40,746 nucleotides of DNA from a bacterium. GTDB taxonomy: Bacteria; UBP6; UBA1177. Made by a program: the position numbers and the translations under genes. Below the pieces are notes generated by a model, which ran no database searches, was not told the origin of the DNA, and was given only the letters and a program-made list of their open reading frames with translations. Below are positions 1 through 40,746 of this stretch, piece after piece. Each line of letters opens with the position of its first letter. Positions within the stretch are counted from its first letter, which is position 1. The DNA lies in NCBI GenBank assembly GCA_017961325.1, contig JAGCXM010000004.1, positions 1 through 40,746 of the forward strand, in the 5' to 3' direction.

Positions 1-816
1 AGAATGAATATATTCGGTTGGAACAGAGGAAGACCAGAGCGAGCCGGAGTCGCCTAATTTGCTGTATCTTCCGTCGTAATAATAAGAAGAGTAGTTGCAC
101 TCTCCTCCGCCTCCAAGCGTACAATCATGGCAGCAGCTTGAGCATGTCCAGTAAACATCAAAAGACAAATGGTCGTCCGTTTCGGAAACCTTGCATTGGG
201 AATCCCTTCTCCATTTGAGGAGCATCTTTAATTCATCAATCGTAGGCAGATGCCAGTCTGAATACCCGCATTTGTTCGAATCGTTCAACTTTTTTTCACA
301 GTAATCAAGCGCACTCAGCCAATCCATTGTATCCGTTGTTTTTGGTGACCACCACAGCTTGGCGTCAATTGTAGTGCATGGTTCTTCCGGCTCGCCGCTG
401 TCAGTGTCTGCATCTTCGTCCGGCTGCGAATCAGATGTGTCGGCATCATCAGTTGAATCCGAAGTATCGGGATCGCTGTCAGGTTCTTCGTTGTCGGGCT
501 GTTCCTCCGGCATTGGATCGCCGTCAGGTTCTTCGTTGTCGGGCTGTTCCGGCGTCGAATCGCCGTCATCGCCAGTTTCCGTCAAATTATTATCCGAATC
601 ATTGCCGCTGCCGTTCGGGTCTTTGATGCAGATATTGTCTTCCTCATCGCAAACCAGACCTTTGTTGCAGGTTGCATTCGGGTAACATTCGCCGTAAAGT
701 TCACCCTGTTTTCTGCCGGAATCGGTATTGTCTTTGCTTTCGTTATTACTTGAACTTCCGCAGGAGACTGCGAAAAACAGCGTAAAAAGCGCAAAAACTG
801 CAAAAATTTTCTTCAT
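1..816 (-). CDS. Lcl/DUF1566-domain lipoprotein, 3' part cut by window edge
   Basis: The frame stays open for 272 codons from ATG at 816 to the left edge, so the C-terminus is missing. Residues 1-18 form a signal peptide (MKK, then hydrophobic) ending in a lipobox FAVS-C19, so this should be a lipoprotein anchored in an envelope membrane. A short Cys-rich stretch follows (C44, C50, C56, C63). Residues 78-147 are an acidic Pro/Asp/Glu linker with a 15-residue tandem repeat (EQPDNEEPD). From about residue 154 comes an Lcl-type (DUF1566, C-type-lectin-like) domain, recognisable by W-LSALDYC and YSDWHLPTIDEL (SDWHLP at 186-191). GGGGAAG before the ATG is a good ribosome site. The architecture matches the lipoproteins at the right end of the window. 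The ligand is unknown; a role in surface binding is only inferred from the fold family. Confidence 0.8.
   Translation of the reverse strand, partial: MKKIFAVFALFTLFFAVSCGSSSNNESKDNTDSGRKQGELYGECYPNATCNKGLVCDEEDNICIKDPNGSGNDSDNNLTETGDDGDSTPEQPDNEEPDGDPMPEEQPDNEEPDSDPDTSDSTDDADTSDSQPDEDADTDSGEPEEPCTTIDAKLWWSPKTTDTMDWLSALDYCEKKLNDSNKCGYSDWHLPTIDELKMLLKWRRDSQCKVSETDDHLSFDVYWTCSSCCHDCTLGGGGECNYSSYYYDGRYSKLGDSGSLWSSSVPTEYIHS
479..550 (-). repeat. Two-copy 45-bp in-frame tandem repeat in acidic linker
   Basis: An identical 27-base block occurs at 479-505 and 524-550, giving a period of 45 bp (15 codons, EQPDNEEPDxDPxxx). It lies wholly in the acidic linker of the lipoprotein gene. An in-frame period of this kind lets linker length vary by slippage without breaking the gene. 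Confidence 0.85.
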
Positions 817-859
817 TGTCTTCCCCATATAAAAAACATTTTTTAAACAAAAACGCAGT

Positions 860-887
860 ATTTTAGAAAAAAGCTGCGAAAAAGCAA
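860..887 (-). promoter_or_regulatory. Predicted promoter of the 5' lipoprotein gene
   Basis: On the minus strand TTGCTT (887-882), a 16-bp spacer, then TAAAAT (865-860), followed by ACTG and CGTTTTTG. It lies about 45 bp before the ATG at 816. The arrangement matches several other promoters in this window. Confidence 0.5.
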
Positions 888-890
888 GCT
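867..890 (-). terminator. Possible intrinsic terminator after the antiporter gene
   Basis: On the minus strand a short GC hairpin (GCTTGC / GCAGC with one bulge) is followed by six T. It lies 22 bp after the antiporter stop and overlaps the -35 box of the next promoter. The stem is short, so this is a weak call. Confidence 0.35.
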
Positions 891-911
891 GTTTCCACTT
901 GTTTCCGGCTC

Positions 912-2195
912 TCACAGCCTTATTCGGTCAGCCTTATGCTTCTCAATGACAGCGAAAACCTTTTTCGTGGTAAGTCCCTGAACCACGATCGTAAAATACA
1001 TTGTTACGCTCGTTACTATGATCACGACATTGTAGCTCGAGAGCGGAAGAAATTCGGCTGTGCTGAGCGCCAGCGCCAGCGAAAGACCGCCTTTGAGTGC
1101 GCTCCAGGTCATAAGCGTTGTAAATTCCATCGTGTTGTAGCGGTTCGGAATCTTGTGTTTTCCGATAATAAGAGCCGAAGTACCGACACCGAGAAAACGC
1201 GCCGCCATATTTATCAGAATTGCTCCGAAGACAAGGGCCGCTATCAGCGGATGGTGCGGCAGGTTCAGCACTGCGCATCCTATCAGAATGAATAGGATAT
1301 TGTTGAGCAGCGTATCGGTCAGATGCCAGAAATCATCGTACCAGTCCTTTGGATCCACCACTTTTCGCCACTCCTCATATCTCGCCATATTTTTCGAGAA
1401 ATAGATCCCGCATACTACAGACGCGATAACGCCGGAGCAGCCGAGAGTTTCACAGATTATATATGCCGCAACAACATCGAGAAGGCTTATCAGAATGTGC
1501 AGCATCGGATTGTTGCTGGCACGCAGGAGCCTGAACATAAGGAACGAAACCGCAAGCCCTACAGCCACCGCGCCCAGAAGCTCCTTCGCCATAAGCACCG
1601 GAAAGCTCAGGTCCGAAACATCGTTGACGATATTTTTGACGCACACAAATACTGCGACACCGGTTCCGTCGTTAAAAAGCGACTCTCCTTCTATGACTGT
1701 CGATACGTTTTTGGAAAGCCCGGCCTTTTTGAGAATGCTCGTCGCCGCGATCGGGTCGGTAGGCGAAACTATGCAGCCGAGCAGTATGCAGAGCCATATT
1801 GAAAAATCGAGGCTAAAGAGAAGAGAAAAAAGATAGAATATCCCTCCGTAGACGAATGTTGAAATTACGGTGGAGAGCAGTGCGAGCATGCTTATCGGCT
1901 TAATGTTTTTCACGAAGCGGTTGAAGTTGACTCCGCTCGCACCCGAAAAGAGCATGAAGCACAGGATCCCGTCCATCAGGAATTCCTGAAAATTGAAGTC
2001 GGCTATCCTGCCGACCATACTCGTCTCGAAATCAATGAAACCCAAGGCTTCAAGTGTCTTCACGAAGCCGGCGATCAGGAATGAAAAAAGCACAAGGGCT
2101 ATATCGTTTGATATTTTAAAGGTTTTTTCGTTGAATACAGTGATCGCAACAATCATGAAGAGTATGAAAAGCAGTCCGGACAGCAGGTGTTCCAT
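912..2195 (-). CDS. NhaP-type Na+(K+)/H+ antiporter, CPA1 family
   Basis: A 427-residue polytopic inner-membrane protein, hydrophobic throughout with about 12 candidate membrane segments. The CPA1 core is clear: SPTDPIAA at 144-151, then GESLFNDGTG at 170-179 with the Asn-Asp pair 175-176 expected to bind and exchange cation against protons. A late conserved segment reads TLMTWSALKGGLSLALAL. Length fits short CPA1 members that lack a large cytosolic tail. It starts 20 bp after the trkA stop on the same strand, so the two are very likely co-transcribed. TrkA-type RCK proteins regulate cation transporters, so the neighbour may gate this antiporter. Whether Na+ or K+ is carried cannot be read from the sequence. 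Confidence 0.88.
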   Translation of the reverse strand: MEHLLSGLLFILFMIVAITVFNEKTFKISNDIALVLFSFLIAGFVKTLEALGFIDFETSMVGRIADFNFQEFLMDGILCFMLFSGASGVNFNRFVKNIKPISMLALLSTVISTFVYGGIFYLFSLLFSLDFSIWLCILLGCIVSPTDPIAATSILKKAGLSKNVSTVIEGESLFNDGTGVAVFVCVKNIVNDVSDLSFPVLMAKELLGAVAVGLAVSFLMFRLLRASNNPMLHILISLLDVVAAYIICETLGCSGVIASVVCGIYFSKNMARYEEWRKVVDPKDWYDDFWHLTDTLLNNILFILIGCAVLNLPHHPLIAALVFGAILINMAARFLGVGTSALIIGKHKIPNRYNTMEFTTLMTWSALKGGLSLALALSTAEFLPLSSYNVVIIVTSVTMYFTIVVQGLTTKKVFAVIEKHKADRIRL

Positions 2196-2215
2196 ATTAC
2201 AACTTCCGCAAATCT

Positions 2216-3583
2216 TTATCCGACGATATCGGCGAGGCTCAGGATCCTGTGCTCCGCCGAAACGACTATGACATGATCCCCTGGCAGAATCTTCGAGTTT
2301 CCGCCTGCGATCTCGACACTCTTGCCGCGCATGATGACCGCAATCAGTATGCCGGGCTTCAGCTTGAAGGACTCGTCCCTGAACAGTATCCCCTGAAGCT
2401 TGAAATCAGTTCCGACCTCGAATTCCGCAGCCTCTATCGATCCGGAATTAAGGGCATAGAGCCACTTCATCGAACCGTTAGTCTCATCAGTTCCTTTGTC
2501 AATCAGGCGCACATCCTTGATTATGTCGATAAGCGCTACGTCCTGCGTCGAAAAAACATGGTTTATACCGCTTTTTTTAAGCATCGTTTCATAATCGATA
2601 TTTTTGATTACAGCGGCGATCCTGCCAGTTCCGAAGGACCTCGCGAACATTGATATTACAAGGTTTTCCTCATCACGGCTGGTTGCAGCCACGCAGGCGT
2701 CTGCCCCTTTCAGCTCCTTCTCCATAAGCTCCGAATCAGTTCCGTCGCCGTTGACGATATCCGCCTTCGGAAAGCACTCGAGCATCTGACGGCAGCGCCC
2801 CTCGTCATTGTCGATAACCGTAACTTTGATCCCGCGTCTGAGCAGTATTCCCGTCATATAGTAACCGACATTGCTGGCTCCGACTATAACGGCCTTTTTC
2901 AGCCTTCTCTCGGTGATCCTCAGCTTATTCAGCGTTTTTTCCATATCCGCTTCCGTTGCGGTGAAGACGATCTTGTCGCCGGTTTTGATCTCATCCTGAC
3001 CGGACGGGGTGAACACTCTGCCTCCGCGGTCAATTGCACAGATCAGTATCTTTGCATCAAGCACCTTCTGGACGGAGGGAAGCTTCACACCGGCCAGAAC
3101 TCCGTTTCCGCATATCTCGACCGCAGACAGATGAACGGCTCCGTTTCCGAACATCTCCCGCTCGACGGTCTCGGCATAGCGCAGCATCTTGATTCCGACC
3201 TCGGCTGCCGCCCTGTCAGGATTGATTAGAAGATCGACACCGAGTTTATCAGTCAGAAAGCTTATCTCCTTTTCGTATTCAGGCCCCCTGACAGCCGCTA
3301 TCGTGCGCTTTACTCCCAGTTTTTTAGCCGCGCTGCAGCATAGAATGTTCGTTTCGTCGTTCTTTGTTACCGCCACAAACACTGAAGCCGAATCAATGCC
3401 GCATTTTCTGAGCAGCTCGGAACAGCACCCGTTGCCGACATAGCCGTTGCAGTCAAATGCATCGGTAATGGCGTCGACTTTCTCAGGATTTCTGTCAATG
3501 ACCACAAGATCGTAACCTTCTTTAGTGATATGTCTGGCGAGCGCAAACCCTACCTTGCTGGCTCCGACAATTATTACTCTCAT
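2216..3583 (-). CDS. trkA: TrkA-like protein with two RCK (NAD-binding plus ligand) units
   Basis: 455 residues with the internal duplication typical of TrkA. Residues 1-6 begin a Rossmann fold (MRVIIVGASKVG) with the acidic ribose-binding residue in VVIDRNPEK. A second Rossmann half starts near residue 231 (KAVIVGASNVGYYMTG) with TVIDNDEGR. Each half ends in a TrkA-C type domain (GDKIVFTA and GDHVIVVSAE). In the family this soluble protein sits on the cytosolic side of the TrkH/KtrB K+ channel and gates it in response to NAD(H) or ATP. No TrkH is present in the window; the partner immediately downstream is a CPA1 antiporter, so that may be what it regulates. The start ATG at 3583 follows the ankyrin gene stop by 27 bp. 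Confidence 0.9.
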   Translation of the reverse strand: MRVIIVGASKVGFALARHITKEGYDLVVIDRNPEKVDAITDAFDCNGYVGNGCCSELLRKCGIDSASVFVAVTKNDETNILCCSAAKKLGVKRTIAAVRGPEYEKEISFLTDKLGVDLLINPDRAAAEVGIKMLRYAETVEREMFGNGAVHLSAVEICGNGVLAGVKLPSVQKVLDAKILICAIDRGGRVFTPSGQDEIKTGDKIVFTATEADMEKTLNKLRITERRLKKAVIVGASNVGYYMTGILLRRGIKVTVIDNDEGRCRQMLECFPKADIVNGDGTDSELMEKELKGADACVAATSRDEENLVISMFARSFGTGRIAAVIKNIDYETMLKKSGINHVFSTQDVALIDIIKDVRLIDKGTDETNGSMKWLYALNSGSIEAAEFEVGTDFKLQGILFRDESFKLKPGILIAVIMRGKSVEIAGGNSKILPGDHVIVVSAEHRILSLADIVG

Positions 3584-3610
3584 GCCTTCCCTCTCATACC
3601 CTGAAAAAAT

Positions 3611-4732
3611 TTACTGCCACCCCTTTTCGGCTTCGGAAAGTATTCTCACAAATGTCAATTTGTTTTCCGATTTTGCAATATCGAGCGCCGTTTTGCCGTC
3701 GACCTGCCTTAAAGTCGGATCGGCACCGAGTTCGAGAAGCCTTTTTGCAACAGAAAAAAGGTCGTTTCTTACTGCATAAATCAAAGCGGTGTTACCGAAA
3801 TCGTCGCTTGCATCAAGATCTGATTTTTTTAAAAGAATATAATTTACAAGTTCCTGATTTTTAGATTCAATCGCAACCATAAGAGCCGTTTTACCATCCT
3901 GATATTTGTAATTAAAATCGACACTTATGCCTGATTTCAGAAGAACGAGCGCAGCATCGAAACGGGCATTGTACATGGACAAGACGAAAAGATTCGCCTT
4001 GGGATTCCTGAAGTATTTTCCGTTAGGATCGGCACCGTTTTCAAGCAGAAGCTTCAGAACTTCGGCATAACCCTTTTCAGTTGCAATTACAACAGCCGCC
4101 TTGCCGTTTTTATCAGTGGCTTTTACGTCTGCACCTTCCGAAATCAGGGTTCTGACCGCTTTTGAATCACCCTTCTCCACCGCGTTTATGAAATCAATCG
4201 GCAGAGTGTTCTTTTTGCTCAGAATTCTGAAAGTTTCCTGCGCCCTCGCGTCGATCGCATAGTCAAGAGCTGTTTTTCCGACTTTTGAAACCGTCTTTTC
4301 GCTGAAACCAGATTTTAAAAGTTTATTCAATAATTCCGCATTGTTGGCTTCAGCTGCATACATCAGCGCGTTCTTCTCGTTCAAATCCTCGGCCTTAAGG
4401 TTTGCACCGGCTTTTATGAGCATCCCCACAAGCCGCATATTTTTTAAGGATATCGCGTGGAGAAGCGCAGTTTTGCCGTCAGGCCCCTTGAGTTCGAGAT
4501 TGACTCCGTGCTTTATGAAAAATTCAGCCATTTTTATGTCGCCGGATGTCACAGCCGTGACAAAAAGCGGCCACTCTTCATCTATAAAATTTATATCGGC
4601 ACCCTTTGCAAATAAATCGGATACCGTTTTGACGTTTCCTGCCTGAACTGCGGCGGAAAAGGATTCGTTCAAATCCTCGGCAGCAGCAGAAAACAGAAAA
4701 AATATCGAAAAAACAACGAAAAAGATCTTCAT
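3611..4732 (-). CDS. Exported ankyrin-repeat protein
   Basis: 373 residues. A signal peptide (MKIFFVVFSIFFLFSAAA) with a likely cleavage near residue 18 and no lipobox points to a soluble periplasmic protein. The remainder is about ten ankyrin repeats of about 33 residues, seen as recurring G-A-D/N-x-N/D and G-K-T-A-L motifs (for example DGKTALLHAISLKN, DGKTALMVAIESKN, FGNTALIYAVRND, DGKTALDIAKSEN). Ankyrin repeats bind proteins; no catalytic domain is visible. It is the first gene of a probable ankyrin-trkA-antiporter operon, with its own predicted promoter at 4758-4785. The partner is unknown. Confidence 0.85.
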   Translation of the reverse strand: MKIFFVVFSIFFLFSAAAEDLNESFSAAVQAGNVKTVSDLFAKGADINFIDEEWPLFVTAVTSGDIKMAEFFIKHGVNLELKGPDGKTALLHAISLKNMRLVGMLIKAGANLKAEDLNEKNALMYAAEANNAELLNKLLKSGFSEKTVSKVGKTALDYAIDARAQETFRILSKKNTLPIDFINAVEKGDSKAVRTLISEGADVKATDKNGKAAVVIATEKGYAEVLKLLLENGADPNGKYFRNPKANLFVLSMYNARFDAALVLLKSGISVDFNYKYQDGKTALMVAIESKNQELVNYILLKKSDLDASDDFGNTALIYAVRNDLFSVAKRLLELGADPTLRQVDGKTALDIAKSENKLTFVRILSEAEKGWQ

Positions 4733-4757
4733 CCCGAACTCCTACAAAAAACGAAGT

Positions 4758-4785
4758 ATTATACTCAACTAAAAGTTATAATCAA
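4758..4785 (-). promoter_or_regulatory. Predicted promoter of ankyrin-trkA-antiporter operon
   Basis: Minus strand: TTGATT (4785-4780), a 16-bp spacer, TATAAT (4763-4758), then ACTT and CGTTTTTTG. The ATG lies 26 bp after the -10 box. It is the best -10 match in the window. Confidence 0.6.
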
Positions 4786-4800
4786 AAAACCCGATAATCT

Positions 4801-4828
4801 TTCACTGTCGGAAAATTTGTGCTAAAAA
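4801..4828 (+). promoter_or_regulatory. Predicted promoter of the HAD hydrolase gene
   Basis: TTCACT (4801-4806), a 16-bp spacer, TAAAAA (4823-4828), then CAGG and CGTGAAAG. Boxes are weaker than elsewhere, but spacing and the following CGT fit the local pattern. It is divergent from the ankyrin promoter. Confidence 0.35.
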
Positions 4829-4868
4829 CAGGCGTGAAAGTTTTTTTGAATTATTTTTGTGAGGAATT

Positions 4869-5516
4869 ATGCAAGTAAAATCAATTATTTTTGATATGGA
4901 CGGAACGCTTCTAGACACTTTGGACATCATTTCAAGAACGAACAACAGGATTCTTCAGCTCCACGGTTTTCCGACTCATCCGCTTGACGAATACAGAAAT
5001 TTCGTCGGAGACGGAATGAGGATGCTGCTCAGGCGCGCTCTGCCGGAAGGCACAGGCGAAGACGTGATAACAGCTCTTTTGCCTGAAGTTCTCGATCTTT
5101 ACCACGAAGAGGGCGTCGGCACCATACCGCCATATTCCGGAATCAGGGAAACGCTGACAAAATTAATCGAAAAAGGCGTGAAAATTTCAATCCTTACAAA
5201 TAAAGAGCACAAATATGCGCTTCTCAATGCCGAAACCATTCTCGGTGAATTTCACTTTGACGCGATTCTTGGAGAACGTCCGGGAAAACCTCTGAAACCC
5301 GCTCCCTACGGAATATTCGAGATAGCGGAGATCACGAAAGTCCCCCTGTCGCAGACTGTTTACGCAGGTGACATGAAAACCGACATCCTGACTGCAAAAA
5401 ATGCCGGTGTAACTTCCGCAGGATGCCTCTGGGGATTCGGCAGAAAAGAGGATCTGACAGCTCTCGGGGCAGATTTTCTTATATCAAAACCTGAAGAACT
5501 TCTTGATTTGTTGTAA
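4869..5516 (+). CDS. HAD-superfamily phosphatase, phosphoglycolate-phosphatase-like
   Basis: 215 residues with all four HAD motifs. Motif I is FDMDGTLLDT (nucleophile D9, acid/base D11), motif II is ILTNK (T110), motif III Lys is in PLKPAP (K143), and motif IV is GDMKTD (167-172). The cap between residues 17 and about 85 is a small alpha-helical type, as in Gph/PGMB-like enzymes. The expected reaction is hydrolysis of a small phosphomonoester in the cytosol; phosphoglycolate is the commonest substrate for this shape, but specificity cannot be read here. It has a GAGGA ribosome site. It lies just upstream of thiS, which raises the option of a thiamine-related phosphatase, although thiS seems to have its own promoter. 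Confidence 0.85.
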   Translation: MQVKSIIFDMDGTLLDTLDIISRTNNRILQLHGFPTHPLDEYRNFVGDGMRMLLRRALPEGTGEDVITALLPEVLDLYHEEGVGTIPPYSGIRETLTKLIEKGVKISILTNKEHKYALLNAETILGEFHFDAILGERPGKPLKPAPYGIFEIAEITKVPLSQTVYAGDMKTDILTAKNAGVTSAGCLWGFGRKEDLTALGADFLISKPEELLDLL

Positions 5517-5530
5517 AAAATGATTAATAA
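5503..5530 (+). promoter_or_regulatory. Predicted promoter of thiS operon
   Basis: TTGATT (5503-5508) inside the end of the HAD gene, a 16-bp spacer, TAATAA (5525-5530), then AACC and GCGTATTTG. Only 29 bp separate it from the thiS ATG, leaving no room for a TPP riboswitch. Confidence 0.45.
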
Positions 5531-5559
5531 AACCGCGTATTTGTCTGTGGAGGTGATTT

Positions 5560-5754
5560 ATGGTCAAATTAAACGGTCAGGAAATTGACGCGGCGGGAAG
5601 AACTGTTTCCGAAATCATCGAAAAAGAGGGCTACAACGCTGCGAGACTGGCGGTAGAACTCAACGGAAACATAGTTCCGAAGGCGAAATACGCCGAAACT
5701 GTCGTCAGGGAAAACGATGTCATTGAAATCGTCCGTTTCGTGGGAGGCGGCTAA
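5560..5754 (+). CDS. thiS: ThiS sulfur carrier protein
   Basis: 64 residues, the usual ThiS size, with a ubiquitin-like beta-grasp pattern and the C-terminal Gly-Gly tail (RFVGGG). In thiamine synthesis the C-terminal glycine is adenylated by ThiF, then converted to a thiocarboxylate that donates sulfur to the thiazole built by ThiG. A strong GGAGGTG ribosome site precedes the ATG by 7 bp. The stop overlaps the thiF start (TAATG), which is expected for translational coupling. The last residues read GGG rather than GG; the terminal pair still satisfies the requirement. Confidence 0.93.
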   Translation: MVKLNGQEIDAAGRTVSEIIEKEGYNAARLAVELNGNIVPKAKYAETVVRENDVIEIVRFVGGG

Positions 5755-6389
5755 TGTTCCCTTCAAAAGAAGAGTTTTTCAACGGTCTTGCTGCAAAACA
5801 CGGGTCTGAACTTCAGAAAAAGTTCGCAGCGGCTTCGGTCGCTGTCTGCGGCGCAGGCGGGCTCGGCTCAAATATCGCGATCGCTCTGGCGAGAGCAGGG
5901 ATAGGACGGCTCAGGATCATCGATTTCGACAAAATTGAAATCACGAATCTTAACCGTCAGCAGTATTTTGCGGACCAGATCGGCTTGTTCAAGGCAGTTG
6001 CTTTGAAAGAAAATCTGGCAAAAATAGCTCCTTACTGCGAAGTTTCGGCGGAAGTTACGGAAATCACAGAAGAAAACGTAACAGAACTTCTCAAAGGCTT
6101 TCCGATAGTCTGCGAGGCTTTTGACAAGGCCGAGGCTAAGGCGATGCTCGTGAACGCGATCCTGGAAAATATGCCTGAGACTTATCTTGTTTCAGGTTCG
6201 GGAATGGCAAGCCTAAACTCTGCAAATCTCATAAAAACGAGAAAAATCACTGATAAATTCTATCTTTGCGGAGACCTCACGAACGATGTCGATGCAGGAA
6301 ACGGCCTTTTCGGAGCGAGAGTCCTTGTCTGCGCGGCACATCAGGCACATGCGGTTCTCAGGATTATCGCCGGTGAATTTGAAGCATAA
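5754..6389 (+). CDS. thiF: ThiF, ThiS adenylyltransferase (short E1-like form)
   Basis: 211 residues. The nucleotide-binding loop GAGGLGSN is at 33-40, the acidic pair in DFDK at 57-60, and NLNRQQY (65-71) carries the arginine that contacts ATP in E1-like enzymes. It activates the ThiS C-terminus with ATP. The length and the absence of two CxxC zinc knuckles place it with the short ThiF-like family found beside thiS/G/H in many anaerobes, rather than the 240-residue proteobacterial ThiF/MoeB type. Its start overlaps the thiS stop by one base, and the next gene follows after 9 bp. Confidence 0.9.
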   Translation: MFPSKEEFFNGLAAKHGSELQKKFAAASVAVCGAGGLGSNIAIALARAGIGRLRIIDFDKIEITNLNRQQYFADQIGLFKAVALKENLAKIAPYCEVSAEVTEITEENVTELLKGFPIVCEAFDKAEAKAMLVNAILENMPETYLVSGSGMASLNSANLIKTRKITDKFYLCGDLTNDVDAGNGLFGARVLVCAAHQAHAVLRIIAGEFEA

Positions 6390-6398
6390 GGAGGAAAA

Positions 6399-7148
6399 AT
6401 GAACAATTTCGCAAAATTCAAAAAAATCGACGCACATTCTCACATCGGCTTTTTCGGAAGCCCGTTCAATGTAAATTTCGATGCGGATATGCTGGAAAAG
6501 CAGATGGCGGACTACAACATCGAAAAAACTATCCTCTGTCCGGCGGCATGCACGCTGAATGAAGAGCTCAACGACGCTTTCAAAAAGATGCCCGGCAAGA
6601 TAATCCCGCTCTGCTGGGTCAACGCGAATTCCGGTAACGGGGCTTACGACATGCTTGAGCACTATCTGCGCGACGAGAAGTTCGCAGGGGTCAAGATGCA
6701 GCCTCTTTTCGACGCCTTCACGGCCGATTCGCCTATGGTCGATCCTATCATGGAAATAGCAAAAAAATACGACAAACCCGTCTTCATTCACTGCGGTCAT
6801 CCGCCGTTCTCGCTTCCGTGGCAGATAGGCCTTCTTGCAGAGCGTCATCCGCAGGTCAGGGTCGTAATGATCCACATGGGTCACGGCCACGGAGTCTATA
6901 TCGACGGCAGCATCACGATGGCGAAAAAGGTCGATAACCTCATGCTTGAATGTTCAGGAATGCCGATGGGCTGCCAGATCAAAAACGCCTACGAAACAGT
7001 CGGCAGCGGACGCGTTATGTTCGGCATCGATTCTCCGTTCCACCATCCGACAGTAGAGATCCAGCGCGTAATGTCATGCGGACTGAACGACTCCCAGCTT
7101 GAAGACGTTTTCTACAACAACGCCGCGAAATTTATGGGGATGAAGTAA
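6399..7148 (+). CDS. Metal-dependent amidohydrolase (Amidohydro_2 type) in the thi operon
   Basis: 249 residues forming one TIM-barrel hydrolase domain. Metal ligands typical of the family are visible: HSH at 13-15 (H13, H15), H131 in FIHCGH, H159/H162 in IHMGHGH and D211 in GIDSPF; K99 in GVKMQP may be an extra ligand. Members hydrolyse or decarboxylate small carbonyl compounds; the substrate here is unknown. It has an AAGGAGG ribosome site and begins 9 bp after thiF, so it is translated from the thiS-thiF message. It lies where thiG would be expected. A role in thiamine salvage or in processing a thiazole by-product is conceivable but is inference from position alone. Confidence 0.8.
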   Translation: MNNFAKFKKIDAHSHIGFFGSPFNVNFDADMLEKQMADYNIEKTILCPAACTLNEELNDAFKKMPGKIIPLCWVNANSGNGAYDMLEHYLRDEKFAGVKMQPLFDAFTADSPMVDPIMEIAKKYDKPVFIHCGHPPFSLPWQIGLLAERHPQVRVVMIHMGHGHGVYIDGSITMAKKVDNLMLECSGMPMGCQIKNAYETVGSGRVMFGIDSPFHHPTVEIQRVMSCGLNDSQLEDVFYNNAAKFMGMK

Positions 7149-7151
7149 ATC

Positions 7152-7212
7152 TATCGGCAAGATTTTTAGCAAAAAAGCTTGAAAAAGGCAACTTTTTTGC
7201 CGATACCGGCAA
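7152..7212 (+). terminator. Nested, mutually exclusive hairpins after the amidohydrolase
   Basis: Three perfect stems compete. TATCGGCAA (7152-7160) pairs with TTGCCGATA (7197-7205). GCAAAAAAG (7169-7177) pairs with CTTTTTTGC (7192-7200). TTGCCG (7197-7202) pairs with CGGCAA (7207-7212). They begin 3 bp after the stop codon. The T-run lies inside the stem rather than after it, so this is not a textbook terminator, though end-of-operon processing is the simplest role. Confidence 0.5.
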
Positions 7213-7515
7213 GAAAATGGGGTTCTATCGTGAAATCAAATTGATTTATTCTTCACAAATTCCGCAGAATTTCAGTAATCCACGATTAATACATGATTTC
7301 AAAGCTGAGATTTCAGTTTTAGAACGGGCATAAATCATTATGAAAACGCAAATAATATTTAAAGAATATCCCCAAAATAAAGCATTTTTTATTTAAGTCC
7401 GCATAAAATGTCAGAGCTCAAACAGAGGATATTGTCGAAAAATTACCTAAAATTGAGTTTTAAATATAAAAATGGACGACATCTTGCGTTTGCGCTTATT
7501 TTTCTGTACAACATC

Positions 7516-7543
7516 TTGATTTTTTCTTTTTATTATGTAAACT
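7516..7543 (+). promoter_or_regulatory. Predicted promoter of the accessory three-gene cassette
   Basis: TTGATT (7516-7521), a 16-bp spacer, TAAACT (7538-7543), then AACC and GCAATTTAA. It lies 73 bp before the first ATG of the cassette. Its geometry matches the host-type promoters in the window. Confidence 0.45.
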
Positions 7544-7616
7544 AACCGCAATTTAATCCACGTTGGAGGGAGAATGTTGGAATTGAAGATCGGTAGAGTG
7601 TTAGAAGGAGGGAAAA

Positions 7617-8264
7617 ATGAGAGAGTGGTTAAGTAAACATAAAAACGAAATAATAACCGGAATAATAACCGGAATTATCGGTACTATTATTGGCACACTT
7701 ATATCATCTGTGTGGCATTACTTTATTGCATTTGTGCCAAGAGCGAGTAATTTTTTACTTAGAAGTTTAATTGATGGAATCTATTATGTTGCTTCAGATC
7801 TAACACATAGTTCTATTCTTACAACTTTACTATTCATATTAATGTTGCCAACAATGTTGTTGCCAATAGTGCTTGTAATTATATTAACTATTGAAAAAAA
7901 GGAAAAATTAAAAGAGGTAAAATTAGAAAATGATATAGAGGATGATGCTACAGGAGGCACACACTCTATTGAAACAAAGAACTATAAAGAAAAAGGGAAT
8001 AAAAATATTACAAAAAAATTAAAAATTATTGGTCTATTGGTGAGCTCTACTTTTACCTTCTTTTTGCTCTTTACTTATGTGCTGATTCCGATGGTGATTT
8101 GGGATAAATTTGAGCGAGATATTACTATAATCGCTCCGTATATGGAGGAAAAAGAGATTCTTACTTTACGTTCAGACTGGGCTCGTATGACAACGCGTGA
8201 TGATTATTCAAAAATATACACATTGATAACAACGAAAAAAACAGAGAATAATATTTTGCCGTAA
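7617..8264 (+). CDS. Unrecognised three-helix membrane protein, first gene of accessory cassette
   Basis: 215 residues, no named family recognised. Three hydrophobic segments are visible at about 12-36, 66-91 and 136-161. The first is a glycine-zipper type helix (ITGIITGIIGTIIGTLI) with Gly every 3-4 residues, which favours helix packing or oligomerisation. A charged loop (92-134) separates helices two and three. The C-terminal part (164-203) is a compact helical segment with FERDITIIAPY, LRSDWARM and DDYSKIYTLI; similar tails are familiar in small uncharacterised membrane proteins of accessory regions, though this is from memory. A strong GAAGGAGGG ribosome site precedes the ATG. The gene is much more AT-rich than the thi genes around it, suggesting transfer. 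Effector or sensor function is not established. Confidence 0.7.
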   Translation: MREWLSKHKNEIITGIITGIIGTIIGTLISSVWHYFIAFVPRASNFLLRSLIDGIYYVASDLTHSSILTTLLFILMLPTMLLPIVLVIILTIEKKEKLKEVKLENDIEDDATGGTHSIETKNYKEKGNKNITKKLKIIGLLVSSTFTFFLLFTYVLIPMVIWDKFERDITIIAPYMEEKEILTLRSDWARMTTRDDYSKIYTLITTKKTENNILP

Positions 8265-8325
8265 AGCCAAAAGATAAATAATGAGTTGCTATTATTTGAA
8301 AACTCTTGAAGTGGAGGTGTAAAAC

Positions 8326-8586
8326 ATGGAATGGTATGAGTGGCTTTTTGATGGTATAGGAACAGCTTTAATTAGTGCAATATTTAGCCTTATTGCATAT
8401 AACGCCGCAATCAAAAACATAGGGAAACAATCACAGACTGCCGGAGATGGTTCCAATCAAAAGCAAGAAATGGTTATAGAAGATTCTGGGGAACACGAAA
8501 ATGTACAAAGCACTATTAAGCAAACTCAAAAGTCTGGTAAAAATTCAAAACAAATGCAAGTAGGGAAAATAAATGACAGAAAATAA
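8326..8586 (+). CDS. Small single-TM protein with two QxQxAGDxSxQ motifs in its tail
   Basis: 86 residues. After MEWYEWLFDG comes one membrane helix (about 9-29, IGTALISAIFSLIAY). The polar tail holds two copies of a Gln/Gly/Asn-rich motif: KQSQTAGDGSNQKQ at 34-47 and KQTQKSGKNSKQMQVGKIN at 65-83. The second ends in MQVGKIN, which resembles the tetrad core of RHIM-like amyloid signalling motifs ([IV]Q[VI]G). The next gene begins with the same motif and overlaps this one by 14 bp. A good GGAGGTG ribosome site precedes the ATG at 8326. Small proteins with a similar WxxDGIGT helix and KQxQxAGD tail recur in accessory DNA, from memory. Function unknown; a membrane anchor or recruiter for the following protein is the working inference. 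Confidence 0.72.
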   Translation: MEWYEWLFDGIGTALISAIFSLIAYNAAIKNIGKQSQTAGDGSNQKQEMVIEDSGEHENVQSTIKQTQKSGKNSKQMQVGKINDRK

Positions 8587-8646
8587 TAAACAGGTTCAAA
8601 AAGCTGGAGATAATTCGCAGCAAATACAAGCTGGAACAATCAATAT
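8428..8646 (+). repeat. Three diverged copies of a QxQxAGDxSxQxQ-coding repeat spanning a gene junction
   Basis: Related DNA units lie at about 8428-8466, 8521-8576 and 8591-8646. The second and third align along about 56 bases with roughly 70 percent identity by eye and are offset by 70 bp, which is not a multiple of three. They are therefore read in two different frames by two overlapping genes. The resulting peptides are KQSQTAGDGSNQKQ, KQTQKSGKNSKQMQVGKIN and KQVQKAGDNSQQIQAGTIN. Confidence 0.75.
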
Positions 8647-9679
8647 TTATCAAGGAATTACAGAGCAGAGAGCACGTGAAATATGTTTTGAAATGGCCAA
8701 AAAAGCACTTGAAGAATGTGCAACAGAAGCTGATGAAACAGCCAATCGACGGATAAATGAGTTCGCAGGGATTCTTGTTCCCCGCATACAAAAAATTGAG
8801 GCAGATTTCAACTCTTTTTCTGATCCGGCTTTTCAAATACTGCTGAAAAAAGCCCAATTAACAGCAGCATGTACTGAACGAAATGATGATTACAAAATTC
8901 TTTCAGAGTTGCTTGTACACAGAGTTAAGAATAAATCTAACATCAAGAAAAAAGCGAGCATCACAAGGGCAGTTGAAATACTTGATCAAATTGATGACGA
9001 TTCATTATTGGCCTTAACTGTTTTTTTGACAATGAGTACTTTTATTCCGATAAGTGGCACTATTTCAAAAGGATTAAAAGTTATATCTGATATATACGAA
9101 AATTTCGATTTAGATTTGTTGCCAAAAGATGATGCTTGGCTGGATAATTTGTCAATATTAGGTGCGTTAACTATTAATAACTTTGGAAAACTTCCAAAAT
9201 TTAAAGATTATCTTTCAAGTGTTTTACCTGGGTATGTGTGTGTAGGCATAAAAAAAGATAGTGATGATTACAAAAAAGCCATAGAAATACTCAAGGAAGC
9301 TAAAATCAACATCAAATTTTTAATTGACCATGAATTACTGGAAGGATATGTGCGGCTTCCTTTAGTTAATAAAGAAGCAATAAATGATTTATCTTACCCT
9401 GTTCCATGTGAATCTTTAGAAAAAACACTAAATATACCGTTGAATGACCAAAATAAGAAAGCTCTGGAACAAGTTTTTGATATGGGTTTAAAAAAATCTC
9501 AAGATGTGTCTTCGGTAAAGGCAAGATTTGTTGAGATGCTAAATTCATATCCTTCCATTAGAAAAGCAATGGAATGGTGGGATTCTATTGAAACAGCTAT
9601 TTTGCCTACTTCGGTTGGAATGGTAATTGGTCATACAAATGCTAAGAGTATAGATCCTTCATTGCCGGATTTAGATTAA
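8573..9679 (+). CDS. Protein with N-terminal AGDNSxQIQAG motif, LPO_1073/Vpar_1526-like
   Basis: 368 residues. Residues 5-25 carry KQVQKAGDNSQQIQAGTIN, the same motif as the tail of the upstream protein. A mostly helical region follows (residues about 30-130: ITEQRAREICFEMAKKALEE, then SFSDPAFQILLKKAQLTAA and ILSELLVHRV). A middle section has a hydrophobic helix (LLALTVFLTMSTFIPISG) and the rest is alpha/beta-like without catalytic motifs I recognise. The N-terminal layout resembles proteins named LPO_1073/Vpar_1526 family; I recall that from memory and cannot verify it. The start overlaps the previous gene by 14 bp with only a weak AGTAGGG site, so translation is probably coupled. AT-rich like its neighbours. 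No enzymatic role can be assigned. Confidence 0.7.
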   Translation: MTENNKQVQKAGDNSQQIQAGTINIYQGITEQRAREICFEMAKKALEECATEADETANRRINEFAGILVPRIQKIEADFNSFSDPAFQILLKKAQLTAACTERNDDYKILSELLVHRVKNKSNIKKKASITRAVEILDQIDDDSLLALTVFLTMSTFIPISGTISKGLKVISDIYENFDLDLLPKDDAWLDNLSILGALTINNFGKLPKFKDYLSSVLPGYVCVGIKKDSDDYKKAIEILKEAKINIKFLIDHELLEGYVRLPLVNKEAINDLSYPVPCESLEKTLNIPLNDQNKKALEQVFDMGLKKSQDVSSVKARFVEMLNSYPSIRKAMEWWDSIETAILPTSVGMVIGHTNAKSIDPSLPDLD

Positions 9680-9726
9680 ATGTATTTCTTCTGTAAGATG
9701 ATCTTTGCCGAATAATACCTAACTTG

Positions 9727-9745
9727 AAGTCGTAAATTGCGACTT
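9727..9745 (+). terminator. Probable terminator of the accessory cassette
   Basis: AAGTCG (9727-9732) and CGACTT (9740-9745) form a 6-bp stem around a 7-base loop, 47 bp after the stop codon, followed by a short T/A-rich tail. The stem is short and the T-run weak. Confidence 0.4.
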
Positions 9746-9805
9746 TAAAAATTAAGTAAAAACCGCCTGAATTTATTTGTGGAACTGCCGAATGCTGAGG
9801 GGTCT

Positions 9806-9828
9806 GAGACGCCATGATATGACGTCTC
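9806..9828. repeat. REP-like palindrome, copy 1 (GAGACG...CGTCTC)
   Basis: GAGACG (9806-9811) pairs with CGTCTC (9823-9828), with further CAT/ATG pairing inside. Read on the minus strand it begins GTAGAGACGT, the same as the element at 12501-12525. It sits in the spacer between accessory block 1 and thiG. Confidence 0.6.
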
Positions 9829-9891
9829 TACGGGATACGGGGTGTTATTTATATTTCTTTCAATTTTTCTTCCGGGTAATTTGCAGTTTTA

Positions 9892-9920
9892 TTGATAAAT
9901 ACGAAAAAAAGAGTGATAAA
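9892..9920 (+). promoter_or_regulatory. Weak candidate promoter for thiG
   Basis: TTGATA (9892-9897), a 17-bp spacer and GATAAA (9915-9920), followed by GCGC and CG. If real, it gives thiG its own transcription now that the accessory block separates it from thiS-thiF. Confidence 0.3.
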
Positions 9921-9965
9921 GCGCCGCTGCGTGTTATCGCAGGATTTTGATCGTTAGGAGGAAAG

Positions 9966-10739
9966 ATGGATAAAAGTGACAAGCTCGTTATCGCGGGGCA
10001 CGAATTTTCGTCCCGTTTCATTCTCGGTTCGGGAAAGTATTCGATGAAACTTATCGAAGCGGCGGTGAAGTATGCCGGTGCCGAGATCATAACTCTGGCG
10101 GTGCGCCGCGCAAATTCCAAGGAGCACGAAAGCATTCTGGACTATATTCCGAAAGGAGTAACGCTGCTTCCCAACACATCCGGAGCGAGAAATGCAGAAG
10201 AGGCAGTCAGGATCGCGAGACTTGCAAGGGAGCTCGGCTGCGGTGATTTCGTAAAGATCGAGATCATGCGCGATACGAAATACCTCCTTCCTGACAATGC
10301 GGAAACGGTGAAAGCGACAGAGATCCTTGCAAAAGAGGGTTTCGTTGTAATGCCTTACATGTACCCCGACCTCAACACGGCGCGCGACCTCGTGAACGCA
10401 GGTGCCGCTTCGGTCATGCCGCTCGCATCTCCGATCGGTTCGAACAAAGGCTTGTGCACACGCGATTTCATACAGATTTTGATTGACGAGATCGACCTTC
10501 CGATAATCGTTGATGCCGGAATAGGCCGCCCGTCACAGGCCTGCGAGGCGATGGAAATGGGAGCCGCAGCGATAATGTCGAACACCGCTCTGGCCACAGC
10601 AGGAGACCTTCCGAAAATGGCGGACGCATTCAGACAGGCGATCGAAGCAGGCAGAAAAGCCTATCTTTCGGGGCTCGGACGAGTCCTTTCGCGCGGCGGC
10701 GCACCCTCTGACACTCTTATCGGATTTTTGCACGATTAG
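9966..10739 (+). CDS. thiG: ThiG thiazole synthase
   Basis: 257 residues, the normal ThiG length. It is a (beta/alpha)8 enzyme that condenses deoxyxylulose 5-phosphate, dehydroglycine (from ThiH) and ThiS-thiocarboxylate into the thiazole phosphate. Family signatures are clear: FILGSGKY at the N-terminus, [26 protein letters not shown], the Schiff-base lysine K97 in FVKIEI, a [15 protein letters not shown] segment, and the phosphate-binding [11 protein letters not shown] and SNTAL near the end. A perfect AGGAGG ribosome site precedes the ATG at 9966. It is separated from thiF by an accessory block and from thiH by another. Confidence 0.95.
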
Positions 10740-10810
10740 GAAGTTTATCGGGTTATAATCCGATAAACTTGGCAAAAATCGGAAGTTTATCGGTATGTAA
10801 TCCGATAAAG
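10739..10810 (+). repeat. Tandem pair of palindromic hairpins directly after thiG
   Basis: Hairpin 1: AAGTTTATCGG (10741-10751) pairs perfectly with CCGATAAACTT (10760-10770). Hairpin 2 reuses AAGTTTATCGG (10783-10793), pairing over 8 bp with CCGATAAA (10802-10809). The two units are direct repeats with a 42-bp period, differing mainly in the loop (GTTATAAT versus TATGTAAT). They start 1-2 bases after the thiG stop. They may end or protect the thiG message; no T-run follows, so they look more like REP-type elements than simple terminators. Confidence 0.65.
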
Positions 10811-11214
10811 TCTTCAGCCGTTTTTCTATATAACACGCTTATAAAAGTTGCTTTGTTTTTAATATCGTCGTTATAATTTCTATTTTTGCAATAACAGGCT
10901 TCTCAATAGGCTTATCCGATACCTATGAAGGAGATAAAAAATCATCGAATTCGACGGTGGAGATATTTACGACGAAATCATCGCCAACAAGAATTCTACA
11001 AATCCAAGAATTTTCAAATTCAAAAATGAAGCTCTGATAGAAATAATATTTGGAACAAATACTAGCGAAGAGGATACAAAAATCATAAAAAAGTTATGTG
11101 AAAATCGGGTAAAACCCATGTTAAGTTTTCTAAAATGAAACTGAAAGAAGGGCCTCATTAGGGGTTGGAAAAAGCCCCATTATTTATCTAAAATACGTCA
11201 ATCAGCGCACGGTT
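10740..11214. other. 475-bp stretch after thiG: hairpins and a degraded ORF
   Basis: It holds the two tandem hairpins, an AT-rich section, a well-placed GAAGGAG site at 10928-10934 in front of an open frame lacking a start codon, and a GGGG/CCCC hairpin near 11161-11178. No intact gene is visible. Confidence 0.5.
10938..11138 (+). pseudogene. Start-less 66-codon ORF with a good ribosome site
   Basis: The frame runs from after TAA (10935-10937) to TGA (11136-11138). It encodes IEFDGGDIYDEIIANKN... ending in ENRVKPMLSFLK, a believable small acidic/helical protein. A strong AAGGAG site lies 7-10 bases before ATC-ATC, where a start codon would belong, but there is no ATG, GTG or TTG there. It may be a small gene that lost its start, or one using a rare AUC start. 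No family recognised. Confidence 0.3.
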
Positions 11215-12221
11215 TCACAAAACAACTTCTTGATTTTTCAGGAGATTTTCAATCAGCGGTTTGTAAATTTCATTATCCGCAGAAGTCGTAATTGAACAGA
11301 CCCTGCTTCCTGCGTCTTTTGAAGATGCTCCACAATGATAGATAATCTCGTTTTCCGTGCCGAAATCAATGATGATGTATCTGTCATGAAAAATGCCGTT
11401 TGTCCGCTTGAAAGAAATCGCAACATTCGGATATTCCTTGCAGAAATCATCAAATTCCTTTTGATGCAGACTCTTTTTCAAATTGTCGGTAAAAATCGTG
11501 ATTTTCACATTTGCAGGTACTGATTTAAGGAGGACAAGCGTTTTCAAACCGATGTAATTGTCAATCACGAAAATCGTTTTTTCGACTGTGAATAAATTTC
11601 CTGATACGCCAAGTCCGCTTCAACCGACCTGCCGTTGAGAAACAGGAAATCCTTTTTTATTTCAGTATTGCTGAAATCTTCAATGATTCTGACGACATCA
11701 TCCTTTGTCGGTACATTTGATAATTTTTGGTCTATTCTCGCAATATCTTTGGAGTGTTCTAAAATATTTTCAGTATTTTGAGCTGTTTGAACAGCAAGTT
11801 TTGCTACCTCGTCATATCCGACCAAATGTTCACGTTCAATGATAAAATCTTTCATTCCTTTGAAAAGCCGAATCAGTATTTTGCTCTGCCTGATTGCCAA
11901 ATCACCGCGGAGAACTGTCATCAACATATAAATTCCTTGTTCCGTAAAAGCGTAAGGTTTATATTTTATGTTACTTCCACACCCTGTGTTCAAGGTGAAA
12001 ATTTTGCACCTTGAAAAATATTTTACCTCTGTATCAGAAAGCTGGAACATGAAGTCGTTGTCAAATTTCTCAATATTATTCTTTACTTGTCTGTTGAAAT
12101 TCTTGGTTTCATATCCGTAAATTTCAGCCAGATCAAAGTCCATCATGACCTGCATTCCGCGAATCGTGTAGATTTTAGACCTCAAATCTGTTTCGCTGTG
12201 AATCACTATTTCATTTTCCAT
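11215..12221 (-). pseudogene. ORF6N-domain DNA-binding protein gene, frameshifted
   Basis: Two overlapping frames together make one normal ORF6N-family protein. The first (from ATG 12221 to stop 11565) has the KilA-N-related ORF6N domain: IRGMQVMMDFDLAEIYG, NFNRQVKNN, FMFQLSD and the YAFTEQGIYML signature. A linker follows with QTAQNTENILEHSKDIARIDQKL and FLNGRSVEADLAYQEIYSQSKK. The second frame (11568 to 11215) continues directly: IDNYIGLKTLVLLKS, TIFTDN, FHDRYIIIDFGTENEIIYHCGASSKDAG. The break is at an A6 run (minus strand, 11578-11583); one extra A restores SKKTIFVIDNYIGL. Such proteins are typical of phage and mobile DNA. The start ATG 12221 has GGGG upstream; an upstream TTG at 12233 is less likely. 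Sequencing error, real inactivation or slippage cannot be separated here. Confidence 0.8.
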
Positions 12222-12251
12222 TTCAAACCCCAAAAAAGTTTTACGGTATGT

Positions 12252-12279
12252 AAAATAGAAATTCTAATAATAAAGTCAA
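12252..12279 (-). promoter_or_regulatory. Predicted promoter of the ORF6N gene
   Basis: Minus strand: TTGACT (12279-12274), a 16-bp spacer, TATTTT (12257-12252), then ACAT. The ATG at 12221 follows 30 bp later. Confidence 0.45.
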
Positions 12280-12398
12280 TTTTTACAACATATATTTTGT
12301 GAATTTGTTAAAAAGTAAATAAAAAATTCGAAATAGACTTATGTGATTGTCGTAGAAGTTATAGAAAATCAGTGGGCATGATTTTTAGAGATTGACAT

Positions 12399-12415
12399 GC
12401 GGGCGGACCGCCCGC
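12399..12415. repeat. GC-rich perfect palindrome
   Basis: GCGGGCGG (12399-12406), A, CCGCCCGC (12408-12415): an 8-bp perfect inverted repeat with a one-base centre, standing out in AT-rich DNA and followed by GCTCCGGC. It looks like an intergenic repetitive palindrome rather than a terminator, as no T-run follows. Confidence 0.55.
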
Positions 12416-12480
12416 GCTCCGGCAAAAGAGAGATGAAACAAAAAGCAAATTTTCCCTCTCGCATTTTTTCAAAAGTTGAG

Positions 12481-12486
12481 TATAAT
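12481..12486 (+). promoter_or_regulatory. -10 box of the toxin-antitoxin operon
   Basis: A perfect TATAAT (12481-12486) is followed by ACAT and CGGTTTTTG. The 13 bases GTTGAGTATAATAC are shared with the ankyrin promoter on the other strand at 4.76 kb. The -35 region is poor (TCGCAT at 12459-12464). The palindrome at 12504-12525 would lie in the leader, where it could act as operator or RNA hairpin. Confidence 0.45.
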
Positions 12487-12503
12487 ACATCGGTTTTTGC
12501 GTA

Positions 12504-12525
12504 GAGACGTAACCTGATACGTCTC
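12504..12525. repeat. REP-like palindrome, copy 2 (GAGACGT...ACGTCTC)
   Basis: GAGACGT (12504-12510) pairs perfectly with ACGTCTC (12519-12525) around 8 bases. It shares GTAGAGACGT with the minus-strand reading of the element at 9806-9828. It ends 7 bp before the toxin ribosome site. Confidence 0.6.
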
Positions 12526-12542
12526 ATTTGGCGGAGATTGGT

Positions 12543-12854
12543 ATGGAAATCAATACGCTGAAAGAGTTGTGTTCAGCTTCTAAAATAAAGTGGACAAAGC
12601 ACGGATTGGAGCGGATGCAGGAACGGAACATTTCAACAGCGGATGTTAAAAACTGCATAATGAACGGTGAAATAATTGAGGAATATCCGAATGATTTCCC
12701 GATTCCGAGTGCGTTGGTATTCGGACACAATGTGGAAGACCGCGTTCTGCATACGGTTTGCGGAACCGACGGACAGTTTTTGTATGTTGTGACCGCATAT
12801 TTTCCAGATACGGATAAATTTGAAAGCGATTTAAAGACACGGAGGACAAAATAA
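12543..12854 (+). CDS. DUF4258-domain protein, probable toxin
   Basis: 103 residues from ATG 12543; a TTG 15 bases upstream is possible, but GGAG at 12533-12536 favours the ATG. The DUF4258 pattern is clear: KWTKHGLERMQERNIS near the start (conserved His and Arg), VKNCIMNGEIIEEYP, SALVFGH, and LHTVCGTDGQFLYVVTAYFPD at the end. DUF4258 proteins resemble the RelE/BrnT fold and commonly pair with small antitoxins, here the zinc-finger protein that follows at once. An mRNA-interferase activity is inferred from the fold, not shown. Confidence 0.8.
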   Translation: MEINTLKELCSASKIKWTKHGLERMQERNISTADVKNCIMNGEIIEEYPNDFPIPSALVFGHNVEDRVLHTVCGTDGQFLYVVTAYFPDTDKFESDLKTRRTK

Positions 12855-13082
12855 ATGTGCATGTATTGCAGAAATTCTGAATTAAAGGCTGCGACAACGA
12901 CGCATGTTGTCAATTATAACAATTGTGTGATCATCATCAAAAATGTTCCGTGCGAAGAGTGCACTCAATGCGGTGAAAAGTATTATTCCGAAGAGACTGC
13001 GGGACGTCTGGAACAGCTCGTGGATGCCGCAAAAAAGATAATGCAGGAAATTTCGGTAATCGACTATCTTAAAGTTGCGTAA
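12855..13082 (+). CDS. YgiT/MqsA-type zinc-finger protein, probable antitoxin
   Basis: 75 residues starting directly after the DUF4258 stop (TAAATG). Zinc ligands are C2-x2-C5 and C36-x2-C39 (CTQCGEKYY), the YgiT-type finger found at the N-terminus of MqsA. The helix-turn-helix half of MqsA is absent, so this short form probably binds toxin rather than DNA. The C-terminal helix (SEETAGRLEQLVDAAKKIM) is usual for these short antitoxins. It forms a two-gene module with the upstream gene and sits just before thiH. Confidence 0.82.
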   Translation: MCMYCRNSELKAATTTHVVNYNNCVIIIKNVPCEECTQCGEKYYSEETAGRLEQLVDAAKKIMQEISVIDYLKVA

Positions 13083-13117
13083 ATGTGCCTCAACATCCTG
13101 AATTTAAAGGAGAAATT

Positions 13118-14395
13118 ATGAATAAAGACAGTGAACGTAAAATGGACAACAACTATTTTATAGATTCTGCAAAACTTTCAAAAGAGGCTCTTGCGAAAAA
13201 GCACGAACTTGAGAACAATCCCGCGTCCCGTGCCGATATCATGGCGTATCTTCCGGGAATGGAGCAGATAAATTCCGATATAGCTTCCAAGGTTCTGGCT
13301 GAAGTCGAAAGCTATGACCCCGATTCGTATACGGCGGCTGACGTGCAGCGTGCGCTTGACCACACGAACCGCACGGTCGAAGATCTGAAGGCGCTTCTTT
13401 CTCCGGCTGCCGACGCTTTTCTGGAAAAAATGGCGGAACTTTCGCGACTGGAAACGCAGAATCACTTCGGGAACACGGTCTATCTCTTCACGCCGCTATA
13501 TATCGCGAATTACTGCGAAAACTACTGCGTTTACTGCGGTTTCAACTGCTACAACGACATCCGCCGCGTCAGACTCGACATGGATCAGATCGAGAATGAA
13601 ATGAAGATAATCGCCGAAAGCGGAATGGAGGAAGTGCTCATCCTGACAGGCGAAAGCAGGTCAATGAGCAGCCTTGAATACATCGGCGAAGCTTGCAAAC
13701 TGGCGCGGAAATATTTCAGGATGGTCGGCGTCGAAGTTTATCCTCTCAATGTCGATGAATACAGGTATCTCCACGAGTGCGGAGTTGATTACGTCACAGT
13801 TTTTCAGGAAACTTACGACAAAGTCCGCTTTGAAAAACTGCATCTCAGAGGCCACAAAAGGGTCTGGCCTTACCGCTTCGATTCGCAGGAACGCGCACTT
13901 ATGGGCGGAATGAGAGGAGTCGCTTTTGCTGCGCTGCTCGGCCTTTCTGATTTCAGGCATGATGCGCTGGCGACGGCACTTCACGCATACTTCATCCAGA
14001 GAAAGTATCCGCAGGCGGAAATTTCGCTTTCCTGCCCGAGACTGAGACCCATCATCAACAACGAAAAAATAAATCCCCTTGATGTGAGCGAACGCAGACT
14101 CTGCCAGATTTTGTGTGCATACCGCCTTTTCCTGCCGTTCGCCGGAATAACAGTCTCGTCGCGTGAAAGCAAATCCTTCAGAAACGGCATCGTGAAGATC
14201 GCCGCGACCAAAATTTCAGCCGGAGTTTCGACCGGAATAGGCGACCACGAGAGCAAATATACCGGAAAAAACGCCGAGACTGCGGAAGGTGACGAGCAGT
14301 TCGAGATCAACGACAGCCGCAGCTTCAAAAAAATGTACGAAGACATGTCGGAAGAAGGTATGCAGCCGGTGCTCAATGACTATATCTATTTGTGA
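13118..14395 (+). CDS. thiH: ThiH, 2-iminoacetate synthase (radical SAM)
   Basis: 425 residues from ATG 13118, chosen for the AAAGGAG site at 13106-13112; a GTG 33 bases upstream has none. The radical SAM cluster motif is C133-x3-C137-x2-C140 (CENYCVYC). The ThiH-specific context is present: TPLYIANYCENYC before, ILTGESRSMSSLEYI and VEVYPLNVDEYRYL after, and a C-terminal VSSRES and GIGDHES region. The enzyme cleaves tyrosine with SAM to give 2-iminoacetate (dehydroglycine) for ThiG, releasing p-cresol; this is anaerobic, oxygen-sensitive chemistry. It is cut off from thiG by about 2.4 kb of accessory DNA and now follows the toxin-antitoxin pair by 36 bp, so it may be read from that promoter. 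Confidence 0.94.
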   Translation: MNKDSERKMDNNYFIDSAKLSKEALAKKHELENNPASRADIMAYLPGMEQINSDIASKVLAEVESYDPDSYTAADVQRALDHTNRTVEDLKALLSPAADAFLEKMAELSRLETQNHFGNTVYLFTPLYIANYCENYCVYCGFNCYNDIRRVRLDMDQIENEMKIIAESGMEEVLILTGESRSMSSLEYIGEACKLARKYFRMVGVEVYPLNVDEYRYLHECGVDYVTVFQETYDKVRFEKLHLRGHKRVWPYRFDSQERALMGGMRGVAFAALLGLSDFRHDALATALHAYFIQRKYPQAEISLSCPRLRPIINNEKINPLDVSERRLCQILCAYRLFLPFAGITVSSRESKSFRNGIVKIAATKISAGVSTGIGDHESKYTGKNAETAEGDEQFEINDSRSFKKMYEDMSEEGMQPVLNDYIYL

Positions 14396-14439
14396 AATCG
14401 AAATATAGTAAAAAATTCTCACCGACATTCTTTTTTATC

Positions 14440-14461
14440 GCAGCATGAGTAGCCACGCTGC
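14440..14461 (+). terminator. Weak hairpin between convergent thiH and ispD
   Basis: GCAGC (14440-14444) pairs with GCTGC (14457-14461) across a 12-base loop, followed by CATTTTC. It lies in the 77-bp gap between convergent genes, where a terminator is expected, but the stem is only 5 bp. Confidence 0.3.
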
Positions 14462-14472
14462 CATTTTCTGGA

Positions 14473-15156
14473 TTATGAACCTTTTTCGGCAATAAGAATA
14501 TCTTCGGGATATGTGATCTTGATGTTGGTTCTGTCGCCTTCAACGATGCGGATATCCGTGAGTTTGTATCTGAAAACGATTCCGCAGTCATCGGTTGCAC
14601 CTGAAAAGCCCTCTTTTTTCGCATGTTCGTGCGCCGTTTTTATGGTACCTGCCCTGAATCCCTGCGGCGTCTGAACCTGCATCATGCGGCTTCTTTCGGT
14701 TACTGCTTTCATTATGCCGCAATCGGCTTCTATTATGGTGTCGGTCGCTTTTATCGCGACATTCACGGCATCGCATGAATCAAGCGCCGTGATGCAGTCA
14801 TTGATGATTCTTTGTGAAACAAAAGGTCTTGCCGCATCGTGAATGAGAACCTTTGCATCATTTTCAGGTACTTCCCCTACCCCGATTGATGAACTTTCAG
14901 CCCTGACAGCTCCGCCCGGAACGATTTTCGTCACTTTTTCATAACCGTTATGCCGCACGATTTCTCTGACTTTTTCGATTGACGAAGGCTCGGAAACAAC
15001 GATTATTTCATCTGTTTTCCCGTTTTGTTCAAATGCTTCGATGCTCCTTTCGATTATGGTTTTGCCTTTGATTCCGGCGAACTGTTTCGGGAAACCGCAG
15101 TTCATCCGTTCGCCCTTTCCTGAAGCCAGAATCACGGCGTAAACTCTTCTATTCAT
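14473..15156 (-). CDS. ispD: IspD, 2-C-methyl-D-erythritol 4-phosphate cytidylyltransferase
   Basis: 227 residues from ATG 15156 (a TTG 15 bases upstream is an alternative). The CTP-binding glycine-rich loop is ILASGKGERM at 10-18, followed by PKQF. The family signature VLIHDAARPFVS and the C-terminal NIKITYPEDILIAE are present. It transfers CMP to methylerythritol phosphate in the MEP isoprenoid pathway. The start overlaps the end of xerD by 8 bp, so it is the last gene of the tamB-xerD operon. ispF, often fused or adjacent, is not here. Confidence 0.94.
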   Translation of the reverse strand: MNRRVYAVILASGKGERMNCGFPKQFAGIKGKTIIERSIEAFEQNGKTDEIIVVSEPSSIEKVREIVRHNGYEKVTKIVPGGAVRAESSSIGVGEVPENDAKVLIHDAARPFVSQRIINDCITALDSCDAVNVAIKATDTIIEADCGIMKAVTERSRMMQVQTPQGFRAGTIKTAHEHAKKEGFSGATDDCGIVFRYKLTDIRIVEGDRTNIKITYPEDILIAEKGS

Positions 15157-16081
15157 CCTCTTTATCCTCAAAATTTATGTTTTCACGCGGATGTTTTCTC
15201 TCGAATTCCTTTTGAATAGCCGCCTGTTCGACATGCGTATAAATTTCGGTCGTATTGATGCTCGAATGTCCGAGAAGCATCTGTACGCTGCGAAGGTCGG
15301 CTCCACCTTCAAGCAGATGAGTCGCAAAAGTGTGTCTTAACTTATGCGGCGAAATATCCTTTGTTATTCCTGCTAATACGGCGAATTCCTTGAGTTTTTT
15401 CCAGATTCCCTGACGAGTCAGCCTGCCTCCGCGGTTGTTCAGAAACACGTAGTCGTTGAAATCGCCTTTTTTCATCAGCGTGTGTCTCATTCTGTCGATG
15501 TATTCATGCAGATATACCGCTGCATCGTCGCTGTACGGCACGACGCGCTCCTTGCTGCCCTTTCCGAAAACGAGCAGAAGCTGCTTTTTTCTGAAAATAT
15601 TTCCGAGTTTGAGTTCGGTAAGTTCCGAAACGCGCAATCCGGAGGAATAGAAAAGTTCAAGCATCGTTCTGTCGCGGAATCCGGAGGCGGTCGATGTGTC
15701 TACAACCGAAAAAAGCCTCTGAAGTTCTTCGTAAGTGAGAAAAACGGGCAGCGATTTCTTGAGCTTGACGGGCTCTAAAATCTCAAGCATTTCAGGTATT
15801 ATGTAGTCGTCCTCAAGCAGAAATTTAAGAAATCCGCGAAGGCTCGAAATCGAGCGCGCCAGAGAACGGTCGCTGAAATTTCTGTCTCTCGAAAGATGTA
15901 TCACGTATTCGCTTATGTCGACTGAATCGGCCTGGGTGATGCAGCTTCCTTTCGAATCGAGATACTCCAGAAAATCGGTCAGATCACGCTCGTAGGCTTC
16001 CACACTGTTCAGAGCCATACGCTTTTCAAGTTTTATGAAATTCATGTATTTCTTTAAAAGTCTTGAATCGCTTTTGTTCAT
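15149..16081 (-). CDS. xerD: XerC/XerD-type tyrosine recombinase
   Basis: 310 residues, the normal Xer size. An N-terminal SAM-like core-binding domain (residues 5-92) precedes the catalytic domain. Active-site residues are R150 (SSGLRVSEL), K174 (FGKGSKER), H246 and R249 (HKLRH), H272 (LLGHSS) and the nucleophile Y281 (TTEIYTHV). It would resolve chromosome dimers at dif with FtsK. Position in an operon of housekeeping genes argues for a chromosomal Xer rather than a mobile integrase. Whether it is XerC, XerD or a sole XerH/XerS-like enzyme cannot be decided from one gene. Confidence 0.92.
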   Translation of the reverse strand: MNKSDSRLLKKYMNFIKLEKRMALNSVEAYERDLTDFLEYLDSKGSCITQADSVDISEYVIHLSRDRNFSDRSLARSISSLRGFLKFLLEDDYIIPEMLEILEPVKLKKSLPVFLTYEELQRLFSVVDTSTASGFRDRTMLELFYSSGLRVSELTELKLGNIFRKKQLLLVFGKGSKERVVPYSDDAAVYLHEYIDRMRHTLMKKGDFNDYVFLNNRGGRLTRQGIWKKLKEFAVLAGITKDISPHKLRHTFATHLLEGGADLRSVQMLLGHSSINTTEIYTHVEQAAIQKEFERKHPRENINFEDKEDE

Positions 16082-16089
16082 TTCAGAAT

Positions 16090-17541
16090 TTAATTGTATA
16101 AAAATTCGTCAATAATTTCAATCGATTGTTTGTATAAATCAGGGTTTTTGTCAAAGTCGCCGTGCATTATCTGCTTCAGAAACATCGCCTTCAGTACTGC
16201 GTCGCGTTTTTTGTGTTTGTACAAAAACATCATCAGTTCCAAAATCTCGCTGTTTTCCCTGCCTTCATCTTTCGGAATTTCAAAAATCGCCGCAAGGAGT
16301 CCGTTCGTCAGAATCTGAACCGCCTTTTCATCATCGAAATCCGATTCCATAACGGTTTGAAGAGCGTTTGAAAGATAAAACGCCCATTCCGGATAAGGCC
16401 CGTTTTCCTCTTCATCCGATTCTTCTATATCTTTTTTTACTACGCCTATATAATCCAAGGCGCCGCATTGTTCAATGATTTCAGCAAGTTTTATGTCATG
16501 ATTTATTTTTTGCCTTGCGTCGCCGCTCAAATTGTGCATTTCGGAAATCCATTTGATTTTTTCCGAAAGATAGCTGCACGATTTTTCATCTTTTACGAAA
16601 TAAGAGGAGAACGGAAGAAGATTTTCCCTCTTTTTCGTAGATTCAATCCAGCCGGCTGCTCTGTTTATCTCTTTCACGCTCAGCCAGTCGTCCGCAGCGT
16701 TTTCAATCATTCCGGACTGTCTGAGCAGAATATAGCGGTACAAACCTACAGTCGATTTTCCGTTATTGAACATTTTTTCGACGAAATTGTATAAAAATGA
16801 AGAAAAAATCTGTTTTTCGTCCTTCTGCATGGCCACGAAACGGTTGAAAAGCTCTTTGAAAAAGGGATCGTCATTCAGATCGATTCCCTGTTCGAGAGCC
16901 GAAAACACCATTTTAAAAGAGGAAGCCAGAATGAAAAAAACTATTTTGGGAGAAACCGGAGTTTCACGTCCGTGCATCCTGTTTCTCATGTTTATCGTGG
17001 CGAAGTTCAGAACGATTTCGGCCGTCAGCATCTCAGAAAGTCCTTGTGAACCATATGGTTTTTCGTTGTTTCCGCCGAAAATCATCGACTTTATCCGCTT
17101 TTCCTGTTCAGAGGATATAACAGGGTTTTCCAACGAAAACACACTGTTTTCACCGGAGTTTTCATTTATCGTATTCGCCGCCATCTGCAGAAGGTTGAAA
17201 AATTCCACACCGGGTTCCGGAAAAGAATTCGGATAGGAACCGAGATTCACCATCGTCATAAGAAGCGAAAGCGCAGGCATAAACTGCTGTGTCCGCAGAT
17301 AGTAAAGATAGCGTACCTGAAACTGCTCCTGCGAAAAACCGACTGAATTCAAATAAAAAAACAGCGCGTCGCTGTTTTCATACAAATCTTCTGCCATGGT
17401 ATAGGAAAAAGTCGAAGCTGCCTCGATCGGAAAGATTTCAGGAAAAACCAGCGAAGGTTCGCACGAAAGATTCTTTTCGTAGGCAGAAAGCCATGAAAAT
17501 GAACATAAAATGATGAAAAAACAAACTTTAGCTCTGTTCAT
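16090..17541 (-). CDS. Exported protein of unknown function
   Basis: 483 residues, no family recognised. A signal peptide (MNRAKVCFFIILCSFSWLSA) with likely cleavage after SA at about 20 sends it to the periplasm; there is no lipobox. The mature part is rich in helices and aromatic residues, with stretches such as ALFFYLNSVGFSQEQFQVRYLYYLRTQ that suggest a helical-repeat (TPR-like) scaffold, but no clean repeat emerges. The start overlaps the end of the RHH/SHOCT gene by 14 bp, and xerD follows after 8 bp, so it belongs to the tamB operon. Some envelope role is possible by association with TamB; this is inference only. Confidence 0.7.
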   Translation of the reverse strand: MNRAKVCFFIILCSFSWLSAYEKNLSCEPSLVFPEIFPIEAASTFSYTMAEDLYENSDALFFYLNSVGFSQEQFQVRYLYYLRTQQFMPALSLLMTMVNLGSYPNSFPEPGVEFFNLLQMAANTINENSGENSVFSLENPVISSEQEKRIKSMIFGGNNEKPYGSQGLSEMLTAEIVLNFATINMRNRMHGRETPVSPKIVFFILASSFKMVFSALEQGIDLNDDPFFKELFNRFVAMQKDEKQIFSSFLYNFVEKMFNNGKSTVGLYRYILLRQSGMIENAADDWLSVKEINRAAGWIESTKKRENLLPFSSYFVKDEKSCSYLSEKIKWISEMHNLSGDARQKINHDIKLAEIIEQCGALDYIGVVKKDIEESDEEENGPYPEWAFYLSNALQTVMESDFDDEKAVQILTNGLLAAIFEIPKDEGRENSEILELMMFLYKHKKRDAVLKAMFLKQIMHGDFDKNPDLYKQSIEIIDEFLYN

Positions 17542-17791
17542 TTTTTATTTCTTCGAATAGTCTTTTCTTAATAATTTCAAACTCTTGTTCCGTTATGCTG
17601 CCGTTTTCAAGAAGATCTACCGCCCTTTCTACCTTGGCAAGCAGAGGATCCTGACCGATAACGACTTTTATCTGGCTGTTGAGCATCGTGAAAACGGCGA
17701 ATTCTTCAGGCTTCATTCCAAAATTTTCCGCTTTTTCGGCGATTTTTGCATACTGTTCTTCGTCGAGTCTGACCTCTATTTTATGCTTCAT
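17528..17791 (-). CDS. Small protein: ribbon-helix-helix-like N-terminus with SHOCT-like C-terminus
   Basis: 87 residues from ATG 17791, which has GAGG upstream; a longer frame exists but would run deep into the radical SAM gene. Residues 1-40 (HKIEVRLDEEQYAKIAEKAENFGMKPEEFAVFTML) have the strand-helix-helix pattern of MetJ/Arc DNA-binding proteins. Residues 50-85 (LLAKVERAVDLLENGSITEQEFEIIKKRLFEEI) match the SHOCT short C-terminal domain pattern. Role unknown; it could be a small regulator or an oligomerisation adaptor. It overlaps both neighbours (11 and 14 bp). Confidence 0.65.
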   Translation of the reverse strand: MKHKIEVRLDEEQYAKIAEKAENFGMKPEEFAVFTMLNSQIKVVIGQDPLLAKVERAVDLLENGSITEQEFEIIKKRLFEEIKNEQS

Positions 17792-18698
17792 CGGGTTCCT
17801 CTTCCAAATCCTGAATCCAGCCGTCGAAACCGTATTTGTCGGCAATTTCAGCCACCCGGTTATATTCTTCCTTATGCAGCTGACGGTTCAGCTTCGGGTT
17901 TTCAAGCGCTTTGTAAGCCGGAAAATACTGGCTCATAAGACCTATTTTAAATTCAAGTCCGCGTTTTTTGTATTCGTTGAGAAGATTCATGACCTCTATC
18001 GAACTTTCAATGTAATTCGGCAGCACGAGATGACGGATTATCAACCCTTTCTGCAGGATTCCGAGGTCGTCCTCCTCCCACTTCAGCTGTCTTTCAAGGA
18101 GCATGTCGAGACATTTTTTAACACAGTCGGCATATTTTTTTATCGCGCAGAGCTCTCCGGCCGGCCCGTTCGTCGCATATTTGACGTCAAAAAGAAAGAT
18201 GTCGCTTATCTTCAGAATGATTTCAAAAAGCTCTTCCGTCTGCGCGCCGTTGCAGTTGTAGACGATCGGAACCCTGATTTCGTTTCTTATACTTTTGAAC
18301 GCACGAAGCACTTTTCCAAGATACTGGTCGCTCGTTACGAGATTGATATTATGCACTTTTCTGGCCAGTAATTTGATTATATGTTCTGCAAACTCGCTTA
18401 TCGAATAAATTCCGCCGTTGTTTTCCTGGCTTATAGGCCAGTTCTGGCAGAAAACGCATTTCGCGCTGCAGCCAGAAAAAAAGACGTTGCCGGCACCGTT
18501 CCAGCCGCTTACCGGAGGTTCTTCGCCGTCGTGAACCGCAAAGCTCGCGACCTTTATTCCCTCTTCGATTGCACCGCAGAAACGCGGAAATTTTCCGCCG
18601 CATTTTATGGGACAGCACTTTCCGTTTTTAAACAAATCGTCGGCTTTTTCAATCAGAGCGTCAAGCTCGACGTCGCTAAGCAGAGAAAGAGAATTCAT
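17781..18698 (-). CDS. Radical SAM protein, PflX / PFL-activase-like (COG1313 type)
   Basis: 305 residues. The SAM-binding [4Fe-4S] motif is C77-x3-C81-x2-C84 in FFSGCSAKCVFCQNWPISQ. Upstream cysteines (C28, C29, C33, C41: KCCPIKCG and FCG) match the extra N-terminal cysteines of the PflX group. Later segments YNCNGAQTEE and FLFDVKYA also fit the group. Family members are annotated as glycyl-radical-enzyme activases, but few substrates are known and no glycyl radical enzyme is in the window. It starts 7 bp after the tamB stop and is clearly in that operon. Confidence 0.85.
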   Translation of the reverse strand: MNSLSLLSDVELDALIEKADDLFKNGKCCPIKCGGKFPRFCGAIEEGIKVASFAVHDGEEPPVSGWNGAGNVFFSGCSAKCVFCQNWPISQENNGGIYSISEFAEHIIKLLARKVHNINLVTSDQYLGKVLRAFKSIRNEIRVPIVYNCNGAQTEELFEIILKISDIFLFDVKYATNGPAGELCAIKKYADCVKKCLDMLLERQLKWEEDDLGILQKGLIIRHLVLPNYIESSIEVMNLLNEYKKRGLEFKIGLMSQYFPAYKALENPKLNRQLHKEEYNRVAEIADKYGFDGWIQDLEEEPDEA

Positions 18699-18705
18699 AA
18701 TTCAC

Positions 18706-21700
18706 CTATTCAAAAATGTATTCCAGTTTCAAATCAAAACCGATACCGCCGTAATTAGTTTCAAGCATATCCTTGTTTTTCCAGCCGAGTACCGATTCAA
18801 ACCATTTCGTTCTGTATTTAAGTTCGATTATCTGGTCGGTCGTGTCTGACGGATTCGATTCGAGCAAGAGGAAAATGTTTCTGTAAATTTCCTTTTCCGC
18901 AATCAGTTTGAGAACCGTTTTTTCGTCAAGTTCCGAATATTTCGGGACAAGCTCGAACTTGGAAAGCCGGAAGTTCTTCCTTACTTCGGTCGTTATTCCC
19001 ATAATGTCCGTTGCCGCCGCAATCGCCAGATCGCCCGAAAACTCGTCGCCGACGTTTCCCCAGAGCAGAAGCGAACGGAGCTGCTCCTGATCGAGCTGCG
19101 GAGTACTTTCGAAAGTAATGTCGAGTTCGCCGTCGAAAGGATGACCTATCGCAAACATCGTGATTCTGAAGTCTTTGTTCGTGTCCTGAATTTTCGTCGT
19201 GACGTTGCGCGTCGACTCGAAATCAAGAAAAGGATTTATTCCGTCGCCTTCGAAAGAAATGTTGCCTCTCGTCACGCTGAAATCGTTCTGCTTGTATTCA
19301 AGTTTTCCGTTTTTAAGAATTATGGAACCTGACAGATCGGGTTTCTGGGTCGTTCCGCTCAGGACCAGATCCATAAAAATGTCTGACTGAATCAGATTCG
19401 TCCTTATGCGGATGTTGTTCTTTCCGGTGACTTTCAGATTCAAGTCTATCGGATTGCTTTTGTCGAGCTGCGCACTCGCCTTCTTCTGGCCGAGTTTGGA
19501 AACCATCTTCAAAAAATCACTGTCGAGGGAGAGCGGCTGGTTGTAAATGACGTTTTTCAGCTCGACGTCGCCGCTGAGCGAGAACCTGTCCTTAGAAAAA
19601 GCGATAAAATCGACATTCGCCGAGACTGCGAAATCACCGATTGCGGCATATTTTCCGGTAAGATTTACAGCAGAAACATTCAGAGATGCGTTTTCAATCG
19701 GCATAAAACCGTTCCCCTGCCCCGTAATAGTCAGTTTTCCGTCTCCGGCATTGCCGCTCAGCTTTTCGAGAGTCCATTTGTTGTTTTCAACCAGAAGCGT
19801 TCCGTTGAAATCTTTGAGAACGATTCGCGGATCCTGCAGAACGTAGGTGAAATTGACGGCATCTATATTTCCGTTCAGATTTGAATTTTTGTAGGCAATG
19901 TCGAAATTCAGCCTGCCGTCAGGGTTGTTCGACCGGTAAGTTTCCTTGTTTCTCAGCGTTTTAAGGGAAAGAGCACCGTTTGCGTGAAGATACGGGTTGA
20001 ATTTTTCAAGATCGACTCCGCCTTCGATATAAAAATTCAGGGCTTCCCCTTTAAAATAGGTTTTGTCAGCCAGCTGAAGACGGCTGAAATCGCCGGTAAT
20101 CGAAAAGGGTTCGACGTTTTGAATGAGGATGTCGCTTTTTTTAGCCTTCAGGCTGCTTATGCCGATGTTTATTTTTTCTCCGCGAAGATTAGCATCGAGG
20201 AAAACTTTTGCGAACATATCCTCCTTCTGATAGGTGAAACCCTTTACGGAAAGTCCGGCTGCGAGCCGTTTCCTGTCAAGTTCCGGCATTTCAGCCGAAA
20301 ATCTGATGTTTTTTCCGAAACCGCCGTTTAACGAAACATTCTTGTTTTCGCCGGTGTAGGCCGCTTCAACAAAAAAATCGCCCGTTTCCACGCCGTAGAC
20401 CTCAAGTTTAGGAATATCCAGACGGCCCGAAATATTCGGAGTAGAAAGCAGACCTTTCAGTTTGACGTCAAGAACCGGTTTTTCAAATGAAATTTCGGGA
20501 TGAAATTCAAAATCTTCGGGATAAAAAGAGTCGAAATATACCGAAATGTTGCTGTCGAGGTCTGCCTTTGCGAGTTCAGCGTCAAGTTTTATAGAGTTTC
20601 TTCCGTAAGTTATCTCCCCTTTTCCTCCGAGCTTCTCGGCATCCTTTTCAAAAAGCAGGAGTTCAACCGAATCGGCTATTTTCGTTCCGCCGTCCTCCCC
20701 TTTCTTTCTGAAATCCTTCACTCTCGCTTCAGCATTCAGCTTTGACAGACCGTTTTTGAAAAGTCCTTCCGCCTGAAGAAACGCCTTGCCAGAAAAACCG
20801 TCGGTATTTACTCCAAACAGTGCCGAAGCATCCGAAAGTTTTCCTTCGGCTTTGTTGATTTTAAAGTAAACCGGAAAGCCGTCATCGTTGAAATTTATCG
20901 TAACTATCGAATCTTTCGAGGAAATAGTCTTCTGTCTTATCTCGTTGATGAGGATGTCGAAAACGAAATCCTTCAGATTGATGTCAATATCGCACATTTC
21001 GGAGTTGAAGCCGGCCAGATGGCACGCAGTTCCTTTAAAATTACTCGAGATGAGCGGATTCGTGTAAAGACTCGTGACGAGAACTTCGATCGGACCTTTG
21101 CCGCGCACATTGAATCCGGCGATTTTTCTGATGTCGCCGCCCAAATCGATATACGATCCGCTGACTATCGGGATGTGGAATTTCATCGTGTCGGCAAAAC
21201 CGTAGTACGAGCCTTTCAAATAGAGGTGCGAAGAATCGTCTGCCGTTTTTACCTGTGCGTCCTTCAAGTCGACTCCGTCCGGTCCGATAGCCAGATGTCC
21301 TGTAACGTATACATCGCGCGGCAGGTCAAGCAGATCTCCGTGCATAACGTCGAATTCGGTCACGACAAGGTCTGCAAACATATCTTCGGCACGCAGCCTG
21401 TCGATATCAAAACGGTATGAAACCTTTCCCGATGCTATCATGTTTACGATGCCGCTCTGAGTCATTCTGCGCAGACAGTCGTCGAAATCGAAATCGTAGA
21501 GTCTGACTGACCCCCTGACATTTCTCTCGGAGTACGGAAATTCACCGTCAAGCGAGATGCTAACTTTGTTTTTATGAAAGAAATTAAGCCTTTCAATGAA
21601 AGTTTTTGTCGGAGTCATCTTGATTTTTCCGTGAATGTCCCACGGTCTGAAACCTTCGAAATTGAGATCGGAAACCGAAACAAGCAGATTTATTTCAGGC

Positions 21701-22590
21701 AGTGCGCTGAAAACATCGAGGTTGATTTTTCCGGCATTTTTCGGTTCCGGCGGAAGACCGTTATAGGTTTTGCTTTTCATAAGCCGCGGGATGTAGGTCG
21801 CAAGATTCTCCAAATCGAAATCGAGATAAAACTCCCCCGTCAGGTTCAAACCGAACAACTCGCCGATTTCACTAAGTTTTATTGCAATGTTTCCGCTGAA
21901 AAGATCGCTGTTTCCATTCGGCTGTGCTGCACTTAAGGAAAGAAGTTCGGAATTTATTTTCAGCGAATTCAGGGCATAGCTTTTATCTTCCGCCGTAAAA
22001 CCGAAAGTGAGACCCAGCACAAGATCCTTTTTCATCACCGAATTCGACGCAATGAAGAGTTCCGGCATAGTCAGAGTGTAGAGTCCGTCGCCGGAAAGCG
22101 ATGTTTCTTTCGAGCTCAGCAGGATTTTATCGCCATCTTTGAGAGTAAAATTCAGATTTTTTATATTGATTTCCTCCAGCGGAAAAAACGGGATTTTTGA
22201 AGGAAGCTGCATCGGTTCCGAATCTGCGCCGCTATTGCTTTCCCCTTCTGAAGCCAGAAGTCCGGTGTCGACCGTGATATTCGTGTTTATCATTTCAAAA
22301 AGATGCAGAACGGCATGGTTTTTGAAAATTCCGGAAAACTTCTGTCCCCCTCTGAACGAAAAACTTTCAATTTCAGCCGTTACCGAATCACGATATGAAA
22401 TTTTTATGTCATGAAGTGAAAAAGTTCCGTCAAAAGAGATGCGCGGAGAGTCAAAATCGTAAACGATTCCGAACTGTTTTTCCAAAAAATAGGAAGATAT
22501 CGGATAAAATGTGAATTTTATGACAAATATTACTGCAATTAAAACAAGAAAAAGCGATGAGAGAAAATTTATTATCTTCACGGCAACCAT
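18706..22590 (-). CDS. tamB: TamB-like (AsmA/DUF490 superfamily) envelope protein
   Basis: 1294 residues from ATG 22590. A longer frame starting at 22629 is rejected because it would translate the tRNA gene. One N-terminal membrane helix (about 5-27) is followed by a very long beta-rich periplasmic region with repeating NLxxxLKDGD-type strands. The last 250 residues form the conserved TamB domain: GTTQKPDLSGSIILKNGKLEYKQNDFSVTRGNISFEG, then LDITFESTPQLDQEQLRSLLLWG and a terminal strand ending in Phe-Glu. TamB-family proteins bridge the periplasm and are linked to outer-membrane protein insertion or lipid transport, partnering with an Omp85 protein, which is not in the window. No clear ribosome site precedes the ATG. 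Confidence 0.88.
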   Translation of the reverse strand: MVAVKIINFLSSLFLVLIAVIFVIKFTFYPISSYFLEKQFGIVYDFDSPRISFDGTFSLHDIKISYRDSVTAEIESFSFRGGQKFSGIFKNHAVLHLFEMINTNITVDTGLLASEGESNSGADSEPMQLPSKIPFFPLEEINIKNLNFTLKDGDKILLSSKETSLSGDGLYTLTMPELFIASNSVMKKDLVLGLTFGFTAEDKSYALNSLKINSELLSLSAAQPNGNSDLFSGNIAIKLSEIGELFGLNLTGEFYLDFDLENLATYIPRLMKSKTYNGLPPEPKNAGKINLDVFSALPEINLLVSVSDLNFEGFRPWDIHGKIKMTPTKTFIERLNFFHKNKVSISLDGEFPYSERNVRGSVRLYDFDFDDCLRRMTQSGIVNMIASGKVSYRFDIDRLRAEDMFADLVVTEFDVMHGDLLDLPRDVYVTGHLAIGPDGVDLKDAQVKTADDSSHLYLKGSYYGFADTMKFHIPIVSGSYIDLGGDIRKIAGFNVRGKGPIEVLVTSLYTNPLISSNFKGTACHLAGFNSEMCDIDINLKDFVFDILINEIRQKTISSKDSIVTINFNDDGFPVYFKINKAEGKLSDASALFGVNTDGFSGKAFLQAEGLFKNGLSKLNAEARVKDFRKKGEDGGTKIADSVELLLFEKDAEKLGGKGEITYGRNSIKLDAELAKADLDSNISVYFDSFYPEDFEFHPEISFEKPVLDVKLKGLLSTPNISGRLDIPKLEVYGVETGDFFVEAAYTGENKNVSLNGGFGKNIRFSAEMPELDRKRLAAGLSVKGFTYQKEDMFAKVFLDANLRGEKINIGISSLKAKKSDILIQNVEPFSITGDFSRLQLADKTYFKGEALNFYIEGGVDLEKFNPYLHANGALSLKTLRNKETYRSNNPDGRLNFDIAYKNSNLNGNIDAVNFTYVLQDPRIVLKDFNGTLLVENNKWTLEKLSGNAGDGKLTITGQGNGFMPIENASLNVSAVNLTGKYAAIGDFAVSANVDFIAFSKDRFSLSGDVELKNVIYNQPLSLDSDFLKMVSKLGQKKASAQLDKSNPIDLNLKVTGKNNIRIRTNLIQSDIFMDLVLSGTTQKPDLSGSIILKNGKLEYKQNDFSVTRGNISFEGDGINPFLDFESTRNVTTKIQDTNKDFRITMFAIGHPFDGELDITFESTPQLDQEQLRSLLLWGNVGDEFSGDLAIAAATDIMGITTEVRKNFRLSKFELVPKYSELDEKTVLKLIAEKEIYRNIFLLLESNPSDTTDQIIELKYRTKWFESVLGWKNKDMLETNYGGIGFDLKLEYIFE

Positions 22591-22596
22591 ACAAAA

Positions 22597-22672
22597 TGGA
22601 GCGGGCGACGGGACTCGGACCCGCGACATCCGGCTTGGGAAGCCGACACTCTACCAACTGAGTTACGCCCGC
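22597..22672 (-). tRNA. tRNA-Gly(CCC)
   Basis: A full 76-base cloverleaf on the minus strand. The acceptor stem is GCGGGCG/CGCCCGC, the D arm ACUC...GAGU, the anticodon stem UCGGC/GCCGG with loop UUCCCAA (anticodon CCC, glycine), and the T arm GCGGG-UCCGAGU-CCCGU. The CCA end is encoded (TGG at 22597-22599 on the plus strand). It is the first transcribed element before tamB, only 6 bp away. Confidence 0.96.
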
Positions 22673-22685
22673 AAAAAGCCGGAAA

Positions 22686-22713
22686 CTTATACTCCCGGCG
22701 AGTTGAAAGTCAA
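22686..22713 (-). promoter_or_regulatory. Predicted promoter of tRNA-Gly and probably the tamB operon
   Basis: Minus strand: TTGACT (22713-22708), a 16-bp spacer, TATAAG (22691-22686), then TTTC and CGGCTTTTTG just before the tRNA 5' end. It is strong and divergent from the thiE promoter. Confidence 0.6.
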
Positions 22714-22771
22714 GATTATCGGAAGAAACGGCGAGATATATTGAATCAGCTGATTATTTGTGGCATATCTC

Positions 22772-22800
22772 TTGCATTTTTGAGTGAAATCGGGCAGAAT
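22772..22800 (+). promoter_or_regulatory. Predicted promoter of thiE-purC-thyX operon
   Basis: TTGCAT (22772-22777), a 17-bp spacer, CAGAAT (22795-22800), then CAGG and CGTTTTTTG. The -10 is imperfect; the CGTTTTTTG tract is identical to that of the ankyrin promoter. Confidence 0.4.
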
Positions 22801-22869
22801 CAGGCGTTTTTTGATCAGTAAAAATGAGAAAAATCCGGTCCTAATTGGAGAAGTGGAAAAGCAAACTAC

Positions 22870-23490
22870 ATGAGCGACATAATCTGCGTCACAAACAGGC
22901 ATCTTTGCAAAGGCGATTTTTTTGAAAGGATAGAGAAAATCGCGTCATGCGGAGTCGAGGCGATAATTCTGCGTGAAAAGGATTTAAGCGAAAGTGACTA
23001 CTATGCTCTGGCAAAGAAATTTTCCGAAATATGCGGAAAACACAAAGTTGAAGCGATTCTGCACACTTATGCCGATGTGGCAATCAAACTCGGAATATCT
23101 TCGATTCATTTTCCGATGAATGTTCTTCAAGAACTTGACGGCAGAAAAAAGAATAATTTCAGTAAGATAGGTGTTTCGTGCCACTCGGTGCAGGATATTC
23201 TTCTTGCATCGGAGTCGGGAGCGGCGTATGCTACGTTCGGTCACGTTTTTGCAACCGACTGCAAAAAAGGTGCAGCTCCGAGAGGACTGGAAGCTCTGGA
23301 AGAGGTTTGCCGCCGGACGAAGATTCCCGTTTACGCGATAGGCGGAATCGACAGCGGCAACATCAGTTCGGTGCGCAATGCCGGGGCAAGCGGAGTCTGC
23401 ATTATGAGCGGATTTATGAAATGTGAAGACCCTAAAAATTTTATACATCAATTTATAGATTTTAATGGAGGAAACGATGTTGAGAATTGA
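22870..23490 (+). CDS. thiE: ThiE/TenI-family protein, probable thiamine-phosphate synthase
   Basis: 206 residues of TIM-barrel type. Family features seen: IICVTNR at the start, AIILREKDLSE (35-41 core), GVSCHS (101-106), FGHVFATDCKKG (124-134) and a phosphate-binding AIGGI with a late VCIMSGFM. It would join thiazole phosphate and hydroxymethylpyrimidine pyrophosphate. It is divergent: the usual INDR-V/A-DVA segment reads LHTYADVAIKLG (64-75) and the HLGQ segment reads HFPM, so it could be a TenI-like or clostridial-type variant. It lies 8.5 kb from thiH. Its end overlaps purC by 14 bp. The ribosome site before ATG 22870 is weak. Confidence 0.75.
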   Translation: MSDIICVTNRHLCKGDFFERIEKIASCGVEAIILREKDLSESDYYALAKKFSEICGKHKVEAILHTYADVAIKLGISSIHFPMNVLQELDGRKKNNFSKIGVSCHSVQDILLASESGAAYATFGHVFATDCKKGAAPRGLEALEEVCRRTKIPVYAIGGIDSGNISSVRNAGASGVCIMSGFMKCEDPKNFIHQFIDFNGGNDVEN

Positions 23491-24364
23491 AAAAGTTGCA
23501 GGAAAAGATGTTTTGATGGAATCCGAGATCCCTTTTTTGAAGCTTTTCAAAAAGGGCAAGGTCCGCGAAGTTTACGAGCTCGGTGATTATCTCCTGATAG
23601 TCGCGACCGACAGAATAAGCGCGTTCGACGTAGTCATGAAAACAGGCGTTCCGTCAAAGGGAATATATCTCACGCAGCAGTCTGCCTTCTGGTTCAAATT
23701 CATAAAAGAGCACGGTTTCAGCACTCATTTCGTCAGCGATGACGTTGAAAAAATTGCTGAAATCACTGGAGAAAAACGGCTCCTTGATCTCCCTTGGCTC
23801 AAAGGCAGGGTAATGCTCGGAAAGCGCGCGGAAGTTCTTCCGGTAGAAGCTGTCTGCAGATTCAGAATCTTCGGTTCCGCCGTTTCGGCACTCAAAAACA
23901 ATACATGGATCTGGGATAAAATCGAAGCCGATGACTTCTCGGAAGGCTCGCTCATCAAAAACGGACCGGTTTTCACCCCGACCGAAAAATCGGAAACGGA
24001 CGACAAAATCACTTTCGACCAGATGGCGGAACTCATCGGCTCGAAGGAAACTGCACGTCTGGTAAAAGACACTACGATCAGACTTTTCAAACTCTGCCGT
24101 GACTATGCGCTTAAGAATTTCGGATTCGAGATCGCTGACGGAAAGGTCGAATACGGCTTCATCGACGGCGTTCTTTCGCTTGTAGACGAAACTTTCACGA
24201 GTGACAGCGCGCGTTTCATCCCCGACAAATCGAAGGAAGTTTTCAGAAAATGGCTTACAGACCACAACTTGAAAAAGGTTGCAGCCGTTCTTCCGGACGA
24301 AGTTGCAATGATGGTTTCCGACCTTTACAGAAGCCAGTGCCTTGATATGAAAATCAAACTCTGA
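23477..24364 (+). CDS. purC: PurC, SAICAR synthase
   Basis: 295 residues from ATG 23477, chosen because GGAGG lies 6 bases upstream; an in-frame ATG at 23465 sits before that site. Signatures are FKKGKVREVYE, LLIVATDRISAFDVVM, VCRFRIFGSA, GPVFTPTEKSETDDKITF and the C-terminal GFIDGVLSLVDETFTSDSARF. The enzyme couples CAIR and aspartate with ATP in step 7 of purine synthesis. The length is that of the longer SAICAR synthases (about 290-300) rather than the 240-residue E. coli type. It overlaps thiE and is followed by thyX after 20 bp. Confidence 0.94.
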   Translation: MLRIEKVAGKDVLMESEIPFLKLFKKGKVREVYELGDYLLIVATDRISAFDVVMKTGVPSKGIYLTQQSAFWFKFIKEHGFSTHFVSDDVEKIAEITGEKRLLDLPWLKGRVMLGKRAEVLPVEAVCRFRIFGSAVSALKNNTWIWDKIEADDFSEGSLIKNGPVFTPTEKSETDDKITFDQMAELIGSKETARLVKDTTIRLFKLCRDYALKNFGFEIADGKVEYGFIDGVLSLVDETFTSDSARFIPDKSKEVFRKWLTDHNLKKVAAVLPDEVAMMVSDLYRSQCLDMKIKL

Positions 24365-24384
24365 CCTATTGCCGGGAGAAAAAA

Positions 24385-25890
24385 ATGAATGTGACTTTGG
24401 CAGGATACAACATCGATTCTTCTATAATTGACGAGCTTAAAAAACGCACGGACTGGACTGAAGACAACATCACGCCGGAAACTCTGAGTGCGGCTTACGC
24501 CAGAATTTCACGTGATCCGGCGGACATAGGCGAACTCAGAAAAATTTCCCGAACCGAAGTCGCCAAATCGAGAAAATCTAACGAAACGATAATTTTCGGT
24601 TTAGGGCATTCCAGCGTTGCGGAACATGCCGTTTTCAACTTCGACATAACCGGAATTTCAAGACTCGCAACCGAAGAAGTGCAGAAATTCAGAATTGTAT
24701 CATTCACCGAAAAAAGCCAGCGTTACATCACTCTCGACGGCGATTTCATCATGCCATCCGAAATTGCAGAATCCGGTTTTGCCGACAGATTTTCAGAAGT
24801 TATAAAAATGCAGAATGACGCATACTTCACTCTTTTCGAAGCCTTGAAAGAAGATCTTTTTGCAAAGAACGCCGGTAAAATCAAAACGAAACGTGATCAA
24901 ATCGACCTTGAAACCAAGGCTAAGGAAGATGCCCGCTATGTCGTAGCGCTCGCCACTAAAACGCAGTTCGGAATGACCGTCAACGCCCGTTCGCTAGAAA
25001 ACATGCTGCGCCAGTTCAATTCGTCGGACCTTGCGGAAGTCCGCGAACTTTCGGCAAAACTTTTTGAAAAAGTGAAATCGCTCGCTCCTTCGCTTATCAA
25101 ATACGTCGAACCGACAAAGCACGATGCGGCGATCAAAGCATTCAAAGCATCTGAAAAACCTTTCATATTTGACTCATTGCAAGTAAAGAAAGAGGCTTCA
25201 AGGCAGACCGGATTCGCTCTTGAAAATTCAACTGCTCATAGCGATTTTTCACCGGTTTCATATTCAAAAGACGCAGATACCCAGCTCGTAGCGGCACTGC
25301 TTTATACCTATTCGAACCAAAGTTTTGAAAATTGTATGGAATATGCCCGGAGTATCGGCTTCGATGAGAAAAAAGCCCTTATAAAACAGGCACTTGCATC
25401 GAAAGAAAGTTTTGAAAAGGTAGACAAGGCATTTGAAACCATAGACTACATCTTCGAACTGACGGTCAGCGCGACGAACTATGCCCAGCTCAAACGCCAC
25501 AGAATGACGACGCAGCTCGTTCAGGACTACGATCCGTCGCTCGGATGTACGGTTCCGGAATCGGTAAAAGAAATCGGTAAAGAAGCGTTTTTCAATGAAA
25601 TCATCAATAAAATCAACGATTTTTATTATGATTTCGCTAAGGTATTCCCCTACTCCAGAAACTACATTCTTTCAAACTCGCACAGACGCAGAGTTCTGCT
25701 GAAAATCAACGCGAGAGAGCTTTACCACTTCATTTCGCTGCGTGACGACGAACACGCCCAGTGGGATATAAGAAACACGGCGCGAGAAATCGCAGGTTTC
25801 GTGAAAGAGACTAATCCGCTGACATCGATGCTCCTTTGCGGAAAAAGCAGATACGGCGAGCTTTTTTCAAAAATCTTCTCCGAAAAATGA
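24385..25890 (+). CDS. thyX: Double-length flavin-dependent thymidylate synthase ThyX
   Basis: 501 residues, about twice the usual 220-250. Both halves look like ThyX domains, and the active-site motif is divided between them. The N-terminal half has GLGHSSVAEHAVFNFDI and FRIVSFTEKSQRY (102-114), the S/ESxRY end of the ThyX motif without the RHR. The C-terminal half has RHRMTTQLVQDY (371-382), the RHR end without ESxRY, plus NARELYHFISLRDDEHAQWDIR, the usual substrate- and FAD-contacting segment. ThyX makes dTMP from dUMP using methylene-THF, NADPH and FAD. Complementary half-sites across the duplication are inferred. The stop overlaps the next gene (ATGA). Confidence 0.85.
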   Translation: MNVTLAGYNIDSSIIDELKKRTDWTEDNITPETLSAAYARISRDPADIGELRKISRTEVAKSRKSNETIIFGLGHSSVAEHAVFNFDITGISRLATEEVQKFRIVSFTEKSQRYITLDGDFIMPSEIAESGFADRFSEVIKMQNDAYFTLFEALKEDLFAKNAGKIKTKRDQIDLETKAKEDARYVVALATKTQFGMTVNARSLENMLRQFNSSDLAEVRELSAKLFEKVKSLAPSLIKYVEPTKHDAAIKAFKASEKPFIFDSLQVKKEASRQTGFALENSTAHSDFSPVSYSKDADTQLVAALLYTYSNQSFENCMEYARSIGFDEKKALIKQALASKESFEKVDKAFETIDYIFELTVSATNYAQLKRHRMTTQLVQDYDPSLGCTVPESVKEIGKEAFFNEIINKINDFYYDFAKVFPYSRNYILSNSHRRRVLLKINARELYHFISLRDDEHAQWDIRNTAREIAGFVKETNPLTSMLLCGKSRYGELFSKIFSEK

Positions 25891-26792
25891 ATTCAGCTTT
25901 AAACGAAATAATTGAAAAAAGAATTCTGTTTTTTGACGGCGCAACAGGAACCGGACTGCTTTCGGGGTCTGATTATGCCGGATGTCCCGATCTGATTTCG
26001 CTGACTGATCCTGAATCGGTCGAAACTCTTCACGAAGAGTATCTGACCGCCGGCTGCGACGTGATTGAAACAAATTCATTCTGCTCGAATTTTTTAACTT
26101 TTGAATCACTCGGAATAAGGGCATCGGCGTTTGAATGCGCCAAACGGTCGGCAATTCTCGCAAAAAAGGCGGCTGAAAAGTTCTCAACTACGCAAAAACC
26201 GCGTTTTGCAGCAGGCTCACTCGGACCAGTATTCAATAAAAACACCTTGGAAACAGATGAACAGCTTTTGAACGAAGCTTTTTTCTCACAGATTTCGGCT
26301 CTTGCGGAAGGAGGAGCAGATTTGCTGATTTTTGAAACTATGCAGGATATTGTTCAATTAAATTCATCACTTGCATCTGCAAGAAAGGTAATGCGAAAAA
26401 TCAACAAAAATATTCCTCTCATCGTTTCAATTTCAGGCAAAAACGGAAAAACACACACCGGAACACCGTTTGAAGAAATCGTAACTGAAATGTCAAAACA
26501 CGATTTATTCGCATTCGGTTTAAACTGCGAAGATTTTGAAACAATGGAAAAAGATGCAGGAATCATTAAGAAAATATCAGATTTTCCGCTTTTGCTCATG
26601 CCGAACCTGGGATTACCTGAAAATACCGGCGGAAAATCCGTCTACAAGACGACTCCTGAAGATTTCGCTGAAAAAATGTCTGAATTTATTCGGAAATTCA
26701 ACCCTAAAATCGTCGGCGGATGCTGCGGAACGACGCCCGAGCACATAGAGGCTATGATAAAAAAATACAATCCGGACAATCTTGCACAATAA
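25887..26792 (+). CDS. Homocysteine S-methyltransferase-domain protein
   Basis: 301 residues from ATG 25887, overlapping the thyX stop by 4 bp; a longer frame would run inside thyX. It has the zinc-dependent homocysteine-binding barrel of MetH module 1 and BHMT/MmuM: FFDGATGTGLL near the start, GCDVIETNSF, AAGSLGP, LIFETMQD, the zinc ligands in GLNCED and GGCCGTTPEHI. It would methylate homocysteine. It is a stand-alone domain with no folate or cobalamin modules, so the methyl donor (S-methylmethionine, betaine or a separate corrinoid protein) is unknown. The neighbouring thyX and purC share folate one-carbon metabolism. Confidence 0.88.
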   Translation: MNSALNEIIEKRILFFDGATGTGLLSGSDYAGCPDLISLTDPESVETLHEEYLTAGCDVIETNSFCSNFLTFESLGIRASAFECAKRSAILAKKAAEKFSTTQKPRFAAGSLGPVFNKNTLETDEQLLNEAFFSQISALAEGGADLLIFETMQDIVQLNSSLASARKVMRKINKNIPLIVSISGKNGKTHTGTPFEEIVTEMSKHDLFAFGLNCEDFETMEKDAGIIKKISDFPLLLMPNLGLPENTGGKSVYKTTPEDFAEKMSEFIRKFNPKIVGGCCGTTPEHIEAMIKKYNPDNLAQ

Positions 26793-26809
26793 AACATTTC
26801 TGTTATTAT
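26782..26809 (+). promoter_or_regulatory. Predicted promoter of the TPR protein gene
   Basis: TTGCAC (26782-26787), a 16-bp spacer, TATTAT (26804-26809), then TCCG and CGGTTTTGA. It starts inside the end of the methyltransferase gene and lies 42 bp before the ATG at 26852. Confidence 0.5.
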
Positions 26810-26851
26810 TCCGCGGTTTTGATTATTAAAATACCTTACGGCAGGTGCTTC

Positions 26852-29800
26852 ATGGAAAAAATCATCATTGCGAACGATTCGACACTTGAAAACGTGCGGT
26901 TCAATTTCGGCCATATTCTGCCGAACAGTGCCGAAATCAAGGAGAAATTAAGAGATTTCAAGCCGTTGGAAAGCCTGCTGGGCAAAGTACCGCAGAATTT
27001 TTTCCCGACTGCGTTAACTTCACTCTCGCCTGACGAAGCTTTGAAAACCATTCAGGGAAAAGACGAACTCGAACTTTTTTTCATGATTCTGCTTTCAGAA
27101 AATGAATCGGAAGATGTTTCGGGAAACGTCTCTGCACTGTTGGATAAACTGATCTCGGCAAAGGAAAATTTCAGTAAGGATAATTATCTGAATTTATTGT
27201 TCTTTCTGCTTTTATATGCTCCTTCCAAAGAAAGAATCATTTCCGGAATAAAGGATAATATTGAATATGAAGATTCTGTCGCGGAACTTCTGCTTTCGTT
27301 TTACGACGGGTCACGATACAGAACAGATGAAATCAAAACCACAGAATCGCTTTGCGCGGCATTTTTCGAAGCGCTGAAAGCCGAAAAGGCCGGAAATTAC
27401 GCCGAAGCCTTCACTCTTATGCTCTCTGTTTTTGAGAAATCGGGGCTTCACCCGTTCATTTTTGAAATATTAAAATTTTACATCATTCAATACAAAGGAA
27501 TTCCGGCTGAAAAAATTGCCGTTTTTACTCAAAAAGTTGCAGAAAGTTCACTGCCGGTATCCTTTACGACCGTTAAATTCGCAGAATTCATCTATTATTA
27601 TAAAAACAATATTTCGGAAGCGCTTGAAAAAACAGTTGCGGCTCTTGCCGAAAACACGAATTCAGTTTTCATTCTGAACATCATAGCCCCCCTGCTCTGC
27701 AAATATAAAAAATGGCATCTTGTGGGAAAATTCTACAAATCAGCTTCAAAAAAAGCGGTCGGAGCCGAAAAGACGAAATATCTGGAACTCCTTGCCGACA
27801 TTTACGAAAACAAATTGGAACTTCCTGATTTTGCTAATGAAATTTACAAAAACAATGCCGAGGAAGATCCAGTAAACTGCCAGATTTCACTCAGCAGAAC
27901 AGCTCTTTTTTATGAAGAAGGGGAATCTTGGGAGCAGCTTGCAAAACTCTATCTTTTCGTTGCGGAAAAGGAGAACGGTTCAAAAGCGCGGGCATTTTTC
28001 TTCTATAAAGCCGGAGAAATTTTTTACCGCAGACTCGAAGATACGAAAAAGGCAACGGAATGTTTTGAAAAAAGCATAAAACTCAATCACTCTTTCGAAA
28101 ATGCAAGAGTTCTTGCAGAGATTTATCTAAGCAACGGAAACAACGAAGGATTTGCAGAAATAATTAGAGGCGAACTTGATTCTTCCGAAGATAATGACGA
28201 AAAAATAAGGCTTTTGGAAAAACTCACGCAGACAGAGAGGTTCAAGCCTAATGAAACGGACGAAACTTATCTTCTTGAAATTCTGAAACTTTCGCCGAAA
28301 AACATTAATGCCTTGAAAAAATTAGGAAAAATTTACTACAATACAAAAAATTGGGAAAAACTTGTCGAAATAAACTTCAAAGAAATCGATGCCTCAAAAA
28401 ATATTACCGAAATCATCAATCTGTACTACAGAAACGGAGTCGTTTTTTACGAAAACATCAAGGATCTGACACGGGCTTCAGAATGTTTCAGAGAAGTTCT
28501 CGACATAGATCCTGAACATCTGGCGACGCTTTTCTATCTTGAAAAAATTTATGCAAAGACCAGTGATACTGCGGGATTGGCTTCGGTATACTCTCAAATT
28601 ATCGATTTAAACGGCGATGCGCGCTCATGGATCAGACTTTCGTATCTCACAAAACTTGCCCTGACTTTCAGAAATGCCGGCAAAAATGATAGAGCAGAGA
28701 AAATTTTTGAAGAAATACTGAAGGAAAACCCTGAAAATCTTTTTGCAAAAGAAAATTTAAGAATGCTGAAAGGCGGCGTAGACTTCTCAATTATTGAAAC
28801 GGAATCGATAGATTATGACGAAAGCAATTTTGAATTGTTCATCGATTATATAAAACAAAACGATTCATTTATGATGACAGACGAAATACTCAAGAGAGAA
28901 CAGCCTTCGTTTTGGAAAGAGCTTTACTTCTTATTCAAGGAAGGGAGGAGCGACAATGCCGAACTCTTCATTGACGACAGTGAGAAATTCGTCCTTTCAC
29001 TATTTGAGAAAAATTTTTCAATTGACGTTCTAGTCCAGAATCAGTCAAAAAAACTCGCTCAGATTCTGCTTGCAAAAGAGTACATAAAATCTAGATTTTT
29101 TGCAGGAATTTCGATTCTATTGGATTATTATTTAAAAATCGAACCAAAAAACAAGAGAAAATTATGGTCATTGTTCTTCAAGGGATGCGGAAATCAAAAT
29201 CTCAAAGATGACCTGGAAGAAGCTCTGATCGACTCTCCCGACAGGCAGAGTTACGACATAACAAGGGAGATTCTGGAGCACGTCTATATCAGGAACAGGG
29301 ATTACAAAACCGCTCTTTTCATCAGAAATCTGGCTTTCCAGAAATTGGAAAACACAGATGAAAAATGCCGGTTTTTGGATGAAACAATTGCCTTGCTCGG
29401 CGAAAACATTTCTCCGGACAATCTGTTCAATTTGTATAAGAACCGTATCAAATTTACAACACATGAAAATTTGAATTCATTTTTTGAAATCCATGAAAAA
29501 TCATTACTTGAAATCGGCGGAGAACAGTTTCTCGTTCCGCTTTACAAACAGAAATGGGATACTGAAAAAGATGAGCTTTCAGCAAAAAAGCTGATTTCGT
29601 ATCTTACGAAAAAAAGAGATTTTTCATCTGCCGGAACCATAGCTGAAGAACTTTTCGCCAAAAACAGTACTTTTGAGAATCTGGAATCATACCTTGACAT
29701 ACTTATAGATTCGGGAAAAACTGAAGCAGCCGAAAATATCATAAAAAAAGAATTGGATTCATACGACGCAGAAACGCAGACGAAGCTTAAAAAGATGCTT

Positions 29801-30868
29801 TTCGATATTCTTGTCGAATCGGGAAATCTTGAGGAAGCGTATCGGTTTTACGGTGAAACAAACAATGAAACTGTTGAAATTAAAGATAAAATCGAGCAAT
29901 ATATTGAAAGCGGAGAGTTTAAGATCGCCGAAAAATCGATCGAAAGATTCATTACGGACGACTTCGAGCAGAAAATTCTCCTTTCAAAAATCGCAAAAAA
30001 GAAAAATGACACCGCAACTGAAAAAAATATTCTGGAACAGCTTCTTCCGCACGCAGTTATGAGACACGAAACCTATCCGCTGCGCCGTTTTTATGAATTG
30101 AATCCAAACCCGAGGCTGAAACTGCTGATAGAGGCGGCTCTCAGATCCGTTGACGGCAGCGATGCACCCGAATCTCCGAAATTTCCCAATATTTTTGCAG
30201 TTGAAAAAGATGAAATTTTCAAATTCGCGGGTTTTTCGGAGCGCGACTACCTTTTGAAGGAATTTCTTTCACTTTCTTCAAAAGTTATCCGGAACAAAGA
30301 AAATATTTCAGCAAAACCTCTGCATTCATCAGACCATCGCATTTTAATACAACTCATTGAATATATTAGGCTTTCCTGCAACAATGATGAACTTGAGGGA
30401 CTTTGGAACGAGCAGGCAGAAAAGCCTTGTGAAGCTGTTTTTTCAAAAATTCCGTGCATCGTATTCGGTCCGGAATCCTTAAAAACGGATTTCGAAGAAT
30501 TGAAGTTTTCCGCCGTTCGCGATTCATTCTCCGTTTCGTGCGGAATTTCAGGAAACAGAAATGAAATTTCAAGGAACACTCTTTTTTCATTAAAACTTAT
30601 CGGAAAGGACAAGATAAAATTCGTGAAAGATATTCAGAATATTTATCAGCAGAGAGTTCTGGAACTTTTCAAACTCCTCGAAAACGCTACGGAATCTGAT
30701 ATTTCTTCTTTCATTTCAAAAATGGATGAAGCATCATTCTTCTATGCATTCTCACTTGTTCCGGAACTTGATGAAGCTGCAAAACAGCCGCAGGAGAAGA
30801 TGGAAAAATTCATTTCCGATTTCTTTATATCCTCTTTCGAAGAACCAGAATTTGAAATATCAAAATAG
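26852..30868 (+). CDS. Large cytosolic TPR-repeat protein
   Basis: 1338 residues from ATG 26852, with AGGTG before it. No signal peptide and no membrane segment, so probably cytosolic. Residues about 300-720 hold many tetratricopeptide-like helical pairs, for example AGEIFYRRLEDTKKATECFEKSIKLNHSFENARVLAEIYL, ALKKLGKIYYNTKNWEKLVEINFKEI and NAGKNDRAEKIFEEILKENPENL. More degenerate helical repeats continue to about 1120. The last 200 residues (from about FAVEKDEIFKFAGFSERDYLLKEFLSLS) are non-repetitive and unrecognised. Such proteins are scaffolds; the partner is unknown. The stop is 8 bp before mpl, so the two are likely co-transcribed. Confidence 0.8.
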   Translation: MEKIIIANDSTLENVRFNFGHILPNSAEIKEKLRDFKPLESLLGKVPQNFFPTALTSLSPDEALKTIQGKDELELFFMILLSENESEDVSGNVSALLDKLISAKENFSKDNYLNLLFFLLLYAPSKERIISGIKDNIEYEDSVAELLLSFYDGSRYRTDEIKTTESLCAAFFEALKAEKAGNYAEAFTLMLSVFEKSGLHPFIFEILKFYIIQYKGIPAEKIAVFTQKVAESSLPVSFTTVKFAEFIYYYKNNISEALEKTVAALAENTNSVFILNIIAPLLCKYKKWHLVGKFYKSASKKAVGAEKTKYLELLADIYENKLELPDFANEIYKNNAEEDPVNCQISLSRTALFYEEGESWEQLAKLYLFVAEKENGSKARAFFFYKAGEIFYRRLEDTKKATECFEKSIKLNHSFENARVLAEIYLSNGNNEGFAEIIRGELDSSEDNDEKIRLLEKLTQTERFKPNETDETYLLEILKLSPKNINALKKLGKIYYNTKNWEKLVEINFKEIDASKNITEIINLYYRNGVVFYENIKDLTRASECFREVLDIDPEHLATLFYLEKIYAKTSDTAGLASVYSQIIDLNGDARSWIRLSYLTKLALTFRNAGKNDRAEKIFEEILKENPENLFAKENLRMLKGGVDFSIIETESIDYDESNFELFIDYIKQNDSFMMTDEILKREQPSFWKELYFLFKEGRSDNAELFIDDSEKFVLSLFEKNFSIDVLVQNQSKKLAQILLAKEYIKSRFFAGISILLDYYLKIEPKNKRKLWSLFFKGCGNQNLKDDLEEALIDSPDRQSYDITREILEHVYIRNRDYKTALFIRNLAFQKLENTDEKCRFLDETIALLGENISPDNLFNLYKNRIKFTTHENLNSFFEIHEKSLLEIGGEQFLVPLYKQKWDTEKDELSAKKLISYLTKKRDFSSAGTIAEELFAKNSTFENLESYLDILIDSGKTEAAENIIKKELDSYDAETQTKLKKMLFDILVESGNLEEAYRFYGETNNETVEIKDKIEQYIESGEFKIAEKSIERFITDDFEQKILLSKIAKKKNDTATEKNILEQLLPHAVMRHETYPLRRFYELNPNPRLKLLIEAALRSVDGSDAPESPKFPNIFAVEKDEIFKFAGFSERDYLLKEFLSLSSKVIRNKENISAKPLHSSDHRILIQLIEYIRLSCNNDELEGLWNEQAEKPCEAVFSKIPCIVFGPESLKTDFEELKFSAVRDSFSVSCGISGNRNEISRNTLFSLKLIGKDKIKFVKDIQNIYQQRVLELFKLLENATESDISSFISKMDEASFFYAFSLVPELDEAAKQPQEKMEKFISDFFISSFEEPEFEISK

Positions 30869-30876
30869 GAGTGATT

Positions 30877-32301
30877 ATGGAACTTAAAGGAAAAAAGATT
30901 TTATTTGCTAGAATATGCGGAACCGGAGTCAGTTCGCTCGCAATCATCTGCAAACATGCCGGAGCAACGGTCATAGGAACCGATCTCGAATACTATCCTC
31001 CGGTAAGTACGAAACTTGAAGAAGAAAATATCCCCTGCTACGGTATGGAAAAGTTTTCTGACCTCGCAAGAGATGAGAAACCAGATCTCATCGTTGTCGG
31101 CAACGCACTGAACGGAAAATCGCAAGAGGCCGATTTTATTATGAAATGCGGCATTCCGTTCTATTCCATGCCGTCATTTATGGAAAATTTTCTTCTTGAC
31201 GGAAAATCGCCTGTCGTCATTTCGGGAACTCACGGAAAAACGACCACGACGACCGTTTTCAGCGAAGTTCTTGCCGGTATCGGCAAAAATCCCTCTTACA
31301 TGATCGGAGGAATTCCCGAATTTTCAGGCACGAATGCAGCTTTCAGCGGGGGTGAGGGTTACTTCGTGATCGAAGGCGACGAATACGATACCGCGTTTTT
31401 CGACAAAGGACCGAAATTCCTGCACTACAAACCGGAGACGACCGTCGTAACTTCGATCGAATTCGACCATGCCGACATTTACGATTCTGTTGACTCTATT
31501 TTCAAGAATTTCAGGAAACTTGTTGAAATCACCGAAAAAAGAGTCATACTTTCGCTCGATTTCGAATACAATCTGAAACTTCTTGAATTTATTCCGAAAG
31601 AGAAGCTGTTCACCTACTCCGTCAGTGACGGTTCTGCCGATTTATTTGTCAAATTCGTCGAAAGACACGGCAGCCTGATGTATTTTTCTGCTGAATTTAA
31701 AAACGGTGAAAAATATTTCTTCGAGACTCCCCTTTTCGGGATGCAGAATCTGATGAATTTAGGAGCGCTCGTTTCATTTTTAAAGTGCGAAGGATTCGAT
31801 CTGAAAAACACAGAAATCATTGAAAACATTAAGAATTTAAAAGGAATCAAACGCCGTCAGGAATATTTGGGTAAGATAAACGGCGGGCGCATATACAGCG
31901 ATTTCGCACATCACCCCACCGCAGTAAAACTCACGCTTGAATCCTTCATCGGCTTTTTTCCGGAAAAGGAAATCAACGTTGTTTTCGACCCGGCTACGAA
32001 TTCGAACGGTCAGAACGTTTTTGAGAAACAGTATACAGAAATTTTCGCAGAAGCTGACAGGATCGTCATCGGATTTCCTCCGAAAGCCGAGAAATTTCCG
32101 CCTGAAAAAAGATTTTCGCCTGAACGCGTCGTCGAAACGATAAACTCGAAGTTTCCCGGGAAAGCAGTTTATATCAAAGATATCGGCGAAACAATCAACT
32201 GGGTCAGGGAAAACAGCGGCAGAGACACCGTCACAGTCGTAATGTCAAACTCGGGATTCAGCGGATTCTTCACGAAAATCGGACAGTTTTTTGATAAATA
32301 G
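30877..32301 (+). CDS. mpl: Mpl, UDP-MurNAc:L-Ala-D-Glu-meso-DAP ligase
   Basis: 474 residues from ATG 30877 (GGAG 6 bases before). A Mur-ligase: N-terminal Rossmann part (ILFARICGTGVSSLA), ATP loop VVISGTHGKTTTT (GTHGKT at 117-122), then VIEGDEYDTAFFDKGPKFLHYKP, which is the Mpl subgroup signature, SIEFDHADIYDS, and FAHHPTAVKLTL in the C-terminal domain. Mpl reattaches recycled murein tripeptide to UDP-MurNAc in the cytosol. It indicates meso-DAP peptidoglycan and a muropeptide recycling pathway. The C-terminal FDPATNSNGQNVF replaces the usual FEPRSNT-type segment but is clearly related. Confidence 0.92.
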   Translation: MELKGKKILFARICGTGVSSLAIICKHAGATVIGTDLEYYPPVSTKLEEENIPCYGMEKFSDLARDEKPDLIVVGNALNGKSQEADFIMKCGIPFYSMPSFMENFLLDGKSPVVISGTHGKTTTTTVFSEVLAGIGKNPSYMIGGIPEFSGTNAAFSGGEGYFVIEGDEYDTAFFDKGPKFLHYKPETTVVTSIEFDHADIYDSVDSIFKNFRKLVEITEKRVILSLDFEYNLKLLEFIPKEKLFTYSVSDGSADLFVKFVERHGSLMYFSAEFKNGEKYFFETPLFGMQNLMNLGALVSFLKCEGFDLKNTEIIENIKNLKGIKRRQEYLGKINGGRIYSDFAHHPTAVKLTLESFIGFFPEKEINVVFDPATNSNGQNVFEKQYTEIFAEADRIVIGFPPKAEKFPPEKRFSPERVVETINSKFPGKAVYIKDIGETINWVRENSGRDTVTVVMSNSGFSGFFTKIGQFFDK

Positions 32302-32336
32302 GACAAACTTCCGGCACCTGCAAAAAACTGCGGCAC

Positions 32337-32364
32337 TTGACATAAGAACTTCTTTAATTAAACT
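32337..32364 (+). promoter_or_regulatory. Predicted promoter of parB-amidase-prmC
   Basis: A consensus TTGACA (32337-32342), a 16-bp spacer, TAAACT (32359-32364), then TTTC and CGGCTTG. It fills the 92-bp gap before parB. Confidence 0.5.
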
Positions 32365-32393
32365 TTTCCGGCTTGAATTTCACGGAGGAATCA

Positions 32394-33224
32394 ATGCTTC
32401 AAAGAAAAAATACGCTGTCGCACATGGGAAAAGGCATCGACGCCCTGCTCGGAGCAGATTCGGATCAGATGATGCTTCCGATCTCTTCAATTAGACCGAA
32501 CGAGGGCCAGCCGAGAAAAAGATTCGATGAAAAAAGATTGGAAGAACTTGCCGAATCGATAAGGCAATACGGCATAATCCAGCCGATAGTAGTAAAAAAG
32601 GAAGGTGCTTTTTACCGCATAGTTGCAGGTGAAAGGCGTTTCCGCGCGGCGCAGATGGCAGGACTGACGCAGGTTCCCGTAACCATTTTCAAGGGCGAAG
32701 AAGACTATCAGGTTTCGCTGATTGAAAATCTGCAGCGTGAAGATTTGAATCCGATAGAGATTGCCGAAGCATACAACGAACTTATGAAGCGTTTCGGCTA
32801 CACTCAGGAAGAACTAAGCCAGAAAGTCGGCAAAAGCCGCAGCGAAGTGAGCAACTGCATGCGTTTGCTGAATCTCTGCGGAAAAATTCAGGATCTGGTC
32901 AGAAGCGGAGAACTTTCCATCGGTCAGGTCAGACCGCTCGCAGCACTTACCCACAAGGAGCAGGAACTTCTTCTTGACCGGATACTCAATGAAAAGCTGT
33001 CGGCGCGTCAGGTTGAAAAGCTTGCCACGTCAAAAGCTGCCTCAAAGGCTCTTCCGAAGACAGAAATAGCTGAAATCTGGAAGGAAAAGGCCAAGGATAT
33101 CGCCCGCGGAATCAATGCGACAGTCCGCTTGAAACCTAAAAAACGCGGAATTGCAGTCACTTTGAATTTTGCCTCCCTCGATGATTTCGACGCTTTCTCA
33201 AAGTTTTTCAAAAATAAAAAATAA
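32394..33224 (+). CDS. parB: ParB-family chromosome partition protein
   Basis: 276 residues from ATG 32394 with GGAGG upstream; an in-frame TTG at 32373 is rejected. N-terminal clamp/CTPase domain: ISSIRPNEGQPRKRFDEKRLEELAESIRQYGIIQPIVV, then the CTP/parS-responsive GERRFRAAQMAG box and LIENLQREDLNPIEIAEAY. A helix-turn-helix follows (YTQEELSQKVGKSRSEVSNCMRLL). ParB loads at parS and spreads as a CTP-dependent clamp to organise origin segregation. parA normally precedes parB; here mpl does, and no parA is in the window. The chromosomal type is the better guess given the housekeeping neighbours. Confidence 0.92.
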   Translation: MLQRKNTLSHMGKGIDALLGADSDQMMLPISSIRPNEGQPRKRFDEKRLEELAESIRQYGIIQPIVVKKEGAFYRIVAGERRFRAAQMAGLTQVPVTIFKGEEDYQVSLIENLQREDLNPIEIAEAYNELMKRFGYTQEELSQKVGKSRSEVSNCMRLLNLCGKIQDLVRSGELSIGQVRPLAALTHKEQELLLDRILNEKLSARQVEKLATSKAASKALPKTEIAEIWKEKAKDIARGINATVRLKPKKRGIAVTLNFASLDDFDAFSKFFKNKK

Positions 33225-33913
33225 TGTCTGCCTGCTTCTCTAAGAAACTAGTCTTAATATTGATTCTGTTATCTTTCTTCACGCTTTCCGCCGAAAAGAA
33301 ATTCAGGGTCGTCATCGATCCAGGACACGGAGGAAAAAACCCGGGTGCGGTTTCCGGAAATCTCCTTGAAAAAAATCTGACCCTTGCAATGGCACTTAAA
33401 ATCAGGGCCTTTTTCAGAAAACATCCTGTTCAAAATGTTGAAATATTTTTCACGCGGACAGACGATGTTTCGATGTCGATAAAAGAACGTGTTGAATTTA
33501 TTGAAGAAATCAAACCTGATCTTTTTATTTCGCTTCATTTCAACAGCCAGAAGGTTCTGGCGACCAACAGCGGATTCGAAATTTACTATCCACCCGATTT
33601 AATAGCTAAAGAACTTAAAACCACCGCCTTGTTCTACGACCGTACAAACATTTCGTTTTATTATGGCTCGCTGTTCCGAGAACTTTACTTCAAGGCAAAT
33701 CTTCAAACGACATGGAAACTTCAGATGAACATGTTTGCGCAAAAATACAATTTCGGACTGTTTGACAACACCACGGTTCCGGGACTGCTTCTTGAAATCG
33801 CATACATCTCTTCGCCTGAAGACAGAGCATGCATAGAAAATCCGGGGTTTACTGCCGATGTGGCCTGGTACATATACGACGCGATAATAAAAATATCAGA
33901 TAAAAACAATTAG
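33224..33913 (+). CDS. Exported N-acetylmuramoyl-L-alanine amidase (Amidase_3)
   Basis: 229 residues. A signal peptide spans residues 1-23 (KKLVLILILLSFFTLSA). The zinc amidase core is seen: H35 in VVIDPGHGG, E49 in NLLEKNLT, H105 in SLHFNS, and the catalytic E191 in GLLLEIAYISSPED. It cleaves the bond between MurNAc and the L-Ala of stem peptides in the periplasm, as AmiA/B/C do in daughter cell separation. There is no AMIN or LysM targeting domain. The ATG overlaps the parB stop by one base, and prmC begins 2 bp after its stop. Confidence 0.92.
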   Translation: MSACFSKKLVLILILLSFFTLSAEKKFRVVIDPGHGGKNPGAVSGNLLEKNLTLAMALKIRAFFRKHPVQNVEIFFTRTDDVSMSIKERVEFIEEIKPDLFISLHFNSQKVLATNSGFEIYYPPDLIAKELKTTALFYDRTNISFYYGSLFRELYFKANLQTTWKLQMNMFAQKYNFGLFDNTTVPGLLLEIAYISSPEDRACIENPGFTADVAWYIYDAIIKISDKNN

Positions 33914-33915
33914 TT

Positions 33916-34782
33916 ATGTCTGAAATTAAAAATTGCCGGAAAATTGCGGACCTGATTTCGGAAGCAGCGAACAAATTAAAAGACTTTTCCGAAACTCCGA
34001 GACTTGATGCCGAAATCCTGCTCGCAAAAGTGCTCGGAATAGATCGTTTCGGGCTTTTTGCAAAGACTTGCGAAACAGCCGGCGACGAAAAATGCAGACT
34101 TTTTGATTCGTTCGTCGGGAGACGGATAAATTTTGAACCAGTTGCCTACATCACAAATGAAAAAGAGTTTTTCGAGGATCTGTTTTTTGTAGACGAGCGT
34201 GTTCTTATTCCGCGTCCGGAGAGCGAATTCATCGTGGAGGAAGCCGTTTCTCTCCTGAAAAACGCCGTAAAACCGGAAGTTCTGGACATCTGCTGCGGAA
34301 GCGGCTGCATAGGACTAAGCATCAGACGTGTGACAGGCTGTTCTCTGACTCTTTCCGACATTTCCGGAAAAGCTCTGGAAGTCGCCCGAATCAATGCATC
34401 GCGTCTTTTCCCGAATCAAGCCGGCATTTCGTTCTTTCAAAGCGACCTTTTTGAAAACATAACCGGAAAATTTGATTTGATTACAGCGAATCCCCCCTAT
34501 CTTTCAGAAAGCGACATGAGGGAATTCGTCGTGAAAGATCTTAAATTCGAACCTGAAAACGCTTTTTACGGCGGCAGAAACGGCTTTGAAATCACTGAAA
34601 AAATCATAGAATCAGCCGGCAACTTTCTGAAACCCGGCGGTTTTTTCATAACGGAACTGGGCTACGAAGGATCGGCTTTTCTCAAAGAAACGATGTCAGG
34701 TTTGGAACTTCTGAAAACACTCAAAGATTATTCTGGAATGACACGAACCGCCGTTTTCAGGAAAATATCGGAAAATCATTGA
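33916..34782 (+). CDS. prmC: PrmC, release factor glutamine methyltransferase
   Basis: 288 residues, normal for PrmC. An N-terminal helical substrate-binding domain (1-80) is followed by the methyltransferase: VLIPRPESEFIVEEA (97-111), the SAM loop VLDICCGSGCIGLSI (123-136), TLSDIS, and the catalytic NPPYLSESD (192-200). The glycine-rich loop starts D-I-C-C rather than the usual D-L-G-T. It methylates the GGQ glutamine of RF1/RF2. prfA, its usual neighbour, is absent here. Confidence 0.93.
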   Translation: MSEIKNCRKIADLISEAANKLKDFSETPRLDAEILLAKVLGIDRFGLFAKTCETAGDEKCRLFDSFVGRRINFEPVAYITNEKEFFEDLFFVDERVLIPRPESEFIVEEAVSLLKNAVKPEVLDICCGSGCIGLSIRRVTGCSLTLSDISGKALEVARINASRLFPNQAGISFFQSDLFENITGKFDLITANPPYLSESDMREFVVKDLKFEPENAFYGGRNGFEITEKIIESAGNFLKPGGFFITELGYEGSAFLKETMSGLELLKTLKDYSGMTRTAVFRKISENH

Positions 34783-34806
34783 GTCTTTTTTAAAAAAGCC
34801 TAAAAT
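34779..34806 (+). promoter_or_regulatory. Predicted promoter of a truncated lipoprotein leader
   Basis: TTGAGT (34779-34784), a 16-bp spacer, TAAAAT (34801-34806), then AGAA and TGCTTTTA. It overlaps the prmC stop and lies 34 bp before the leader ATG at 34841. Confidence 0.45.
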
Positions 34807-34840
34807 AGAATGCTTTTAATTTGTCTCAATCGGAGGAACC

Positions 34841-34891
34841 ATGAAAAAATTCCTTCTTTTCTTTATCACCCATTTATTGGAAAACCGTTAA
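34841..34891 (+). pseudogene. Beheaded lipoprotein gene: 16-codon signal-peptide remnant
   Basis: CGGAGGAACC precedes an ATG at 34841 that opens MKKFLLFFITHLLENR then stop. The first nine residues are a typical start of the MKK-type signal peptides seen in this window (MKKLLLLLIA, MKKLIIFLIL). The frame then runs into the first 32-bp repeat and stops in its TAA. A promoter, ribosome site and signal start thus remain without a mature protein, as if an insertion had cut the gene. A functional leader peptide is the alternative. Confidence 0.5.
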
Positions 34892-34973
34892 ATTTTGCCG
34901 AAAAATTCATGGAAAACCGTTAAATTTTTCAAAAATTTTCTTGGAAAACCGTTAAGTTTGTGATATTTTGGCT
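34878..34973 (+). repeat. Three direct repeats, 32-bp period, core TGGAAAACCGTTAA
   Basis: The 14-base core TGGAAAACCGTTAA occurs at 34878, 34910 and 34942, exactly 32 bp apart. The remainder of each unit is A/T-rich and diverged. They lie between the truncated leader and the DUF4143 ATPase gene. Three evenly spaced copies, about three helical turns apart, look like protein-binding iterons or the end of a mobile unit. Confidence 0.85.
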
Positions 34974-34978
34974 GTAAT
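34973..34978 (+). promoter_or_regulatory. Possible -10 box for the ATPase gene
   Basis: TGTAAT (34973-34978), then TTCA and GCTCTTTTTG, fits the downstream half of the local promoter pattern. The -35 position (GTTAAG, 34951-34956) falls in the third repeat and is weak. If real, a factor binding the repeats would control this gene. Confidence 0.3.
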
Positions 34979-35013
34979 TTCAGCTCTTTTTGCTTTTTAG
35001 AGAGGATGGGCTC

Positions 35014-36369
35014 ATGTTAGTCAGGAAAATAGAAAAAATTCTGGAGAAATTTTTCGATAAAAAAAACAGAAAAGCACTGCTTGTGACAGGGGCGCGTCAA
35101 GTCGGAAAAACTTACACGATCGAGCGTTTTGCAAAAGAGCATTTCAAGCACTATGTAAAGATAAACTTTATCGAAAACAAAGAGGCTGTTTCGATTTTCG
35201 AGAATGTTTCCGATGCTAAAGAGCTGCTTCTTCGCATTTCGGTTTTTGCTGGAAAGGATCTCGTTCCAAATGAAACCGTTGTGTTTTTTGACGAAGTGCA
35301 GGAGTGCCGTGAAATTGCGACAGCAGTGAAGTTTCTCGTTGAAGAAGGAAGTTTCCGCTACATTCTGAGCGGCTCGCTTCTCGGTGTTGATCTCAAGGAT
35401 ATCCGCTCGGTTCCTGTCGGATACATGGACATAGTTGAAATGTATCCGCTTGATTTCGAGGAATTTTTGACAGCAAACGGTGTTTCGCAGAGAGTTTTCG
35501 ATGCTCTGCGCGATGCATTCGAAAACAAAACACCTGTTGATCCGGTGGTCCACAGCAAACTTATGGAGTTTTTCCGGCTTTATCTCGTTGTCGGCGGAAT
35601 GCCTGCTGTCGTGCAGAAGTATCTCGACACGAACAACATTGCTGAAGTTGTTGACGAGCAGAAAAGTATCGTCACGCTCTATAAAAAGGATATCGCAAAA
35701 TACGATCCGGCAAACAAGCTTTATCTTGAAGATATTTTTGAACTTATTCCGAGCGAACTGAATGCTAAAAATAAGCGTTTTTTATTGAAAAACATTAACG
35801 AAAACCAGCGTTTTTCAAGATTTGCAAACAGCTTCCTCTGGCTTAAGGATGCAGGTGTCGCACTTCCGGTTTTTTGTGTCAGCGAGCCGAAAACACCGCT
35901 TCTTCTTTCAAAAACCACGAATCTTTTCAAACTTTTTCTGGCCGACACCGGCCTTCTCGCAAGTATGTATATGAACGGCATTCAGCGGAAAATACTCGCT
36001 AACGAGCTCGACATCAACTTCGGCTCGGTATATGAAAACGTCGCGGCGCAGGAACTCAAAGCTCACGGTTTCGATCTTTATTATTTCAACAGCAAAAAGC
36101 AGGGCGAACTTGATTTTGTAATCGAACAGAACGGTGAAGTCGTGCCGGTAGAGATAAAATCGGGCAAAGACTACGCAAAACACGCAGCCCTCAGCAATAT
36201 GTGCAAAAATCCTGATTACGGAATCAGAAACGCTTTTGTTTTCCATAACGGCAATGTGGAGCAAAACGGAAAAATAACATATTACCCCGTTTATATGCTG
36301 ATGTTTGTCAAAAATGCAGAAGTCGATAAAGATTTCGTTTACAAAATAGATCCGGATATTTTGAAGTGA
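35014..36369 (+). CDS. AAA-type ATPase with DUF4143 domain
   Basis: 451 residues from ATG 35014 (GAGAGGAT upstream). Walker A is LLVTGARQVGKTYTI, Walker B TVVFFDEVQE, and the sensor segment FRYILSGSLLG. The C-terminal DUF4143 nuclease-like domain has GSVYENVAAQEL, YYFNSKKQGELDFVIEQ and VPVEIKSGKDY, which matches the PD-(D/E)xK pattern (D in ELDF, E-x-K in EIKSG). This family is widespread, often multicopy and mobile; suggested roles include DNA-related stress or conflict functions, none proven. It is followed by a giant lipoprotein gene 18 bp later and preceded by 32-bp repeats. Confidence 0.9.
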   Translation: MLVRKIEKILEKFFDKKNRKALLVTGARQVGKTYTIERFAKEHFKHYVKINFIENKEAVSIFENVSDAKELLLRISVFAGKDLVPNETVVFFDEVQECREIATAVKFLVEEGSFRYILSGSLLGVDLKDIRSVPVGYMDIVEMYPLDFEEFLTANGVSQRVFDALRDAFENKTPVDPVVHSKLMEFFRLYLVVGGMPAVVQKYLDTNNIAEVVDEQKSIVTLYKKDIAKYDPANKLYLEDIFELIPSELNAKNKRFLLKNINENQRFSRFANSFLWLKDAGVALPVFCVSEPKTPLLLSKTTNLFKLFLADTGLLASMYMNGIQRKILANELDINFGSVYENVAAQELKAHGFDLYYFNSKKQGELDFVIEQNGEVVPVEIKSGKDYAKHAALSNMCKNPDYGIRNAFVFHNGNVEQNGKITYYPVYMLMFVKNAEVDKDFVYKIDPDILK

Positions 36370-36387
36370 GAAAGAGAGGTGAAACTA

Positions 36388-39300
36388 ATGAAAAAACTCC
36401 TTCTTCTACTTATTGCTCTGATGTTTTTAGCAGTTTCGTGCAGCAGCTCGAAAAAAACGGAAAACGATGCTGACACCGACATTCTGCCGGATGAAAATGC
36501 GGCGGATCTCGATGAAAACGAAGATGATAACGATGAAGAACTGAATAATACTGATGAAGATGAGAACGAGTATGTAAATCCGTGCGACAAGATCGACTGC
36601 GGCCAATTTGCCCATGCCTCCGGAACATGCGAACCTAAAGACAACTTGTCTTTTTCATGTGACTGCGACGAGGGATACTTCTGGGGTTATTTAGGTTGCA
36701 AAAAAATAACTTTTGCAAATATCTGTACCGGTCAGACTAAATGTTACAACAACAAAGAGGAAATATCTTGTCCTGACAAAAATGAGGATTTTTACGGTCA
36801 GGATGCGCAGTATGCAAAACTAGGATATTGTATTTCACAAAATTTCTCTACGGCTGACTCTGACAATCCTACTATACTGGACTACAACCTGAAAATAGAA
36901 TGGACGGATAAAAATTCAGATTCAGCTTATACTTGGGAAGAAGCGGTAAAATATTGTGAAGAGCTCGAATACGCAGGATACGATGACTGGCGCCTTCCGC
37001 TTCCCAAAGAACTGATGTCTTATCGTAATGTATTGAATTTTAAAGAAAAATCTGATTTCTGGTCTATGCAGGAATATACCGGGAATGATTCCTACGCATG
37101 GTATGTTGACAACAACTCCGGCGCAGTTTTACCTGAAGAAAAAACGCAAATGCATCATGCGCACTGTGTTCGTGGTGAACCTCTGGAAACAACATCGTCA
37201 TTCGGGACTATTACTATCGGGGAAGAATCTATTGACGTTGATTATGAAACCTCTCTTGCATGGCTAAGGACGCGCGGGTTCGTTGACGGCAGCTGGCAAG
37301 ACTCTCTCGCTTTCTGTGAAAATCTGACTTTCGCAGGATTTTCCGACTGGAGACTGCCTAATATCAACGAATTTTTCTCCATAGTTGATCATGCCATAAA
37401 AAGACCTGCCGCGCTGCCGCCAGGATTAAAAGAAATAATGCAGACCGTTATGTACGAATGGTGGAATTATTTTTACTTGTGCTCTTCCACCTCAAACAAC
37501 AGTGAAAACGCCCTTGGAATAGAACCAATGGACGGTAACGGCAAGCAGTTGAGAAAACCAAACCTGCTGTCGGCTTTTTGCGTCAGAAACGAGCCTTGTG
37601 CAAGAGATTACTTTTGGAACGGTAAAAAATGTGTTTCTCTATGCAACCCCAATCCATGTGAAAACGATAAACATTCCGATGGAATCTGTTCCATAGACAA
37701 CCTTGAAAACTATTCCTGCGGATGCGTTGAAGGCTATTTCTGGAATGGCAAGGAATGTGTTTCTCCATGTGATCCGAATATGTGCAGCGAAGACAAAAAC
37801 TCAACCGGTGAATGTATTGTCTCAAATATTGACTCCTACGAGTGTGTCTGCCGTAACGGATGGTTCTGGAACGGCAAGAAATGCGTTTCTCCGTGCAATC
37901 CGAATACATGCGGTGAAGACAAAAATTCGACAGGAGAATGTATGGCTCTGAATATCGATTCATACCAGTGCATCTGTCTTGACAACTGGGTATGGGACAA
38001 TGAAAAGTGCGTCGATCCATGCGCCGGTGTTTCATGCGCAGAATTCGAACATGCTTCCGGAAACTGTAAATCTTTAAGTGCTTTTTTCTATTCGTGCAGT
38101 TGCGATGAAGGCTACTTCTGGTGGGGCAAAGAAACTGGCTGCACTACAAAAAAACCTACTTCTGCAAATGTCTGCACAGGGCAGAACAGGTGTTACGACA
38201 ACGAGAAAGAGATCCCCTGTCCTGCAGAAAATGAGGATTTTTTCGGTCAGGATGCGCACTATGCAAGGCTTGGATACTGTATTCCGCAGAATTTTTCGAT
38301 TGATAATTCCGTCGAAAACGAGCCTGTCGTAGTTGACAACAATACCGGAAATATATGGCAGAGAAATATCCCCCCGCTTGAAACTCTTTATAGTAAAGAT
38401 GTCAGCAAATACTGCGAAGATCTCAATTACGGCGGTTATGACGACTGGACACTGCCGAGCGTAGAAGATTTTATGACTATTGCCGATTACGGCAGATACA
38501 ATCCGGCCATCAAAACCGAATATTTTCCCGACTATAAAAATTTCTGGACCTCTTCCGGCAGTTCAAGCGGTTCTGGAGGAGGTATTGACAATCACGGTTA
38601 TTATTCGGTCTACGGCTATACTGCAATATTTGATTTCACGGAACCTTCCACATCTTACGTACAGACATATTATTACGACAATTACAGCATGATTTCCGAA
38701 ACGAACTATGCTTACTCGTTCAACATCCGCTGTCTACGCAGAAACAGTCTCACAATTCCTCCGCGCCATTTCACTTCAAAAACTTTCGGCAGCAGCGTGA
38801 TGTGGAACAACTACAACGATCTTATCTTTGCGGAAAAAACGGGAAAGGAACTTTCGTGGTCTGAAGCTATGAAATACTGCTCGGAACTTGATTATGCCGG
38901 GATATCAGACTGGAGACTGCCGAATGTGAAAGAGCTCTTTTTCAATTCAAAGCGCGGTTTCCACTCATCGACAACAGCACCGTATGATTTCAATTACGAC
39001 TATTCATCAAAAGAGGAAGGCTACGTAGTCTACCAGCATTCGAAAGAAAGTCAGCTGACGGATACTTTCTGCGTAGCGAATGACCCGTGTGAAAGCGGAC
39101 TCTTCTGGAATGGAGAAAAATGTGCGAAAAACCCATGTTCGAAAGATCCGTGCAAATCTGACAACCATTCCGACAGAATATGCATAGTTTTGGACGAAGA
39201 AAACTATTCATGCAACTGCAACAAAAACTACAAGTGGAGTCCTGAAAAACGGCAATGCGTCCGCACCTGTCAGGATAATCCCTGCAGTACCTACTCCAAT

Positions 39301-39693
39301 TCCGACAAACAGTGCTATGACGACGATGTCGAAGGATTCTACTGCGGTTGCATTGAGCCTTATTTCTGGAATGCGAACAGCCGCAAATGCACTCAGAATT
39401 GTGACCACAACCCGTGTCTGAATGAAGCGAACAGCACTCATGAATGTTTTCCTGATGAAAAGAACGGATATACCTGCGGTTGCAATGACGGATATGTCTG
39501 GCTGAGACTTGACGGCTGCGTAACAGACTTCTGTAAATTGGATTCCTGCAAAAACATCTCCAATTCCAGCGGAGAATGCAGAATAGTAGAAGAATTCGGC
39601 TATTTATGCGAATGTCTTAACGGAACTTTGTGGAATCCGATAGAAAAGAATTGCGGAGAATATGGATTGAGTTTCGACTGGGGGACAGAATAA
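36388..39693 (+). CDS. Giant EGF-like/Lcl multidomain lipoprotein with internal duplication
   Basis: 1101 residues from ATG 36388. Signal peptide with lipobox LAVS-C18, then an acidic spacer (residues 22-62). Domains in order: EGF-like module (66-104), a VCTGQ-type segment (110-150), two Lcl repeats (DDWRLP 199-204, SDWRLP 319-324), three to four EGF-like modules with the WNGKxCVSPCxPNxC pattern (404-545), another EGF (545-585), a second VCTGQ segment (594-632), two more Lcl repeats (DDWTLP 685-690, and SDWRLPNVKELF), and four to five EGF-like modules to the end. Residues 66-150 and 545-632 are clearly homologous, so the gene arose by an internal duplication of about 1.44 kb. Probably a surface adhesin or binding protein; the ligand is unknown. 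A following lipoprotein gene overlaps by one base. Confidence 0.85.
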   Translation: MKKLLLLLIALMFLAVSCSSSKKTENDADTDILPDENAADLDENEDDNDEELNNTDEDENEYVNPCDKIDCGQFAHASGTCEPKDNLSFSCDCDEGYFWGYLGCKKITFANICTGQTKCYNNKEEISCPDKNEDFYGQDAQYAKLGYCISQNFSTADSDNPTILDYNLKIEWTDKNSDSAYTWEEAVKYCEELEYAGYDDWRLPLPKELMSYRNVLNFKEKSDFWSMQEYTGNDSYAWYVDNNSGAVLPEEKTQMHHAHCVRGEPLETTSSFGTITIGEESIDVDYETSLAWLRTRGFVDGSWQDSLAFCENLTFAGFSDWRLPNINEFFSIVDHAIKRPAALPPGLKEIMQTVMYEWWNYFYLCSSTSNNSENALGIEPMDGNGKQLRKPNLLSAFCVRNEPCARDYFWNGKKCVSLCNPNPCENDKHSDGICSIDNLENYSCGCVEGYFWNGKECVSPCDPNMCSEDKNSTGECIVSNIDSYECVCRNGWFWNGKKCVSPCNPNTCGEDKNSTGECMALNIDSYQCICLDNWVWDNEKCVDPCAGVSCAEFEHASGNCKSLSAFFYSCSCDEGYFWWGKETGCTTKKPTSANVCTGQNRCYDNEKEIPCPAENEDFFGQDAHYARLGYCIPQNFSIDNSVENEPVVVDNNTGNIWQRNIPPLETLYSKDVSKYCEDLNYGGYDDWTLPSVEDFMTIADYGRYNPAIKTEYFPDYKNFWTSSGSSSGSGGGIDNHGYYSVYGYTAIFDFTEPSTSYVQTYYYDNYSMISETNYAYSFNIRCLRRNSLTIPPRHFTSKTFGSSVMWNNYNDLIFAEKTGKELSWSEAMKYCSELDYAGISDWRLPNVKELFFNSKRGFHSSTTAPYDFNYDYSSKEEGYVVYQHSKESQLTDTFCVANDPCESGLFWNGEKCAKNPCSKDPCKSDNHSDRICIVLDEENYSCNCNKNYKWSPEKRQCVRTCQDNPCSTYSNSDKQCYDDDVEGFYCGCIEPYFWNANSRKCTQNCDHNPCLNEANSTHECFPDEKNGYTCGCNDGYVWLRLDGCVTDFCKLDSCKNISNSSGECRIVEEFGYLCECLNGTLWNPIEKNCGEYGLSFDWGTE

Positions 39694-40250
39694 TGAAAAA
39701 ACTCATCATTTTCCTGATTTTATTAGCATTTTTAGCAGTTTCGTGCAGCGGGTCGAAAAAAGCGGAAAACGATGCTGACGTTCTGCCGGATGAGGATGAA
39801 GCAACAACTGACGAGGATGATGATTCGGATGATGAAGTAAATGTCGATGAAGATAAAACCTATTATGAAGAGCCGGACAAAGATGCAGATTACGATGAAG
39901 ACAATCCATGCGTTCCCAATCCTTGTGAGAATATGGACTATTCAACAGGAAAGTGCAATTTGTCTTACAACTGGTTGTACGGGTATGAATATAAATGCGA
40001 ATGTGTTGAAAATGCAGTATGGCACGGCATAAACAACTACTGCTACGACCCGTGCAACCCGAATCCTTGTGAAAACATAGCGCATTCAAACGGCGAATGT
40101 ACAGCGCGAGAATCTCTTATAGGAGACGATGCTTACTGCGGCTGCATTGACGGATATTACTGGGATGACGACCGCTACAAATGCACTTCGTCGTCCGAGG
40201 AAAAAGAAGAATGCGCTGACTTTCAGAATCCCGATTCCGACGAAATTTAA
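39693..40250 (+). CDS. Short EGF-like lipoprotein, possibly 3'-truncated
   Basis: 185 residues from ATG 39693 (TAATG overlap with the upstream stop). Signal peptide with lipobox LAVS-C18, followed by SGSKKAENDADVLPDED, nearly the same as the upstream protein, then an acidic spacer and two EGF-like modules (NPCVPNPCENMDYSTGKC..., PCNPNPCENIAHSNGEC...). It lacks the Lcl domains of its relatives and ends shortly after the second module with ECADFQNPDSDEI. Its stop is one base from the end of a convergent DUF4143 ATPase gene, so truncation by insertion is likely but not proven. Confidence 0.8.
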   Translation: MKKLIIFLILLAFLAVSCSGSKKAENDADVLPDEDEATTDEDDDSDDEVNVDEDKTYYEEPDKDADYDEDNPCVPNPCENMDYSTGKCNLSYNWLYGYEYKCECVENAVWHGINNYCYDPCNPNPCENIAHSNGECTARESLIGDDAYCGCIDGYYWDDDRYKCTSSSEEKEECADFQNPDSDEI

Positions 40251-40251
40251 A

Positions 40252-40746
40252 CTACAAGCTTTTCATCACCGCAGATATTCCGTAAAGTGGGACATTCAGG
40301 ACGGTTTTGTCTTCGCGGTAAGGAAGCGCGGAGGTTTTCAACGCTTTGTCAGGGCTGAAATTCTGACAGAAAAGGGTGAAACTTCTCGAGCGCAGGTTTT
40401 CGCCCGATTTTACCTCTATCGGAATGACGCTGTTTTCTTTCTGGATCACGAAATCTACTTCCGAAGTGCTTCGCTCGTTCGTCCAGTAGCCGATGTAGTC
40501 TAAATTCAGTGTTTTGAGTTCCTGCATGACATACTGCTCGGTCAAAGCCCCTTTAAATTCACTCATTATGCGGTTTCCGTCGATAAGAGCAGCCGCTGAA
40601 AGTCCTGCTGATGCGCCGAGAAGACCTACATCGACCATGAAAAGTTTGAAAACAGCCAGGTCCTGATAGGCTTTAAGCGGCATTTTAGGAGTGCTGACAC
40701 GGTGCGATTTCAGCACGATTCCGCAGTTGACTAGCCACATTATCGC
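40252..40746 (-). CDS. Second DUF4143 ATPase, C-terminal part only (window edge)
   Basis: The frame is open to the right edge; 164 residues of the C-terminus are seen. MWLVNCGIVLKSHRVSTPKMPLKAYQDLAVFKLFMVDVGLLGA is the conserved stretch before the nuclease-like region, and FKGALTEQYVMQEL, YWTNERSTSEVDFVIQ and VIPIEVKSGEN follow, with the D and E-x-K pattern of PD-(D/E)xK folds. The P-loop half lies outside the window. It is a different subfamily from the ATPase at 35.0-36.4 kb, as the two align only in the core motifs, and it runs in the opposite direction. Confidence 0.88.
   Translation of the reverse strand, partial: AIMWLVNCGIVLKSHRVSTPKMPLKAYQDLAVFKLFMVDVGLLGASAGLSAAALIDGNRIMSEFKGALTEQYVMQELKTLNLDYIGYWTNERSTSEVDFVIQKENSVIPIEVKSGENLRSRSFTLFCQNFSPDKALKTSALPYREDKTVLNVPLYGISAVMKSL

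Follow-up and report, generated by a model that had tools for sequence, protein, structure and literature searches.

Two overlapping genes in the window (the whole stretch of 40,746 nucleotides that was analysed), genes 2 and 3, encode a small membrane-helix protein and a larger soluble protein that carry the same peptide motif. This motif of ~20 residues, rich in Gln, Asn, Gly and Ser, is located in the C-terminal part of the gene 2 protein and at the N-terminus of the gene 3 protein, which was clearly a member of the LPO_1073/Vpar_1526 family (NF045477). We consider it an even chance that the two genes form a mobile two-component module, likely anti-phage, with the motif as a homotypic link, likeliest of cross-beta structure, between an LPO_1073 regulator and a membrane effector or anchor. 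The features of the locus are listed in Table 1.

Table 1. Positions and properties of the features of the gene 2-gene 3 locus in the window
Feature	Position	Strand	Description	Basis
Insert	7149..9887	+	2.7 kb between amidohydrolase gene and thiG	
Gene 1	7617..8264	+	215-aa membrane protein; passenger in the insert carrying genes 2 and 3	
Gene 2	8326..8586	+	86 aa; single membrane helix near the N-terminus (residues 6-24) and a polar tail that holds both gene 2 motif copies; candidate membrane effector	ORF, hydropathy
Gene 2 membrane helix	8341..8397	+	overlaps W-x-W-x-F-D-G-I-G signature at helix start	hydropathy peak 1.73, residues 6-24; alignment
Motif copy 1, gene 2	8425..8484	+	QSQTAGDGSNQKQEMVIED (GKQSQTAGDGSNQKQEMVIED region)	motif profile E 4.9e-6 in window genome
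Motif copy 2, gene 2	8518..8577	+	KQTQKSGKNSKQMQVGKIND	motif profile E 3.2e-6
Overlap of genes 2 and 3	8573..8586	+	exactly 14 bp	
Gene 3	8573..9679	+	368 aa; LPO_1073/Vpar_1526 family; proposed sensor/regulator	NF045477 match
Motif copy, gene 3	8588..8647	+	KQVQKAGDNSQQIQAGTINI, residues 6-25	motif profile E 1.6e-7

The initial annotation of this region had described two 56-base units, about 70 percent identical and 70 bp apart, which are read in different frames as the end of gene 2 and the start of gene 3. The similarity between the units (8521-8576 and 8591-8646) was confirmed at a lower figure, with matches at 37 of 56 bases (66%), and the spacing of 70 bp (70 mod 3 = 1) does place them in different frames; the reported 14-bp overlap of the two genes was exact. 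No other ungapped pair of 56-mers less than 200 bp apart in the region scored higher than this offset-70 pair, whose score was reached by only 1 of 500 dinucleotide shuffles. Translation of the units in their own frames produced QTQKSGKNSKQMQVGKIND and QVQKAGDNSQQIQAGTINI, so that the same peptide ends gene 2 and starts gene 3 as had been claimed; 11 of 19 residues were identical, and 6 of these 11 were encoded by different codons. The weaker motif copy located further upstream within gene 2 was missing from the initial annotation. An AGGGA sequence at 8562-8566, inside motif copy 2 of gene 2, is a likely ribosome-binding site for gene 3.

Comparison of the window copies of gene 2 and gene 3 detected synonymous differences at 9 of ~11 sites (pS 0.81) and nonsynonymous differences at 11 of ~46 sites (pN 0.24), a significant excess of the former (Fisher p = 6e-4). 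The motif copies of the UBA1177 locus differed in the same direction, with more synonymous than nonsynonymous change (p = 0.006), as did those of the L006 locus at a level that was not significant (p = 0.17). Between the window and UBA1177, dN and dS were 0.09 and 0.48 for the whole of gene 2 and 0.13 and 0.40 for the body of gene 3; the motif stretches alone were too short and too little diverged in this comparison to be informative. The saturation of synonymous sites indicated that the DNA similarity is a residue of constraint on the peptide rather than a mark left by recent duplication. This result upheld the suggestion of selection for a peptide motif rather than mere DNA similarity; evolution of the copies without constraint was looked for and not found. 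The accompanying proposal of a local out-of-frame tandem duplication was not sustained. A recent duplication of this type, or a functionless chance similarity, would account for two DNA copies with 66% identity at a distance of 70 bp, and was refuted by the comparative data, namely, the saturated synonymous sites, the presence of the same pair in distant phyla and the cognate matching described below; virtually no weight is left to it. Furthermore, the pair occurs in distantly related bacteria, where the motif is preceded by unrelated membrane parts, which indicated an old similarity that has been maintained.

The distribution of the motif was examined in LPO_1073 loci that were collected by searching with gene 3 or its family, irrespective of gene 2. 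An N-terminal motif with a consensus of ~QxQKAGDNSxQIQxGxIN was detected in eight loci: the window, UBA1177, G018, a human-gut scaffold filed as phage (L006), a locus from another phylum (G314), a P2-like phage-plasmid of Escherichia coli, a Pantoea plasmid and G980. In 8/8 of these loci a motif copy was encoded immediately upstream, in a reading frame of its own. Locus G980 was considered as an exception having a motif without a partner and was rejected as such, since a whole-genome motif search detected a decayed partner directly upstream, a start-less remnant (PHTIIKPCVPLQQHQKSGNNSINYQANGDINIGSTKHD) within a 38-codon open frame that encodes no membrane part. Restriction of the motif to one of the two genes, which the initial annotation had named as evidence against its own proposal, was not found, and both copies were present in the motif-bearing related loci. 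The spacing of the two genes ranged from overlaps of 1 to ~26 bp to a 9-bp gap. As the spacing varies among loci, it is not the overlap that has been conserved, and both overlap and frame shift are incidental. The window genome was placed in the candidate phylum UBP6 on the basis of its close relative UBA1177. Genes 2 and 3 occurred together in 3 of 28 UBP6 genomes and were both absent from the other 25, with no further matches to the motif profile in these 28 genomes. The E. coli pair was present in 6 of 5,426 genomes. Scans of viral contigs detected only near-identical E. coli copies, and neither the window protein nor the Pantoea protein, the alignment or the membrane signature had any match there; searches of plasmids and phages contributed few loci, which were useful.

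The tail of each gene 2 protein aligned with the N-terminus of its own gene 3 protein better than did shuffled tails (p = 0.0005 to 0.0025), and the score of the G980 tail against its own gene 3 was reached by none of 2,000 shuffles. When partners were exchanged among seven loci (UBA1177 was excluded because of its closeness to the window), the actual pairing had the top total score of 5,040 permutations, a signal to which close pairs (window and L006) add less specificity and which partly reflects the common ancestry of both genes. An example of this matching is the Pantoea pair, which has GISGGKNSTN in one partner and GISSGDNSNT in the other where other loci have QKAGDNSxQ. Judged from these sequence patterns, the motif very probably has an interaction role, with physical binding between the two proteins as the expected form. 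A conserved peptide in two proteins would also be produced by a common ligand, for which the motifs could be parallel handles that bind a third partner without touching each other. A common cellular ligand does not predict matching within loci or loss of the motif in fusion proteins (see below), and we regard this explanation as highly improbable.

Profile searches matched gene 2 to no Pfam or NCBIfam family, and a weak match was obtained with the PADLOC candidate PDC-M43A (E 1.2e-4); the gene was kept in three UBP6 genomes. The full-length gene 2 proteins from seven loci were 64 to 93 aa in length and had one or two membrane helices by hydropathy, with the motif as the C-terminal part. At least three unrelated types of membrane part preceded the common motif: a WYxWxFDGIG type was common to the window, UBA1177, G018 and L006, G314 had a single helix of another kind, and the E. 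coli and Pantoea proteins each had two helices. Two motif copies were present in several of these proteins. Gene 1, for which no Pfam or NCBIfam family was matched, was considered as a third component and rejected; it did not accompany the pair in UBA1177, G018, E. coli or Pantoea and lies outside the conserved core. A Sel1-repeat protein elsewhere in the window genome (G000:C44:4924-5073, L020) starts with EWFFSGIG and a gene-2-like membrane helix, followed by an Asn-rich linker.

Gene 3 matched NF045477 over residues 28-360 with an E value of 5e-31 and 108.3 bits against a curated cut-off of 45, and the NF045477 domain began immediately after the motif. No Pfam domain was detected in this protein, and searches of Pfam and NCBIfam detected no recognised sensor, NTPase (NB-ARC/NACHT) or anticodon nuclease/ABC-type domain. 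An AlphaFold model built from three sequences had a pLDDT of 33 and was discarded. A PDB sequence search with gene 3 produced nothing usable, and one PDB match at E 0.012 among the gene 3 and motif sequence searches was judged to be due to chance. NF045477 stands for no more than a domain with a name. In the library searched, from which most subscription papers were absent, the motif, partner gene and module were nowhere described, including in the one paper found to name the family.

LPO_1073 proteins without the motif had no motif-bearing neighbour beside them. In three genomes of one Negativicutes-like genus (L053-L055, with L053 read in part), an N-terminal membrane helix, a long linker and a C-terminal LPO_1073 domain were joined in one polypeptide of ~670 to 730 residues which lacked the motif. 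The fusion gene adjoined galU in the two loci read and resembles a resident, immobile form of the family. A helix was also joined to LPO_1073 in G1071, through a short Asn-rich linker and again without the motif, and the LPO_1073 protein of G581 had its own hydrophobic N-terminus and no visible partner, in a locus whose upstream region was partly masked. The proteins of G878 and G998 were divergent, with that of G998 ending at a contig edge. Thus, the single-gene fusions that the initial annotation had recommended looking for do exist, with the helix joined directly to LPO_1073 and the motif absent. The simplest reading of these arrangements is that LPO_1073 would work with a membrane helix to which it is either fused or motif-linked. 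The G878 locus (L062 5280-6775) contained an LPO_1073 gene, itself a weak match to the PADLOC candidate PDC-S47, and after it a gene for a CAP12/Pycsar-type TIR protein that ends at a contig edge; the tail of this TIR protein had an N-rich stretch with no match to the motif, and the protein is possibly another type of effector.

The helix fusions fit a permanent tether as well as they fit inducible templating. With a tether, the motif would be a folded, non-amyloid docking strand that always holds LPO_1073 at the membrane, and activity would reside in the LPO_1073 domain. Fusion appears to replace the motif, which is missing from the helix-fused proteins of the Negativicutes-like genomes and G1071, and a Veillonella proteome study (PMC5491611) listed Vpar_1526 among its subcellular fractionation results as of unclear localisation, both of which are consistent with a tether. 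However, a signalling protein would be served by helix fusion as well, and the Q/N/G/S-rich near-repeats, doubled in several gene 2 proteins, would be odd for a docking strand and resemble amyloid signalling motifs. On this evidence a permanent tether is a rather unlikely explanation.

The pair is found at genomic sites that harbour defence and mobile genes. In three relatives (L024, L029 and L030) the flanking amidohydrolase gene and thiG were 8 to 22 bp apart, compared to the 2.7-kb insert of the window, and in other relatives the same site was occupied by a gene of the PIN or DUF1016 type, or by an HsdS fragment together with a PIN gene. This site (window 7149-9887; L022, L025, L026 and L028) is a variable hotspot in the genus, being either empty or filled with PIN, DUF1016/YhcG or HsdS-type genes. 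A second apparent cargo block was observed in the window between thiG and the next thiamine gene (10740-13084), in which, with names assigned by reading alone, an ORF6N-like gene (11565-12233) and a DUF4258-like and YgiT-type zinc-finger pair resembling a toxin-antitoxin system (12528-13082) were present. The UBA1177 pair was located between hsdS and hsdR; the window pair was outside any restriction locus. In the Bacillota-like G581 (L064 1-6737), an LPO_1073 gene followed hsdM, hsdS and an hsdR-like gene, a second association of LPO_1073 with type I restriction in a distant phylum. The E. coli pair occupied the P2 region between the replication and portal genes (gpA-gpQ), a described defence hotspot (PMC9122126), beside a gene matching PADLOC Hp2. 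Phage integrase genes adjoined LPO_1073 in L006, G980 and G998, and an integrase-like fragment lay near that of G1071. The L006 scaffold, with an integrase gene and a truncated LPO_1073 gene, resembles a piece of an integrated island and not a phage. A family of large lipoproteins, which have N-termini rich in Asp/Glu and repeats of an EGF-like CxxNPC unit, was also encoded in the window (36379-40250) and in L041, with several copies in the window genome and G018. The placement of the pair suggested that the module probably serves defence, with activity against phages as the expected role.

The sites shared with PIN toxin genes would also suit a toxin-antitoxin system in which gene 2 is a small membrane toxin that gene 3 silences by binding its tail through the motif. 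The gene order, in which a short membrane-protein gene precedes that of a larger partner, with the two overlapping and probably co-translated, conforms to such a system, and the G980 LPO_1073 gene beside a gene 2 remnant is explicable as a leftover antitoxin. Against this, G581 retains LPO_1073 with no visible partner, which an antitoxin need not do, and in the two loci read the helix-LPO_1073 fusions adjoin galU like ordinary resident genes. We therefore regard a toxin-antitoxin system as unlikely.

In the preferred reading, that of an inducible homotypic module, the soluble LPO_1073 protein would be the sensor or regulator and the small gene 2 protein a membrane-acting effector or anchor, with the motif as the interaction segment that joins them. 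Signalling would run from gene 3 to gene 2: a triggered LPO_1073 protein would cluster its motif, the clustered motif would act as a template for the motif-bearing tails of the gene 2 protein, and the helices of this protein, once clustered, may damage or depolarise the membrane. By analogy with known signalling motifs, an amyloid-type assembly of the motif is only a little short of an even prospect.

Three groups of known systems were compared with the pair. The RHIM motifs of RIPK1/RIPK3 and the fungal PP motifs similarly have a short V/I-Q-V/I/A-G-like core common to a regulator and a death effector, whereas the residues around the core differ; a search of the PDB with the motif profile matched no chain at E <= 10 and so no RHIM structure. 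PrrC and similar toxins located in type I restriction loci (PMC2610378) provide a parallel for the UBA1177 pair between hsdS and hsdR and for the G581 LPO_1073 gene after an hsdR-like gene. In contrast to PrrC, gene 3 has no anticodon nuclease domain (Pfam), and the window copy lies outside a restriction locus.

The third group comprised the NLR-associated amyloid signalosomes of bacteria known as BASS/Bell (PMC7889193, a review; PMC8086366; PMC12261475). In BASS signalosomes, adjacent or overlapping genes encode a receptor with the motif at its N-terminus and a small membrane-helix effector with the motif at its C-terminus (PMC7889193). In the eight loci described here the genes are likewise adjacent or overlapping, and the Q/N/G-rich motif in the N-terminal part of the larger protein recurs in the C-terminal part of its neighbour, which, apart from the G980 remnant, is a small membrane-helix protein; in both, the effector-side motif is repeated in some cases and varied effector parts precede a related motif. 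The full-length gene 2 proteins, all with one or two membrane helices, may be Bell-like effectors. Comparison of the motif with two published BASS3-type peptides detected a weak similarity (p = 0.009 and p = 0.57). Unlike these signalosomes, the larger protein is LPO_1073, in which no NB-ARC or NACHT domain was found, the hosts extend to ordinary unicellular bacteria, E. coli among them, and the amyloid character of the pair is putative. As the pair has the anatomy of BASS with LPO_1073 replacing the NLR, we infer a homotypic, probably cross-beta, assembly. The review asks whether bacteria have signalling amyloids in NLR-independent pathways (PMC7889193), and the module is a concrete candidate for one that consists of two small genes. 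Its occurrence in E. coli (NZ_CP148400; WP_000687980.1 with WP_000490525.1) makes this candidate quickly testable, and the association of a gene 3 motif with a motif in the neighbouring gene supplies a simple comparative marker. The module also provides a first functional frame for the uncharacterised LPO_1073/Vpar_1526 family. Tentatively, amyloid-type signalling modules of this kind, independent of NLRs, may be widespread in ordinary unicellular bacteria and prophages, with LPO_1073 sensors that either activate small membrane effectors or are permanently joined to a membrane helix, and with some modules guarding type I restriction systems.
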